Assembly: GCA_902599315.1 (NCBI GenBank)
Contig: CACKEY010000002.1
Location: forward strand, 134,299 to 198,298
Reading direction: 5' to 3'
DNA: 64,000 bases
DNA from: an uncultured SAR86 cluster bacterium
Lineage (GTDB): Bacteria; Pseudomonadota; Gammaproteobacteria; Magnimaribacterales; D2472
The notes below the pieces were generated by a model. That model was not told where the DNA came from and did no database searches. It was given only the letters and a program-made list of their open reading frames with translations. The translations under genes and the position numbers were made by a program. Positions 1 through 64,000 of this stretch are shown here, piece by piece. Positions within the stretch are counted from its first letter, which is position 1, and each line of letters opens with the position of its first letter.

Positions 1-1406
1 TATTCAATTGATGCATAACCTTTAGTTGTAGATTTTAATCGATCAAAAAAATCTATAATTACTTCAGCAAGGGGTATTTCGAAGACAATGGAGACTTGAT
101 TGCCAAAATATGTCATTTCTTTTTGGGTGCCTCTTTTTTGAGTACAGAGTGTAATTACGTTTCCAACATAATCTTTCGGCGTTAAAATTGTTGCAATTAC
201 AAAAGGTTCTCTTATTTCATCTACGTTGCTCATTGGAGGTAACTGTGATGGACTGTCACAATCAATGAGCTCACCATCTGTTTTTAAAACCTGATATTGC
301 ACTGAAGGAGCAGAAGAAATTAAACTTAAATCGTATTCTCTCTCTAAGCGCTCGCGAACAACTTCCAAATGTAAGGTTCCTAAAAAGCCGCACCTAAAAC
401 CAAAACCTAATGCATCAGAAACCTCGGGCTCATAGATTAATGCAGAATCATTAAGCACTAATTTGGACAAAGCATCACGAAATTTTTCATACTCATCCGA
501 ATCAACAGTAAACAATGAAGCAAAAACTTTTGGCATAACTTTTTGAAAACCAGGTAATGGACTTGATGAATCATTTCTTGAATCTAAAATTGTATCGCCA
601 ACAGGTGCTCCTTGAATATTTTTTATTCCTGCAACCATATAACCAACTTGGCCAACGTTTAATTCTTTTTTTACAATCTTTTTTGGGGAAAAAATGCCAA
701 CTTGATCAGCTATGTATGATTGCTGAGTTGAATATACCTTTATTTTTTGACCTTCTTTAATAGAACCATTGATAACTTTGATTAAAGAGACAACTCCAAG
801 GTATGCATCGAACCATGAGTCAATAATTAATGCTTCAAAATCTCCGTCAGGATTACCCTCTGGAGAAGGTATATTGTCTACCAAAAGATTAAGAAGTTCT
901 TCTATGCCCTGACCAGTTTTTGCACTCACTAGAGGCGCTGAGGTTGCATCAATCCCTATCATATCTTCGATCTCTTGCTTGACTCTATCTGGCTCAGATT
1001 GAGGTAAATCAATTTTATTGATAACTGCCAACACTTCAAGATTTTGATCTACTGCTGTATAGCAATTTGCTAATGTTTGCGCTTCCACTCCTTGCGACCC
1101 ATCAACAACCAACAAAGCACCCTCACATGCAGATAGAGAACGAGAAACCTCATATGAAAAATCTACATGGCCAGGGGTATCGATAAAGTTCAGTTGATAT
1201 GTTTCTCCATCTCTATCGAAATCAAGAGTTACAGCTTGTGCTTTGATTGTGATTCCACGTTCTCTCTCTATATCCATAGAATCAAGTATTTGTTCAGACA
1301 TTTCTCTTTGTGAAAGACCGCCACAAAATTCTATCAATCGATCAGACAGAGTTGATTTGCCGTGATCGATGTGGGCGATGATTGAGAAATTTCTAATATT
1401 ATCCAT
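1..1406 (-). CDS. lepA: Elongation factor 4 (LepA), C-terminus cut by window edge
   Basis: LepA is a ribosome-dependent GTPase of the EF-G family that acts on stalled or initiating ribosomes. The gene starts at the ATG at 1406 and runs off the left edge, so about 468 of the usual 600 or so residues are present. Reading the minus strand from 1406 shows the G1 loop AHIDHGKST at residues 11-19, then the G3 motif [12 protein letters not shown] and the G4 motif NKIDLPQS, in the right order for a translational GTPase. It lies downstream of rpoE, the anti-sigma gene and the HtrA protease on the same strand, which matches the enterobacterial rpoE-rseABC-lepA order. A hairpin at 1435-1463 separates it from the protease gene. 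The identification is firm; only the C-terminal LepA-specific domain cannot be seen. Confidence 0.96.
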
Positions 1407-1434
1407 CTTCTGTTTAATGCATGACTATTCTATA

Positions 1435-1463
1435 AGAAAAGCTGATCTCTTATCAGCTTTTCT
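1435..1463 (-). terminator. Hairpin between the HtrA protease gene and lepA
   Basis: A perfect 12-bp inverted repeat (AGAAAAGCTGAT / ATCAGCTTTTCT) with a 5-nt loop lies 18 nt past the protease stop codon. On the minus strand the 3' arm ends in CTTTTCT followed by TAT, a modest T-rich tail. It could end or attenuate the sigma-E/protease transcript before lepA; because of the weak T tract some read-through is likely. Confidence 0.6.
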
Positions 1464-1481
1464 GATGCATTTAAGATGAAT

Positions 1482-2879
1482 TTAATCCACTGTTACTGCA
1501 ACAAAGAATCTATTATTATTGCGACGCCCTACAATGGCTAATTTATCACCCTCTTCAAATTCCTCTACAAGATCCTCAAATGATTCAGCATCTTCAATTG
1601 TATGCCGCTTACCTTGAGATATAACTTCGGTAATAATATCCCCTCTTGTCAATTTTCCGTAAGCAGGAGATCCATTGTTTACTCTTAAGACTAATACCCC
1701 GCTTTCAGGATCATTTGGTCGAGAATTTTCCTCAGAAAGATCTTCTATCTTAAGACCAAGCGGATCAGACGAAATTTCGGTTTTTGCAGGAATAAATGTT
1801 CTTTCATCAGCGGGTAATTCTCCGAGAGTGAATTTTAAATTTACATTTTTTCCATCACGAATAATTTTTGCATTTGCTTTTGTTTTTGGTTGAATTCTCC
1901 CAACAACATGAGGTAAATCAGAGCCAAATTTAATCTCTTTTCCATTAAACTCGATAATTACATCTCCGGCTTGCAGGCCTGCATCGTCTCCAGACTCGCC
2001 TTTTTCAACATCAGTGATAAGCGCTCCATAAGGTTTTTCCATGCTCAAAGCCTCAGCAAGATCATTATCAACTTCACCAACTCTTACACCAAGGTATCCT
2101 CTAGCAACGCTTCCATCATTAATAATTTGGCTTGCCACTTCCATAGCAACATCTATTGGTATTGCAAAAGCTAAACCTTGATAGCCTCCGCTTCGTGAGT
2201 AAATTTGTGAATTAATTCCAACAACTCTTCCATTTAAATCAAATAATGGGCCACCAGAATTGCCTGGATTAATGGCAACATCAGTTTGAATAAATGGAAC
2301 GTAATTACCAATATTTTGATTTTGTATACTCCGTCCTTTTGCGCTAACAATTCCTGCGGTAACTGAAAAATCAAATGAAAATGGCGATCCAATTGCAACA
2401 ACCCAATCACCTACTTTTAAATTTTCACTATCGCCTATAGAAACCTTTGGCAAATTTTTACCATCAATTTTTAAGACTGCTAAATCTGAAAGAGGATCTA
2501 TACCAATCACTTCCGCAGAAAACTCTCTCCTATCATTTAAAGACACAGTAATTTCCTCAGCTTCATCTATAACGTGAAAGTTTGTTAGCAAGTATCCACC
2601 TTTAAAAATGAATCCGGAGCCATAAGCAACCGCTTCTCTTGTTTCAGGTTGTTGAGGTTGAGGGAAACCTCTTCCTCTGGGGATGCCAAAGAATCTTTCA
2701 AATTCATCAAAACCCCTTAAAGAATTCTGCATTTTTACCTCTTTACGAGAGGTTATATTCACAACAGCGGGAGCTGATGATTCAACCAAATCAGAAATAT
2801 TAGATGGCAAAGCAGCACTAGTGAGGGATGAAAATGCGATAACAAATAAAATAGCAACCTTATTTAGATACAGCTTCAT
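1482..2879 (-). CDS. mucD: Periplasmic serine protease, HtrA family (DegQ/MucD type)
   Basis: This is a 465-residue HtrA-type protease/chaperone that degrades misfolded envelope proteins. Residues 1-22 form a signal peptide (basic start, hydrophobic core, cut near SAALP). The trypsin-like triad is visible: His102 in TNFHVID, Asp132 in SDLAVLKI and Ser208 in GNSGGPLF. Two PDZ domains follow, at roughly residues 255-345 and 370-460. The length fits DegQ/MucD. It follows the anti-sigma gene with a gap of one base, so it belongs to the rpoE operon as mucD does in Pseudomonas, and sigma-E control is likely. Which of DegP, DegQ or MucD is the closest relative cannot be settled by eye; mucD is chosen from context. 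Confidence 0.93.
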   Translation of the reverse strand: MKLYLNKVAILFVIAFSSLTSAALPSNISDLVESSAPAVVNITSRKEVKMQNSLRGFDEFERFFGIPRGRGFPQPQQPETREAVAYGSGFIFKGGYLLTNFHVIDEAEEITVSLNDRREFSAEVIGIDPLSDLAVLKIDGKNLPKVSIGDSENLKVGDWVVAIGSPFSFDFSVTAGIVSAKGRSIQNQNIGNYVPFIQTDVAINPGNSGGPLFDLNGRVVGINSQIYSRSGGYQGLAFAIPIDVAMEVASQIINDGSVARGYLGVRVGEVDNDLAEALSMEKPYGALITDVEKGESGDDAGLQAGDVIIEFNGKEIKFGSDLPHVVGRIQPKTKANAKIIRDGKNVNLKFTLGELPADERTFIPAKTEISSDPLGLKIEDLSEENSRPNDPESGVLVLRVNNGSPAYGKLTRGDIITEVISQGKRHTIEDAESFEDLVEEFEEGDKLAIVGRRNNNRFFVAVTVD

Positions 2880-2880
2880 A

Positions 2881-3573
2881 TTAGTTCCTTTGATAAATTG
2901 ATTGAATCATCTGATCTGCTATTGATGGGGGAATATCTCCGTAAGCAGTCAAGAGCCTGCCATCTTTTAAGGGTATTAAATATATCCAATTATTATTTGC
3001 TTTAAAGTATTTTACATTTTTAATACCTAGTTGTTTATTTTCAAGATGAAAAAATAAATTATTTCTTCCATTTGAATATTGATTAGGATTATTTGGACTT
3101 ACAGAAAAGCCAACTGGAATCCAATTTTTAGAAAGCTGTTGGGATTTATTTGATTGATTCGATTGCATTATTTGAATCATGTGCTCCATTATATTTTGAT
3201 CAGCATTAAGCAATTGAATTTTAGCTTGATCACTTGAAATTGCAGAAGATAGCCGAAATGAAGTCTCCTTATCAACCTTAAATCTGTCATCATCAAACTG
3301 ATATAAAACAATTAGAGTAAGCAAAACTGTTGCAGCTGCTGTTACTAAATTAGTAAATAGTGGATTAAGTTTTCTGTAATAATTTTGAAGGTATGTGATT
3401 TTTGATTTTTGCTGCTCAGAATGCCTTTGCATCAATTCAGAAATCAATCCAAATTTATAAAAGGCATTTCTCATGCTCTCATCGGAATCCATCTTCTTTA
3501 TAATTTCTTGCATTTCATTTTGTGACAACTCGCCGTCATACAATGCAGACATTTTTTCTAAATTTTTATCCAT
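2881..3573 (-). CDS. rseA: Anti-sigma-E factor RseA/MucA-like, with RseB-like periplasmic domain
   Basis: This 230-residue membrane protein probably holds sigma-E inactive. Residues 1-60 resemble the RseA cytoplasmic domain (LSALYDGEL-type start, acidic, helical). A single membrane segment lies at about 73-92, preceded by basic residues, giving a cytoplasmic N-terminus and periplasmic C-terminus. The periplasmic part has a linker (about 95-148) and then residues 150-228 that resemble the C-terminal domain of RseB/MucB: NWIPVGF, then QYSNGRNNLFF, then GDIPPSIADQMIQSI, compared with the WLPxGF, YSDGLxxFSV and GELPPxxAxRI blocks of RseB. No separate rseB or rseC is present. It overlaps the end of rpoE by 8 nt, so the two are translationally coupled. 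The RseA role is strongly supported by position; the RseB-like domain is an inference from motifs. Confidence 0.82.
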   Translation of the reverse strand: MDKNLEKMSALYDGELSQNEMQEIIKKMDSDESMRNAFYKFGLISELMQRHSEQQKSKITYLQNYYRKLNPLFTNLVTAAATVLLTLIVLYQFDDDRFKVDKETSFRLSSAISSDQAKIQLLNADQNIMEHMIQIMQSNQSNKSQQLSKNWIPVGFSVSPNNPNQYSNGRNNLFFHLENKQLGIKNVKYFKANNNWIYLIPLKDGRLLTAYGDIPPSIADQMIQSIYQRN

Positions 3574-4135
3574 TTAAAATATTCTCCTGATTCATAAATT
3601 CTAGTATTAGTTGCCTTGCTCTAAAAATTCTTGATCTTACTGTACCGATTGGACAATTGAGTATCTTGGCTATTTCATCATATGTTCTGCCCTCTATCTC
3701 CCTTAATGTAAAAGCAGTTTTTGTATCCTCATCAAGGCTTTGGATGAATTGCATCATTTTAATTTCAGACTCAGCTGCGATTAATTCTGTTTCAGGAGAT
3801 CGATATTCTGGAAAATCATACTGATCTTGATCTAAGCTTTCTGTAAACTTTGAATTTTTGGAAAATCTACTTGCAAAATCATTCTTTGCTAAATTAATTC
3901 CTATTCTGTAAATCCATGTAAATAGAGAGCTTTCACCTTTAAAAGTATTGATTTTCTGCCAGACTTTAATAAATGTTTTTTGACATAATTCTTCAGCATG
4001 ATCCTTTGACTTAGTATATCCAGTCAAAACTGACATAAGTTTAGGAGTATATTTCAATACCAAAGCCTCAAAGGCCATTTCATTTCCAGCTTTTATTTCA
4101 TTAATTAACATTTCATCTCCTTTACTAACTCCCAT
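3566..4135 (-). CDS. rpoE: RNA polymerase sigma-E factor (ECF family)
   Basis: This is the envelope-stress sigma factor. Region 2 shows FxGESSLFTWIYRIGINLAKND, with the core-binding and -10 residues, and region 4 shows LREIEGRTYDEIAKILNCPIGTVRSRIFRAR, the -35-binding helix-turn-helix typical of RpoE/AlgU. An open frame extends to a TTG at 4159, but the ATG at 4135 has GAGG six bases upstream and gives 189 residues, aligning start-to-start with E. coli RpoE (191). A second ATG at 4111 has an even better AAAGGAG and could be used if transcription begins close to 4146. The gene precedes and overlaps the anti-sigma gene, and the protease and lepA follow. Confidence 0.95.
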   Translation of the reverse strand: MGVSKGDEMLINEIKAGNEMAFEALVLKYTPKLMSVLTGYTKSKDHAEELCQKTFIKVWQKINTFKGESSLFTWIYRIGINLAKNDFASRFSKNSKFTESLDQDQYDFPEYRSPETELIAAESEIKMMQFIQSLDEDTKTAFTLREIEGRTYDEIAKILNCPIGTVRSRIFRARQLILEFMNQENILNG

Positions 4136-4151
4136 CAGATTCCTCACGAGC

Positions 4152-4179
4152 TTTGACAAAGAGAAAATCGAATAGTTTC
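4152..4179 (-). promoter_or_regulatory. Possible sigma-E-type autoregulatory promoter of rpoE
   Basis: On the minus strand GAAACT (4179-4174) is followed after 17 nt by TCAAA (4156-4152). This resembles the sigma-E pattern GGAACTT, 16-17 nt, TCAAA/TCTGA and sits directly in front of rpoE, where RpoE autoregulation is common. The match to the -35 is imperfect, so this is tentative. Confidence 0.33.
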
Positions 4180-4426
4180 ACTTGTGTATAAAGTTTTTTA
4201 AATTATTTAAGATAAATTTTTCTTTATCAGGGCTATTAAGAGACTGATTTTTAAAAATAAAATCATATAGGGGTTGATCATCAAGATCTAGAATACTGTT
4301 AAACATCTCAAAATCTTCTTTTGAAAGAGATTCCAAATTATTTTCACTGTATCTCCTAAATAAAAGATCCAGCTCTCTGAGCCCTCTTCTGCACTTCCAT
4401 TTTGTTTTATTTATTTCTGTATTCAT
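4178..4426 (-). CDS. sdhE: Succinate dehydrogenase flavinylation factor SdhE
   Basis: SdhE (YgfY/Sdh5) helps attach FAD covalently to the SdhA subunit. This 82-residue protein has the diagnostic CRRGLRELDLLFRRY at residues 12-26, containing the RGxxE motif needed for flavinylation, in an all-helical small protein of the expected length. It lies upstream of rpoE on the same strand and is divergent from ygfZ with only 45 bp between them, an arrangement also seen near sdhE in other gammaproteobacteria. Its client SdhA is encoded at the far right of this window. Confidence 0.92.
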   Translation of the reverse strand: MNTEINKTKWKCRRGLRELDLLFRRYSENNLESLSKEDFEMFNSILDLDDQPLYDFIFKNQSLNSPDKEKFILNNLKNFIHK

Positions 4427-4471
4427 TTTCTAAGCTAATGTAATATCTCTATTAAAAATTTTTATAATTAA

Positions 4472-5224
4472 TTGTTAAATTCTGAGCTATTAAAATTCGG
4501 AGCCGTTAATCTTGATAACGTAACTGTAATTCATCTAGATGGTGATTTTGACTCTGTCTTAACACTTTTACAAGGACAGGTAACATCTGATTGCACTCAA
4601 ATAACTAACCAATTTGGCCAGATATCATCATTATGTGATGAAAAAGGGTTTGTTCTATGTAATTTTGAAATTATTTTCGACAAAAATAGATGGCTAATAA
4701 TTATCGAGAAATCTTCAAAAGGTATTTTCTTGGACGAAATAAGTAAATTTTTACCATTTTACAAAGTTTCAGCAGTACTCCTTGATTTGAAAGTTACTGG
4801 AGTTACAAGAAATAAAGATGAAAATATACTTTCAGATGAGCACATCATTTTTCAGTCAGATGAAGCATTATTATCTTTAATCATTGCAAATGACAAAAAA
4901 ATTAAGAATGTTCTTGAGCTGATTGATTGGGCTTTTAATAGAAAGCTTTTAGGAGATCATCAAATTAACTTCAATGAAAAAGGAAAATATAGGCCGCATG
5001 AACTTGGTCAGCACATTACAAGGGTGAGTTTTAAGAAAGGATGTTTTAAGGGTCAAGAGATCATTGCTCGTATGGAGTATCTTGGTAAATTGAAAAAAGA
5101 AACAAGGTTGATTGTTTATTCAAAAAAAGAGGAAGTATCAGAATTTACAATTATTGGAAAAACATACCAAGATAAAGATAAGTTTTTTTCATCATGTCTT
5201 GGCAATATAAATAGTTTTATATAG
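4472..5224 (+). CDS. ygfZ: Folate-binding protein YgfZ (Fe-S cluster assembly/repair)
   Basis: YgfZ is a tetrahydrofolate-binding relative of GcvT that supports assembly or repair of some Fe-S enzymes. The hallmark KGCxxGQE appears as KKGCFKGQEI at residues 188-197, with the key Cys at 191. The N-terminal part has the family pattern LQGQVTSD (33-40) and DEKGFVLCNF. At 250 residues it is shorter than the E. coli protein (326), mainly in the C-terminal beta-barrel region. The start is a TTG at 4472 with no clear ribosome-binding site and no nearby upstream ATG, so the N-terminus is the least certain part. It is divergent from sdhE. Confidence 0.88.
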   Translation: MLNSELLKFGAVNLDNVTVIHLDGDFDSVLTLLQGQVTSDCTQITNQFGQISSLCDEKGFVLCNFEIIFDKNRWLIIIEKSSKGIFLDEISKFLPFYKVSAVLLDLKVTGVTRNKDENILSDEHIIFQSDEALLSLIIANDKKIKNVLELIDWAFNRKLLGDHQINFNEKGKYRPHELGQHITRVSFKKGCFKGQEIIARMEYLGKLKKETRLIVYSKKEEVSEFTIIGKTYQDKDKFFSSCLGNINSFI

Positions 5225-5231
5225 AAACTAA

Positions 5232-5906
5232 CTATTTTAATTGCCAATCTATCTCATCAGCTCCTTCTCGTTTTAAAATATTATTAATTTTTGAAAAGTG
5301 CTTACATCCAAAAAATCCTCTATTGGCGGAAAGAGGAGATGGATGAGAGGTTTCTAAAATTTCATTATTTTTTTTATCGATTAAAGTATATTTTTTTTGA
5401 GCAGATTTACCCCATAGAACAAAAATCATATCTCCTCTCTTGCTCAATTGATTGATAATTTTATCTGTCAATTTATCCCAGCCTAATGTTGAATGAGAAT
5501 TTGGTCTACCCATCTCAACTGTTAATGAAGAGTTTAAAAGCAAAACTTTTTGTTGGGCCCAATAGGTCAAATCACCATGTGAGGGAATAGGTATATTTAA
5601 ATCATTTTTAAGTTCAACAAAAATATTTTTTAGGGACGGAGGAATTGGTATTTCTTGGTTTACAGAAAAGGATAGTCCATTTGCTTGGCCAAAACCATGA
5701 TAAGGATCCTGTCCTAGAATTAATACTTTTACATCTTTGAAGCTTACTAAATTTAAAGCGCGAAATATGAGATTATTTGGAGGAAAAATGGTAACTTTTT
5801 CTTCTTGATTTTGAATTAATTTCGATTCTATATCCGACAAAAATTTCGAACAAAATCCTTTGCCAAGGGGCTCTAACCATGCATCAGGAAAACTTAAAAT
5901 ACTCAA
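5232..5906 (-). CDS. ung: Uracil-DNA glycosylase, family 1
   Basis: Ung removes uracil from DNA at the start of base-excision repair. All family-1 motifs are present: the water-activating GQDPYHG (Asp67), LLLNSSLTVE, the Asn-containing FVLWG, and SHPSPLSANRGFFGC with the catalytic His. At 224 residues it matches the family length. It converges on ygfZ (7 nt between stop codons) and starts at an ATG at 5906, 28 nt downstream of a DnaA-box palindrome. Confidence 0.97.
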   Translation of the reverse strand: MSILSFPDAWLEPLGKGFCSKFLSDIESKLIQNQEEKVTIFPPNNLIFRALNLVSFKDVKVLILGQDPYHGFGQANGLSFSVNQEIPIPPSLKNIFVELKNDLNIPIPSHGDLTYWAQQKVLLLNSSLTVEMGRPNSHSTLGWDKLTDKIINQLSKRGDMIFVLWGKSAQKKYTLIDKKNNEILETSHPSPLSANRGFFGCKHFSKINNILKREGADEIDWQLK

Positions 5907-6211
5907 AAAATTTCTCTTTAAAAATGCTTAAATTTTATCCACAGAAACTGTGGATAAAGCTTGGGATAACTTAATTTTCTTATATTTTAGACTTATTTGT
6001 AAAGGTTTTATCTAAATTGATCAAAAACTAATCAATTCCTAATAAAAATACCTTATATCAGTAGTTTACAATGAAAATGACCTGAATTTGCAGTTTTGAT
6101 TGGAAGAAATACTAGACTCCAAATAACACTTTTTTGTTTTGTGGGCAAGTATTTTTTTAAAAAAAAATAAACTAGAATAGATTCTCTTTATACCTACCAT
6201 AAATTTTCCAT
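5907..6211. other. Divergent intergenic region between ung and the OYE gene
   Basis: This 305-bp AT-rich gap holds promoters for ung (leftwards) and the flavin oxidoreductase (rightwards). Besides the DnaA-box palindrome it contains a 7-bp inverted repeat, AATTGAT (6015-6021) and ATCAATT (6031-6037). I see no convincing coding region or RNA gene. Confidence 0.6.
5934..5958. promoter_or_regulatory. Head-to-head pair of perfect DnaA boxes
   Basis: TTATCCACA at 5935-5943 faces its exact reverse TGTGGATAA at 5949-5957, within an 11-bp perfect inverted repeat with a 3-nt spacer (AAA). Both match the DnaA-box consensus TTATNCACA. A weaker copy (TTGGGATAA) follows at 5961-5969. There is no T tract after the palindrome, so it is not a terminator. 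Confidence 0.6.
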
Positions 6212-7318
6212 ATGAATAACCAAAAAAACATTCTTTTTTCAGAATATGACATGAATGGTTTAAGTCTAAGAAATAGAGTTGTAATGGCTCCAATGACAAG
6301 AAATTTTTCCCCTAATGGAGTGCCTAAAGATTACGCTCCAACCTACTATGCTAGGAGGGCTCATGGAGGTGTAGGATTGATCATTACCGAGGGAGTTGAA
6401 GTTAGTCATCATGCTGCTAGCGGCTATCCGAATTGTCCAAACTTAGAATCTGATGATGCTAAAAGAATGTGGGAAAAAGTTGTTAACGAAGTTCATAAAA
6501 ATAATTCATCTATCTTCTGTCAATTATGGCATGTGGGCGGAATAAGAAAACCTGGTATGCCACCTAATCCAGAAGTTCCTGGATTCACTCCATCTGGTTA
6601 TGTGCGCCCAGGAAAAAAAGTAGCACATGAAATGTCTCATGAAGAAATACAAGAATTAATAAATATTTATTCCGAGGATACAAAAGCTTGCGAGGAGCTC
6701 GGATTTGATGGAGTAGAAATTCATGGAGCACATGGATATTTAATAGATCAGTTTTTTTGGGATCAAATAAATCACAGAGACGATGAATATGGAGGTTCCA
6801 TTAAGAACAGATCCAGATTTGCATCAGAAATTCTTCAAGCAGCAAAGTCGAATACATCTGAGAATTTCAAAGTTGGAATTAGGATTTCTCAATGGAAGCA
6901 ACAAGACTATGATGCCAAAATAACATCTGAGCCTCATGAGCTGAATGAATTCTTTCAAATATTAAAAAGTGCAGGTGCAGATTTTGTGCATTGCAGTAAT
7001 CGACGTTTTTGGGAAGGGGAATTCGAACCTAACGGTCTTAACTTAGCAGGAGTTGCAAAAATGGCAACGGGGCTTCCAACCATCAGCGTAGGAAGCGTTG
7101 GTTTAGATAAAGATTTTATTAAGCTTTATGCTGGCGATCATCAAACGCAAACGGTCGATCTAAAAACCCTTCATGAAAAGTTAAATAAATCAGAATTTGA
7201 TCTCATCGCAGTTGGAAGAGCCCTTTTATCTGACCCAGATTGGGCGAATAAAGTTCAAGATGGTTTAGAGGATCAAATTGTACCGTTTGATAAAAGTTTT
7301 GTGGAAAATTATGTCTAA
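6212..7318 (+). CDS. NADH:flavin oxidoreductase, Old Yellow Enzyme family
   Basis: This 368-residue FMN-dependent ene-reductase-like TIM barrel would reduce activated C=C bonds of enones or related electrophiles. The N-terminal strand LRNRVVMAPMTRNF binds FMN; YYARRAHGGVGLIITEG and the substrate-binding pair in EIHGAHGYLIDQFF follow, then DDEYGGSIKNRSRF, SVGS and VGRALLSDPDW, all in family order. The HxxH form of the substrate pair (HGAHG) is seen in many bacterial members. It is a single gene with its own promoter region, converging on serA with a 10-nt gap. The natural substrate cannot be told from sequence. Confidence 0.9.
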   Translation: MNNQKNILFSEYDMNGLSLRNRVVMAPMTRNFSPNGVPKDYAPTYYARRAHGGVGLIITEGVEVSHHAASGYPNCPNLESDDAKRMWEKVVNEVHKNNSSIFCQLWHVGGIRKPGMPPNPEVPGFTPSGYVRPGKKVAHEMSHEEIQELINIYSEDTKACEELGFDGVEIHGAHGYLIDQFFWDQINHRDDEYGGSIKNRSRFASEILQAAKSNTSENFKVGIRISQWKQQDYDAKITSEPHELNEFFQILKSAGADFVHCSNRRFWEGEFEPNGLNLAGVAKMATGLPTISVGSVGLDKDFIKLYAGDHQTQTVDLKTLHEKLNKSEFDLIAVGRALLSDPDWANKVQDGLEDQIVPFDKSFVENYV

Positions 7319-7328
7319 TTTTAGAAGC

Positions 7329-8507
7329 TCATATACTCAGCGATCTTACGCTCAACACATGCTCCACAGATTCAAGCTGCTGAATAAGCTCAGAACTGGC
7401 CTCAAGCTCTAGATCAATCAAATTGATAGCTATCTTATCCTTGCTTTTATTAGTCATTTCAGCAATGTTAATACCACATTCAGCAATAGAATCAGTTATT
7501 TTGCTAATCATACCTGGTTCATTGTGATTGATTATCACTAGACGATGATGAGTGCCTCTCGACAAAGAAATTCTTGGAAAATTCACAGAATTAACGATTG
7601 TGCCATGTTTCAGGTAGTTGACCATCTGATTTGCAGCCATAACAGCGCAGTTTATTTCAGCTTCTTTTGTACTCGCCCCCAAGTGAGGTAAAAGCACCAC
7701 ATCATTCTTTTCAGCAGAACGCTTTATGAGTTCAGGAGTTGGGAAATCAGTAACAAACCTTCCTAAATTCCCAGTTTCAAGTTCTTCTATCACATCAGCA
7801 GTATTTACAATCCCGCCCCTTGATAAATTGATCAGCCTTGCTCCTTTTTTGAATTTGTTTAGATTTGATTTATTGATAAGGTTTTTTGTTTCCTCCGCAA
7901 GAGGAACATGAAGTGAAACATAGTCAGAATGCTGCAACAGCTCATCCATTGTTTCAGCTTTTCCAACCTCTCGAGGAAGCCTCCATGCACTCTCTATTGA
8001 AATATATGGATCATATCCGATCAATTTCATTCCAAGTGTTTGAGCGGCCTGAGCAAGCATCGACCCAATCGACCCTAATCCAATAATTCCAAGTGTTTTT
8101 CCATCGAGCTCATTACCTGCAAAGCTCTTCTTTTGAGCTTCCATTGCATTATTAAGTCCCTTGGAATCTTTAAGATCAAGTTTTTTTGCAAACTCAATGC
8201 CTTCAATTATACCTCGTGAGGATAGCAACATGCCGCATATCACTAGCTCTTTTACAGCATTTGCATTTGCTCCTGGAGTATTAAATACAACTATTCCTTG
8301 TTTGGTTGCCTCATTTATAGGGATGTTGTTTGTGCCGGCGCCTGCTCGAGCAACACATTTTAAATTTTCCCCAAAATCTTCTTCCGTAAGTGCATGACTT
8401 CTTAGCAGTAAACCATCTGGATTCTCGGGGACCTCTTGAAAATTATTTTCGCGTAAAATCTCAAGGCCATCCTCTGCAATATTATTAAAAGTTTTAAAAT
8501 TAAACAT
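7329..8507 (-). CDS. serA: D-3-phosphoglycerate dehydrogenase with ACT domain
   Basis: SerA carries out the first step of serine synthesis, oxidising 3-phosphoglycerate with NAD. The D-isomer 2-hydroxyacid dehydrogenase fold is clear: ARAGAGTNNI, the NAD motif GIIGLGSIGSMLAQAA (about 141-156), NLSRGGIV with the catalytic Arg, and LLPHLGASTKEAE with the catalytic His. The C-terminal 75 residues form an ACT domain (HHRLVIINHNEPGMISKITDSIAECGINIAEM), the usual serine-binding feedback site. At 392 residues it is the short single-ACT type, close to E. coli SerA (410). Confidence 0.94.
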   Translation of the reverse strand: MFNFKTFNNIAEDGLEILRENNFQEVPENPDGLLLRSHALTEEDFGENLKCVARAGAGTNNIPINEATKQGIVVFNTPGANANAVKELVICGMLLSSRGIIEGIEFAKKLDLKDSKGLNNAMEAQKKSFAGNELDGKTLGIIGLGSIGSMLAQAAQTLGMKLIGYDPYISIESAWRLPREVGKAETMDELLQHSDYVSLHVPLAEETKNLINKSNLNKFKKGARLINLSRGGIVNTADVIEELETGNLGRFVTDFPTPELIKRSAEKNDVVLLPHLGASTKEAEINCAVMAANQMVNYLKHGTIVNSVNFPRISLSRGTHHRLVIINHNEPGMISKITDSIAECGINIAEMTNKSKDKIAINLIDLELEASSELIQQLESVEHVLSVRSLSI

Positions 8508-8691
8508 GATATTTCATAGGGGGAAACTTAATAAAAAGTGAAGTTATTTTATTACAATAAATAATAAACAAAAACAGTCAAAGGCATTTAATTATATTTT
8601 TTTACAACCGTGCCTTAAAATATTTGCCTTAGGGTCCTCTGAAAGCTTTCTGGAGAGTTTTTTCTTAAATCTAAATGGTCAAGGATACCTT
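8508..8691. other. Gap between glpK and serA with a terminator-like hairpin on the plus strand
   Basis: On the plus strand CTCT (8637-8640) and AGAG (8654-8657) flank GAAAGCTTTC and are followed by six T residues (8658-8663). This looks like a weak intrinsic terminator, but no coding gene lies on the plus strand before it. On the minus strand TTGACT (8581-8576) with TATTGTAAT downstream may be a serA promoter. Neither is certain. Confidence 0.3.
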
Positions 8692-10152
8692 TTAATTGTA
8701 TGCCGCCATGAGGATGCTGAGAAACTTTCTCCACTTTGTTAAATCCTCAGGATCAAAAATTCCCTCTCGAGGCTTAAATATCACAGAACTGCTCTCGCCT
8801 CCATGCAGCTCATTGATAGAAAAATAATTTGCTCCTAATCCTGCAGTGATTGCTGCCCCTATTGCAGTTGATTCTAGGCTAGAAGGTACATTTACTTCTT
8901 GACAAAGATAATCTGAAAGCAGCTGACAAAACGTCTTATTTGAAGCCATTCCACCGTCAATGGATAAGTTTTTAATTTCAATGCCGTCTTCTGAAAGCGC
9001 GTCTTTAATATCAATTACCTGATAAATAAGGGCTTTAAAAGCCGCAGTAGTAATGTCTTTTTGTGATGTATCCCTGGTTATTCCATAGAGTGCGGCTCTG
9101 ATCTCAGAATTCCAGTGTGGAGCTCCAATTCCTGTAAAGCCTGGAATGAAATAAATATCTTTTGAGTTCCCTGTTGTGCTTAAAAAATCAATACTTTTTG
9201 GTGAATCAGGAAAAAATTTCATTTCATCTCTTAACCATTGGATAATGGTCCCGGCTGAGAAAATGCTTCCCTCTAAAGCAAAGGGGGTCTTATTAGAAAT
9301 GCCATATCCTAATGTATTCAGTAAACCCGAGGTTGATGGGATAGATTGATCGCCGGTGTTAACCATTAAAAAACAGCCGGTTCCAAAAGTTGCTTTCATT
9401 TGGCCTGGCTCAAAACATCTTTGTCCAACCAAAGCACTTTGTTGGTCTCCAATAACACCTGTAATCTTTATTGTTCTATTCTGTCTAGTGATGTCTCCAA
9501 AAACAGCGTCAGATGCATGAATTTCTGGAAGAATTGATGGCGGAATATTAAAAATATCGAGTAGTTCTTGATCCCAAGCTTTTGAATGAATATTAAATAA
9601 ATTAGTTCTAGATGCATTTGTTACATCGGTTTTGTATATTACTCCCTCAGACAATTGCCATAACAAATAGGTATCAACTGTTCCAAATCTTAGCTCACCA
9701 TTTGCAGCCTTCTTTCTTGCCCCATCAACGTTATCTAAAATCCAAGAAATTTTTGTTGCTGAAAAATATGGATCAAGCAAGAGACCTGTTTTATTTTTTA
9801 TTATTTCCTCATATCCGTCTTTTTTTAATCTCATGCAATCTTCTGCAGTTCTTCGATCCTGCCAGACGATTGCGTTATAAATAGGTTTTCCAGTGGATGC
9901 TTCCCAAACTAAAGTTGTTTCTCTTTGATTGGTAATTCCGAGGGCGATAATATCGTCACAAGCTTCAAGTACTGGTTCAAGAGTATTATGAACTGAAGCC
10001 ATTAGTTCGCCAGGCTCGATTTCAACCCAACCATCTTTTGGGTACTTTAATAAATACTCCTTTTGCTCAGAATGCATTACGTTTAAATCGCGATCAAAAG
10101 CGACCGTTCTGGTGCTTGTTGTTCCTTGATCAATTGCAACTAATAACGACAT
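8692..10152 (-). CDS. glpK: Glycerol kinase
   Basis: GlpK phosphorylates glycerol to glycerol-3-phosphate in the cytoplasm. The FGGY-kinase pattern is complete over 486 residues: ATP-binding DQGTTSTRTVAFD at the N-terminus, NQRETTLVWEASTGKPIYNAIVWQDRRT (glycerol contacts), GVIGDQQSALVGQ with the catalytic Asp, TFGTGCFLMVNTG, and the C-terminal SIDGGMASNKTFCQLLSDYL and ESTAIGAAITAGLG. No glpF or glpD is next to it. It starts at the ATG at 10152 and shares its upstream region with nrdA. Confidence 0.96.
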   Translation of the reverse strand: MSLLVAIDQGTTSTRTVAFDRDLNVMHSEQKEYLLKYPKDGWVEIEPGELMASVHNTLEPVLEACDDIIALGITNQRETTLVWEASTGKPIYNAIVWQDRRTAEDCMRLKKDGYEEIIKNKTGLLLDPYFSATKISWILDNVDGARKKAANGELRFGTVDTYLLWQLSEGVIYKTDVTNASRTNLFNIHSKAWDQELLDIFNIPPSILPEIHASDAVFGDITRQNRTIKITGVIGDQQSALVGQRCFEPGQMKATFGTGCFLMVNTGDQSIPSTSGLLNTLGYGISNKTPFALEGSIFSAGTIIQWLRDEMKFFPDSPKSIDFLSTTGNSKDIYFIPGFTGIGAPHWNSEIRAALYGITRDTSQKDITTAAFKALIYQVIDIKDALSEDGIEIKNLSIDGGMASNKTFCQLLSDYLCQEVNVPSSLESTAIGAAITAGLGANYFSINELHGGESSSVIFKPREGIFDPEDLTKWRKFLSILMAAYN

Positions 10153-10173
10153 ATTGACTCCCTTATTACAAAT

Positions 10174-10292
10174 TTATCCACAATTTACTAACTTTTTCCT
10201 AACAATTAATAAACACCATTTATACAGTATATTGTGTAAAAATTAAAAGAATTCACAATATATTGTGTTTTTTACTTGATTATTTATTCACA
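10174..10292. promoter_or_regulatory. nrdAB control region: two NrdR boxes and two DnaA boxes
   Basis: Two 16-bp sites match the NrdR box ACACwATATATwGTGT: ATACAGTATATTGTGT at 10222-10237 (14/16) and TCACAATATATTGTGT at 10253-10268 (15/16). They are 31 bp apart start to start, three helical turns, as expected for cooperative NrdR binding. DnaA boxes TTATCCACA (10174-10182) and TTATTCACA (10284-10292) lie on each side. NrdR represses ribonucleotide reductase genes when dATP is high, and DnaA boxes also occur upstream of E. coli nrdAB. Confidence 0.85.
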
Positions 10293-10405
10293 ATGTAAGA
10301 ACATTGTCTTTGGTTAAAAAATATATCAAAAAAAGACATTTTAACCCCACCCATTGATAAATCTTGGAAAGATTTACCAACGAAAGAAAATTTAGAGGAA
10401 ATAAA

Positions 10406-13300
10406 ATGACAATACAAGAGTTAAATAAAACTCAAGAGGTTGCTGTCCAAGGAGCTGCGGGGGCGCTGGCATCAGATGAAATAAACATAACGGCTCCAGG
10501 AAAGATGAGAGTAATAAAAAGAAATGGAAAGGTGGTTCCATTTGAAGAAGACAAAATTAAAGTTGCTGTCACCAAAGCCTTCCTCGCAAACGAGTCGGGT
10601 AACGCAGCTGCAAGCGAAAGAATTCACATAAAGGTAGAAGAAATTTCGGCAGATGTTGAAGAAGTTTTTAAAAGGAGAATGCCATCAGGTGGGACTCTTC
10701 ATATTGAAGAGATACAAGATCAAGTAGAACTTCAGCTTATGCGCAATGAGGAATATGTAGTTGCAAGAAAATATATTCTTTACAGGGAGGAAAGAGCTAC
10801 AGAAAGAACAAAAGAAGCCCCTCAAGAAACAACTATCAATGCTCCTGAAATATCAGTTACAAAAAGAGATGGAACTCTAGTTCCTCTAGACATCAATAGA
10901 CTAGCAGCTGTTGTAAATCATGCATGCGATGGATTGGAGGATGTTAGTGCAGACTTGATTCTTGAAGAGTCCATAAAGAATCTCTATGACGGAGTTTCTG
11001 TCAGTGACATGAAGTCGTCTCTTGTCATGTCAGCGAGGACGAAAGTTGAACAAGAGCCAAATTATAGTTTTGTTACAGCTAGAATCCTTCTAGATGAGTT
11101 AAGAAGTGAAGCGTTAACATTTTTAAATATAGCAGAAGAAAGCTCACACCCAGAAATGGAGAAATATTATCCAAAAGCATTCCAAGCCTATATAGATAAA
11201 GGCATTGAGCTTCAAATGCTTGATCCTAAACTCAAAGAATTTGATCTTAAGAAACTTGGTAAAGCCATTGATCATGATAGAGATTATCAATTCACCTATT
11301 TAGGCCTGCAAACTCTTTATGACAGATACTTTATTCACTACCAAGATACAAGATATGAACTACCGCAAATCTTCTTTATGCGAGTTGCTATGGGTCTTTC
11401 AATGGAGGAAGATAAAAAAGAAGAACGGGCTATTGAGTTCTATAGATTACTGTCAAGCTTTGACTATATGAGCTCAACTCCTACTCTATTTAATTCCGGT
11501 ACATTGCGTCCTCAATTGTCATCATGCTATTTGACAACCATTCCAGATGATCTAGATGGAATTTTTGGTGCCATGAAAGATAACGCTTTACTTTCCAAGT
11601 GGGCAGGAGGACTTGGAAATGATTGGTCGCCAGTAAGAGCATTGGGTTCTTACATCAAAGGGACGAATGGAAAAAGTCAGGGTGTAGTTCCTTTCTTAAA
11701 AGTTGCAAATGATACGGCCGTTGCTGTCAATCAAGGCGGTAAGAGAAAAGGAGCAATGTGCGCTTATCTTGAGACATGGCATTTAGATATTGAAGAGTTT
11801 CTAGATCTTAGAAAAAATACCGGTGACGATAGAAGAAGAACCCATGACATGAATACTGCAAACTGGGTCCCTGATCTATTTATGAAAAGGGTTGAATCCG
11901 ATGCTAGCTGGACTTTATTTTCTCCAGGCGAAACGCCTGATCTGCATGATCTTACTGGTCTTGCGTTTGAAAAAAAATATGAAGAATATGAGGCTTTGGC
12001 AGCCGAGGGGAAAATGGATCAACATAAAACAATTCCTGCAAAAGACCTATGGAGAAAAATGCTAACTATGCTGTTTGAAACCGGTCACCCTTGGATTACT
12101 TTCAAAGACTCATGTAATTTGCGTTCTCCCCAGCAGCACATTGGAGTGATCCATTCATCGAATCTGTGTACTGAAATAACTCTTAACACAAGCAATGATG
12201 AGATAGCAGTATGCAATCTAGGCTCAGTCAATCTTCCACAACATATGAAAGACGGCGCACTAGATCAAGAAAAAGTAAAACAAACTGTTACAACCGCTTT
12301 AAGGATGCTTGATAACGTAATTGATATTAATTATTACTCTGTAGATACAGCAAAGAATTCAAACTTAAAACATCGTCCAGTTGGAATGGGTCTTATGGGA
12401 TTCCAAGACGCGTTGTACATGCAAGACGCTCCTTATTGCTCTGATGCTGCCATTGAATTTGCAGACCGAAGCATGGAAGTAATAAGCTACTATGCAATTC
12501 ATGCATCTAGTGAGCTAGCAAAGGAAAGGGGTACATACCCCACTTATGAGGGCTCTCTCTGGAGTCAAGGAATATTTCCAAAGGACTCAATCGATATCTT
12601 AGAAAAAAATAGGGGCAGCGAATATATAAAAGTTGATAGATCTGAAACCCTAGACTGGGATAAGTTAAAAGCAAAAGTAAAAAAAGATGGCATGAGAAAT
12701 TCCAATGTCATGGCTATAGCACCTACTGCAACAATTTCTAATATCACAGGAGTGACTCAGTCTATTGAGCCAACTTACCAAAATTTATATGTGAAATCGA
12801 ATTTGTCAGGCGAGTTCACAATTGTTAATCCTCATCTAGTGAAGAAATTAAAGGCATTGAACTTGTGGGATGACGTCATGATTAATGACCTTAAATACTT
12901 TGAGGGTAGTTTAAGCGAAATATCTAGAATTCCTGATGATATTAAAAAACTTTTTTCAACAGCATTTGAAGTGGAGCCGAAATACATTGTTGAGTCAGCG
13001 AGCAGAAGACAGAAATGGATTGACCAGGCGCAATCACTAAATCTATATATTGGAAATGCTAACGGAAAAAAACTTGATCTGACTTATAGAATGGCTTGGT
13101 ATTCAGGATTAAAAACTACCTATTACTTAAGATCTATAGCTGCGACAACAACTGAAAAATCTACTATTAACCAAGGCAGCTTAAACGCTGTAAGCGCTCA
13201 GGCTGAGACGGCACCAGAAGCTCACCACGAACTTGGTACACCAGCGCCAGTACCAGAAGCATGTTCGTTGGATGACCCTGACTGTGAAGCTTGTCAATAA
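10406..13300 (+). CDS. nrdA: Ribonucleoside-diphosphate reductase, alpha subunit (class Ia)
   Basis: NrdA reduces ribonucleotides to deoxyribonucleotides with NrdB. Two ATP-cone domains stand in tandem at the N-terminus (RVIKRNGKVVPFEEDKI and SVTKRDGTLVPLDINRL), the arrangement known from Pseudomonas; dATP inhibition is therefore likely. The barrel shows LSSCYL (redox Cys), NLCTEI (Asn, Cys and Glu of the active site), the radical-transfer tyrosine pair in TTYYLRS, and the C-terminal cysteine pair in PDCEACQ. The ATG at 10406 has GAGG seven bases upstream and is preferred over an upstream TTG at 10364. nrdB follows after 21 nt. Confidence 0.97.
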   Translation: MTIQELNKTQEVAVQGAAGALASDEINITAPGKMRVIKRNGKVVPFEEDKIKVAVTKAFLANESGNAAASERIHIKVEEISADVEEVFKRRMPSGGTLHIEEIQDQVELQLMRNEEYVVARKYILYREERATERTKEAPQETTINAPEISVTKRDGTLVPLDINRLAAVVNHACDGLEDVSADLILEESIKNLYDGVSVSDMKSSLVMSARTKVEQEPNYSFVTARILLDELRSEALTFLNIAEESSHPEMEKYYPKAFQAYIDKGIELQMLDPKLKEFDLKKLGKAIDHDRDYQFTYLGLQTLYDRYFIHYQDTRYELPQIFFMRVAMGLSMEEDKKEERAIEFYRLLSSFDYMSSTPTLFNSGTLRPQLSSCYLTTIPDDLDGIFGAMKDNALLSKWAGGLGNDWSPVRALGSYIKGTNGKSQGVVPFLKVANDTAVAVNQGGKRKGAMCAYLETWHLDIEEFLDLRKNTGDDRRRTHDMNTANWVPDLFMKRVESDASWTLFSPGETPDLHDLTGLAFEKKYEEYEALAAEGKMDQHKTIPAKDLWRKMLTMLFETGHPWITFKDSCNLRSPQQHIGVIHSSNLCTEITLNTSNDEIAVCNLGSVNLPQHMKDGALDQEKVKQTVTTALRMLDNVIDINYYSVDTAKNSNLKHRPVGMGLMGFQDALYMQDAPYCSDAAIEFADRSMEVISYYAIHASSELAKERGTYPTYEGSLWSQGIFPKDSIDILEKNRGSEYIKVDRSETLDWDKLKAKVKKDGMRNSNVMAIAPTATISNITGVTQSIEPTYQNLYVKSNLSGEFTIVNPHLVKKLKALNLWDDVMINDLKYFEGSLSEISRIPDDIKKLFSTAFEVEPKYIVESASRRQKWIDQAQSLNLYIGNANGKKLDLTYRMAWYSGLKTTYYLRSIAATTTEKSTINQGSLNAVSAQAETAPEAHHELGTPAPVPEACSLDDPDCEACQ

Positions 13301-13321
13301 TCAATTAGAAAGGAGAAGAAA

Positions 13322-14575
13322 ATGTTAAATTGGGATGAATATAATAACGAAGAAGCTCAAGTAGCCCCAGCAATTAAAAATACTGCTCCAAAGGCAGTAA
13401 GTGTAGCGCCAGAGATGGCGAAAGAAGCGCCCACGCAAAAAGCTGCTGAACCAGTATCTATTGAAGAAGGCTCTCGAGCCGAAATTGCAAGAAAAGCTAT
13501 AGAAAACTTTGATGAATCAGAAGGAATCAAAGAACTCGATGAAATGCAAGGCACAGCTGGAAGAGTTCAGGTGGACGATAAAGCTATGATTAATTGCAAG
13601 GCTGATTTGAATCAGTTAGTCCCATTTAAATATGATTGGGCATGGCAAAAATACCTCGATGGTAGCGCTAATCACTGGATGCCTCAAGAAGTAAATATGA
13701 CAGCAGATATTGCTCTTTGGAAATCTGAAGATGGTTTAACTGAGGATGAAAGAACTATTGTAAAAAGAAATCTTGGGTTCTTTTCAACTGCAGACTCTTT
13801 GGTTGCAAATAACTTGGTGCTTGCTCTCTACAGACTGGTCACCAATCCTGAGTGCAGGCAGTATATTCTCAGACAAAGTCTTGAAGAAGCAATACATACA
13901 CATGCCTATCAATACTGTATTGAATCTTTAGGTATGGATGAAGGTGAAATATTCAATATGTATAGAGAAATACCAAGTGTTGCAAAAAAAGCAGCATGGG
14001 GTTTGAAATATACACAACAAATCTCAGATCCAACCTTCCAAACAGGAACAGAAGAAACAGATAAGCAGTTACTGAGAAATCTGATTGCCTTCTACTGTGT
14101 GCTAGAAGGAATTTTCTTCTATTGTGGATTTACTCAAATCTTATCAATGGGCAGACGAAATAAAATGACTGGTACAGCCGAACAATTCCAATACATTCTA
14201 AGAGATGAGTCTATGCATGTTAACTTTGGAATTGATGTTATTAATCAAATAAAAATTGAAAATCCTCATTTGTGGGACGAGCAGATGAAAAGCGAAGCGG
14301 CTCAAATGATTCTTGAGGGCACGGAGCTTGAAATCATGTATGCAAGAGATACTATGCCAAGAGGCGTGCTTGGAATGAATGCTTCTATGATGGAAGAATA
14401 TCTTCAATTCATTGCCAACAGAAGACTGACACAAATTGGCCTTGAAGAAGAGTTTAAAGGAGCTACTAATCCATTTCCTTGGATGTCGGAAATCATGGAT
14501 CTCAGAAAAGAAAAGAATTTCTTTGAAACTAGGGTTATAGAATATCAAACTGGTGGGGCTCTTAACTGGGAATAA
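13322..14575 (+). CDS. nrdB: Ribonucleoside-diphosphate reductase, beta subunit (class Ia)
   Basis: NrdB holds the diiron-tyrosyl radical cofactor that starts catalysis in NrdA. Metal ligands are in place: Asp158, Glu189 and His192 (SLEEAIH), Glu262 (LEGIFFY), Glu296 and His299 (RDESMH), with the radical Tyr196 in EAIHTHAY, so this is a tyrosyl-radical enzyme. At 417 residues it is about 40 longer than E. coli NrdB; the extra part is a low-complexity Ala/Pro/Lys/Glu stretch at residues 8-80. A strong AAAGGAG precedes the ATG. No nrdI, nrdH or ferredoxin gene is adjacent. Confidence 0.96.
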
Positions 14576-14632
14576 TATAAGAAAATTTAATCTCTAGGCT
14601 ATAATTAAGCATCTATAACTAGGGGTATTCTT

Positions 14633-15961
14633 GTGACTGAAAATATTCAGCCTAACAAAGGCTATCGTAACTTTGTTTTAATATTGCTTACGATTGTCTA
14701 TGGATTTAATTTCATCGATCGCCAAATAGTAGGAATTTTAGCTCCTTTTATTCAAGAGGATCTAAATCTTACAAATACAGAACTGGGTTTGCTGATTGGA
14801 TTAGCATTTGCAATTTTTTATACAACTGTTGCTATCCCAATAGCATGGTTAGCTGATAGATATAACAGAGTTAATATCCTTTCCATAGCGTTAGCTACCT
14901 GGAGTGGCTTTACTGCATTGACTGGCCTAGCTACTAATTTTATCCAAATAGGTCTTGCAAGGATGGGAGTTGGCATTGGGGAGGCTGGTGGCAGCCCTCC
15001 TTCTCACTCAATCATCTCAGACATGTATTCTAAAGAAGAGCGTGCTAGCGCATTGGGTGTCTACTCTATGGGTATTCCGCTAGGTATTATGGCAGCATAT
15101 TTTGTCACTGCCTCTTTAATAGGAGCAACTGATGAAGAAGTAAACTGGAGACAGATTTTTATTTTTCTTGGGATAACAGGCATTCTTCTAGCGGTAGTTG
15201 TAAAACTAACAATCCCCGAACCTATTCGAGGTGCAATGGAATTTGATGAAACAAAACAAATTATCAAACCACCATTCATAGAATCTCTAAAAACTCTTCT
15301 GAAAATACCTGCTTGGTGGGCAATGTGTTTTGGCATCGCTTTCGGATCTTTTGTTTCCTACTCAAAATCAGCTTTTCATACTAAATTTCTAGTCACCTTA
15401 GATCCTAGCTTTGATTTTAAAACGCTTGTAATTATTCTTGGTGTAATAAATGGTATTACTTATGCAGGTGGCGCCTTTTTTGGAGCAAGGCTTGCAGACA
15501 AGTGGGGCAAAAAAGATATTAGGGCGTATGGATGGCTGCCGGCAATATCTATTGCACTTTGTTTGCCAATAGGAATTACAGCTTGGTGGGCCCCATCAGT
15601 AGAAATAAACCTTATTTTTACATCATTATTCTTAGTTTTTATGGGGATTTATCTTGGGCCCTGTTTCGCAATTGCGCAAACTCTTGCGCCCATTCATATG
15701 CGAGCAATGTCTACCGCACTATTCTTTTTTATTTTAAATATGATTGGTTTAGGTCTCGGTCCAACTCTATCTGGTTGGTTGATTGACGTTTTTAAAACTA
15801 ATAGCGGAGAGCTCGATTCGATGAGGTATGCCATGACCGTGGTTTCGTGTGTGTTTATACCATCAATAATTAGTTTTTTAATAGTTGCACGTAAATTACC
15901 TAAAGACTGGAAGATAGCAGAAAAAAACAACCTAAAATTAGCAAAAGTGGATTCATCATGA
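14633..15961 (+). CDS. MFS transporter, spinster-like
   Basis: A 442-residue major-facilitator transporter with about 12 membrane helices. The N-terminal half has the family signature after helix 1, NFIDRQIVGILAPFIQEDLNLTNTELGLL, and the loop 2-3 motif A-like WLADRYNR; GIGEAGGSPPS in helix 5 matches the spinster-type group often annotated as a lipid or organic-acid transporter. Start is GTG at 14633 with AGGGG seven bases upstream. It leads a three-gene operon with 4-nt overlaps to a small membrane protein and a glutathione transferase. The substrate is unknown. Confidence 0.88.
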   Translation: MTENIQPNKGYRNFVLILLTIVYGFNFIDRQIVGILAPFIQEDLNLTNTELGLLIGLAFAIFYTTVAIPIAWLADRYNRVNILSIALATWSGFTALTGLATNFIQIGLARMGVGIGEAGGSPPSHSIISDMYSKEERASALGVYSMGIPLGIMAAYFVTASLIGATDEEVNWRQIFIFLGITGILLAVVVKLTIPEPIRGAMEFDETKQIIKPPFIESLKTLLKIPAWWAMCFGIAFGSFVSYSKSAFHTKFLVTLDPSFDFKTLVIILGVINGITYAGGAFFGARLADKWGKKDIRAYGWLPAISIALCLPIGITAWWAPSVEINLIFTSLFLVFMGIYLGPCFAIAQTLAPIHMRAMSTALFFFILNMIGLGLGPTLSGWLIDVFKTNSGELDSMRYAMTVVSCVFIPSIISFLIVARKLPKDWKIAEKNNLKLAKVDSS

Positions 15962-16212
15962 TTGAGAATTTTTTACAGTATGGTCAGTGGATAATTTTAC
16001 TCCTAAGCATACTAAGCCTCTTGTTAGTAAGTTCTGTTAAACATGAAACGAGGCTAAATGGATATATTTTGACAGGCATAAGCAGATTTGCTGGGGCACT
16101 GGTGTTCATATTTGTTGATTTGCCTGCATTTGTAATTGCTAATTTGATTCAAACGTATATTGCTTTTAAGGGGTATGTAAATAATAAAAAAGCTGGAGAT
16201 ATAAATAAATGA
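15958..16212 (+). CDS. Small membrane protein of unknown function
   Basis: I do not recognise this 84-residue protein. It has two or three hydrophobic segments: about 11-27 (IILLLSILSLLLVSSV) and about 45-72 (FAGALVFIFVDLPAFVIANLIQTYIAF), with a short Lys/Asn-rich tail. The ATGA overlap with the transporter gene upstream and another ATGA overlap with the GST gene downstream show tight translational coupling, so it is real and may assist the transporter or the transferase. Confidence 0.75.
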   Translation: MIENFLQYGQWIILLLSILSLLLVSSVKHETRLNGYILTGISRFAGALVFIFVDLPAFVIANLIQTYIAFKGYVNNKKAGDINK

Positions 16213-16820
16213 AGTTATATAACAATGAAATGGCAAATAGCCCCAGAAAAGTAAGAATGTTTATGGTAGAGAAAAACATATCTGATATTGAGATTATTAA
16301 TATAGATTTAATGTCAGGTGAACATAAAACACCTGAATATAGAGCAATTGCACCAAACTCAAGGATCCCAGCTCTAGAGCTAGATGACGGGACTGTGATT
16401 ATAGAATCAACGGCTATATGCCGATATCTTGAGTCATTGTACCCAGAGCCGAATCTATTTGGAGAAAATGCCATAGAAATTGCTTCAATTGAAATGTGGC
16501 AAGCTCGAATCTATAACGAGTTGATGATACCTTTGGCAATGGCATTCAGACATCTTCACCCTGGTATGTCTGAAATGGAAATACAAAATAAAGAATATGG
16601 AGAAACTCAAAAGACTATCGGGATAAAGTCACTCAAATACTTTGATGCAGCGCTTGCGGAAGCGGAATTTGTTGCGGGCGACAGATTCACTTTTGCAGAT
16701 ATTCAGATGATAACAACCACTGATTTCTTTATTGGTTTGAATCGATTAACTTTAGAAGATTATCCGGAAATAAAAAGGCATTCTAAATTAATGTCTGAAA
16801 GATCAAGTTTCTCAGCCTAA
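16209..16820 (+). CDS. Glutathione S-transferase family protein
   Basis: A 203-residue cytosolic-type GST. The thioredoxin-like N-terminal domain includes the cis-Pro and glutathione gamma-glutamyl site in RIPALELDDGTVIIESTAICRYLE (about 53-76), followed by an all-helical C-terminal domain with FTFADIQMITT, the N-capping box. No catalytic Cys is near the N-terminus; the ANSPRKVR segment suggests a Ser or Asn at that site. Third gene of the transporter operon (ATGA overlap), so a role in conjugating or detoxifying the transported compound is possible. It overlaps the convergent SDR gene by 4 nt. Confidence 0.88.
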   Translation: MKLYNNEMANSPRKVRMFMVEKNISDIEIINIDLMSGEHKTPEYRAIAPNSRIPALELDDGTVIIESTAICRYLESLYPEPNLFGENAIEIASIEMWQARIYNELMIPLAMAFRHLHPGMSEMEIQNKEYGETQKTIGIKSLKYFDAALAEAEFVAGDRFTFADIQMITTTDFFIGLNRLTLEDYPEIKRHSKLMSERSSFSA

Positions 16821-17722
16821 GATTTATCTGCCTGTTCAAGAATTTTAATGGTTTGTTCAGGACCGCTAAATAATTCTCTTGCATCATCCATATCAGAAAC
16901 TGAATCCCAGCCAGCGGCTATATTTTCTGGTGTCATTTCCTCGCCAGTACCCAAAGCTAGGCCCATTGTCTCCAAAATTCTGAACCTTGTAAAAACACCT
17001 GCACCTGCACCAATAATAGCCCCGTTTTCACTTTCGTCACTAGCAAGATAAATCACAGCAGGAGTAACATATTCAGGCATAAACCTCTCTCCGATGCCCT
17101 CAGGAAATAAAGATTCTGTCATTCTTGATAACGCAACTGGAGCTACAGCACTCGAGAAGACATTGTATTTTTGACCTTCTATTTTTAGACAATTCATTAA
17201 GCCAATCATCCCCATTTTTGCTGCCCCATAATTTGCTTGTCCAAAATTGCCGCAAAGGCCTCCAGATGAAGTTGTAAAAATAATTCTACCGAAGTTTTGC
17301 TCTCTCATTATCGGATAAACACCATGCGAAGCATAAAAACTTCCTTGGAAATGAACATCCATAACCTGGTCAAATTCTTCTATAGAAATCTTATGAAAAC
17401 TTTTATCTCTCAAGATTCCAGCATTATTTACAAGAATATCTATCCGACCCCATTTCTCCATGGTCTCCTCAATCATCTTTGAAACTCCAGCTTTATCCGC
17501 AACGCTTGATCCATTCGATATTGCTTCGCCTCCCTCAGCTTTAATCTCCTCAACCACAGCATTTGCTGCATCGCTGGCTCCTCCAGAACCATCAACGGCT
17601 CCACCAAGATCATTAACAACTACCTTTGCTCCTCTTCTAGCAAATTCGAGAGCGTGCTGCTTTCCTAAACCACCACCAGCACCAGTTACGATCGCTACCT
17701 TGTCATCAAATCTAATTGTCAT
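16817..17722 (-). CDS. Short-chain dehydrogenase, (3R)-hydroxyacyl-CoA dehydrogenase-like
   Basis: A 301-residue SDR. It shows the NAD(P) motif TGAGGGLG (14-21), DLGG after strand 2, NNAGILRD and the catalytic set Ser (TTSSGG), Tyr and Lys (YGAAK). The sequence KVVVNDLGGAVDGSGG and the long C-terminal tail match the dehydrogenase part of peroxisomal multifunctional enzyme type 2, which oxidises (3R)-hydroxyacyl-CoA; no hydratase domain is fused here. A fatty-acid or steroid-side-chain role is likely but not shown. It is followed upstream, on the same strand, by a flavoprotein reductase after a 32-nt gap. Confidence 0.88.
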   Translation of the reverse strand: MTIRFDDKVAIVTGAGGGLGKQHALEFARRGAKVVVNDLGGAVDGSGGASDAANAVVEEIKAEGGEAISNGSSVADKAGVSKMIEETMEKWGRIDILVNNAGILRDKSFHKISIEEFDQVMDVHFQGSFYASHGVYPIMREQNFGRIIFTTSSGGLCGNFGQANYGAAKMGMIGLMNCLKIEGQKYNVFSSAVAPVALSRMTESLFPEGIGERFMPEYVTPAVIYLASDESENGAIIGAGAGVFTRFRILETMGLALGTGEEMTPENIAAGWDSVSDMDDARELFSGPEQTIKILEQADKS

Positions 17723-17754
17723 AATTGTCTCCCAATAGGTTTTGTCTATTTTAT

Positions 17755-18978
17755 CTAATTAGAGCCTGAAAAAATTGATTCAGGTTGAAAATTTTCATTT
17801 TTTATAAGCTCCATCTCTAATTTAAAGCCATTTGAAAGAGCTCTCTTAAAAAGCATAAATTGCTTAGACTGATTTACACTATCTATAGCAATTAAGTATC
17901 CGTCTTTTCCATAACAAGCTATAAATTCTGCCGAGGAAATATCTCCTAGAATATGACATTCATCATAACCACCTGATATGCCTGCCATTTGTAGTTTCAA
18001 ATCATATTGATCAGACCAAAACCATGGCATCTCATTATTAAAAAGATCATTTCCAACTATCGAGGAGGATGCCACTTTTGATTGAGCAAGAGCATTGGGA
18101 ACACTTTCTAACCTTAGCTCTTTATTTAAAAGAGTGTTAAATGAGGATGTGCAATCGCCGACTGCGAGAATGTTTGGGGAAGAGGTTCTACAGAACTGAT
18201 CAGTTTTAATGCCATTGTCACAAGCAAGACCAATTGATTCTGCTAATTGAACATTTGGGATTGCTCCAATTCCAACTAAAATCATATCAGCTTCAATTTT
18301 TTCACCTGATTCTAAACATACAGTATTAATGTTTTCATTGTCTGCAATTAGTTCATTCAATTTTGTGTTGCAGATAATTTTCACACCCATTTTGGAATGA
18401 AAATCATTATAAAATTTAGAAAGCTCAGGGCTAGTGACTCTTTTTAAAATTCTATCCTCTGACTCCAAAATTGTGACATCTAATCCCAACTCAATCATTG
18501 CGGATGCCACCTCCAAACCTATGTAACCACCTCCAATTAAAACTATTTTTTTACCAGCAGCAATAACTTTTTGCATAGATAAAACATCTGAAATCTGCCT
18601 TAAATAGAATAAATTTTTGGCCTGAGCATTTTTCATTGGTAACAATCTTGCAGAAGCACCAGTAGCAAAAACTAGATAATCAAAATCAAATGAAGCATCA
18701 TCTGAGCATACTTTATTAGATTCAAGATCGATGGTATGAACTCTCGTATTAAGATTTACTAAGATATTTTGGTCATTATAAAAATCTGCTTTTTTAAAAC
18801 TAAGCTTGTTTTCTTCAATCTTTTTCTTTAAAAAATCCTTAGATAATGGAGGTCTGTGATAAGGCAAATGACTCTCGTCACATATGATATTAATATTTCC
18901 GTCAAACCCATCTTTTCTAAGAGCAAAGGCTGTATTCGCACCAGCATGCCCTCCTCCAACAATTACTACCTTAGTCAT
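17755..18978 (-). CDS. FAD-dependent ferredoxin reductase-like oxidoreductase
   Basis: A 407-residue class II flavoprotein like putidaredoxin/rhodocoxin reductase, which passes electrons from NADH to a ferredoxin serving P450s or dioxygenases. The FAD site VVIVGGGHAGANTAFALR is at the N-terminus, then YHRPPLSKDFL, FATGAS, the NAD site IVLIGGGYIGLEVASAM (about 145-161) and the second FAD site ILAVGDCT. A reductase-type C-terminal domain follows (FWSDQYDLKLQMAG). No ferredoxin or oxygenase gene is in this window, so the partner is unknown. Confidence 0.9.
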   Translation of the reverse strand: MTKVVIVGGGHAGANTAFALRKDGFDGNINIICDESHLPYHRPPLSKDFLKKKIEENKLSFKKADFYNDQNILVNLNTRVHTIDLESNKVCSDDASFDFDYLVFATGASARLLPMKNAQAKNLFYLRQISDVLSMQKVIAAGKKIVLIGGGYIGLEVASAMIELGLDVTILESEDRILKRVTSPELSKFYNDFHSKMGVKIICNTKLNELIADNENINTVCLESGEKIEADMILVGIGAIPNVQLAESIGLACDNGIKTDQFCRTSSPNILAVGDCTSSFNTLLNKELRLESVPNALAQSKVASSSIVGNDLFNNEMPWFWSDQYDLKLQMAGISGGYDECHILGDISSAEFIACYGKDGYLIAIDSVNQSKQFMLFKRALSNGFKLEMELIKNENFQPESIFSGSN

Positions 18979-19027
18979 TAAATCTACCGATTGGAATATA
19001 TAAAAACATATTTATACTTACTATTTT

Positions 19028-19624
19028 ATGAACAATGAAATTGTAGCTCACAACGATCTAAAAATTCGAGTAGAAGAGAATTTTTTTGATTCAAATGAAT
19101 CCAATGAATTACTTAATAGACTTATAGAAAATCTTCCGTGGGAGTCTATGATGATTAAAATGTTTGGCAAAAATTTAAAGATACCCAGATTGCAATGCTG
19201 GATTGGTGATGAGGGATGTGATTATAAATATTCTGGCAAAATGCTTAACCGACAAAACTGGAATAAAGAACTAATGATAATTCGAGAAAAGATCTTTCAA
19301 GAAACAAAAATTGATTTTAATTCTGTGCTTGCCAATTATTATCGGGACGGCAAAGACTCTATGGGATGGCACTCAGATGATGAAAAAGAGCTTGGTCCAA
19401 ATCCAACTATAGCCTCTATTTCTTTCGGTAGTGAACGAAATTTATATTTCAGAAATAAAATTTCAAAAAAAATAATATCAATTCCTCAAAGACATGGATG
19501 TTTAGTAATGATTGATGGTAGAACACAAAAAAATTGGCAACATTCAATAAAAAAGACGCAAAAAATCATTGGTCCGCGAATTAATCTAACGTTTAGGAAT
19601 ATAATAGCTTCAAATAAACTTTAA
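19028..19624 (+). CDS. AlkB-family 2-oxoglutarate/Fe(II) dioxygenase
   Basis: A 198-residue AlkB homologue, probably a DNA or RNA alkylation-damage demethylase. It has the iron ligands HxD (WHSDDE) and a distal His (NWQHSI), and the Arg pair RINLTFR that binds 2-oxoglutarate and substrate. The pattern NYYRDGKDSMGWHSDDEKEL and SISFGSERNLYFR matches the ALKBH2/3-like branch more than E. coli AlkB. It sits 8 nt upstream of the malate dehydrogenase gene and is divergent from the flavoprotein gene. Confidence 0.9.
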   Translation: MNNEIVAHNDLKIRVEENFFDSNESNELLNRLIENLPWESMMIKMFGKNLKIPRLQCWIGDEGCDYKYSGKMLNRQNWNKELMIIREKIFQETKIDFNSVLANYYRDGKDSMGWHSDDEKELGPNPTIASISFGSERNLYFRNKISKKIISIPQRHGCLVMIDGRTQKNWQHSIKKTQKIIGPRINLTFRNIIASNKL

Positions 19625-19632
19625 GGATTTTT

Positions 19633-20631
19633 ATGAAAGACAGAATCAAGGTTGTTGTTACTGGAGCCGCGGGTCAAATAAGTTACTCTCTTATTCCCAG
19701 ACTGATTGATGGACACACCTTTGGAGATAAGATAGTTGATTTAGAGCTAGTTGAAATCCCTCAAGTGGTTGATAAATTACAGGGTCTGATAATGGAGCTA
19801 GAAGACTCTAATTTTCCAAATATGGGAAATGTGAATTACACATCTGATTTTGAGTCAGCAGCTAAAGATGCTGATTGGTTCCTGCTAGTTGGAAGCATCC
19901 CAAGAGGAATTGTTTTTAATGGTAAAAAAATTGAGGAACGAGCCGACCTCCTTCAAATCAACGGTGGGATATTTGTTGGGCAAGGACAAGCAATTGGTAA
20001 ATATGGTAAGTCCGATGCCAAAATCTTAGTAGTAGGCAATCCTGCGAATACTAATGCGTTAATTGGAAGACATGCAGCTGGAAATGATTCTCAGCTATGG
20101 ATGGCAATGACAATGCTTGATTCAAGCAGAGCAAGGTCTGTGCTGTCAAAGAAACTTAATGTAGGAATTGAAGATATCAATAAAATGATTATTTGGGGTA
20201 ATCATAGTCCAACTATGTACCCTGACTTTGAAAATATCATCTCAAATGGAGAATTAGGCAAAAATCTTATCGATGACATGAATTGGGTTAACAATGATTT
20301 TCTACCAATCGTTCAGCAAAGGGGAAAAGCTGTAATTGATTCACGAGGAGCTTCTTCAGCAACCTCTGCAGCAAAAGCAGCATTAGATACAGTCATTGCT
20401 TGTGAAAATCCTTCAAAGTCAGGAGAATGTTTTAGTGCCGCTGTTATTACAGATGGGAGCTATGATCTTCCGCACGGAATTATTTGCGGAATGCCCCTGA
20501 TGACTACATCAGAAGGCAGTGTAGAAATTGTTAGAGATATTGTCCTATCTGATTTTGCTAAAGAAAAAATAAAAATCTCAACTAATGAATTGATTGAAGA
20601 GAGATCTGCTGTTGAAGATCTATTAAAATAA
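19633..20631 (+). CDS. mdh: Malate dehydrogenase (cytosolic/family-A type)
   Basis: Mdh interconverts malate and oxaloacetate with NAD in the TCA cycle. The 332-residue protein has the nucleotide motif GAAGQISYSL (11-20), VGNPANTNAL and the catalytic His in IIWGNHSPTMYPDF, as in cytosolic-type MDH rather than the E. coli type. The mobile substrate loop reads GSIPRG then IVFNGKKIEERADLL, about four residues longer than the usual PRxxGMERxDLL. It completes the set of TCA genes, the rest of which lie at 54859-64000. The next gene starts immediately after its stop codon. Confidence 0.92.
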   Translation: MKDRIKVVVTGAAGQISYSLIPRLIDGHTFGDKIVDLELVEIPQVVDKLQGLIMELEDSNFPNMGNVNYTSDFESAAKDADWFLLVGSIPRGIVFNGKKIEERADLLQINGGIFVGQGQAIGKYGKSDAKILVVGNPANTNALIGRHAAGNDSQLWMAMTMLDSSRARSVLSKKLNVGIEDINKMIIWGNHSPTMYPDFENIISNGELGKNLIDDMNWVNNDFLPIVQQRGKAVIDSRGASSATSAAKAALDTVIACENPSKSGECFSAAVITDGSYDLPHGIICGMPLMTTSEGSVEIVRDIVLSDFAKEKIKISTNELIEERSAVEDLLK

Positions 20632-21075
20632 ATGAGCAAAAGTGGTTTAAATAATTTTCTTCATGAAATTATCAATCGTGAAGAAATAAAAACTGTTCTT
20701 GCAATCACTCAAAAAGATTTAAGTTCCTTCGCAGAAATTTGTGAAGATAGCCTTGATAGTTTATCTATTTTAAGTCTTGAGCATCTTGATAATAATGCAG
20801 CTGAACCTAATGACTTATGCATTATTTTTGATGATATGCCAATATCCAAAACACAAATTGGTTTAATTAAGAATGTTTTGGCTCAAAAAATACTAATCAT
20901 TCAAAAAAATACAGATCTTGATCAAAACTTTATTGAGTTAGGCTTCACCCATAATGCAGATATCGCCGCAGCAAAGATATATTCCTACAATCTAAAAACT
21001 TATAACAACAAGCGAGGTTGGAATAATGCAGAGGGTTGGGCCAATCCAGAAAATTTTGAAAAATATAGGTGGTAA
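20632..21075 (+). CDS. Uncharacterised protein, possibly DUF6231-like
   Basis: A 147-residue protein whose ATG follows the mdh stop codon with no gap, so the two are co-translated. It looks like an alpha/beta protein: TVLAITQKDLSSFAEIC, then an acidic DLCIIFDDM strand and KILIIQKN. The C-terminus is rich in Trp and Asn (YNNKRGWNNAEGWANPENF, ending KYRW), which I associate with the uncharacterised DUF6231 family of gammaproteobacteria. No catalytic motif is apparent. Family assignment is from memory of the C-terminal pattern and is uncertain. Confidence 0.75.
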   Translation: MSKSGLNNFLHEIINREEIKTVLAITQKDLSSFAEICEDSLDSLSILSLEHLDNNAAEPNDLCIIFDDMPISKTQIGLIKNVLAQKILIIQKNTDLDQNFIELGFTHNADIAAAKIYSYNLKTYNNKRGWNNAEGWANPENFEKYRW

Positions 21076-21079
21076 TTAT

Positions 21080-22570
21080 TTAAGATTTTAATTGAGGAAA
21101 TAGTATTACATCCCTGATTGAGCTTTGATTAGTTAACATCATAACCAACCTATCTATACCCAAACCCACTCCTACTGCGGGCGGCATGCCATGCTCTAAT
21201 GCTGTAATGTAATCCTCATCAAATCCCATTGCCTCATCATCACCATCAGCCTTAGCTTTTACCTGATCACGGAATCTTTGAGCCTGATCATCAGGATCAT
21301 TTAACTCACAAAAACCATTGGCTAGCTCTTTGCCTCCAATGAATAATTCAAATCTGTCTGCAATTAATGGATTATCATTATTTCTTCTTGACAAAGGAGA
21401 GACTTCAACCGGGTACTCGATGACAAACGTAGGTTGAATAAGATTTTCCTCTACAGTTTTTTCAAAAATTTCTAATAAAATTTTTCCCTCGCCCCACTGA
21501 TCTTTCACAGAAATCTTAATAGATTCTGCATAAGTTTTTAGTTTATCTTTGTTAGCTGTATCAGCCTTACTCAATTCAGGGTTATGCTCCAAAACTAAAT
21601 CATTAAGACTTTTTATCGAGAAATTAGATAAGTCTATTTTGTCTCCATCCCACTCAATGTTATTTTTATTACCAATAGCTTCAGAGGCAGTTTGAATTAT
21701 ATTTTTTGTAAAATCTAAAGTTCCGTTGAATGTAGCAAATGCTGCGTAAAACTCTAACATGGTAAATTCTGGATTATGCCTTGTTGATAAACCTTCATTT
21801 CTAAAGCTTCTATTAATTTCAAAAACCTTCTCAAAACCACCAATCAATAATCTTTTTAGATGCAGTTCAGGAGCTATTCTTAAAAAAAGTTCTCTATCGA
21901 GAGCATTATGTTGAGTGACAAAGGGTCTTGCAACAGCACCGCCAGGTATTGAATGCATCATTGGAGTTTCAACTTCCAAAAAACCATCTTCAAGCATAGT
22001 GGATCTAACTGAGGAAACAATTCTAGATCTGTTTTCAAATACTTCTTTTGATTCAGGGCTACTCATTAAGTCTAAATATCTTTGTCGATATTTAATTTCA
22101 ACATCAACAAGGCCTTTAAACTTTTCAGGCATAGGCCTCAAGGCTTTGGTAATAAGAATAATTGAATGCGCCTCGATAGTGAGCTCTTCTGTTTTGGTCT
22201 TAAATAAATTGCCGCTAACACCAATAATGTCTCCAAGATCCCAGGTTTTAAAATTTTTATATAAGTCAGGATCTATATTATTTTTAGTTATGTATACTTG
22301 AATATCGCCAGATCCATCCCTTATGGTGACAAAACTTGCATTACCCATCACTCGCTTTAATACTATTCTTCCAGCCAATGACAAGTTAGTAATTTTTTTA
22401 GATTCAAGGTCCTCTTTGTTTAGATGATCATATGCGTCGTGAAGATCCTTAGAAGAATTTGCTGGAGTATAGTTATTGATGTAGGCAATGTTTCGCTCCC
22501 TAAGCTCTTCAAGCTTCCTTCGCCTTTCCTCTAGGATAGAGGATTCGCCGCTAATATTTGAGTCACTCAT
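21080..22570 (-). CDS. lysS: Lysyl-tRNA synthetase, class II
   Basis: LysS charges tRNA-Lys. The 496-residue protein has an N-terminal OB fold for anticodon binding (about 60-165: LAGRIVLKRVMGNASFVTIRDGSG) and a class II core: motif 1 (VRSTMLEDGFLEVETPMM), motif 2 (FEINRSFRNEGLSTRHNPEFTMLEFY) and motif 3 (GVGLGIDRLVMML). It follows prfB directly, 0 nt apart in the same transcript, as in E. coli prfB-lysS. It converges on the mdh operon with a 4-nt gap. Confidence 0.97.
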   Translation of the reverse strand: MSDSNISGESSILEERRRKLEELRERNIAYINNYTPANSSKDLHDAYDHLNKEDLESKKITNLSLAGRIVLKRVMGNASFVTIRDGSGDIQVYITKNNIDPDLYKNFKTWDLGDIIGVSGNLFKTKTEELTIEAHSIILITKALRPMPEKFKGLVDVEIKYRQRYLDLMSSPESKEVFENRSRIVSSVRSTMLEDGFLEVETPMMHSIPGGAVARPFVTQHNALDRELFLRIAPELHLKRLLIGGFEKVFEINRSFRNEGLSTRHNPEFTMLEFYAAFATFNGTLDFTKNIIQTASEAIGNKNNIEWDGDKIDLSNFSIKSLNDLVLEHNPELSKADTANKDKLKTYAESIKISVKDQWGEGKILLEIFEKTVEENLIQPTFVIEYPVEVSPLSRRNNDNPLIADRFELFIGGKELANGFCELNDPDDQAQRFRDQVKAKADGDDEAMGFDEDYITALEHGMPPAVGVGLGIDRLVMMLTNQSSIRDVILFPQLKS

Positions 22571-23666
22571 TTATACTCCCTGGGTTAAACTTGCTTTGAT
22601 AAATATATCAATATCTCCATCTAGGATTGATGAAATATTACCACTTTCAACGTTTGTTCTTAAGTCTTTAATGCGAGATTGATCTAAAACATAGGATCTA
22701 ATTTGGCTTCCCCAACCAATATCCGACTTGCTATCTTCTAATAGTTGTTGCTCATCTTTCTGTTTTTGTAATTCTAACTCATAGAGCTTAGATTTTAGTT
22801 GCTTGAATGCATTGTCTTTGTTTTTATGTTGAGATCTATCATTTTGACACTGAACCACCGTGCCAGTAGGAACATGAGTTAAACGAACTGCGGAGTCTGT
22901 TTTATTAACATGTTGGCCCCCAGCACCGGATGCTCTATACGTATCAATCCTAACGTCAGCAGGATTCAATTCAACTTCAATTGATTCATCAATTTCCGGT
23001 GAAATGAATACAGATGCAAATGATGTATGTCGTCTGCTGCCAGAATCAAAAGGAGATTTTCTGACCAATCTATGCACCCCTGTTTCTGTTCTAAGCCACC
23101 CGTAAGCATAACTGCCTTTTATCAACAGTGAAGCTGATTTTATCCCAGCAACTTCTCCGGGAGAATGCTCTATCACGGAAACTGTAAATTCATGCTTTTC
23201 TGCCCATCTTGTATACATTCTAAGCAACATATCCGCCCAATCTTGAGCTTCAGTTCCTCCAGAACCTGATTGAATATCAATAAATGCGGAGTTAGGATCC
23301 ATTTTGTTAGAAAACATCCTGTTAAACTCTAAATCTTCTACGCTGGAAATTAGAGAATTAGTTTCTTGATTTATCTCATTAATAGAGTCCAAATCAGATT
23401 CTTCTATGGCAATTTCCAATAAATCAAGATTATCATTTATAGACTCATCAACTGAAAGGAAGGAATTTAAAAATTTTTCAAGATCTGCTTTTTCTTTATT
23501 GAGTGCCTGAGATAGATCTAAATTAGACCAAGTAGACTCGTCAGATAATTTACTATTGATATCAATTAATAATTTTTCTTTATTTGCAACGTCAAAGATG
23601 CCCCCGGAGATCAATCATGCGGTCTCTAAGATTGGCAAGAATAGATTTTAGTTCGCCTGTTTCCAT
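22571..23666 (-). CDS. prfB: Peptide chain release factor 2, made by programmed +1 frameshift
   Basis: RF2 ends translation at UGA and UAA. The first frame starts at an ATG at 23666 and reads 24 codons to an in-frame TGA at 23594-23592; a +1 shift there enters the long frame, which carries the stop-codon-reading SPF motif (KSPFDSGSRRHT) and the peptidyl-hydrolysis GGQ motif (SGAGGQHVNKTDSAVR). Total product is about 365 residues, as for E. coli RF2. Taken alone the long frame would begin at an ATG at 23614 and lack the N-terminus. lysS follows without a gap. The GNAT gene ends 43 nt upstream. Confidence 0.95.
23591..23605 (-). promoter_or_regulatory. prfB +1 programmed frameshift site
   Basis: On the minus strand GGGGG (23605-23601), a Shine-Dalgarno-like run, is followed by CAT and then the slippery CTT TGA C (23597-23591). 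This is the conserved autoregulatory site of prfB: when RF2 is scarce, ribosomes pause at UGA, slip from CUU to UUU and read on in the +1 frame. The E. coli site has TAT in place of CAT. Confidence 0.95.
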
Positions 23667-23708
23667 GAGTTCTATTTTAATCTCTTTGTTGGGCCTGTAA
23701 AAGAATAA

Positions 23709-24290
23709 TTAGTTACCTGATTCTCTGATCATAGGAAATGCAGGTGGAGAGTCCTCAAATTGTACTCTTCCAATTTCTACAAAACCATGTCTTTCATACA
23801 ATGCTTTATTCATTTCATTAGATGCCTCTAAATAGGCTCTATCGCCTTTCTCGTCAATCATTTGAAGCGCTTCTTTTAACAAAAAAGATCCTATGCCTTG
23901 TCTTTGTTGGGAGGGATCAACCGCAATAAATGGCAAATACCAAGCATCATTTGGATGATACTTTTCAAATTCTTCAAAAAATTTGATTACAACTTCTATT
24001 CTTTCAGCAGGAACATATTCAAATGTTGGAGCCAAAACTGAGCTATCAAACTCAACTCCAGGAGGATGCCAAAGAGATGAGCCAAAGAAATTTTCTTCTG
24101 AATAAACAATGTTATTTTTAAAAGCTATTTTTGAAAATTCTCCCATCCAAATATCAAAGCATTTAAGATAAGAAGACGCATCAGGGAAGACCCACCTTAA
24201 CAAGGCATCTGATGAAAAACCTAGCGTAAGAACTCCCTTCACTTTCTCTAAATCAGCTTGAGATGTCTTAACTATTTTGGGTATATTCAT
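23709..24290 (-). CDS. GNAT-family N-acetyltransferase
   Basis: A 193-residue acetyltransferase. The acetyl-CoA pyrophosphate loop is DPSQQRQGIGSFLLKEAL (motif A, about 127-144), followed by AYLEASNEMNKALYERHGFVEIGRV, the motif B region with the YxxxGF tail. The WHPPG element in the N-terminal half (LWHPPGVEF) is common in a subgroup of unknown substrate. It lies between thrC and prfB on the same strand with short gaps. The acceptor is not predictable. Confidence 0.88.
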   Translation of the reverse strand: MNIPKIVKTSQADLEKVKGVLTLGFSSDALLRWVFPDASSYLKCFDIWMGEFSKIAFKNNIVYSEENFFGSSLWHPPGVEFDSSVLAPTFEYVPAERIEVVIKFFEEFEKYHPNDAWYLPFIAVDPSQQRQGIGSFLLKEALQMIDEKGDRAYLEASNEMNKALYERHGFVEIGRVQFEDSPPAFPMIRESGN

Positions 24291-24301
24291 ACGTATAATA
24301 T

Positions 24302-25678
24302 TTAGTTATTAAGTTTAATGAAGTTTGTGATTTTTTTATAATCTGCATCAAAAGTATGCAGATGCTCATCTTTCTTAAAAAGATCTTTTAATGCAACAGG
24401 TGACGATTTTATTTCAATATTTAATTCTTCATACACTTTGGGAAATTTTGCGGGATGTGCTGTGGACAATAAAACATAATGATTTTTTTTATCACTCAGC
24501 TTGAAAGCTTCAACTGCTGCAACTGCTGTGTGAGGATCTAGAAGATAGCCATTTGAACGATGAACTTCTTCAATCATGCCTGTTGTATCCGTGTCATTAA
24601 CCTTACTTGATGAAAAAAGGTCTTCTTTCTTTTTCCATGTTGACATGTTTAGATCAATTGGACTGGTTGGGAAATTATCAAACATTTCAGCACACACAGA
24701 TGCATTTCTATCTAGGAATAGATCATAAATTAGCCTTTCAAAATTACTTGCCACACTTATATCCATGCTTGGGGATATCGTTTCGTGGACTGATTGTTTT
24801 GAATAATCATTTTTCTGGAAGAAACGATGCAAAATATCATTATTGTTAACAGCTACGGAAATTTTATTAATTGGCAAACCCATTTTATGAGCAGAGTAAC
24901 AAGCGAATACATTGCCAAAATTTCCAGTTGGAATTGAAAAACTTAACTTTCCTTTTTCATGCAATTGATTGTAGGCATAAAAATAGTAACAAATTTGCCC
25001 AATAATTCTTGTCCAATTAATTGAATTTACAGCTAATAAATATTGATTTTTATTTAAAAAATCACGTTCTTTGAAAGCTAGTTTTACTAAATCTTGACAA
25101 TCATCAAAAGTGCCATTGATTCTTAAGGCGTAGACATTTGGAGACTTGATAGTGCTCATTTGTCTTTGTTGAACTTCTGACATGTTTCCATTCGGAAGCA
25201 TAATAAAGCTCTTAATTCGATTATAGTTTTTGCATGCATCAATTGCTGCAGAGCCTGTGTCACCTGATGTTGCGCCTAAAACAATAGCAGTTTTGTCCTC
25301 TGATTCTAATACCTTATTAAAAAAAGCTGCTGCTAACTGAAGACCAAAATCTTTGAATGCTGCTGTAGGGCCATGAAAAAGCTCTAGGACGGAAACATGA
25401 TTTAAATTTTTTATTCCAACAAGATCTTTATGCTCAAAATCGTGCCAAGTTGATTCTAGGATATTTAAAGTTTCTTGATGAGAAAATGAAGAGGAGGTAA
25501 ATAATGGAACTATGCATTTTGCTACTTCAACAAAGGATTGTTTAGATTTTATTTCATTTAGATCTACTTGTGGCCAATAATTAGGCATAAAAAGACCCCC
25601 GTCGTCAGCCAAGCCTTGCATTAGTATCGAAGAAAAATCTCTATCCTTGTCTTTTCCTCTAGTTGAATGAAAAAGCAT
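24302..25678 (-). CDS. thrC: Threonine synthase
   Basis: ThrC converts O-phosphohomoserine to threonine using PLP. The Schiff-base Lys is in GPTAAFKDFGLQLAAAF and the phosphate-binding loop is GATSGDTGSAA, followed by NGNMSEVQQRQM and PTGNFGNVFACYSA, all typical of the longer ThrC type (458 residues) found in gammaproteobacteria and yeast. Its start codon overlaps the hom stop by one base (TAATG), so hom and thrC are translationally coupled. No homoserine kinase gene is adjacent. Confidence 0.96.
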   Translation of the reverse strand: MLFHSTRGKDKDRDFSSILMQGLADDGGLFMPNYWPQVDLNEIKSKQSFVEVAKCIVPLFTSSSFSHQETLNILESTWHDFEHKDLVGIKNLNHVSVLELFHGPTAAFKDFGLQLAAAFFNKVLESEDKTAIVLGATSGDTGSAAIDACKNYNRIKSFIMLPNGNMSEVQQRQMSTIKSPNVYALRINGTFDDCQDLVKLAFKERDFLNKNQYLLAVNSINWTRIIGQICYYFYAYNQLHEKGKLSFSIPTGNFGNVFACYSAHKMGLPINKISVAVNNNDILHRFFQKNDYSKQSVHETISPSMDISVASNFERLIYDLFLDRNASVCAEMFDNFPTSPIDLNMSTWKKKEDLFSSSKVNDTDTTGMIEEVHRSNGYLLDPHTAVAAVEAFKLSDKKNHYVLLSTAHPAKFPKVYEELNIEIKSSPVALKDLFKKDEHLHTFDADYKKITNFIKLNN

Positions 25679-26931
25679 TAAAGGTCCTCAATTCTGATAA
25701 TTTTAGAATTTAAAACTTCAGGATGATCTGCCAAACCCTCTAAAGCAATTTGCATCTCGCTTTCAATTGTTGGGTCTGTGAATATAACTAAGGGCACACT
25801 GCCATTTTGTAGTTGATCTTTTTGAATGACTTTATCAAAACTTATATTGTGATCAGCAAATGTTTTACTAATTAGGGCTAGGACTCCGGGTTCATCTTTA
25901 ACCTCTAAATATACATAAAACTTAAATGTTAGATCATTGAAATTTAAGATATTGGGCTTGCTTGAGAAATCAGGGTAATTCATCGGTGAGACTTCGTTAG
26001 ACTTAGATAATGCATGTAAATCAGAAATTAAACCTGATGCAGTTGATTCTCTTCCAGCGCCAGAGCCTGCAACATGAAATGCTCCTAAAAGATCTGTATC
26101 AAATTGAATTCCATTTCTTACTCCCTTTAATCCAGCCAAACTTGAATTGATATCAAGCATTACAGGATGACTGCGAAGCTCAATTCCGCTAGTTGATAGC
26201 TTTGCCACTGCCAAATGCTTAATAGTAAAGTTAAAATCTTCAGCATATATGAAATCCTGAGATTTAATTTCTTCTATACCCTCTATATAAAACTCTGGTG
26301 AAGGAAGACCGGTATTAAAAGCTAAAGCAGAAAGAATCCCGATTTTGTGAGCCGCATCTGTACCATTAACATCTAGGGTTGGGTCTGGTTCTGCATAGCC
26401 ATTATCTTGAGCTTCTTTTAAAACATCTGCATATGAAGCTCCCTCTTCCATATTACTAAGAATGAAGTTTGTTGTGCCGTTGAGCATCCCTGCAACTTTT
26501 GATATTTTGTTGGCACTTAGATCATTTGACAGCATTTTAATTGTTGGAGTTCCAGCACAGACCGCTGATTCAAACAGTAATCTCACATTATTTTTTCTTG
26601 CCAGCTTTATGAGCTCTTCACCATGTTCAAAGATAACTGCTTTATTCGCAGTAACAACGTGCTTTCCAGAATTAAGGGCTTCGGATATTAAGTCTCTTGC
26701 AGTTTCAACTCCTCCAATTAATTCAATAAGAACATCTACATCTTCTTTTACTACATCAAATATATCTCTTAAAATTTTTACAGATTCAGGATTGCACCGA
26801 GGATTGTCTCGTCGAGCTCCAATACATGATATTTCCCAATCAGAGTATAGTTCGTTACCATTTGTTAGTTGCTCATATAAACCTGTTGCAACATTGCCCC
26901 AACCACAGATACCTATTTTTAATTTAGCCAT
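25678..26931 (-). CDS. hom: Homoserine dehydrogenase with ACT domain
   Basis: Hom reduces aspartate semialdehyde to homoserine, the branch point to threonine and methionine. The NAD(P) motif GICGWGNVATGL is at the N-terminus, followed by TANKAVI, the catalytic region GMLNGTTNFILSNMEEGASYADVLKEAQ and the EPDPTLDVNGTDAAHKI signature. Residues about 345-417 are an ACT domain (YLEVKDEPGVLALISKTF), suggesting threonine feedback. It is the monofunctional type (417 residues), not fused to aspartokinase. It sits between dsbC and thrC. Confidence 0.96.
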   Translation of the reverse strand: MAKLKIGICGWGNVATGLYEQLTNGNELYSDWEISCIGARRDNPRCNPESVKILRDIFDVVKEDVDVLIELIGGVETARDLISEALNSGKHVVTANKAVIFEHGEELIKLARKNNVRLLFESAVCAGTPTIKMLSNDLSANKISKVAGMLNGTTNFILSNMEEGASYADVLKEAQDNGYAEPDPTLDVNGTDAAHKIGILSALAFNTGLPSPEFYIEGIEEIKSQDFIYAEDFNFTIKHLAVAKLSTSGIELRSHPVMLDINSSLAGLKGVRNGIQFDTDLLGAFHVAGSGAGRESTASGLISDLHALSKSNEVSPMNYPDFSSKPNILNFNDLTFKFYVYLEVKDEPGVLALISKTFADHNISFDKVIQKDQLQNGSVPLVIFTDPTIESEMQIALEGLADHPEVLNSKIIRIEDL

Positions 26932-26933
26932 AA

Positions 26934-27644
26934 TTAATTTAATCTAGTTAAAAGCTCCTCAGGTGAAAGATATCCTGGAAGCAACTCTCCGTTGGGTTTA
27001 ATTATAGCTGGAGTCCCCGTAATACCAATCTTTTGACCTAACATATAATGTTTTTCAACTGGATGATCTTCACATACAGATAACGCCACTTCTTTTCCTT
27101 GTTTCATTTGAGTCAGTGTTTCTTTTGGATATGAAGAACACCAAGCTGTAATAATTTTTTTGGAAGAATTAGAGTCTAATCCAGATCTTGGAAAAGCAAC
27201 ATAATTTATAGTAATACCGAGATTATTATAATCTGTAATCTCGTTATGAAATTTTCTGCAATAACCGCAATCTACATCAGTAAATATTGTTACTTTATAT
27301 TTTTCATTAGTAGCTTTAAAGCTAATGAAATCATCTCTGCCTAGTCCATTATCAAGAATTTTTTTTCGTTTTAAATTAATTTCATCTTTTGTAGTGTTCT
27401 CTAGTTGATTACCATTAATTGCATATAACTCTCCATAAAAAAAGAATTCTCCATCTTTAGACACATATAAAGGCTGCAAATCACCTATGTCGACGATATA
27501 TAAATTTTCAATTTGAGACTTCTTAATACTTTGAACTGACATACCTTCGGGTAGAACATTTAAAAGATTAGATACAATTTTTGATTCATCTGATTTTATT
27601 TCAAAAGAAAAAACTACCAAAAAAATAAAAAATAATAATTTCAT
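26934..27644 (-). CDS. dsbC: Periplasmic disulfide isomerase DsbC
   Basis: DsbC reshuffles wrong disulfides in the periplasm. The 236-residue protein has a signal peptide (residues 1 to about 18), an N-terminal dimerisation domain (EGMSVQSIKKSQIENLYIV) and a thioredoxin domain with the CGYC active site (Cys126, Cys129) and the cis-Pro in GITGTPAII. The order xerD-dsbC-hom-thrC is the same as in many gammaproteobacteria. It ends two bases before the hom start codon. Confidence 0.94.
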   Translation of the reverse strand: MKLLFFIFLVVFSFEIKSDESKIVSNLLNVLPEGMSVQSIKKSQIENLYIVDIGDLQPLYVSKDGEFFFYGELYAINGNQLENTTKDEINLKRKKILDNGLGRDDFISFKATNEKYKVTIFTDVDCGYCRKFHNEITDYNNLGITINYVAFPRSGLDSNSSKKIITAWCSSYPKETLTQMKQGKEVALSVCEDHPVEKHYMLGQKIGITGTPAIIKPNGELLPGYLSPEELLTRLN

Positions 27645-27650
27645 ATCAAT

Positions 27651-28553
27651 TTAACCTCGAGGATGATGCTCCTTTACCATATCGCTCAATCTTTGTTTTG
27701 CAATATGAGTATATATTTGAGTTGTAGATAGATCGCTATGGCCTAATAACATTTGAACCGATCTAAGGTCTGCTCCATTATTTAATAAATGTGTTGCAAA
27801 TGCATGTCTAAGGGTATGAGGTGAAACATCTTTTGAAAGTCCTGTTTTTGAGAGGTAATGTTTTATCCTATGCCAAAATGCTTGTCTAGTTAATTTCGTG
27901 CCTTGCTGACTGATAAAAAAATCCCTCGATTTAAGAGAAAGATTATTTTTTCTTCTGAATTCTATGTAATCAGAAATCCATGATAATGCATTATCTCCAA
28001 ATGGAATCATTCGTTCTTTACCACCCTTGCCCATAACTTTAATTAAAGATCTGTTTAAATCTATATTGGTATATTGCAAATTGATGAGTTCACTAATTCT
28101 AACCCCAGTAGCATACATAAGCTCAAGCATAGCTCTGTCTCTTAATCCTATGAAATTTGAGCAATCTGGTGCATTTATAAGACTGTTAACATCACTTATT
28201 GAAAGAGACTTTGGTAAAGATTTTATATTTTTTAATCCAGAAAAATTTATAACTGGATTATTTAGAACATATCTTTTTTTGCTTAAATAAATAAAAAAAT
28301 GTTTAAGCGATGAAAGCTTCCTATTTATTGATGTGTGCGATAAATTTAGGCCATGAAGTTTTTTAAGATATAGCTTAATATCATCTTCACCTGTTTTTTT
28401 TAAAACTGAATTTCTTTGGACCAAAAGCCAACTTTTAAAGGTATAACAATCAGAAGAGTAAGCTTTAATTGTATTTTCAGATAATCCTTTTTCGAGACGA
28501 AGGTTAGATAAAAAAGAATCTATGAGCTGATCCCTTTCTAAATCGGATGCCAT
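27651..28553 (-). CDS. xerD: Site-specific tyrosine recombinase XerD
   Basis: XerD with XerC resolves chromosome dimers at dif. The 300-residue protein has the N-terminal SAM-like DNA-binding domain (1-105) and the full catalytic set: Arg152 (ATGVRISEL), Lys176 (GKGGKER), His247 and Arg250 (HTLRHAFATHLL), His272 (LLGHSD) and the nucleophile Tyr281 (TTQIYTHI). XerD rather than XerC is chosen because dsbC and hom follow, the typical xerD neighbourhood. rplS ends 4 nt from its start codon side. Confidence 0.93.
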   Translation of the reverse strand: MASDLERDQLIDSFLSNLRLEKGLSENTIKAYSSDCYTFKSWLLVQRNSVLKKTGEDDIKLYLKKLHGLNLSHTSINRKLSSLKHFFIYLSKKRYVLNNPVINFSGLKNIKSLPKSLSISDVNSLINAPDCSNFIGLRDRAMLELMYATGVRISELINLQYTNIDLNRSLIKVMGKGGKERMIPFGDNALSWISDYIEFRRKNNLSLKSRDFFISQQGTKLTRQAFWHRIKHYLSKTGLSKDVSPHTLRHAFATHLLNNGADLRSVQMLLGHSDLSTTQIYTHIAKQRLSDMVKEHHPRG

Positions 28554-28557
28554 AGGA

Positions 28558-29364
28558 TTAGTCTAATCTTTCTTTGATTCTTGCAGATCTACCTGATCTT
28601 TCACGTAAATAATAGAGTTTTGCCTGCCGCACATCACCCTTTCTTTTAACCTTAATAGAATCAATCATTGGGCTATGAAGCTGGAAAGTCCTTTCAACTC
28701 CAATACCACTAGATATTTTTCTTACAATAAATGCAGAGTTTAATCCCCTACTTTTAATGTTCATTACCACCCCTTCAAATGCTTGAAGTCTAGTTCTTTC
28801 ACCTTCTTTGACTTTAACAGAGACAACAACAGTGTCTCCAGGTCTAAATGATGGTACGTCATCTCTTAATTGATTAGATTCAAAAGCTTTGATAATTTCA
28901 GCAGGAGATTTTTCATCCACTGAAATAGGAGCAGCTTCTAACTCAGGCACTTCATCAGATGTATCTTTGGAATCTGATAAAGATTCTGCCACAGGCTCTT
29001 CGACGGGCTCTTCAGCTGCGGGCTCTTCTGTCACTTCCTCTGCCACAGGCTCTTCGACGGGCTCTTCTGTCACTTCCTCTGCCACAGGCTCTTCTAATAT
29101 TGCGTCTTGATTAAAATTAGCGTCCCAAGCCTCTAGTAATTCAGCTTTAGTTAACTTTATATCTAAATCAACACCTAATTGAGCTGCTTCAGCAACAATA
29201 TCTGCTTTTTTCATTTTGGAAATCACAGATTTGGACAATTTAGTTGTTTTGGTTAAACCTAATTCGGCTGATGAACTTTCAGAATCATTATCTGATGAAT
29301 CAGCTGATCTGCCCAGTAGTCTAGAAAAAAAGCCTTTTTTCTTTGTATCTTTTGTATCGCTCAT
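28558..29364 (-). CDS. rplS: Ribosomal protein L19 with a long N-terminal extension
   Basis: Residues 153-268 are a normal bL19 ([62 protein letters not shown]), a large-subunit protein at the subunit interface. Usual length is about 115; here some 150 residues precede it. They comprise a basic amphipathic start ([12 protein letters not shown], 8-19), a Ser-rich stretch, a SAP/Rho-N-like helix pair ([16 protein letters not shown] and [11 protein letters not shown], 51-80) and a Glu/Pro/Val repeat (91-128). The start resembles the FtsY membrane-targeting sequence. No good ribosome-binding site precedes the ATG at 29364; internal starts are possible but the whole frame is open and coding-like. 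Last gene of the trmD operon. Confidence 0.93.
28988..29094 (-). repeat. 39-bp tandem repeat coding the acidic repeat of L19
   Basis: A 39-bp unit stands at 29022-29060 and again, incomplete, at 29061-29094, with a further partial copy at 28988-29007. It encodes the 13-residue unit [13 protein letters not shown], repeated in frame. The near-identity at DNA level indicates recent duplication. Confidence 0.85.
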
Positions 29365-29384
29365 AAGTTAATGCCTGAAATGTG

Positions 29385-30116
29385 CTACAGGATAGCCTTA
29401 GATGACAATTCTTCCAAGAGTTTTTTTTGTTTTTTTGTTAATTTTATATTCCTTAAAAGTTCGGGTCTTCTCTCAAAAGTTCTAATTAGTGATTGATTAT
29501 CTCTCCATTCTTTTATTCTATTGTGATCACCAGACATTAGAACTTCTGGAACATCATAGGAATTAAAAGTTTCGGGCCTTGTAAATACTGGTCCTTTTAA
29601 AAGTCCTTGGCTAAATGAATCTTGTTCTACTGATTTTTTATTCCCTATGACTCCTGGAATAAATCTAGAAAGAGTATCTACAAGCGTTAACGCAGCAAAT
29701 TCTCCGCCGCTTAAAATATAATCTCCTACAGAAATCTCTTCATCTACGTATTGAGAAATTAATCTTTCGTCAATGCCCTCATATCTTCCACACAAAATTG
29801 TTATGTTTTTAAGTATTGATAGTTCTTTTGCTTTTTGTTGGCTTAAAAGAGTCCCTTGAGGAGATAAATTAATTACTTTTCCTAGGTTGTCTTTAGAGAT
29901 CTTCTTAATGGCATCTTCTAGAGGCTCAGCCATCAAGACCATTCCCTCTCCTCCTCCATAAGGCTTATCGTCAACCTGACCATGTTTATTTATTTGATGA
30001 TCTCGCAGATTAAAGATACTAATTTTAATATCTCCCCTATCTAAAGCTTGACCAAGCAAACCATATTTCAATGAATCAAAAATTTCTGGAAATAATGTAA
30101 TAATATTTATATTCAT
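29385..30116 (-). CDS. trmD: tRNA (guanine-N1)-methyltransferase TrmD
   Basis: TrmD methylates G37 of tRNAs to prevent +1 frameshifting. The 243-residue SPOUT protein has the N-terminal pattern NIITLFPEIFDSLKYGLLGQAL, DKPYGGGEGMVLMAEPL, the SAM-binding trefoil knot ILCGRYEGIDERLI and VGDYILSGGEFAALTLVD, and the C-terminal SGDHNRIKEWR for tRNA binding. Third gene of rpsP-rimM-trmD-rplS, with short gaps of 3 nt upstream and 20 nt downstream. Confidence 0.97.
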   Translation of the reverse strand: MNINIITLFPEIFDSLKYGLLGQALDRGDIKISIFNLRDHQINKHGQVDDKPYGGGEGMVLMAEPLEDAIKKISKDNLGKVINLSPQGTLLSQQKAKELSILKNITILCGRYEGIDERLISQYVDEEISVGDYILSGGEFAALTLVDTLSRFIPGVIGNKKSVEQDSFSQGLLKGPVFTRPETFNSYDVPEVLMSGDHNRIKEWRDNQSLIRTFERRPELLRNIKLTKKQKKLLEELSSKAIL

Positions 30117-30119
30117 AAA

Positions 30120-30650
30120 TTAATAATCTTCTTGCCAGTCTACAAGAATCGAATTTTCTTTTTTATTAATTGAAATAATGACTCTATTTTTAATAAATGG
30201 AATTAAAAGAGTTTTATTTTTTTTCTGAACCTTAAGAACATCGTTTGCCCCAAAATTGTCTACTCTATCAACATTTCCAAGATGTTGACCCTCAAGATTA
30301 AGAACCTGCATTTTTTCTAACTCAAACCAATATGCTTCATTTTTTTCCAATTCTGGAAGCTCGGATTTAAGAACATATATATCTTTTTGCCCAAATGATT
30401 TAATACCCTCAATGTCATCAATAGATTTCAATTTAGCAATAATATTGTTATTGCTTTTTTTAATGTACTCAAAAAATATTTCTTCCATTGTGCATGGTTG
30501 AAGTGAGAAGAATTTTTTAAATGATGTGAGGGTTTCTAATTTTTCAGCAAATGATCTTAGGAAGAATTCTCCTTTTAAACCTCTGGTCTTGCCTATCTTT
30601 GCGATAAGAACAAATAGTGATTTATCTATCGAACTATTTTTTTTCATCAT
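30120..30650 (-). CDS. rimM: 16S rRNA processing protein RimM
   Basis: RimM helps mature the 30S head domain. The 176-residue protein starts [23 protein letters not shown] (the conserved GKxxGxxGE pattern) and ends in a PRC-barrel ([36 protein letters not shown]). It overlaps the end of rpsP by 17 nt. Two ATG codons are side by side (30650, 30647); either could serve. Confidence 0.94.
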
Positions 30651-31152
30651 CTGAAGACTCTTCTTCAGATTCTTCTGTTGGAGCTTCTTCTGCAGGGGCT
30701 TCTTCAGCGGCGGCCTCTTCTGCTGGAGCTTCTTCTTCTGCAGGGGCTTCTTCAGCGGCGGCCTCTTCTGCTGGAGCTTCTTCTACTTTTGCTTCCTCAG
30801 CTTCTTTAGCTTGTGCCTCTAGCTCAGCAACTTTTTTTTCCTTAATTAGATCTTTCTTTTTTTGTCTTCTATCTTTTTTTCTTTTTAACTTTTCATGCAA
30901 TTCATCTGAGGAGAGTCTTGCATCTTTAGCGAGTTCATTTACCTTGTCAGAAAGTTGGGCTCCTTGAGCGATCCAGTGATCTAATCGTTCAATATTAAAT
31001 CTCATCCTTTCTTCAGATCCCTTCGCTGAAGGATTGAAAAAACCTAGACGCTCTATAAAGGCTCCATCTCTAGGTTTTCTGGAATCAGCAACCGTTATAA
31101 AATAATAAGGGTTTTTTTTGGCTCCACTTTTTGCAAGTCTTACTATTACCAT
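30634..31152 (-). CDS. rpsP: Ribosomal protein S16 with a charged C-terminal extension
   Basis: Residues 1-82 are a normal bS16 ([57 protein letters not shown]), a 30S body protein. E. coli S16 ends at 82 residues; this one continues to 172. The extension begins with a strongly basic helix ([19 protein letters not shown], about 89-107), then a Glu/Ala-rich segment and a repeat of [16 protein letters not shown], ending in an acidic [10 protein letters not shown] tail. First gene of the operon with rimM, trmD and rplS. Short Lys- or acid-rich S16 tails exist elsewhere, but this length is unusual. Confidence 0.94.
30683..30775 (-). repeat. 45/48-bp tandem repeat coding the acidic tail of S16
   Basis: A 45-bp unit (30683-30727) is followed by a copy with one extra TTC triplet (30728-30775). 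It encodes [15 protein letters not shown]-type repeats in frame. Near-identical copies point to recent duplication or slippage. Confidence 0.85.
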
Positions 31153-31253
31153 AAAAATTAATTATTGTATCTTTAGAAAAGTTTGTATTTTAGGTTAAGC
31201 TTGAAGAATTTGATAGTGTTAATATATAAAGATTACAAAAAAAGAATTTACTA

Positions 31254-31817
31254 GTGTTATTCCCTTTTACTACATTAACAGCGCTTATTGGATATTTTAT
31301 ATCCAGAGCTACTCTAAAATCTTCTAAACAGGTCTACATAGGTTTATTTTTGGCCTTAGTATTAATTCTCACTCTTATGATCTATGAAGAAGGCGTATCT
31401 TTGCGTGCAACACATCTATCTGCAACAAGCTTCAGTATTGTGATATTAATTGTTACATTTTTTGAAACAACTCTTTTAGAAAGACACATAACAATGATAA
31501 AAAAAGGAGAAATTGGCTCAAATTCTAAATCTGTTGAAAGAGAATATAATGAAATATTTTTGTTGATTGGTAGCGGGCTTTTAGGCTTAATTCTATCTCT
31601 TATCTCAGGCTTTATGGTGATTGGAGAAGTTGAGATAGAATTAATCTTTAAAATTATTTTTACTTCATTTGCATTAATTGTTTATATGCTGACATTTTTA
31701 GGAGTAAAATACGCAAACTTAAAGGTAAGATACGCGGTAAGAGGAACTATTCTTTCTTTTGCGATGGTGCTCTTAGCTTATTTTGGTAATTCAATTATAT
31801 TAATTAACTACATATAA
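31254..31817 (+). CDS. Inner-membrane protein, shortened CcsA/YpjD-like
   Basis: A 187-residue integral membrane protein with about six hydrophobic segments. Its C-terminal half (LLIGSGLLGLILSLISGFM, then VKYANLKVRYAVRGTILSFAMVLLAYFG) resembles E. coli YpjD, a CcsA-type membrane protein encoded next to the corB-like gene and the trmD operon. YpjD has 263 residues, so an internal or N-terminal part is missing, and the CcsA tryptophan-rich heme motif is not seen. Start is GTG at 31254. It is followed after 6 nt by the CNNM/CBS gene and is divergent from rpsP. The function is unknown; the link rests on context and the C-terminal pattern. Confidence 0.75.
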   Translation: MLFPFTTLTALIGYFISRATLKSSKQVYIGLFLALVLILTLMIYEEGVSLRATHLSATSFSIVILIVTFFETTLLERHITMIKKGEIGSNSKSVEREYNEIFLLIGSGLLGLILSLISGFMVIGEVEIELIFKIIFTSFALIVYMLTFLGVKYANLKVRYAVRGTILSFAMVLLAYFGNSIILINYI

Positions 31818-31823
31818 ATCTTC

Positions 31824-33086
31824 TTGGGCACTAACTCTCTCTCTTTTTTATTAATTGTACTTATTGTACTTTTAATCTTTTCTGCCTTCTCATCAGGGTC
31901 TGAAACTGGAATGATGGCGTCTAATAAAGTTAAATTACGAAATTTGTCTAAAGGTGCAAAGGGTGCAAAAAGAGCTTTAAAATTACTTCAAAGACCAGAT
32001 ATTTTACTCTCATCTATATTGATCGGAAATAACTTTGCAAATATTCTTGCTTCAGCAATAGTAACGATAATAATGATAGATTATTTTGATGGGAATGTTT
32101 TAATTGGATCAATTATTTTGACATTAGTCATATTAATCTTCTCAGAAATTACTCCAAAAACAATTGCGAGTGTTTATCCGGAAAATTTTGCTACTAAATC
32201 TTCTTGGCTTTTGAAGTTACTGGTTATTATTTTTAAGCCTTTAGTTTGGTTAACAAATATTGTTAGCTCAAGAATTCTTAGGATTTTTAATGTTGATCCT
32301 CTAGGATCAGCTTCAAATGATGATCTGAATACAGATGAATTAAGAACGCTTTTAGATGAGCATGGTGATTTAATACCTAATCAATCTCGGGAGATGCTTT
32401 CATCAATCTTAGGAATGGAGGAATTAACTGTTGAAGATATTATGACACCTCATGCAGAGATTATTGGAATAGACGTCACAGAAAGCGTAAGCGCTGCAAA
32501 AGAAATTATTAAATCATCATATTACAGCAAGCTTCCAGTTTTCAAAGGATCTATTGATAGCATTATCGGAGTGCTTCATCTTAAAGATTCGCATCAATTT
32601 TTAGAAGCGCTTAAAGGTGGCACTAATGTAAAAGATCTATTATTTGAAAGTACATTTATATCTCAGAGTACTACTATCTCAATGCAGCTTAATAAATTCC
32701 AACAACAAGATAATAATCTCTCTTTAGTTGTTGATGAGTATGGTGAAATCCAAGGATTGCTAACGTTAGAGGATATCTTTACGGAAATAGTAGGAAAATT
32801 TGGTGGCGAGAAAGAAGAATTAGAGAGAGAATTTACTAAGCTTAAAGACGGTTCAATTTTAACCGATGGAAATTCAAAAATTAGAGATTTGAATAATTAC
32901 GTGAATTGGGAAATTCCAGAAGAAAGCTCCAAGACAATTAATGGCCTAATAACTGAATATCTTGATCAAATTCCACAAGCAAATTTATGCATTGAAATAG
33001 ATGCATATAGATTTGAGATTTTAGAGTTGGAGGATAATTTAATTTCTAAAATTAAAATTAAAAAGGGAGCTAAAGCTCCCTTGTAA
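31824..33086 (+). CDS. CNNM/CBS-domain protein, CorB/CorC (HlyC) family
   Basis: A 420-residue membrane protein of the kind linked to Mg2+/Co2+ transport. The N-terminal CNNM domain (about 1-180) has SAFSSGSETGMMASNKVKLRNLS and IFSEITPKTIASVYPE; a CBS pair follows (VEDIMTPHAEI and LVVDEYGEIQGLLTLEDIFTEIVG), then the C-terminal CorC_HlyC domain. This matches E. coli YfjD/CorB, next to ypjD. Start codon TTG at 31824 with no clear ribosome-binding site, so the exact N-terminus is uncertain. A strong hairpin overlaps its stop codon. Confidence 0.9.
   Translation: MGTNSLSFLLIVLIVLLIFSAFSSGSETGMMASNKVKLRNLSKGAKGAKRALKLLQRPDILLSSILIGNNFANILASAIVTIIMIDYFDGNVLIGSIILTLVILIFSEITPKTIASVYPENFATKSSWLLKLLVIIFKPLVWLTNIVSSRILRIFNVDPLGSASNDDLNTDELRTLLDEHGDLIPNQSREMLSSILGMEELTVEDIMTPHAEIIGIDVTESVSAAKEIIKSSYYSKLPVFKGSIDSIIGVLHLKDSHQFLEALKGGTNVKDLLFESTFISQSTTISMQLNKFQQQDNNLSLVVDEYGEIQGLLTLEDIFTEIVGKFGGEKEELEREFTKLKDGSILTDGNSKIRDLNNYVNWEIPEESSKTINGLITEYLDQIPQANLCIEIDAYRFEILELEDNLISKIKIKKGAKAPL
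33063..33082 (+). terminator. Intrinsic terminator after the CNNM/CBS gene
   Basis: A 9-bp GC-rich stem (AAGGGAGCT / AGCTCCCTT) with a 2-nt spacer is followed by GTAATTTTTAATT. It overlaps the last codons of the gene and separates it from the convergent PuuD-like gene. Confidence 0.8.
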
Positions 33087-33100
33087 TTTTTAATTCTGGT

Positions 33101-33736
33101 TTACAAAAGATCAGTAATTAATTTAAAAATAATCGCCAAAATAAAAGACGAAGTAATAACTGCTCTCACACTCGCAATAGGTGGCAGCATTTTTCCCCAT
33201 ATTGCATTTGCTTCAATGGCAAAAATTATTATAAGTCCTAAGATAAGGCTGGTGCTGCTCCAACTATCAAATGCAATGTAAGAACCGGCAGCGTGAGCCG
33301 AATAAACCATATACATTAACATTGGTACTGAAAACAAAGTATTTGTTCTAGACGCTAAACCAGCTTTTGCTGCAGCAACTGCAACATCACCCTCTTTCAT
33401 TCCGAGCACAATTTTTTGATTTCTCCATATAATGCCCCAGACATTGAGCATCATAATAGTTCCCATGGTTGCTCCGAGTAAGATTTCAGTCCCAATTCTT
33501 ACGGTAATTTGATAAAAAAGTATTAGTCCTGTTAGGAAAGTAAAAAATGCAGCCCATCTAAACCACCAAAGTGCATTTGGAGCTAATTTTTTCATAACAT
33601 CTGCCTTAGCTTCAGGATCAGCGACTTTAACGTATTCTGTTTGAACGAAATTAAAATAATATAGAAGTCCAATCCATGCTATTCCAAAAAGAACATGAAA
33701 TGATCTAAAAAAAGCTTGGTCAGTAAATAATTCCAT
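33101..33736 (-). CDS. PuuD-like (urate oxidase N-terminal) membrane protein, no cytochrome domain
   Basis: A 211-residue protein with about six membrane helices. The start, FFRSFHVLFGIAWIGLLYYFNFVQTEYVK, and PNALWWFRWAAFFTFLTGLILF match the N-terminal membrane domain of bacterial PuuD (Urate_ox_N family). Full PuuD ends in a cytochrome c domain with CxxCH; that is absent here. Such stand-alone domains are common in marine bacteria and their role is not known; His in SFHVLFG may bind heme. It lies between two strong terminators, so it is probably transcribed alone. Confidence 0.82.
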   Translation of the reverse strand: MELFTDQAFFRSFHVLFGIAWIGLLYYFNFVQTEYVKVADPEAKADVMKKLAPNALWWFRWAAFFTFLTGLILFYQITVRIGTEILLGATMGTIMMLNVWGIIWRNQKIVLGMKEGDVAVAAAKAGLASRTNTLFSVPMLMYMVYSAHAAGSYIAFDSWSSTSLILGLIIIFAIEANAIWGKMLPPIASVRAVITSSFILAIIFKLITDLL

Positions 33737-33795
33737 TAATACTCCTCTAAAGTGTGGTAGTTATATATTAATGCAAATTATCTGTTAAATCTAAT

Positions 33796-33824
33796 AAAAA
33801 AACGGGGATAAATCCCCGTTTTTT
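33796..33824 (-). terminator. Strong bidirectional terminator after groEL
   Basis: A-rich flank, 9-bp stem AACGGGGAT / ATCCCCGTT with a 2-nt spacer, and a T-rich flank make a symmetrical terminator 20 nt past the groEL stop codon. It ends the groESL transcript before the PuuD-like gene. Confidence 0.92.
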
Positions 33825-33843
33825 AAATGAAAATGACTCGACC

Positions 33844-35505
<1,662 letters not shown>

Positions 35506-35527
35506 CTAATAGTTAATAAATAAATGT

Positions 35528-35815
35528 TTAACTGAAAATGCCGTAAATATCACTTTCACTAAGAATAAGATATTCATCGCCATCAATTTTTACTTCATTG
35601 CCGCCGTATTGACCAAATATTACTAAATCGCCTACTTTGACCCCCATTGGAGAAACATCTCCATTTTCCTGTCTTTTTCCAGGACCGACCGCCACAACTT
35701 CACCTTGAGAAGGTTTTTCTGTTGCAGAGCCAGGTAGAACAATTCCCCCAGGAGTGGTTTGCTCTTCATCTGTTCTTTTAACTAAAACTTTATCGTGTAA
35801 AGGTTTCAATTTCAT
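35528..35815 (-). CDS. groS: Co-chaperonin GroES
   Basis: GroES caps the GroEL ring. The 95-residue protein has the start [14 protein letters not shown], the mobile loop ([22 protein letters not shown]-like) and the C-terminal [14 protein letters not shown] good AGGAG lies just upstream of the ATG at 35815. groEL follows in the same operon. Confidence 0.98.
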
Positions 35816-35867
35816 TGTATTTCTCCTAATTAAAATAACAATAACTCTATAAATTAAAGTTATGGAT

Positions 35868-35896
35868 TATTTAGGGTTTAAAAATCCTAATTCAAT
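35868..35896 (-). promoter_or_regulatory. Possible sigma-32 promoter of groESL
   Basis: On the minus strand ATTGAA (35896-35891) is followed after 14 nt by CCCTAAAT (35876-35869). The sigma-32 consensus is CTTGAA, 12-15 nt, CCCATnTA. It lies about 55 nt upstream of the groES start, partly inside the end of the vanZ-like gene. I see no CIRCE element. The match is good but not perfect. Confidence 0.5.
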
Positions 35897-36242
35897 ACTT
35901 AGGATATAAATTCTTAAAAATTTTAATAATCATTAATCCCGCTATTATCCCTACGAAATCTGCAAAAATATCTAGATATTCAAAGGATCGATATGGTAAA
36001 AACCTTTGAACTATCTCTATCAAAATTCCGTAGGCGAGGACTATAACATAAACATGCAAATCCTTGGATAAAATTCGACTAAGCCATGTAATAAGAGTGA
36101 GATAGGTGAAACAGAGAAAATGTAATGCCTTATCTAAAAAATTAGGTGAGGATTCAAGATTAACTTCGTGTATAGAAAGAGTGGTAATTATAGTGACTGA
36201 TATTAGAAGTATGATTTTAAAACTAAACTGAACGATCCGCAT
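35892..36242 (-). CDS. VanZ-family membrane protein
   Basis: A 116-residue protein with about four membrane helices: 8-24, 41-57, 64-80 and 90-108. The pattern DKALHFLCFTYLTLITW, then ILIEIVQRFLPYRSFEYLDIFADFVGIIAGL is the VanZ-like fold (conserved Asp-Lys-His and E..Q...P.R....D...N/D..G). Molecular role unknown; a cell-envelope function is assumed. It overlaps the end of ampG by 20 nt on the same strand, so it belongs to the ampD-ampG transcript. Confidence 0.85.
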   Translation of the reverse strand: MRIVQFSFKIILLISVTIITTLSIHEVNLESSPNFLDKALHFLCFTYLTLITWLSRILSKDLHVYVIVLAYGILIEIVQRFLPYRSFEYLDIFADFVGIIAGLMIIKIFKNLYPKY

Positions 36243-37467
36243 AAGTCTTTTTATAAAGAATTATCAGTATCAATGCTGGAACAGACATTGCTGTTGTTGA
36301 ATAGAAAAAATATGTCCAGCCAGTTTGAAGTGAGGTTAATGAAATGTAATAGTCTGCTAAAACTCCGGAAAAGCCACTAAAAAATTTTCCTGGAAGCATC
36401 ATAAAAGATGTCAATAAAGCATACTGAACAGCTGTGTATTTTTTAGAAACCAAACTTGTTAAAAATGCAATATTGACGGTTCCAACCAAGCCAGCAGCAA
36501 AACTGTCCAAACCAACTATAATTGATAACAATGATAGGTTCGAATCTGAACTAGCCACAAACGCAAAAAATAAATTTGTAATCAGCACGCTTATTCCCCC
36601 AACTAAAAGAGCGTTAAATAAGGATATTTTTTTTATTAAAAGCCCCCCAATGAAAAAACCAACAATTGATCCCAAAAGAGCAATGGTTTTTACCAGTGCT
36701 CCAATTTCTGTTTTGGAAAAACCTAAATCTAAATAAAAAGGCATTGCCATAGGGCCCATTACAATGTCAGTCAGCCTGTATGTAGATATTATTAATAGCA
36801 GCAAAGCAGAGGCCCATAGCCCAAAACGACTAAAGAAATCTTTTATCGATTCGACAAGAGCCACATCAAATCTCAAGATAACAATCTCATCATTATGTGG
36901 TTCATTACAAATTACGGCTCCAGCAGCTCCAATTAACATCAATAATCCCATTAACTGATAGACATATGACCAATCTAATAAATCAGCAAAAATCAAAGCC
37001 ATGGATGTGGCCACAAGAATTGCAACTCTATATCCAAATTGATAACTGGCTGCTAAATTTCCTTGTTCTTTTGCATCGCCAATTTCAATTCTCAAAGCAT
37101 CAATAGCAATATCTTGAATTGAACCAAAGAAGGCAGCAAGAAATGCCACCAAAGCTAAAATTTTTAGATTTTGTAATGGGTCAATCAAACTCATACCTAT
37201 GAGTGACAAAAAAATCATAAATTGAGAGAAAAGAATCCATCCTCTTCTCTTACCAAAAATTCTAAAACCAATTACCGAATATCTATCAACAAATGGTGCC
37301 CACAAAAACTTCAATGAGTATGTCAGAACCAACCAAGCAAAGAAGCCAATTTCAGTTAATGAAATACCTACATCTCTAAGCCATGCACTCAATGTTGAAA
37401 AAACAAGCATGTATGGAAGTCCTGAGGCAAAGCCAAGCAGCAAAATTCCAAATATCTTTTTATTCAT
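36223..37467 (-). CDS. ampG: Muropeptide permease AmpG
   Basis: AmpG imports anhydro-muropeptides for cell-wall recycling. This major-facilitator protein (414 residues) has FGILLLGFASGLPYMLVFSTLSAWLRDVGISLTEIGFFA and LKFLWAPFVDRYSVIGF, then QDIAIDALRIE, all conserved in AmpG. The ATG at 37467 overlaps the ampD stop as ATGA and is preferred to an upstream in-frame start at 37491. With ampD directly before it, import and processing of anhydro-muropeptides are coupled. No beta-lactamase or ampR gene is nearby. Confidence 0.93.
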   Translation of the reverse strand: MNKKIFGILLLGFASGLPYMLVFSTLSAWLRDVGISLTEIGFFAWLVLTYSLKFLWAPFVDRYSVIGFRIFGKRRGWILFSQFMIFLSLIGMSLIDPLQNLKILALVAFLAAFFGSIQDIAIDALRIEIGDAKEQGNLAASYQFGYRVAILVATSMALIFADLLDWSYVYQLMGLLMLIGAAGAVICNEPHNDEIVILRFDVALVESIKDFFSRFGLWASALLLLIISTYRLTDIVMGPMAMPFYLDLGFSKTEIGALVKTIALLGSIVGFFIGGLLIKKISLFNALLVGGISVLITNLFFAFVASSDSNLSLLSIIVGLDSFAAGLVGTVNIAFLTSLVSKKYTAVQYALLTSFMMLPGKFFSGFSGVLADYYISLTSLQTGWTYFFYSTTAMSVPALILIILYKKTYADRSV

Positions 37468-38000
37468 AACATTGATTTTAATAGATTCCAATCAAAATAT
37501 GGTCCAGGATCTGTTTTTCTTCCAGGAGCAATCTCATTATGGCCAACGATATTTTTCTTATTAATTTTTAAATCAGCTGAAATGTGACTGATTAGATTAG
37601 ACAAAGATTCGTATTGAGCAGAGGTAAATTCCTCAGTATCGCATCCCTCTAATTCAATCCCAATTGAAAAGTCATTGCAATTTTCACGACCTTGATAATT
37701 TGATTTTCCTGCATGCCATGCTCTTTTATCGATAGGAACAAACTGAATGAGGCTTCCAGATCGAGAAATTAGAAAATGTGATGAAACTTTAAGATGTTCA
37801 ATAGATTGCAAAAATTTATCATTACCTGGATCTAGATCATTTAAAAATAAGTCTTTTATAAGTTGGGTATTATAATTTCCTTCTGGCAAGCTTATTGCGT
37901 GAATCACAAACAAATCGATGTTTGAATTTTCTGATCTATTGTCAAAATTGGGCGATGGGCAGAATTCTGCTTCATTAATAATGCCATCTGTGATTTTCAT
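37464..38000 (-). CDS. ampD: N-acetyl-anhydromuramyl-L-alanine amidase AmpD
   Basis: AmpD cuts the stem peptide from anhydro-muropeptides in the cytoplasm. Zinc ligands are visible: His in DLFVIHAISLP, His in NIVGHNEIAPGRK and Asp in KTDPGPYFDW, with SSHFLISRSGSLIQFVPIDKRAWHAGKSNYQGRENCNDFSIGIELEG between. The frame is open to 38087, but that would overlap ispH by 71 nt; the ATG at 38000 lies 17 nt past the ispH stop and gives 178 residues, close to E. coli AmpD (183). ampG follows with an ATGA overlap. Confidence 0.93.
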   Translation of the reverse strand: MKITDGIINEAEFCPSPNFDNRSENSNIDLFVIHAISLPEGNYNTQLIKDLFLNDLDPGNDKFLQSIEHLKVSSHFLISRSGSLIQFVPIDKRAWHAGKSNYQGRENCNDFSIGIELEGCDTEEFTSAQYESLSNLISHISADLKINKKNIVGHNEIAPGRKTDPGPYFDWNLLKSML

Positions 38001-38016
38001 ATTTTTTTCTATTCGG

Positions 38017-38958
38017 TCATCGAAGTTCAGGGGGTAATCTGAAATATATGTTCTCCTTATTTTCTCCAAGCTCCTCAGGAATTGCATTGAATTTATTACT
38101 TACAACTTTCACAACTTTTTGAACGATAGACTCTGGGGCAGATGCACCCGCTGTAATTCCTATGCTTTTGAATTGAGAAAGCTTTTCGAAATCTATTTCA
38201 TTAGCTCCATCAATTAAAATAGATGTGGCTCCACATTTTTCAGCCAATTCTTTTAAACGATTTGAATTTGAGCTATTTTTAGAGCCAATAACAATAATAA
38301 ATTCACTTTCCAAAGCAAGTTGCTTCACAGCATCCTGTCTATTTTGAGTTGCATAACATATATCATCACTTTTAGGTTTAAGGATTTTTGGAAATTTTTG
38401 AAATAATATTTCTACTATGGATATAGTATCGTCAAGACTGAGTGTTGTTTGAGTGACATAAGTTAAATTTTCTGGTTGTGATACCTCAAGTAATTCAGCC
38501 TCTTTCTCGTCCTGCACAAGATATATCTTGCTTTTAGAGTTAATCGGATTATGTCTTCCAAGGGTCCCCTCAACCTCAGGATGACCCTCGTGACCAATTA
38601 AAATAATATCTCTTCCTGCCCTTGCATGTCTCTTCACTTCATTATGAACTTTTGTAACTAACGGGCATGTGGCATCGAAAGAGACTAAATTATATAATTC
38701 TGGCTCTTTCTCAACTTTTTCTGAAACCCCATGAGCGCTAAATATAACATATGAAGATTCTGGGACTTGACTTAGCTCATCGACAAAAATAACTCCTTTA
38801 GATTTTAATTCGTCAACAACAGCTTGATTGTGAACAACTTCATGACGAACATAAATAGGTGGTCCAAACTTATCAAGAGCTTGATTGACTATATCAATTG
38901 CCCTATCCACACCCGCACAGAAACCTCTTGGATTAGCGAGAAGGATTTTTGTTTTCAT
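38017..38958 (-). CDS. ispH: 4-hydroxy-3-methylbut-2-enyl diphosphate reductase IspH
   Basis: IspH is the last enzyme of the MEP isoprenoid pathway, making IPP and DMAPP with a [4Fe-4S] cluster. The three cluster cysteines are Cys14 (NPRGFCAGVDRA), Cys98 (DATCPLVTKVH) and Cys201 (ICYATQNRQDAV), with conserved His in RHEVVHN and GHEGHPEVEGT. 313 residues, normal length. Its ATG overlaps the lspA stop as ATGA. Confidence 0.97.
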   Translation of the reverse strand: MKTKILLANPRGFCAGVDRAIDIVNQALDKFGPPIYVRHEVVHNQAVVDELKSKGVIFVDELSQVPESSYVIFSAHGVSEKVEKEPELYNLVSFDATCPLVTKVHNEVKRHARAGRDIILIGHEGHPEVEGTLGRHNPINSKSKIYLVQDEKEAELLEVSQPENLTYVTQTTLSLDDTISIVEILFQKFPKILKPKSDDICYATQNRQDAVKQLALESEFIIVIGSKNSSNSNRLKELAEKCGATSILIDGANEIDFEKLSQFKSIGITAGASAPESIVQKVVKVVSNKFNAIPEELGENKENIYFRLPPELR

Positions 38959-39455
38959 GGTTCGCTATTATAGAGATATTTCTTTAATTCCATAATTAAA
39001 AATAAGGCAGCTCCAACGGATATAAATGCATCTGCTAAATTAAAAACAAAAAATGAGATGTTTCCAATATGTAAGTATAAAAAATCCGTGACTACCCCAT
39101 CTATTAACCTGTCTAAAATATTTCCTAATGCGCCAGAAATAATCAATATAAATATAATGCGATATATAAATGACTCTTGCTCTCTATATAATTCATGAAG
39201 ATAGCCAACTATTATTAATCCAAGGATTGAAAGTCCAAAACTTAGTATCATATTATTTATATCTAAAATGCTAAAAGCTATTCCAGAGTTATAAACCAAG
39301 AGAAAATCTATAATTGGAATCAAGGGTAATACCTGGCCAAACTCTAAATATTGCTCTGCAATTGATTTTGATAGCAAATCAATTGCTATTAAAAAGAGCA
39401 TAAAAAAATAGCCCTTATTTATGCTAAGCAAATTGTCTATCCTCTCCGGGTCCAT
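38955..39455 (-). CDS. lspA: Lipoprotein signal peptidase LspA
   Basis: LspA cuts signal peptides from prolipoproteins in the inner membrane. 166 residues with four membrane helices; the catalytic aspartates are Asp124 (NILDRLIDGVVTDFL) and Asp142 (FNLADAFISVG), and VYNSGIAF is conserved. It overlaps the end of ileS by 32 nt; the ATG at 39455 is used, though one at 39401 would leave helix 1 nearly intact. Order ileS-lspA-ispH as in many gammaproteobacteria, but with no fkpB between. Confidence 0.95.
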   Translation of the reverse strand: MDPERIDNLLSINKGYFFMLFLIAIDLLSKSIAEQYLEFGQVLPLIPIIDFLLVYNSGIAFSILDINNMILSFGLSILGLIIVGYLHELYREQESFIYRIIFILIISGALGNILDRLIDGVVTDFLYLHIGNISFFVFNLADAFISVGAALFLIMELKKYLYNSEP

Positions 39456-42195
39456 CTATATTTTGCTCGCATCGGTAGCATAACTCAGGATGAAGTTCGC
39501 TAGATCCAACAGATTTATGCCTATGCCAGCATCTAACACATTTCGCTTCATCTAATTTTTTAACAGAAATTTTTAGAGCCTCGCCTTCAGAAACTATGCA
39601 TTCAGAAACTATAAAAAAGAAATGTATCTCAGTGGCAAATTTATTTAAAAGCTTAAAATCATCAGCATCAAGGGTTAAGTCTATTGATGCATCCAATGAA
39701 CCTTTAATAATTCCCTCACTTCTTGATTCTTCAATACTTTGATTAACTGCTTCTTTTATCTCAATTAATCTAGACCAATTTTCTTTAGATAGTTCACTTT
39801 CAAAATCATCTAGATTTCTCAAAGTGGTTAAAAAAACTGATTCCGCGTTAGCTTTAAGAAAAGCATTACCTTGCCAAATTTCTTCTGCCGTAAATGAAAG
39901 AACTGGCGAAACTAGGACAACTAGTTGCTCTATGATAATGCTCATGCAGGTCTGAGCAGAACGTCTAATTTTAGAATTTTTTTGAGTTGTGTATTGTCTG
40001 TCTTTAATAATATCAAGATAGATTCCCCCTAACTGATTAACGCAAAAATTGTGAATGCGCTGAATTACTTGATGATAAGAATAAGATTTATATAGCCCAA
40101 TAAGATCTTCTTGCAAAAAAGAAAGTTCTGACAAAATCCATTTATCAAGCTCTAATAAATTATCGAGCTCTACTGAATCAATCTTTGCATCAAAGTCATT
40201 TATGTTTCCTAATAAAAATCTAAAGGTATTTCTAATTCTTCTATATTGATCAGATACTCTCTTAAATATTTCGTCAGAAGCAACCATTTCACTTCTAAAA
40301 TCAGTAGAGGCAATCCACAACCGAAGAATATCGGCTCCTAATGTATCCCAAATTTTTTGAGGAGATATTGTATTACCCAGAGATTTTGACTGTTTTTTTC
40401 CCTCTTCATCAACAACAAAGCCGTGCGTTAATACTGATCGATATGGAGCCATTCCCTTCGAGGCAATTCCTGTTAAAAGTGATGATTGAAACCACCCCCT
40501 ATGTTGATCTGATCCTTCCAAATACAAATCTGCGACAATATTTGAACCATAAAGCCTATCTAAAACACTCATGTGTGTAACGCCGGAATCAAACCAAACA
40601 TCTAATGTGTCATGAACTTTAGAATAAGATTCATGATCATCAATTAATTCTTTTAGATTTAAATTATCCCAGCCCTCAATGCCCTCTTGCTCAATTACTT
40701 CTGCAATTGGATTAAAAAGTTGATTTTGTTTTGGATGTATTTCTCCCGTTTCGTTATGAATAATTAATGGGATAGGAACACCCCAATTTCTCTGTCTTGA
40801 AATACACCAATCAGGACGATCTTCAAGCATTCCAAGTATTCTTTCTTCACCCCAACCTGGTTCCCAGTCTACATTGGCAACTGCATTTACAGCGCCATCA
40901 ATCAAACCAGATTTTTTCATTGAAATAAACCACTGAGGTGTTGACATAAAAATAACTGGTGTCTTATGTCTCCAGCAATGAGGATATGAATGATCGTATT
41001 GTTTGTTAGCCAGCAAGGCTTTTTTTTCATTTAATAACTCTATTACAACAGGATCTCCCTTTTTTGTGCTTAGTCCGCTTAATTGACCATATTCTTCTTT
41101 AAAAAGCCCTCGATGATCCAAAGCCTTTATTGACTGTAATCCATTCTTAATGCAGATAAAGTAATCATCTAGTCCATGTGCAGGAGCTGTATGAACGCAT
41201 CCTGTTCCACTTTCAGTGGTAACATGGTCAGCATGAAGTATTATTGATTCCCTATCATACAAAGGGTGTGCCATTGAAATATTTTCTATATCTTTTCCTT
41301 GAACTGATGCAAGAACTTCCAAATCTAAATCCCAGCGTTCTGAACAAGCATCCAGCAGGTCTTTTGCAATAATAAAATGTTCATTTGAGCTTTTTACAAG
41401 TATGTAATCAATATTTTCATTAATGCACACAGCTACATTAGATGGGATTGTCCAGGGTGTAGTAGTCCATATAACGAAGTAAGCATCTTTGATATTATTA
41501 ATTTTGAATGAATTGCAAAGTGATTCAATTGACTGAGGTAATACTTTAAATTTAACGTCAATTGAATGAGATTTTTTATCTTTGTATTCAACTTCAGCCT
41601 CTGCTAAAGCTGATCCACAATCCATACAAAAATGAACAGGTTTCTCTCCTTTTTCAAGATGACCATTTGCAATAATTCTTCCAAGCGCTCTAACAGTATC
41701 TGCTTCGAAAGATTTATTTAATGATAGATAAGGATTCTCCCAGTCTCCAAGAACACCCAAACGAATAAAATCTTTTTTTTGTTGATTAACTTGAGATTGA
41801 GCATATTCTCTGCATGCTTTGATAAATGATTGTTTATTCCTAACAAGATCGCTTGTCTTCCCATGTTTCTTTTCAATATTTAATTCAATTGGAAGACCAT
41901 GACAATCCCAGCCTGGTACATATGGAGCGTCTTTTCCAAGCATGCTCTGAAACTTTATAGTAATATCTTTAAGGGTTTTATTTACAGCATGACCTAAATG
42001 AATGTCTCCATTGGCATAAGGGGGCCCATCATGAAGAATGAATTGCTCTTTACCATTATTTTGCTCTCTAATTTTGTGATAAAGGTTTATAGAGTCCCAA
42101 AATGCAAGAATTTCTGGCTCTTTTTTTGGTAGGCCAGCTTTCATTGATAAATCTGTTTGGGGGAGATTTAAAGTATCCCTATATTCTTTACTCAT
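39424..42195 (-). CDS. ileS: Isoleucyl-tRNA synthetase
   Basis: IleS charges tRNA-Ile and edits valine. The 923-residue class I enzyme has the HIGH motif as HLGH (66-69) in PPYANGDIHLGH, the editing domain (TTPWTIPSNVAV, GTGCVHTAPAHG), and the zinc-binding C-terminus CVRCWHRHKS and CYRC. The KMSKS loop reads KQSKS (about residues 600-604: EEGKKQSKSLGN), with Gln in place of Met. Placement between ribF and lspA is the usual one. Confidence 0.97.
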   Translation of the reverse strand: MSKEYRDTLNLPQTDLSMKAGLPKKEPEILAFWDSINLYHKIREQNNGKEQFILHDGPPYANGDIHLGHAVNKTLKDITIKFQSMLGKDAPYVPGWDCHGLPIELNIEKKHGKTSDLVRNKQSFIKACREYAQSQVNQQKKDFIRLGVLGDWENPYLSLNKSFEADTVRALGRIIANGHLEKGEKPVHFCMDCGSALAEAEVEYKDKKSHSIDVKFKVLPQSIESLCNSFKINNIKDAYFVIWTTTPWTIPSNVAVCINENIDYILVKSSNEHFIIAKDLLDACSERWDLDLEVLASVQGKDIENISMAHPLYDRESIILHADHVTTESGTGCVHTAPAHGLDDYFICIKNGLQSIKALDHRGLFKEEYGQLSGLSTKKGDPVVIELLNEKKALLANKQYDHSYPHCWRHKTPVIFMSTPQWFISMKKSGLIDGAVNAVANVDWEPGWGEERILGMLEDRPDWCISRQRNWGVPIPLIIHNETGEIHPKQNQLFNPIAEVIEQEGIEGWDNLNLKELIDDHESYSKVHDTLDVWFDSGVTHMSVLDRLYGSNIVADLYLEGSDQHRGWFQSSLLTGIASKGMAPYRSVLTHGFVVDEEGKKQSKSLGNTISPQKIWDTLGADILRLWIASTDFRSEMVASDEIFKRVSDQYRRIRNTFRFLLGNINDFDAKIDSVELDNLLELDKWILSELSFLQEDLIGLYKSYSYHQVIQRIHNFCVNQLGGIYLDIIKDRQYTTQKNSKIRRSAQTCMSIIIEQLVVLVSPVLSFTAEEIWQGNAFLKANAESVFLTTLRNLDDFESELSKENWSRLIEIKEAVNQSIEESRSEGIIKGSLDASIDLTLDADDFKLLNKFATEIHFFFIVSECIVSEGEALKISVKKLDEAKCVRCWHRHKSVGSSELHPELCYRCEQNIDGPGEDRQFA

Positions 42196-42201
42196 TGAGA
42201 A

Positions 42202-43146
42202 TTATTCCAGTATTTTTTTAGCCTGTGATATGTCTTGTAGAATTTGTTCTTTTAATAAATCAATATTATCAAATTTCTTCTCTTCTCGAAGTTTATTTAT
42301 AAATTCTATAGTCAATCTTTGTCCATATATGTTTTCATTAAAACTAAAAATATGAATCTCAAGTACTGGCTTTGATCCATCAACGGTTGGTCTTATGCCC
42401 ATGTTGGCAATTCCATTGTATTGCTTTCCTTCCAAAAAGCACTTTACAGCATAAACTCCTGCGATGGGTAGCCTTTGTTTGGGGATCCATAAGTTTGCAG
42501 TTGGAACGCCTATCGTTCTACCCAGTCTCTGACCAAAGACAACTTTTCCAGAAAAAGTGTACGGTCGCCCGAGCAATCTTTCTGCCAAATCAAAATCATC
42601 ATTAAGTAATGCTTGTCTAATTCTAGTTGAACTTATTCTTTCCCCATTATTAGAAACAGTCTCATGAGCAATAACATTGGTACCAGAATTTCTACCCCAA
42701 TTTTTGAGCAATTCAAAATCGCCTGCCCTTTGAGCACCAAAACGAAAGTCATCACCAATAATTAAATGCTTTAAGCGAAGTTGCGCCAAGATATTATCAA
42801 GAAAGCTTTCTGGAGTCATAGTTTTTAAGGACTTATTAAATTGAAGAAAGAATGCAAAATCAATTCCAAAGTTTTTTAAGAGTTTAACTTTTTCTCTCCA
42901 AGGGCAAAGTCTTGGCGGAGGCACAGAGTTTTCATCTTTAGAAGCAAAGTATTCAGATGCATGAGGCTCTGTAAAAAAAACTAAAGATGCACTTGAGCTA
43001 TCATTGGCTTTTTCAATTACCTGATTCAGAATTGCTTGATGCCCAAGATGAAGACCATCAAAATTCCCAATAGTTCCACTCATTGATTGATTGGGAAACT
43101 TTTTATGAAAAGTTTCTAAATTACCTATTCCTCTTATTAAATACAT
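42202..43146 (-). CDS. ribF: Bifunctional riboflavin kinase/FAD synthetase
   Basis: RibF makes FMN and then FAD from riboflavin. The N-terminal adenylyltransferase domain has GTIGNFDGLHLGHQAIL (the HxGH nucleotidyl-transferase motif) and ISSTRIRQAL; the C-terminal kinase domain (about 185-310) has GRPYTFSGKVVFGQRLGRTIGVPTAN and GVYAVK. 314 residues, normal. Its start overlaps the murJ stop by one base. Confidence 0.96.
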   Translation of the reverse strand: MYLIRGIGNLETFHKKFPNQSMSGTIGNFDGLHLGHQAILNQVIEKANDSSSASLVFFTEPHASEYFASKDENSVPPPRLCPWREKVKLLKNFGIDFAFFLQFNKSLKTMTPESFLDNILAQLRLKHLIIGDDFRFGAQRAGDFELLKNWGRNSGTNVIAHETVSNNGERISSTRIRQALLNDDFDLAERLLGRPYTFSGKVVFGQRLGRTIGVPTANLWIPKQRLPIAGVYAVKCFLEGKQYNGIANMGIRPTVDGSKPVLEIHIFSFNENIYGQRLTIEFINKLREEKKFDNIDLLKEQILQDISQAKKILE

Positions 43147-44693
43147 TATCTAAAATCTGATGTTCGAATACCTAAAATAAAACTTACTCCAAAATAAATA
43201 AATAAGGAACCAATAATAGCTCCTGAAAGGTGAATCAATCTCTGAAATTCTGAAAACATTTCAAAATCAATGTATTGATTAAAAATTGTTAGGAAACCTA
43301 TTAATGCAAAACTAGCTATAGATACTTTAAAAGTAAAAAAGCTTAAGGCATGTTGCAGAGAAATCAAACTCTCCCTCCAAAGCAAAAAGGTAAGAATCAA
43401 TACGCTTGCAAAAGCTGAAATTGAGCTTGCTATGGCTAATCCTACATGCCCAAATCCATAAAAAAATGCTAGAAGGTAATTAAGAGCTATGTTAAGCAAT
43501 AAACTTATTAGCGCTACTATCATTGGTGTTTTAGTGTTTTGGCGTGAGAAAAATGCAGGAACTAAAACTTTCATTGCCATAAAAAAAGGTAATCCAAAAG
43601 CAAATCCTATTAAGCTAAAACTAGCCTGTTGAACGTCAACCCATAAAAAAGCTCCTCTTTGGAAAATAGTTGCAAGAAGAGGAGATGAAAATAAAATGAG
43701 GCCAATTACTGAGGGTACGGCTAAAAAAAACATTAATTTAAATGCATATTGAAGCTGTGAAATAAAATTTTCAGTATTTTTTTGAGTATATGCTTTTGAG
43801 AGACTCGGCAAAAGAACCGTGCCAATTGCAATAGCAAAAATTCCCATAGGAAACTGTATTAATCGATCAGATACGTATAACCAAGTTGGACTTCCTGTAA
43901 CTAATAATGAAGCAAAAATGGTATCAACTAGAAGATTTATCTGAGCTATACCTCCTGCTATGAGTGCAGGAAGAATTAAAATAAAAAATTTCTTTACTCC
44001 GGGATTATTTAAATTAACTTTTGGTAAAGGTATTTTTTTTATAGCTGCAAGAGGCGCAAGTTGAAAAATGAGCTGTAAAACACCAGCTAGTAATACTCCC
44101 CAAGCCAATGCAATAACTGGTATTTCAACATTTGGAGCAATTAGCCAGGCTGAAACAATTAAGCACAAATTAAATATTAATGGTGTAATTGCAGGAATAG
44201 AAAATTTATCATGGGAGTTCTGAATACCAGCTGCAAAAGCAACAAGAGAAATTAATGCAAGATATGGAAACATAATTCTCAAAAGGCTGACTGCTAACTC
44301 TTGTTTTTCAGAATCAAAATAAAAACCAGGGGCAAATATCAAAATGAAAATTGGAGCAAATAATAATGCTAATGATGTAAAAATAAATAGAGCTGTAAGC
44401 AAAATCCCCAACAAAGAATTCAAGAATTCTTGCCCTCCTTTTTCATCATTTTTTCCAAGATATTCAGAATAAATTGGAATAAAGGCTTGACTAAATGCCC
44501 CCTCTGCAAAAAATTTTCTAAAAACATTAGGAATCTTAAGTACAACAACAAAAATGTCGTGAAAGAAACTTGCTCCCAGAAGATTTGTAGTAAATATATC
44601 CCTAATTAAGCCAGCGATCCTGGAAACTAAAGTCCATCCACCCACTTTTATAGTAGAAAAAAAATTTGACTGAGAGAGAGTTTTATTTGTCAC
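43146..44693 (-). CDS. murJ: Lipid II flippase MurJ
   Basis: MurJ moves lipid II across the inner membrane for cell-wall synthesis. 515 residues, about 14 membrane helices of the MOP superfamily, with SRIAGLIRDIFTTNLLGASFFHDIFVVVLKIPNVFRKFFAEGAFSQAFIPIYSEY, the conserved Arg and Asp residues of the central cavity, and SDRLIQFPMGIFAIAIGTVLLPSLS. It starts with GTG directly after the msrB TAA stop, so the two are coupled. ribF-ileS-lspA-ispH follow, the usual mviN neighbourhood. Confidence 0.96.
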   Translation of the reverse strand: MTNKTLSQSNFFSTIKVGGWTLVSRIAGLIRDIFTTNLLGASFFHDIFVVVLKIPNVFRKFFAEGAFSQAFIPIYSEYLGKNDEKGGQEFLNSLLGILLTALFIFTSLALLFAPIFILIFAPGFYFDSEKQELAVSLLRIMFPYLALISLVAFAAGIQNSHDKFSIPAITPLIFNLCLIVSAWLIAPNVEIPVIALAWGVLLAGVLQLIFQLAPLAAIKKIPLPKVNLNNPGVKKFFILILPALIAGGIAQINLLVDTIFASLLVTGSPTWLYVSDRLIQFPMGIFAIAIGTVLLPSLSKAYTQKNTENFISQLQYAFKLMFFLAVPSVIGLILFSSPLLATIFQRGAFLWVDVQQASFSLIGFAFGLPFFMAMKVLVPAFFSRQNTKTPMIVALISLLLNIALNYLLAFFYGFGHVGLAIASSISAFASVLILTFLLWRESLISLQHALSFFTFKVSIASFALIGFLTIFNQYIDFEMFSEFQRLIHLSGAIIGSLFIYFGVSFILGIRTSDFR

Positions 44694-45092
44694 TTACTTG
44701 GAAGAAATTTCTTTTTCAAATTCTAAAGCAACTGAGTTTAAACAGTATCTTAAGCCAGTTGGCTGAGGTCCGTCAGTAAATACATGGCCTAAATGAGCGT
44801 CACATTTTGCACATCGAATTTCAGTTCTTACTCTTGAGAGAGAATAATCATCTAGCTCTTTAATATTTTTATTGTCAGCGGCCTGATAAAAACTTGGCCA
44901 ACCGCAACCCGCATCAAATTTAGCATCGGATTGAAATAATGTTTCTCCACAACATATGCATGTGTATGATCCATTTTCAAAATGATCCCAGAATTGCCCA
45001 GTAAATGGAGGCTCCGTCCCATTCTCTTGTGTCACATAGTATGACTCACTGGAAAGTTCCTTTTTTAAGTCTTCTTTAGATTTGTTAGCCAT
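44694..45092 (-). CDS. msrB: Peptide-methionine (R)-S-oxide reductase MsrB
   Basis: MsrB repairs methionine-R-sulfoxide. The 132-residue protein has the two zinc CxxC pairs (CICC, and CAKC), [21 protein letters not shown] and the catalytic Cys in [10 protein letters not shown]. It is the cytoplasmic Cys type, with no signal peptide. First gene of a run with murJ and ribF. Confidence 0.96.
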
Positions 45093-45140
45093 GGTTCATA
45101 TATTTTTTTTACATTATAGTCTATGGAGTATCTATCAAGG

Positions 45141-45863
45141 CTATGTTTTGATTTCCCAATTTCTTACCCAATAAATAAAAACTGTATCTATAAGCGCAAT
45201 AAAAACTTTTAGAACATACTTTGCAAAAGAAATAGCAAAAGCCTGAGTAAATGTTAGATCTGTTGCAAGCACCCATGTAAATTGATAAATGAGGGTATCA
45301 ATTAGTTGAGAAGCCATGGTTGAAAGATTATTTCTTAACCACAATTTTTTTCCATTGGTCAGATTTTTAAGATAGTGAAAAAACCATACATCAAACCTTT
45401 GACTAACAATATATGCAGTTAGTGAGCCAATAATAAAAATTGGTGAATAAAATGCTAAAACAGATATAGCCTCATGAACCTCAGCTGCGGAACCTGTTAA
45501 TTTTGACGGTAAGAACTTGGTGCTTAGAACGAGTGTGAGCATGACAGCAATATTTGCCACAAATCCAAGCATGACTGCTCGATTAGCTTCATCTTTTCCA
45601 AATTTTTCATTTAGGAGATCAGTAGCAAAGTATATGCCTGAATATAAAATGGCTCCCATGCTTACATTAAACTGCATACCTAAAATAGTGAATTCGCTTA
45701 CCTTCCCGCCTTGCAAATTTCCAAGCACTATCCCAAGTATAACAGCGCAATACAGACCATATTTTCCAAAAAATCTATAAAGAAAGATTGCTAATGACAA
45801 ATCATATAGAACTACTAAAAGCCATAAGGTTTCTTGATTTAAATTTGATAACAGGGAATCCAT
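45141..45863 (-). CDS. Queuosine precursor transporter (YhhQ family)
   Basis: A 240-residue membrane protein with about six or seven helices, probably importing the deazaguanine precursor used to make queuosine in tRNA. Family features include YFATDLLNEKFGKDEANRAVMLGF, and SQLIDTLIYQFTWVLATDL near the C-terminus with the conserved Asp. No other que gene lies here. It is divergent from the acyl-CoA ligase operon across a 99-nt gap. Confidence 0.88.
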   Translation of the reverse strand: MDSLLSNLNQETLWLLVVLYDLSLAIFLYRFFGKYGLYCAVILGIVLGNLQGGKVSEFTILGMQFNVSMGAILYSGIYFATDLLNEKFGKDEANRAVMLGFVANIAVMLTLVLSTKFLPSKLTGSAAEVHEAISVLAFYSPIFIIGSLTAYIVSQRFDVWFFHYLKNLTNGKKLWLRNNLSTMASQLIDTLIYQFTWVLATDLTFTQAFAISFAKYVLKVFIALIDTVFIYWVRNWEIKT

Positions 45864-45962
45864 TTGGGCGTTATTATTACATAGAAAATTTAATTTTTAG
45901 GTTACATTAATGGTTAACCAAAGTTAGAATTATTTATGAGGAATAAATAAATTGGAAAAAAT

Positions 45963-47537
45963 ATGAGTGATCTTGGTTTTTATAGATTTGCTAATGCTCA
46001 ACCTGACGAAATTGCTATTGTTGAGCCATCAGAAAAAATTTGGACAAGGGGAGAACTGTTAGCTAAAACCAATCAGTTAACGCATGCATTAAAAGATTTT
46101 GGAGTGGAAACTGGTGATGTAGTTGCAACCGTTTTGCCAAATTCTGTTGAGTACTACATAGCATATCTTGCTTGCGCCCAGTCTGGATTTTATATGGTGC
46201 CAATAAATTGGCACTTAGCTGGACCAGAAATTGCATACATACTTGAAGATTCCGGGGCAAAGGCCTTTATTGCCTCAGGTGAAGTGCCAGCAATGGAGGA
46301 AACATGTAAAAAAGCAGTTGCGGCAATTGATTTTCCCAAAGAAGGTTCTATAAGCACTACTGATATGGATGGCTTTATTCATTTAGATGATTTTGTTGCT
46401 CCGCATCCAACAAGCAATCCAGTTGAAAGAACTGCTGGTCAAGTAATGAATTACACCTCTGGCACAACAGGCAAACCTAAGGGTGTCAAGAGAGCATTGG
46501 TTCCAGGTGATCCTGACGATATCTTGAGTATGTTTGCAATGATTTTAAGCTTTTTTGAAATTCAACCTAATGAAGACAATGTACATATCGTAGGCTCTCC
46601 TTTATATCACACTGCTGTATTGGTTCATTCCTCAGCAGCTTTACATTATGGGCATTCAGTAGTTTTAATGGAAAAATTCAATGCTGAGAAAATGCTCTAT
46701 CTAATTGACAAATATAGAGTTACTACCAGTCACATGGTTCCAACTCAATTTCATAGATTGCTACAGCTTCCAGATGAAATTAAAAATAAATATGACTGCT
46801 CATCAACCAGGGCAATGATTCACGCGGCTGCGCCTTGTCCTATTCATACGAAACAAGCAATGATCGAATGGTGGGGAAATTCTATCTGGGAATATTATGC
46901 AGCCACTGAGGGTGGTGGCACAGTTGTAGACGCAGAATCTTGGTCAAAATTTCCCGGCACAGTAGGTAAAGCTTGGCCAGGAGCTGAAATAAAAATTATT
47001 AATGATGACGGAAGTGAAGCCGATACTGATAATCAAGGCACAGTTTATATGAAATTAGGTGAAGCCACTAAATTTGAATACAAAGGAGATCAAGCAAAAA
47101 CTAAAAAAGAAAGATTAGTTATTGATGAACAAGTTTATTTTACTGTAGGTGACATAGGGTATTTAAATGATGAAGGTTATTTATTTTTGTGCGACAGAAA
47201 AATAGATATGATAATTTCTGGAGGAGCAAATATCTATCCTGCAGAAATTGAAAGTACATTTTTAATGCATCCTGCGGTCGCAGATGTGGCTGTTTTTGGA
47301 ATCCCTAATGAAGAATGGGGCGAAGAAGTAAAAGCAGTGATAGAGTTAAATTCAGATCAAAAATCCTCAGAAGAGTTACTTGGAGAGTTAATGGGTTTTG
47401 CTCAAGAAAATCTTGCAAAAATGAAATTACCTAGAAGTATAGATTTCATTAAAAAACTTCCAAGAGATGAAAACGGCAAGTTGTATAAAAGAAGACTTAG
47501 AGATCCTTACTGGGAAAATCAATCAACACAAGTCTAA
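45963..47537 (+). CDS. Acyl-CoA synthetase (AMP-forming), first of a tandem pair
   Basis: A 524-residue ANL-superfamily ligase. The phosphate loop is TSGTTGKPKG (165-174); YAATEGGG, the hinge GDIGYLNDEGYLFLCDRKIDMIISGGANIYPAEIE and the C-terminal Lys in DENGKLYKRRLRD follow. This activates a fatty, steroid-side-chain or aromatic acid to its CoA ester; the closest style I recall is the actinobacterial FadD group with TSGTTGxPKGVKR. It leads a four-gene operon and overlaps the second ligase by one base (TAATG). A palindrome TGGTTAACCA lies 42 nt upstream. Confidence 0.92.
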   Translation: MSDLGFYRFANAQPDEIAIVEPSEKIWTRGELLAKTNQLTHALKDFGVETGDVVATVLPNSVEYYIAYLACAQSGFYMVPINWHLAGPEIAYILEDSGAKAFIASGEVPAMEETCKKAVAAIDFPKEGSISTTDMDGFIHLDDFVAPHPTSNPVERTAGQVMNYTSGTTGKPKGVKRALVPGDPDDILSMFAMILSFFEIQPNEDNVHIVGSPLYHTAVLVHSSAALHYGHSVVLMEKFNAEKMLYLIDKYRVTTSHMVPTQFHRLLQLPDEIKNKYDCSSTRAMIHAAAPCPIHTKQAMIEWWGNSIWEYYAATEGGGTVVDAESWSKFPGTVGKAWPGAEIKIINDDGSEADTDNQGTVYMKLGEATKFEYKGDQAKTKKERLVIDEQVYFTVGDIGYLNDEGYLFLCDRKIDMIISGGANIYPAEIESTFLMHPAVADVAVFGIPNEEWGEEVKAVIELNSDQKSSEELLGELMGFAQENLAKMKLPRSIDFIKKLPRDENGKLYKRRLRDPYWENQSTQV

Positions 47538-49171
47538 TGGAATTTAACGCAGCCGACATATTTGAAGGAGTTGTTGATAGAGTTCCTGAAAGAGAAGCAG
47601 TTGTTTATGGTTCTACTCGATTAACTTATAAAGAATTAGATGCTCGTAGCAACAAAGCAGCCAATGCTCTCAAAAAACTTGGCATAAAAAAAGGAAGTCA
47701 TATTGGAATATATGCTTTTAATTGCATTGAGTGGCTGGAAATTATGCTTGGTACATATAAGCTCTGCGCCATTCCAATAAATATAAATTATCGGTATGTT
47801 GAAGAAGAACTAAAGTATTTAATTGATAATGCTGATGTAGAAGCTATTTTTTATCAGAAACAATTTTCTACAAAAATTAATAACATTAAAGATGATTTAC
47901 CATTATTGAAAGACTTTGTCTGTATAAGTGATGGAACTGATGGGGGCGATATTGTCGAAAATAACTTAGATTTCGAGGGCTTGATTGCAAATGAAAGCGA
48001 ATCAAGATTGACGGTCGAAAGATCTGGTGATGATCAATACATACTATATACAGGTGGAACTACAGGAATGCCGAAAGGAGTTGTGTGGCGCATGGAAGAC
48101 GTACTCATGACTCTTGGTGGAGGGATTGATGCTGTGACTGGTGAAAAATACCCAACACCTGAAGCCTTCGCAGATAAATGCTTACAAGATCAAACCGTAG
48201 CTCTTGCATTAGCCCCTTTCATGCATGGAGGAGCTCAATGGCAGTCTTTTAATTCATTCTTTTCTGGCTGGAAACTGGTAATCAATGACCAAGCTTCATT
48301 TGATGCAGATTATATTTGGGAAATTGTTGCAAAAGAGAAAGTAATGAATCTTACCATCATGGGAGATGCAATGGGGCGCCCCCTTTGTGATGCCCTGCCA
48401 GGAGCATTAAAAAAAGGCTTAGACCTATCATCATTATTTGTTTTTTCAAGTACAGCCTCTGTTTTTAGCCCTTCTATTAAAGACACTATTTTGGAATATC
48501 TACCCAACTTATTTTTAATTGACGCAGTGGGTTCATCTGAGACAGGCGCCACTGGCGTAAATATTCACACTAAAGACGGAAAATTAAAAGACTCAGGTGG
48601 CGGTCCTAAATTCACCAAGCCAAATTTTAGTGAAATTTTAAATCTCGATACACTAGAGATAATTCAACCAGATGATACAGAAACTATTGGTTATCTCGCA
48701 AGAAAAGGTCATGTTCCACTGGCTTATTACAAAGATGAAGAGAAATCTAAAAAAACTTTTATTGAGGTCAATGGTGAGAGGTATTCAATACCTGGAGATA
48801 TGGCAAAATATGAAGAAGATGGTCAGATGACTCTTCTTGGTAGAGGGAGTGTTTCAATTAATTCGGGTGGTGAAAAAATATTTCCAGAAGAAGTTGAGAT
48901 GGCACTAAAAGCACATTCAAATGTTTTTGACTGTTTGGTTGTGGGAGTAAAAGATGAAAAATGGGGACAAAAAGTAGTTGCTGTGATACAAAGAAGAGAT
49001 GAGCAGGATCTACTTCTTGATGATTTAAAAGAAAGCGCTTCTAAGTATATTGCTAGCTATAAAATGCCAAAAGAAATTGTCTTTTCCGAAATAATTGAAA
49101 GAGCGCCATCAGGTAAACCTAATTATCAATGGGCTCAAAATTATGCAAACTCAAAACTTAACATAAAATAA
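47537..49171 (+). CDS. Acyl-CoA synthetase (AMP-forming), second of a tandem pair
   Basis: A 544-residue ANL ligase only distantly like its neighbour. The phosphate loop YTGGTTGMPKGVVWR (171-185) with the GG and a WR after it, and APFMHGGAQWQSF, are the pattern of FadD17/FadD19-like steroid side-chain CoA ligases of mycobacteria. SINSGGEKIFPEEVE and PSGKPNYQWAQ supply the C-terminal domain with the catalytic Lys. The next gene starts one base after the stop. The substrate is inferred only. Confidence 0.92.
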   Translation: MEFNAADIFEGVVDRVPEREAVVYGSTRLTYKELDARSNKAANALKKLGIKKGSHIGIYAFNCIEWLEIMLGTYKLCAIPININYRYVEEELKYLIDNADVEAIFYQKQFSTKINNIKDDLPLLKDFVCISDGTDGGDIVENNLDFEGLIANESESRLTVERSGDDQYILYTGGTTGMPKGVVWRMEDVLMTLGGGIDAVTGEKYPTPEAFADKCLQDQTVALALAPFMHGGAQWQSFNSFFSGWKLVINDQASFDADYIWEIVAKEKVMNLTIMGDAMGRPLCDALPGALKKGLDLSSLFVFSSTASVFSPSIKDTILEYLPNLFLIDAVGSSETGATGVNIHTKDGKLKDSGGGPKFTKPNFSEILNLDTLEIIQPDDTETIGYLARKGHVPLAYYKDEEKSKKTFIEVNGERYSIPGDMAKYEEDGQMTLLGRGSVSINSGGEKIFPEEVEMALKAHSNVFDCLVVGVKDEKWGQKVVAVIQRRDEQDLLLDDLKESASKYIASYKMPKEIVFSEIIERAPSGKPNYQWAQNYANSKLNIK

Positions 49172-49172
49172 T

Positions 49173-50195
49173 ATGAGAATTGAAACATATATACCTGGCC
49201 TTTCAAAAAATACGATTGAAATCGTCAAACATGCTGAATCACTTGGATATGATGCCTTGGTTTCAGGCGAGCTTAACAATGAGCCTTTTCTTCCAGTTTT
49301 GCTTGGTTTAGAACATTCAAAAAAAATGATAGTTAGAACTGGATTGGCAATAGCTTTCCCTAGAAGTCCTATGACAGTAGCAAATATGGGTTGGGACCTA
49401 CAATCTTTTGGTGATGGTCGCTTTCAACTTGGTTTAGGAACTCAAGTAAAAGGGCACAATGAAAGAAGATTTAGCGTACCTTGGTCTCCTCCTGCACCCA
49501 GAATGCGTGAATACATATTAGCGGTTAAAGCAATTTGGAATACATGGAAAACGGGAGAGAAGCTAGATTTTCAAGGCGAACATTATACTCATACTCTCAT
49601 GACACCAATGTTTACTCCACCGCCAATGGATTTTGAGGTGCCCCCAATTTATGTTTCTGGACTTGGGCCTGGTATGGCAAGAATTGCAGGAGAAGTGGCT
49701 GACGGATTACTGCTCCATCCCATGTGCTCTCCAAAATATATCAATGATATTATTGTGCCAGCAGTAATTGAGGGAGCGAAAAAATCAGGAAGAGACCCTA
49801 AAGAATGTGAGTTACTCTGGGGTGGTTTTATTGCTACTGGTGAATCTGAAGAAGATCTCCAAATAGCAAAAAGAAACGTTGCTGCAAGAATTAGTTTCTA
49901 TGCCTCCACCAGAACATATAGACCAGCATTAGAGTTTCATGGGTGGGAAGAAATAAATGAGGCCCTTCATAAACTTTCTGTTGAAGGAAAATGGGAGGAG
50001 ATGTTTTCTCTTGTTACTGACGAAATGGTTGAGACGCTTGGTTTCTGTGGAACTGGTGAAGAGGTAGCTAATGCCCTAAAAGATAATTTAAGTCCCATAT
50101 GCAGTGCTGCGATGTGGAATGAAGTTGAGCATTTAGGAGTAGATCATTCAAGAGATGATCATGTTGGTAATTTAATACAAATTGCTAAAGGATAA
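49173..50195 (+). CDS. LLM-class flavin-dependent oxidoreductase (F420-type family)
   Basis: A 340-residue luciferase-like monooxygenase-fold TIM barrel. RTGLAIAFPRSPMTVANMGWDLQSFGDGRFQLGLGTQVKGHNERRF and PIYVSGLGPGMARIAGEVADGLLLHP fit a subgroup annotated as F420-dependent and known mainly from mycobacteria (MSMEG_2256-like). Whether this organism makes F420 or the enzyme uses FMN cannot be told here. Third gene of the ligase operon, so it likely acts on the same compounds. Confidence 0.85.
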   Translation: MRIETYIPGLSKNTIEIVKHAESLGYDALVSGELNNEPFLPVLLGLEHSKKMIVRTGLAIAFPRSPMTVANMGWDLQSFGDGRFQLGLGTQVKGHNERRFSVPWSPPAPRMREYILAVKAIWNTWKTGEKLDFQGEHYTHTLMTPMFTPPPMDFEVPPIYVSGLGPGMARIAGEVADGLLLHPMCSPKYINDIIVPAVIEGAKKSGRDPKECELLWGGFIATGESEEDLQIAKRNVAARISFYASTRTYRPALEFHGWEEINEALHKLSVEGKWEEMFSLVTDEMVETLGFCGTGEEVANALKDNLSPICSAAMWNEVEHLGVDHSRDDHVGNLIQIAKG

Positions 50196-51620
50196 ATGGT
50201 CCCAATAAAGCCTCATGCTTATGCTGAGCTTCCTGATGAATTTCATACTTGTCAAATGTGGCAAGGATTTAAAAATCCTTTGTTGGTTACCCAAAATGTT
50301 GAGTTAAAAAAAGAATTGGGGTTTCAAGATGTTGAAACACAAAAACTCTTAGAAATCTTTAATGGCTCATTTAAAATCAAATCATTAAAACCATTATCTA
50401 TGGTTTATTCAGGTCATCAATTTGGGCAATATGTTGAGAAATTAGGTGACGGACGAGGATTATTACTTGGACAGACAGATTCTGCTGAAGGAGTAATTGA
50501 TATTCATTTAAAAGGAGCAGGTAAAACTCCTTACTCTAGATTTGGGGATGGAAGAGCTGTTTTGCGTTCTGTGATAAGAGAATATTTATGTGGAGAGGCA
50601 ATGCATGCTCTATCGATTCCAACCTCAAGAGCATTGATGATCATTGGAAGTGACGAAATAGTTATCAGAGAGAAAAGTGAAACAGCTGCAATGCTTGCAA
50701 GAACCTCCAAAACTCATATTCGATTTGGTAATTTTGAATATTTTCATTACAACAATAAACCAGAGCATGTTAAAGCTTTAGCTGATTTTTGTATTGATAA
50801 TTATTCTAATTATTTCTCTAAAACTAAAGATGTTTACGAAGACTTCTTTAAGTCAATTGTTGATCAAACAGCAAGCTTAATTGCGCAATGGCAAGCTTAT
50901 GGTTTTAATCATGGTGTTATGAATACTGATAACATGAGTATTTTAGGAGAAACTTTTGATTATGGTCCCTTTGGATTTATGGAAGATTACCTACCTACTT
51001 ATGTATGTAATCATTCAGACCATCAGGGTAGATATGCATTTAAGAATCAGCCATATATAGGTTTATGGAATTGCTCAGCTCTTGGCCATGCTTTATCTTC
51101 CTTGATTTCTGAAGAATGCCAAGGCGAGATTCTAAAAACTTATGAATCTACTTTTCAAGATTGTCTTGCAGAGTTATATAGAAAAAGATTGGGATTAAGA
51201 AAATCTAAGAATGGTGATGCTCATTTAATTCAAAGTTTATTGGATATTATGGAGTCTGAAAAACTAGACTATACAAATACATTTAGAAATCTTGCGACGG
51301 CAGTTAATAAAGATCATACTGCTGAACTTAGTTCAGATGTAGCTAAAGCATGGATTAAATCCTATCAAAAACGTCAGGAAGTTGAGATTACTTCTTCAGA
51401 AAGAAAAATAAAGTTGCTCAATGAAAATAATCCTAAGTTTATTCTTAGAAATTATATGGCACAAGAAGCAATTGAGGCGGCAGAGGAATCAGATTTCACT
51501 GTAATTGAGAAATTTATTAAAGTTATTACAAATCCCTTTAGTGAGTTGGATGAATATCAACACTATGCAGAGAAGTCACCAGCATGGGCAAAAGATTTAG
51601 AAATATCCTGCTCTTCCTAA
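50196..51620 (+). CDS. selO: Protein adenylyltransferase SelO (YdiU)
   Basis: SelO is a pseudokinase-fold enzyme that AMPylates proteins. The 474-residue protein has YSGHQFGQYVEKLGDGRGLLLGQ, HLKGAGKTPYSRFGDGRAVLRSVIREYLCGEAMHAL, TDNMSILGETFDYGPFGFMEDY and the conserved C-terminal EISCSS, where eukaryotic SelO has selenocysteine. The ATG follows the LLM gene stop (TAAATG) with no gap. It converges on pdxB and overlaps it by 24 nt. Confidence 0.94.
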   Translation: MVPIKPHAYAELPDEFHTCQMWQGFKNPLLVTQNVELKKELGFQDVETQKLLEIFNGSFKIKSLKPLSMVYSGHQFGQYVEKLGDGRGLLLGQTDSAEGVIDIHLKGAGKTPYSRFGDGRAVLRSVIREYLCGEAMHALSIPTSRALMIIGSDEIVIREKSETAAMLARTSKTHIRFGNFEYFHYNNKPEHVKALADFCIDNYSNYFSKTKDVYEDFFKSIVDQTASLIAQWQAYGFNHGVMNTDNMSILGETFDYGPFGFMEDYLPTYVCNHSDHQGRYAFKNQPYIGLWNCSALGHALSSLISEECQGEILKTYESTFQDCLAELYRKRLGLRKSKNGDAHLIQSLLDIMESEKLDYTNTFRNLATAVNKDHTAELSSDVAKAWIKSYQKRQEVEITSSERKIKLLNENNPKFILRNYMAQEAIEAAEESDFTVIEKFIKVITNPFSELDEYQHYAEKSPAWAKDLEISCSS

Positions 51621-52727
51621 ATCATAAAAAAACTCAATATCTAATTTTTTATCTAATTGAGTAATCTTTTTAAACGAAAATGAATTGAAGTCGTGCCTTG
51701 GCGGATGATTTTCCCTGAGAGATCTAAATCCTCTTTCTATTTCTTCTATAGAAAGAGCTTTTAATGAAGCTGAAATAGATTTGAGATCTAGCTCACTATT
51801 AAAGAGCGCCAATGGAAATGACATATCATGAACATCTTGAATAATGTTACTGATCTCATAAGGCCAATTTGGCATTTTCTCAGTTTTATCTGCTTCAGTT
51901 TTCAAGCATTGAAATTGTTTTGCGCAGTTCTCAGCAATTATTTTGGCGCCATTCAGTTTTCCTTCGATGCTGTAACCTGCAATATGAGGTGTTGCGATGT
52001 AAGATTTTTGTATCAATTCTCGAGATGGTGAAGGCTCATTGATCCAAACATCGGAAATATAAATTAAGTCTTTTGCTTGCATGACTAATGCTTCTGATAC
52101 AACTTCACCTCTAGAGGTATTAATAATTAATTTATTAGATAATTTTTTTATATGAGAATCATTTAGTAAATTAATTGTTGGGTAAGAACCATGAATAGTA
52201 AGAGGCACATGCACTGTCACCAAATCACATTCAAGCAAACTTTCTAAATCAATTAATTCAGATTTTGAGATAAATGGATCGCATGCATAAACATCAAAGT
52301 TTAAAGCTTTGAGAATTTTATATAGCCTTTTTCCGATATTGCCATAACCAAGTATGCCAATGCTCTGATTTTTCTGAAAAAGCTTGTCTTTAATCAACTC
52401 TCCTATTGCCGCTAATACATAATGAATAACACTATAAGCATTGCAACCAGGAGCATATGACCAAGCAATATGCTCACTTTCTAAAAAATCTATATCTAAA
52501 TGATTAACTCCTGCAGTTGCGGAAGCAATAAAACTAACTCCTGTACCCTCACAAAGCGCACGATTTACAGAGAGTGTTGAGCGAACAAATAAAGCATCAA
52601 TATTTTTAAGATCAAAAGCTGATACAGTGCTTGAATCAAAAAATTTTAATGAATATTTAGTATCTAGTAGATCATCTAATCTAGATTTAATTTCAGGAAT
52701 TTGGAAATCAGCTGCTATGTTGATCAA
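51597..52727 (-). CDS. pdxB: Erythronate-4-phosphate dehydrogenase
   Basis: PdxB acts in the DXP-dependent pyridoxal phosphate pathway. The 376-residue D-isomer hydroxyacid dehydrogenase has FIASATAGVNHLDIDFL, the NAD site IGILGYGNIGKRLYKIL, INTSRGEVV and the catalytic His in YIATPHIAGYSIEGKLNGA, plus the extra C-terminal dimerisation domain special to PdxB (about 280-376). It overlaps the acyltransferase gene upstream by 4 nt on the same strand and overlaps selO on the other. Confidence 0.94.
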   Translation of the reverse strand: MINIAADFQIPEIKSRLDDLLDTKYSLKFFDSSTVSAFDLKNIDALFVRSTLSVNRALCEGTGVSFIASATAGVNHLDIDFLESEHIAWSYAPGCNAYSVIHYVLAAIGELIKDKLFQKNQSIGILGYGNIGKRLYKILKALNFDVYACDPFISKSELIDLESLLECDLVTVHVPLTIHGSYPTINLLNDSHIKKLSNKLIINTSRGEVVSEALVMQAKDLIYISDVWINEPSPSRELIQKSYIATPHIAGYSIEGKLNGAKIIAENCAKQFQCLKTEADKTEKMPNWPYEISNIIQDVHDMSFPLALFNSELDLKSISASLKALSIEEIERGFRSLRENHPPRHDFNSFSFKKITQLDKKLDIEFFYDLGRAGYF

Positions 52728-53443
52728 TGAGATTTATCCCTAAATATAATACTTTTTATCCATCCAAATAATGAATTTTGACCTAGTGTATAGCGATCAA
52801 GTAAGTCAAAATCTTTTGCAAGCTTAACTGGATTCTTAAAAAAATCTTTGCGGGTTGTAAATTCGCCTTCATCTAAATCTCTGATAAATATTGCCGGATT
52901 GCCTGCATAAATAGTATTTTTAGGAATATCTTTTGTAACTACTGATCTGGCTCCGACAATACTGTTTTTACCAATTTTTACTCCCTTGCAAATCATTGCA
53001 TCTTCTCCAATCCAAACATTTTCTTCAAGGGTTACTGGCTTTGGATCACCGACAACTTTTGTTCTATCATAAATTCCATGCCAGTCAGCATCAGTGATAC
53101 AGGCTCCATGCCCAAACATACAAGAGTCTCCAATTACAACCCTATCAGCTGCCATAATTCTTACACCAGGAGAGATTAAAACGTAATTCCCAATTTCAAC
53201 CTCTCCATTCCAATCACCAGTGTCCCAACTAGTTATTTGTATATAATCATCTGGAGCAGAAATAAACGTAGGAAAATTCCCAACGGAAATATTTGAACCA
53301 AAAAGCTTGATATATCTTGGCTTAAAAAAAACTGGTCCCTTTCCTAAATTTTTAAACTGAGGTCGAATAAATCTATTGACATATCTTATATTCAACTTAG
53401 AGGCAATTCTTTTTAACCAGTATGGGCGACTATCTCTTCTAAT
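52724..53443 (-). CDS. Hexapeptide-repeat acyltransferase, probable ATT start
   Basis: A left-handed beta-helix acyltransferase of about 239 residues, likely an acetyltransferase acting on a sugar or lipid. Hexapeptide turns run from about residue 80 to 180 (VEIGNYVLISPGVRIMAADRVVIGDSCMFGHGACITDADWHGIYDR; VWIGEDAMICKGVKIGKNSIVGARSVVTKDIPKNTIYAGNPA), with the catalytic His in DADWHG. The only classical start is TTG at 53395 with no ribosome-binding site. The frame stays open upstream and an ATT at 53443 has GGAG exactly 7 nt before it; it adds RRDSRPYWLKRIASKL, which looks like coding sequence. Tentative start choice; the protein family is clear. Coupled to pdxB by a 4-nt overlap. Confidence 0.85.
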   Translation of the reverse strand: MRRDSRPYWLKRIASKLNIRYVNRFIRPQFKNLGKGPVFFKPRYIKLFGSNISVGNFPTFISAPDDYIQITSWDTGDWNGEVEIGNYVLISPGVRIMAADRVVIGDSCMFGHGACITDADWHGIYDRTKVVGDPKPVTLEENVWIGEDAMICKGVKIGKNSIVGARSVVTKDIPKNTIYAGNPAIFIRDLDEGEFTTRKDFFKNPVKLAKDFDLLDRYTLGQNSLFGWIKSIIFRDKSH

Positions 53444-53474
53444 TTTATATCTCCAATTTTAATTTGGTCCTTGT

Positions 53475-54878
53475 ATGATAAAGTACCGAGGAATTTCTGG
53501 GCTTATTTTTTTGAAAAACTTACTAAAAGAATTAAAACAATTACTTAAGATAGGTGTTCCAATTTATGGTTCACAAATATCTTATATGGGTATGGGAGTT
53601 ACAGATACCATTGTTGCTGGAAGAGCAAGCGCCCTAGACTTATCTGGATTAGCAATAGGTAATGCTCTCTCAATGCCTTTTTATTTTTTGCTTGGCGGAT
53701 GTCTATTTGCTGTAACACCAATAGTAGCTCAGCTTTTTGGAGCAAAAAAATATGAAGAGATTGGTCAAAAAGTTCGAGAAATTCTTTGGGTCAGCATAGC
53801 TCTTGGACTTATTGGATTTATTCTCTATAGAAATTTAAGTTTTTTCATTCCTTTTTTTGATATTGAAGAAAATATTGCTCTAATTTCAGATGGTTATTTG
53901 AAAGCTATGTCATATGGTTTTATTGCCAATATGATTTTTACATGTCTTCGTTGCTACAGCGAAGGTATGGGCCTGACTCTTCCTGTTTTTTGGGTTGCTT
54001 TCATTGGGTTGCTACTTAATATTCCACTAGATATTATTTTTGTTTACGGATATTTTGGAATCCCTCCAATGGGTGGAGTTGGCTGTGGAATCGCAACATC
54101 AATAAATATAGTTATTGGAGTCATTGTTTTGGTGCTCGTGATTCTTAAAAAGAAGGAATATGCGCCAACAAAAATATTTTCAAAATTTTCACCTCCAAAC
54201 TCAGAAACTACAAAAGAAGCCCTAAAACTTGGGCTGCCTATTGGTTTTGGAGTCTTTGTGGAATTAAGTATGTTTTCAGGAGCTGCTTTAATACTTGGGT
54301 CACTTGGATCATCTGTTATCAGTGGCCATACAGTAGCAATTAATATAGTAAGTGTTTTATTTATTTTGCCATTATCTTTTGGTCTGGCAGCTGCAACAAG
54401 AATAGGAAATCTAGTTGGAGAAGTAGAATTTGAAAAAGCTAAATATGCTTCTCACGTTGCTATTTTAATCTGTTTAAGTGGAGCTATACTGAACATGGCG
54501 GTTATTTTAATATTTAGGGAAAGCCTAGTCTCAATTTATTCCTCTGACGTTGCTATTATTTCAATCGCAATTAATCTTTTGCTGTTCGGAGCAATTTTTC
54601 AGATTCCTGATGGAATGCAAATGGGAGCGCTAGGCAGCCTGAGAGGTTATAAAGATGCCTTCGCTCCTATGCTAATGATAATTTTGACTTACTGGTTTAT
54701 CGCTCTGCCCTTAGGATATTATTTAACTTATTTTGGAATACTTGGAAATCCAATGGGTCCTTCAGGCATTTGGGTTGGCATGATTACAGGATTAACAATA
54801 TTCGCAAGCATGATAATTCCAAGACTAAATTATATTGCCAATAAGTTTATAAGTAGGCCTATCCGAGAACTTCCTTAG
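53475..54878 (+). CDS. MATE-family efflux transporter
   Basis: A 467-residue multidrug/toxin exporter with 12 membrane helices in two repeats: [43 protein letters not shown] in the first and [61 protein letters not shown] in the second. NorM/DinF-like, driven by Na+ or H+. It is divergent from the acyltransferase and overlaps the convergent sucD by 20 nt. Confidence 0.93.
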
Positions 54879-55724
54879 TTTTAGTTCCAATTTGAAGCAA
54901 ATTTTCTGCAATATGCACACCACATTCCTTTAACTTCTTAATTTTATCAGCAGCCGTTCCTTTGCCGCCAGCAATAATTGCCCCAGCATGACCCATCCTC
55001 TTTCCAGCCGGAGCTGTTTGGCCAGCTATATATGAAATAACTGGTTTAGATACATTATCTTTAATGTATTCAGCAGCCTCTTCCTCAGCTGTACCACCAA
55101 TTTCGCCCACCATAACTATAGCTTTAGTTTGATCATCAGCCTCCAACATTTTTAAAACATCAATAAAGGAAGTGCCTGGAATTGGATCTCCACCAATACC
55201 AATACATGTGCTTTGACCCAAGCCTAAATCTGATGTCTGTTTAACAGCTTCGTAAGTTAAAGTGCCAGATCTAGAAATGATGCCAACTGAGCCTTTCATA
55301 TGAATACTGCCAGGCATAATACCTAACTTTGCCTCACCAGGAGTGATTATTCCTGGGCAATTTGGTCCTATTAAAGTTACATCTAGCTCATCAACTTTCT
55401 TTTTAACAATCAACATATCTAAAGTTGGAATACCTTCAGTGATACAGATAATTAATTTTATCCCTGCATCGGCAGCTTCTAAAATTGAATCTTTGCAAAA
55501 TTGTGCTGGGACAAAAATAATTGATGCGTTGGGTTCTACCTCTTCAACAGCCTCATGAACAGAATTAAAAACTGGTATATCTAAATGTTTCTGCCCGCCC
55601 TTTCCTGGGGTAACGCCTCCAACAATATTGGTTCCATATTCTATGGACTGTTCAGAGTGCAAAGTTGCTTGCGAACCGGTAAAGCCTTGAACTAAAAGAC
55701 GTGTTTTTTTATCAACTAATATGC

Positions 55725-55728
<4 letters not shown>
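54859..55728 (-). CDS. sucD: Succinyl-CoA synthetase alpha subunit
   Basis: SucD with SucC makes succinate and ATP/GTP from succinyl-CoA. The 289-residue protein has the CoA-binding Rossmann domain ([36 protein letters not shown]), [13 protein letters not shown] and the phosphorylated His in [18 protein letters not shown] (about 246). It overlaps sucC by 4 nt and is last in the TCA operon. Confidence 0.98.
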
Positions 55729-58300
<2,572 letters not shown>

Positions 58301-58309
58301 CTACAGACC

Positions 58310-59533
58310 TTATAAGTTTAATAAAAGTTTTTCGGGAGATTCTAATTGATCTTTAATTGCTATTAGAAAAGAGACAGCTTCTTTTCCATCTAGTAAGCGA
58401 TGATCATAACTTAAGGCTAGATACATCATTGGACGAATTACTATTTCTCCGTCGATTGCCACTGGACGATCTTGGATTGTATGCATTCCTAAAATTGCAG
58501 TTTGCGGAGCGTTTAGGATAGGAGTAGATAACAAAGACCCAAATACTCCACCATTAGAAATTGTAAATGTACCACCCTGCATTTCTGAGATTGATAATTT
58601 TCCATGCCTTGCTTTTTCTGAATAATCTAAAATAGATTTTTCAACATCAGCTATCCTTAAATTACCTGCATCTCTTATAACTGGAACAACCAGACCTCTG
58701 TCCGTAGAAACAGCAACTCCTATGTCCTGATATCCATGATAAACAATATCGTTACCATCAATAGAAGCATTTACAACAGGAAATTTCTTTAACGCTTGTA
58801 CTGCTGCCAAAACAAAGAAACCCATAAAACCTAATTTCACCCCGTGCTCTTCTTCAAATTCATTTCCATATTTTGTTCGCAGGTCTTTGATTGGCTTTAG
58901 GTCAACCTCATTAAAAGTGGTAAGCATTGCTGTTTCCTGCTTAACAGTTAGCAATCTATTGGCTATTGTTGAGCGAAGCCTAGACATGGGCACTCTTTCT
59001 TCAAGCCTCTCATCAGAAGATGATGCAACCTTAACGGATGGACTCATAGATTTCTCTTGATCTTGACTAACAGGTTCATCCAAATGATTTACGATATCTG
59101 ATTTAGTAATTCTTCCATTTTTTCCAGATCCACTAATATCGCTTTCATTTAGCTCATGTTCTTTTAAGAGCTTTTTGACTGCGGGTCCATTTTTAATAGA
59201 TGAATCTTTAATCTCATTGCTGATTTCAACAGATTTTTCTTTTTCAGGCTCAGCAATAATTTCATTCTTTGAAGTATCAAATGCCTGATTTATATCTTCT
59301 TTTCTGAATTCTGCTATTAATTCAGCACTAAGAACAGTTTCTCCAGCAGGTTTAAGAACTTTTGAAACGACCCCATCGAATGGAGCAACAACCTCTAGTA
59401 CAACTTTATCAGTTTCAATTTCAGCAATTACTTCATCCTGCTTAACACTATCGCCTTCTTTTTTAACCCAGTTCGCAATCGTTCCGTCTGCTACCGATTC
59501 AGGAAATGTTGGTGATTTTATTTCAGTTGTCAT
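58310..59533 (-). CDS. sucB: Dihydrolipoyl succinyltransferase (E2 of 2-oxoglutarate dehydrogenase)
   Basis: SucB is the core of the complex. The 407-residue protein has one lipoyl domain (residues 2-77; lipoyl-lysine Lys43 in [11 protein letters not shown]), a peripheral-subunit-binding domain (about 113-148, [22 protein letters not shown]), and the catalytic domain ending [15 protein letters not shown] with the active-site His. The 2-nt gap to sucA shows coupling. Confidence 0.97.
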
Positions 59534-59535
59534 TT

Positions 59536-62358
59536 TTATTTCTCATTTGTTAGAGCTTCTATTACTAGCGCTTCTTGTTGTTGAATATGTAATTTATTTA
59601 AACCTACAGCTGGAGCGGATGAAGCTTCACGACTGACCAATCCTATTTCTGCTTTTAAATTTAACCTATCTATAACTTCTTGCAGTCTATGTCTGTGGTT
59701 GTACCAGGCTCCTTGATTTGTTGGTTCTTCTTGGCACCATACAAAGCTTGTTGCATTTTTATAGGTTTTTAAGATTTTTTCGAGAGTATCGTAAGGAAAC
59801 GGATAAAGCTGCTCAATCCTAATTATGGCAGTAGAATCCAAACCAAGATCATCTCTTTTTGAGGCTAAATCATAGAAAACTTTTCCTGAACACATAATTA
59901 TTTTGCTTACTTTTTCGGGTGAATCAACCGGATCATCAATTACATATTTAAAGGAACCTTCTGTTAGTTCGTCTAAAGCAGATACTGCGTTTGGGTTTCT
60001 AAGAAGACTTTTTGGCGAAATCACTACAAGTGGTCTTCTCATCATTCGAATAGTTTGGAGTCTCAGTAAATGATATATTTGTGCAGGAGTGCTAGGAACA
60101 CAAACTTGAATGTTTTCGTATGCACACAGTTGCAAAAATCTTTCCAGTCTTGCGCTACTATGCTCAGGACCTTGTCCTTCATAACCATGCGGAAGCAGCA
60201 TGACTAATCCAGAGAGTCTTTCCCATTTGTGTTCAGCAGAAACAATAAATTGATCAATAACAACCTGCGCTCCATTAACGAAGTCGCCAAATTGAGCCTC
60301 CCACATGACCAGTCCTTTTGGACTCGTTGCAGAATAACCATATTCAAAACCAAGGACAGCTTCTTCAGATAAAAGCGAGTCATATACATCAAATGTTGTA
60401 TCTGCATTTTTTGCAATATCAACTAAAGGTATGCAGCCTCTTCCATCCTGTTGATTTAACACAATGGCATGACGATGCGAAAATGTTCCCCGTCTTATGT
60501 CTTGCCCAGAAAATCTTATTGGATAGCCTTGATCGAGCAAGGTTGCATATGCCATATTCTCTGCAAAGCCCCAATTAACAGGAATTTTTCCCTCTGCCAT
60601 TTGGCGTCTGTCAGAAAAAATTTTATCTACCTGCTTTTGTAAAGTGAAATCTTTGGGAGGCATAAATGCTTTGTCAGCAAGATCTTTGAATCTTTTCTTA
60701 CCAAATGAAGACTTGATTTTAACATCTCCTTTTTGATCCATATATGGAGTCCAGTCAAACCACATTGACTCATTTGGTTTTGTAGCAAGATTATGAACAA
60801 CAGAGTCTCCCTTTTCTATCGCTGACCTATAATTTTTTTCTATCTCATCACACTCAGATTGACTAGTAACTCCTGATGAAATGAGTTTTTCCTGATATGC
60901 TCTTTTCACAGAAATTTGCTTAGCAATTTTTTGATACATGATAGGTTGAGTTGAAGACGGCTCATCAGCCTCATTGTGGCCCCTTCGTCTATAGCAAAAC
61001 ATATCTATAACAATATCTTTTTTAAAGTTGTATCTATATTCACATGCTAATTTTGCAGCAAAAACTACCATTTCTGGATCATCTCCATTTACATGAAGAA
61101 CCGGAGCTTCAACCATTTTTGCAACATCAGTTGCATATTGCGTTGATCGTGAATCTTCCTCATTTGAAGTGGTAAAACCTATTTGATTATTGACTATGAC
61201 GTGGATGGTGCCTCCAACTCCGTAACCTCTAGTTTGAGACATTTGAAGGGTTTCCATCACAACTCCTTGCCCAGAAAAAGATGCATCTCCATGAATTAAA
61301 ATTGGAATTACTAATTCTTTGTTGTTATCTTTGATTCTATCTTGTCTTCCTCTGACTGAACCGAGGACAACTGGATCGACAATTTCAAGATGAGACGGAT
61401 TATTTGCTAGTGATACGTGCACCTCTCCATTAGGAGTTAAGATATTGGTTGAAGAACCAAGATGATACTTTACATCTCCAGTGCTAGCGCCCTCTAGTTC
61501 ATAATCTTCTTCAAATTCGTTAAATAGTTCTTTTGGAGATTTCCCCAGAACATTTACCAACAGATTTAATCTACCTCTATGAGCCATTCCAAAACAAATT
61601 TGTTCAGCTCCAAATACTCCACAATTTTGAATAAGACTATCGACTAGCGGAATTAATGATTCAGCACCATCAATTCCGAATCTTTTCATACCTGGATATC
61701 TTGATGCCAAGAATTTTGCAAGGCCTTCCGCTGAACTTAAGCGCTTCAAAATATATTTTTGCTCTTCAGGATCAAAATTTAATTTACCTAAGTTGGGTTC
61801 TAGGCGTTTTTGAAACCACAATCTCTCAGGTAATGAGGAAATATGATTATATTCAATACCCAAAGTCTGACAATATATTGATTCTAATGCTTTTAAAATT
61901 TCTGACAAAGATGCTGATCTTTTGCCTATATTGAATGAATCTAAGTTAAAAACTTCTGATAGATTTGATGAGTCTAATCCATAAAATTCAATCTCTAAAT
62001 CATCTGCATGTCTGATCGGTTTTAATCCCAAGGGATCTAAATTTGCTTTTTGATGTCCTCTATTTCTATATGCTTCAATTACTTGAAATACTTTAGTTTG
62101 ATTAACATTTGATTGAGTTTCCCCTGAAATATTTTGAATTGAAGGATTAACTTCGTCTTCTTTAAACCTTTTAATAACTTCTTGATGAGAAATTTCTTCA
62201 TTTGAACCATTTACTTGAGGCAAGGAATCAAAATATATTTTCCAATCTTCAGGAATTGAAGAAGAGTCCTCTAAGTAAGACTCATATAGGGATTCCAAAT
62301 ATGCGCTTTGAGCACCTGCGGTATGAGAAGTTGACCGAAGATGTTCCATATTATTCAT
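59536..62358 (-). CDS. sucA: 2-oxoglutarate dehydrogenase E1
   Basis: SucA is the thiamine-dependent decarboxylase. 940 residues, with the N-terminal [38 protein letters not shown], the thiamine-diphosphate site [19 protein letters not shown] and NNQIGFTTS, and the E1-type C-terminus [19 protein letters not shown]. It follows sdhB with a 3-nt gap and leads the suc part of the operon. Confidence 0.98.
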
Positions 62359-62361
62359 TTG

Positions 62362-63102
62362 TTATCCAGCCTTATCAGAGGTAATAATATTTTGGTTTTT
62401 TTTATTTGAAAGTAGCATTGACTTAATTTCACCAATTGCTTCATTAGGATTAAGCCCCTTAGGACAAACACTCACACAGTTCATGATCCCATGACATCTA
62501 TAAACACTAAATGGATCAGATAGACTTTGAAGTCTCTCTGCAGTTTTTGTATCTCTCGAATCTGCAATAAACCTATATGCCTGTAAAAGAGCTGCCGGAC
62601 CAACAAACTTATCAGGATTCCACCAAAAGGATGGGCAGCTTGTTGAGCAACAAGCACAGAGGATACATTCATAAAGACCATCTAACTTGTCTCTTTCTTC
62701 TGGTGATTGCAATCTCTCTCCAATATCAACAGGAGTATCGTTTTGAAGAAAGGGCTTAATCTTTTCATATTGAGCATAAAACTCAGTCATATCTACAACT
62801 AAATCTCTCACAACAGGAAGGCCTGGTAATGGTCTAAGATCTAGCTTATTTTTTTTGATAACTGATGATAATGGCGTGATACAAGCTAGGCCATTTTTTC
62901 CATTGATATTCATCCCATCAGAACCACAAACTCCCTCTCTACAAGAACGTCTATATGAAATGGTAGGATCCTTTTCTTTAAGCTGATTGAGCAGTTCTAA
63001 CACCATTATGTCTCTTTTAGGCTTTTCAAATTCAAAACTTTGCATATAAGGAAATTTATCCTTTTCTGGATTGTATCTATATATATTGATGCTAATTGTC
63101 AT
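62362..63102 (-). CDS. sdhB: Succinate dehydrogenase iron-sulfur subunit
   Basis: SdhB carries electrons from FAD to ubiquinone. The 246-residue protein has the [2Fe-2S] cysteines ([22 protein letters not shown]), the [4Fe-4S] set [12 protein letters not shown] and the [3Fe-4S] set [17 protein letters not shown], all in order. It follows sdhA with a 9-nt gap. Confidence 0.98.
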
Positions 63103-63111
63103 TATTTTCTC

Positions 63112-64000
63112 TCAATAAGTTCTTACTTTTGGAGGAAATGCTTCAACTTGAGAAGGCTCAAAATTAACATGTCTTTTACCTAAAGATTTTGTTGTGGGAT
63201 CATATAACGAATGGCATAACCAATTCTCATCGTCTCGATCAGGATAATCTTCTCTAGCATGCGCTCCTCTACTTTCAGTTCTTTGAAGAGAGGAAATAGC
63301 AGTTGCCTCAGCAACCTCAAATAAGTTTTGCAATTCTATAGCTTCTACTCTATTTGTATTGAATGCGGCGCTTTTATCTATTAAATGAAGATTCTCAATT
63401 TTTTCGCGTATACCATTCAAGGCAGCAACACCTTTTTCCATGTAATCGCCTCTTCTAAAAACACCAAAGTAATTCTGCATAACTTCTTGAAGTTCTTTTT
63501 TTACTGTTGAAACTTCATAACCTGATGAGGATTCATTTAATATATTTAAATTGTGAAGCGCTTTATCAATGTCATCTTTACCAGCATCTGCAACGCCGCC
63601 GCCAGACTTCATAGCTTGATTAATATGAATACCAGCGGCTCTTCCAAAAACAACCAAATCTAAAAGAGAATTACCACCAAGTCTGTTAGCACCATGAACT
63701 GAAACGCATGCAGCCTCACCTACTGAAAAAAGTCCTGGAATATATTCATCATTGGAGCTGCTTATTTTAAATGCTTGGCCATTAATATTTGTTGGGGTGC
63801 CACCCATCATGTAATGACATGTTGGAACTACTGGAATTGGTTCATAAACTGGATCGACAGCTGCAAAGGTTCTAGATAGTTCGCATATGCCTGGTAATTT
63901 TGCATTTAATACATCTGCTCCAAGGTGATCAAGCTTAAGAAATACATGATCTTTTTCATCACCGCATCCTCGCCCTTCAAGAATTTCTAAAACCATTGAA
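63112..64000 (-). CDS. sdhA: Succinate dehydrogenase flavoprotein subunit, N-terminus beyond window
   Basis: The C-terminal 296 residues or so of SdhA are present; the start and FAD-binding N-terminal half lie past the right edge. PTCHYMMGGTPTNINGQAF, the ANRLGGNSLLDLVVFGRAAG block and the substrate-proton pathway RTESRGAHAREDYPDRDDENW are clear. SdhE, encoded at 4178-4426, is its flavinylation factor. The frame remains open at the edge. sdhC and sdhD would be expected beyond it. Confidence 0.97.
   Translation of the reverse strand, partial: SMVLEILEGRGCGDEKDHVFLKLDHLGADVLNAKLPGICELSRTFAAVDPVYEPIPVVPTCHYMMGGTPTNINGQAFKISSSNDEYIPGLFSVGEAACVSVHGANRLGGNSLLDLVVFGRAAGIHINQAMKSGGGVADAGKDDIDKALHNLNILNESSSGYEVSTVKKELQEVMQNYFGVFRRGDYMEKGVAALNGIREKIENLHLIDKSAAFNTNRVEAIELQNLFEVAEATAISSLQRTESRGAHAREDYPDRDDENWLCHSLYDPTTKSLGKRHVNFEPSQVEAFPPKVRTY

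Follow-up and report, generated by a model that had tools for sequence, protein, structure and literature searches.

A predicted RseB/MucB-type C-terminal domain within the RseA-type anti-sigma factor of SAR86 bacteria

The window analysed here is a 64,000-nucleotide stretch of DNA from an uncultured SAR86 cluster bacterium. Four genes of its minus strand form an apparent sigma-E operon, sdhE-rpoE-rseA-mucD:

4178–4426, minus strand: sdhE, first gene of the apparent operon (PF03937, E=2.6e-16)
3566–4159, minus strand: rpoE, ECF sigma factor, sigma-E (TIGR02939, E=3.1e-47; Sigma70_r2 and r4_2)
2881–3573, minus strand: rseA, single-chain RseA with a predicted RseB-type C-domain, 230 residues (open reading frame with ATG start; RseA_N over its cut-off; AF2, Foldseek and VIA)
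1482–2879, minus strand: mucD/degP-type protease with two PDZ stretches (Trypsin_2, E=1.2e-34; PDZ_2 twice)

TIGR02939 is the best NCBIfam model for rpoE, with a score under its equivalog cut-off. A ygfZ-like gene, named from sequence and with no clear Pfam family, is found at 4472 on the opposite strand. The rseA reading frame overlaps the 3' end of rpoE by eight bases and mucD starts one base past the rseA stop codon, so that there is no room for rseB or rseC between rpoE and mucD; the first-pass annotation, which had noted neither gene between rseA and mucD, was correct on this point. The order sdhE-rpoE-rseA-mucD was observed in 57 of 59 named loci, the remaining two having no sdhE-rpoE distance. 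In each of the 59 named loci, rseA is flanked on the same strand by an rpoE match no more than 200 bases away and by a mucD match no more than 260 bases away; a cognate rpoE thus adjoins rseA there and in the window, as is usual for RseA and MucA. One loose pattern for a sigma-E promoter was tried upstream of rpoE and gave a single chance-like match. No rseA homologues were found in phages (window protein as query) or plasmids (relative L050 as query).

The gene is common in the family to which the window belongs, being present in 91 of 107 genomes and nine of ten genera, and in 18 of the 19 genomes with completeness of at least 90% and contamination of at most 5%. Alignment A1 was built from 38 of 73 proteins kept after an 80% identity redundancy filter, and alignment A3 from 39 of 59 after a 90% filter; both counts are those before removal of protein L156, after which the window row was substituted for L002 or added. 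A3 and A5 omit L156, as its translation does not start from ATG. The following parts of the 230-residue protein are distinguished:

3418–3573, minus strand: cytoplasmic anti-sigma domain RseA_N, residues 1–52 (PF03872, E=2.3e-6; HHalign; VIA)
3295–3360, minus strand: single predicted transmembrane segment, approximately residues 72–93 (Kyte-Doolittle maximum 2.2 from residue 72; AF2 helix 72–93, low pLDDT)
3220–3243, minus strand: motif A-[ILVM]-[NSE]-S-x-[EQ]-A-[KQR], residues 111–118, candidate site-1 (DegS) cleavage region (conservation in A3)
3160–3231, minus strand: periplasmic helix region, residues 115–138, with H131, candidate remnant of RseA alpha-I (weak local HH match)
2884–3144, minus strand: predicted RseB/MucB-type C-terminal domain, residues 144–230 (first 14 Foldseek matches; VIA Z 9.0; HHalign P=8.4e-6 and 2e-7)

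The reading frame at 2881–3573 encodes an RseA-type anti-sigma factor. RseA_N (PF03872) scores 28.5 bits over residues 6–55, above its curated cut-off of 24, and is matched at E<=10 by 37 of 38 family members. The anti-sigma domain aligns with 34 RseAs of the class (HHalign P=1.9e-12), and the modelled cytoplasmic part resembles MucAcyto (8z6g and 6in7, VIA Z 6.0 and 5.8) and RsiW (5wuq, VIA Z 6.9, rmsd 5.5). S9 and D13 are invariant columns in A1, and D13 corresponds to D11 of E. coli RseA in the profile-PDB alignment, a residue whose replacement by histidine is reported to inactivate RseA (PMC7406223). The hydrophobicity profile has one peak (19-residue window from residue 72, mean 2.2) with no separate second window above 1.6. 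One membrane segment therefore divides a cytoplasmic from a periplasmic part, as in RseA and MucA, and its place ahead of the RseB-like block is that given by the first-pass annotation.

The sequence blocks that had drawn attention to the periplasmic part are located at residues 150–156 (NWIPVGF), 166–175 (YSNGRNNLFF) and 212–226 (GDIPPSIADQMIQSI). Their resemblance to the C-domain of RseB/MucB is more than chance. When 41 RseB reading frames and 439 other frames of the same loci were scored with a 38-sequence C-domain profile, the RseBs mostly outscored the others (AUC 0.975, p ~1e-29), the p-value not being literal since the RseBs are mutually related and two of the 41 are repeats of the same genomes (39 genomes); the best single RseB reached only E=0.0094. 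Profile-profile alignment of the C-domain with RseB by HHalign is colinear over 84 columns (P=8.4e-6, HH probability 65%) and strengthens when the sister family is included (P=2e-7, probability 94%); in the column-shuffle control of the latter, none of 200 shuffles reached the score of 47.9, with a shuffle maximum of 19.2. The full-length alignment gives a weaker match to RseB (P=0.001, probability 8.5%).

Single-sequence and Pfam searches gave weaker results. The window protein alone has no Pfam match to RseB at E<=1 and nothing significant beyond RseA_N, and phmmer against the PDB returned two chance-like chains only (best E=0.014). The A1 full-alignment profile searched against PDB sequences found the cytoplasmic domains of MucA and RseA and did not find RseB. 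The sole match of the RseB C-domain model PF17188 over the window's own genome is at 2896–2964, inside rseA (E=2.4, 8.8 bits), and the model also falls inside the homologous rseA of two relatives, G065 (E=0.0022) and G017 (E=0.07). Its curated cut-off of 30.1 bits is missed throughout, the family best being 18.1 bits (G065). At E<=1, 103 of 106 family genomes have no PF17188 match, and the three family matches lie in frames of 87, 237 and 245 residues, with no long frame among them. The 87-residue frame is a weak match (E=0.2) at L074 (G078:C6:62922-62996), in a genome where rseA was not found.

The AF2 model, built from 39 sequences, has blocks of pLDDT 71–80 over residues 151–230, and in this model the region adopts the RseB C-domain fold. 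In a Foldseek search of the PDB with the full model, the first 14 matches are all RseB/MucB (probability 0.82–1.00; best E=9.6e-4, probability 1.00), and RseB/MucB again fill the first 14 rows when the periplasmic part is modelled alone (the short model; best E=2.4e-3). The matches are not strong as such: E<=0.001 is reached by one chain with the full model and by none with the short model, and TM-scores by the full query are 0.22–0.29. VIA superposes the domain on RseB residues 221–314 with a Z of 9.0 (range 8.1–9.0 over RseB chains); for MucB, Z is 7.5–7.7 to 6jau and 6in9, but 5.0 to apo MucB 6in8, and the best unrelated match to the C-domain is 1vr8 with Z 5.8. It is thus well supported, from predicted models, that residues ~144–230 carry the RseB/MucB C-domain fold. 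The profile comparison and the comparison with the RseB C-domain structure that the first-pass annotation had proposed were both carried out, and each returned RseB, so that its likening of the quoted blocks to the RseB/MucB C-domain is upheld by a profile match beyond chance and by structure.

A search for a separate rseB had also been proposed, and none was found. The RseB N-domain model PF03888 failed to match the own genome even at E<=10, gave nothing at E<=0.1 in 106 family genomes, of which 19 are 90% complete or better, and stayed below its cut-off throughout 199 genomes of the order. Since the own genome is only 89.8% complete, the evidence that rseB is absent comes chiefly from the survey of 106 genomes and from synteny. 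Below the cut-off, PF03888 matches at E<=0.01 occur in six of the 199 order genomes, all of them in another family, f142. The identified one, L122, was rejected as an RseB because it is a LolA_like protein (PF17131, E=3.4e-60) and is not beside rpoE; L123 was likewise set aside, as it resembles L122 by eye. These LolA_like-type genes (L122, 3232–4020; L123, 3198–3980) adjoin an unnamed protein of 388–422 residues and are not near rpoE. For RseC (PF04246), no match was present in the own genome at E<=0.01; matches in the order (36 of 202 genomes at E<=0.01) are weak, with one over the cut-off in a 250-residue frame, and were not accepted as rseC.

Elsewhere in the class, the RseB C-domain model was found in 84 of 141 genomes at E<=0.001 and, in a second survey, in 235 of 370 over the cut-off. 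The frames among the matches listed in the 141-genome survey have at least 318 residues, except for one of 244 residues in G199 (see below), and among the genomes listed in the 370-genome survey are five of the order, all without a match. The long RseB frames of the class reach 575 residues; the one case checked for fusion, L112, was rejected as an RseA-RseB fusion, as its rseA is a separate overlapping reading frame and the long frame is an upstream extension (by eye). The SAR86 protein itself is not an RseB, as its chain starts with RseA_N and no separate protein bearing PF03888 accompanies it.

The same architecture may extend, in part, to other families of the order. In 18 of 20 order loci that have both rpoE and mucD matches, these are 717–885 bases apart, which leaves room for one gene of rseA size. 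In the sister family f2, the match reaches the C-terminal end in 11 of 19 matching genomes. The C-domain of six aligned f2 proteins is homologous to that of SAR86 (P=9e-10), and its match to RseB is weaker (P=1e-4 for the full-length alignment, 0.0023 for the C-part alone); L221 was left out of this alignment because its contig ends within the gene. Families f142 (L226–L232, L235, L236, L238 and L240) and f143 (L233–L234) have RseA-like proteins of similar length, ~230 residues. The f142 tail matches the SAR86 C-domain marginally (P=4e-4 over 30 columns), and neither the f142 nor the f143 tail matches RseB. The f142 C-terminal tail has the appearance of an eroded domain (GKTFxVSLSP...GxYxISVSGNISxEKKSQIL). 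In ten of 11 f142 loci, sdhE and rpoE, which are neighbours in the window, are separated by 1,018–1,101 bases, and an extra gene may intervene.

A comparable protein was encountered once outside the order. Genome G199 of the class encodes, after rpoE and with rseC behind it (E=1.9e-16), a 241-residue RseA-like protein (L111, 3638–4363) with a weak RseA_N match (E=0.01, below the cut-off). Its C-part matches RseB_C (HH P=3.8e-5 over 52 columns; Pfam E=0.0022, below the cut-off). Like SAR86 RseA, it follows rpoE and combines an RseA_N-like start with an RseB-type C-part; unlike SAR86, rseC is retained, and the C-part resembles RseB more closely than it does the SAR86 domain (P=0.01 to the latter). 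This protein may be an independent fusion or an intermediate.

The segment between the membrane and the C-domain contains two features of interest. At residues 111–118, A111, S114 and A117 are identical in 39 of 39 A3 rows and position 112 is I, L, V or M in all 39; the motif hardly varies within the family, and sister families of the order show a recognisable form of it. From this pattern, the bond between I112 and S113, within A111-I112-S113-S114, is the best candidate for the site-1 cut. The second feature is the helix region at residues 115–138, which is helical in both AF2 models at low to moderate confidence; pLDDT of the linker is itself low to moderate, with blocks of 30–57 for residues 101–150 in the full model and 51–68 for residues 97–146 in the short model. 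The best local HH match of the periplasmic segment is the RseA motif LNxYLVNH (RLNxYLVNH), which is weak (10 columns, P=0.032); none of 200 shuffles reached its score of 12.5, by a small margin (maximum 11.8). A 42-residue RseA tail had no match against the PDB.

HHalign pairs H131, which is H in 34 and Y in five of the 39 A3 rows, with the histidine of the RseA motif, and H170 of MucA lands on the same histidine (89-residue PDB chain numbered 106–194; alignment E=0.033). According to PMC7400510, W158, R162 and H170 of MucA are required for MucB binding; of these, SAR86 broadly retains only the histidine position, with R or K at that of the arginine in 15 of 39 rows and tryptophan in none of the 39. 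The pattern [RK]x3[YF][LIVM]xxH, which was chosen after the data had been seen, occurs in 24 of 34 class RseAs. Of 91 distinct SAR86 proteins 14 contain it, where shuffled sequences would give 0.1, an excess inflated by shared ancestry. The class RseAs were obtained by dropping seven of 41 putative RseA neighbours (too short, no motif-like tail, or sigma-factor reading frames), and the count of 24 of 34 is somewhat favoured by this filter, which partly used the tail. PMC7400510 also describes alpha-I of MucA/RseA, bound to the C-domain of MucB/RseB, as a universal coupling determinant, reports that the MucB cavity binds and senses lipid A, and places RseA residues 142–151, including the DegS site, in a buried position in RseA/RseB. 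Although weak, the alpha-I-like motif paired with H131 favours a possible intramolecular RseA:RseB contact from which the lipid-sensing half would have been lost.

E. coli RseA and P. aeruginosa MucA (PF03872) likewise have an N-terminal anti-sigma domain, one membrane segment, an adjoining rpoE or algU and the D11 equivalent; in these classical proteins the periplasmic tail holds alpha-I, which is bound by RseB/MucB, whereas the SAR86 chain ends in a predicted folded RseB-type domain. With the RseB/MucB C-domain (PF17188), the SAR86 domain shares the fold (VIA Z up to 9.0), a colinear profile and the blocks W-P-GF, YSNG/YSDG and GxxPP; unlike RseB/MucB, it sits in a membrane-anchored anti-sigma chain without PF03888, and below the Pfam cut-off. 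In other Gammaproteobacteria, the grip of the RseB C-domain on RseA is between two proteins. SsdC/YdcC of B. subtilis (PMC7769602) similarly has an RseB-type extracellular part on its own membrane segment, and differs in that its RseB-like region spans residues 26–338 and that it has a role in spore shape. No published account of an RseA with a fused RseB C-domain, or of SAR86 RseA, was found in the open-licence literature.

The interpretation of the first-pass annotation, that an RseA-RseB pair has been reduced to one chain with loss of the sensing domain, is supported for domain content and for the absent RseB N-domain; descent from a lost rseB is unproven, as the Pfam score is nearer to DUF4367 (PF14285) than to MucB_RseB_C. 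DUF4367 is found at the C-terminal end of many Firmicutes anti-sigma-like proteins, so that its usual lineage and context are other than those seen here. It is the best Pfam sequence match of the C-domain in 22 of 38 members (best E=4.9e-4), compared with two of 38 for MucB_RseB_C (best E=0.007). No member is over either Pfam cut-off, the best DUF4367 score being 21.0 bits against 22.1 (L050, residues 148–228), and the window protein is absent from the DUF4367 matches listed. The match reaches the end of the profile, or nearly so, in the four members listed. The C-domain could accordingly be of DUF4367 type, from a sister family sharing the fold, and this RseA lineage may have acquired it or have had it all along; the one-chain design would then owe nothing to an RseA-RseB pair, and a periplasmic cap would still be possible. 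This origin is also favoured by the rarity of DUF4367 matches among true RseBs (one of 30, E=0.16), but a sister-family protein, L223, whose family has the homologous C-domain, matches MucB_RseB_C only (E=0.025), the RseB match improves once that family is included, and the gene occupies the rpoE-rseA-(rseB)-mucD place in genomes where rseB was not found. RseB/MucB also come first among solved structures, in a library that may hold no DUF4367. We consider the DUF4367 origin the less likely one, and a fusion from a former rseB likely. The DUF4367 match of the C-domain, close to its cut-off and better than that of MucB_RseB_C, together with the one among true RseBs, hints at a relation between DUF4367 and the RseB C-domain. 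Nothing on DUF4367 was found in the open-licence literature.

The C-domain might instead be a relic that gates nothing, stabilising the periplasmic end or binding another ligand while control is left to DegS and RseP. The half of the RseB cleft contributed by the N-domain is absent, RseB is dispensable in E. coli, the f142 and f143 tails are eroded or unrecognisable, and across genera (25 rows) residues 119–141 of the linker helix have only 9% identity to the window. Against this, the C-domain is as conserved across genera as the anti-sigma domain (34% and 33%), and within the genus (13 rows) the mean identity of the C-domain and the preceding helix (86% and 85%) exceeds that of the anti-sigma domain (61%); a relic is considered about as likely as the DUF4367 origin. 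A full but divergent RseB elsewhere in the genome, with the rseA C-domain as an extra copy, is very unlikely: profiles can miss fast-evolving lipoproteins, PF17188 mostly misses even the SAR86 C-domain and the own genome is incomplete, but PF03888 is absent from every family genome surveyed, its matches in the order lie in another family where the identified one is LolA_like, and the family PF17188 matches are confined to the three frames of at most 245 residues. Chance resemblance of a few motifs, to which only the lack of a significant Pfam match to RseB in the window sequence alone could be credited, is hardly credible given the rank test, the shuffles and the structure matches.

The proteases needed for release of the sigma factor appear to be present. 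The own genome encodes an RseP homologue (E=2.2e-95, over the cut-off) and a DegS-like protease of 334 residues that has a single PDZ and, at its N-terminus, a short hydrophobic stretch; the latter name rests on size, the single PDZ and the N-terminus, as the protein scores 217.5 bits with the DegS model, below the curated cut-off, and the MucD of the window scores higher (236.5). In the proposed switch, the N-domain of SAR86 RseA would hold RpoE at the membrane, and the RseB-type C-domain would fold back on the linker helix in cis and cover the site-1 cleavage region. Misfolded outer-membrane proteins would activate the DegS-like protease, leading to a cut in the linker; RseP would then cut within the membrane, freeing RpoE and turning on mucD and other genes. 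As the lipid-binding N-domain of RseB is missing, the LPS/lipid input would be lost and the unfolded-OMP input kept. In RseB, the N-domain helps to form the pocket in which the cleavage site is buried; the SAR86 protein lacks that domain, and this counts against the proposal. Cis-inhibition is plausible; how the C-domain folds back, where the linker is cut and that lipid sensing has gone are all inferred, as is the fusion from a former rseB. On balance, the reading that is somewhat favoured is a cis RseA:RseB-CTD switch in which the OMP/DegS input is kept and the lipid/LPS input has been lost.

The sigma-E system of E. coli is regarded as requiring two signals, unfolded porins together with off-pathway LPS, and SAR86 ranks among the most abundant groups of bacteria in surface seawater. 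Tentatively, at a little short of an even chance, this large ocean group may use a one-protein RseA-RseB switch, in which the binding half of RseB was captured in cis and the LPS-sensing half discarded, giving a single-input, lipid-blind sigma-E; the arrangement would go back to a common ancestor of at least two families in the order and be eroded in others, with the G199 protein as an independent fusion or an intermediate. RseB C-domains and anti-sigma factors with a similar domain in cis may thus be linked in evolution. If true, structural and protease studies would gain a naturally single-chain RseA:RseB-CTD construct, and SAR86 would serve as a natural experiment on a sigma-E system stripped of its LPS-sensing module, with the remainder held in one chain.
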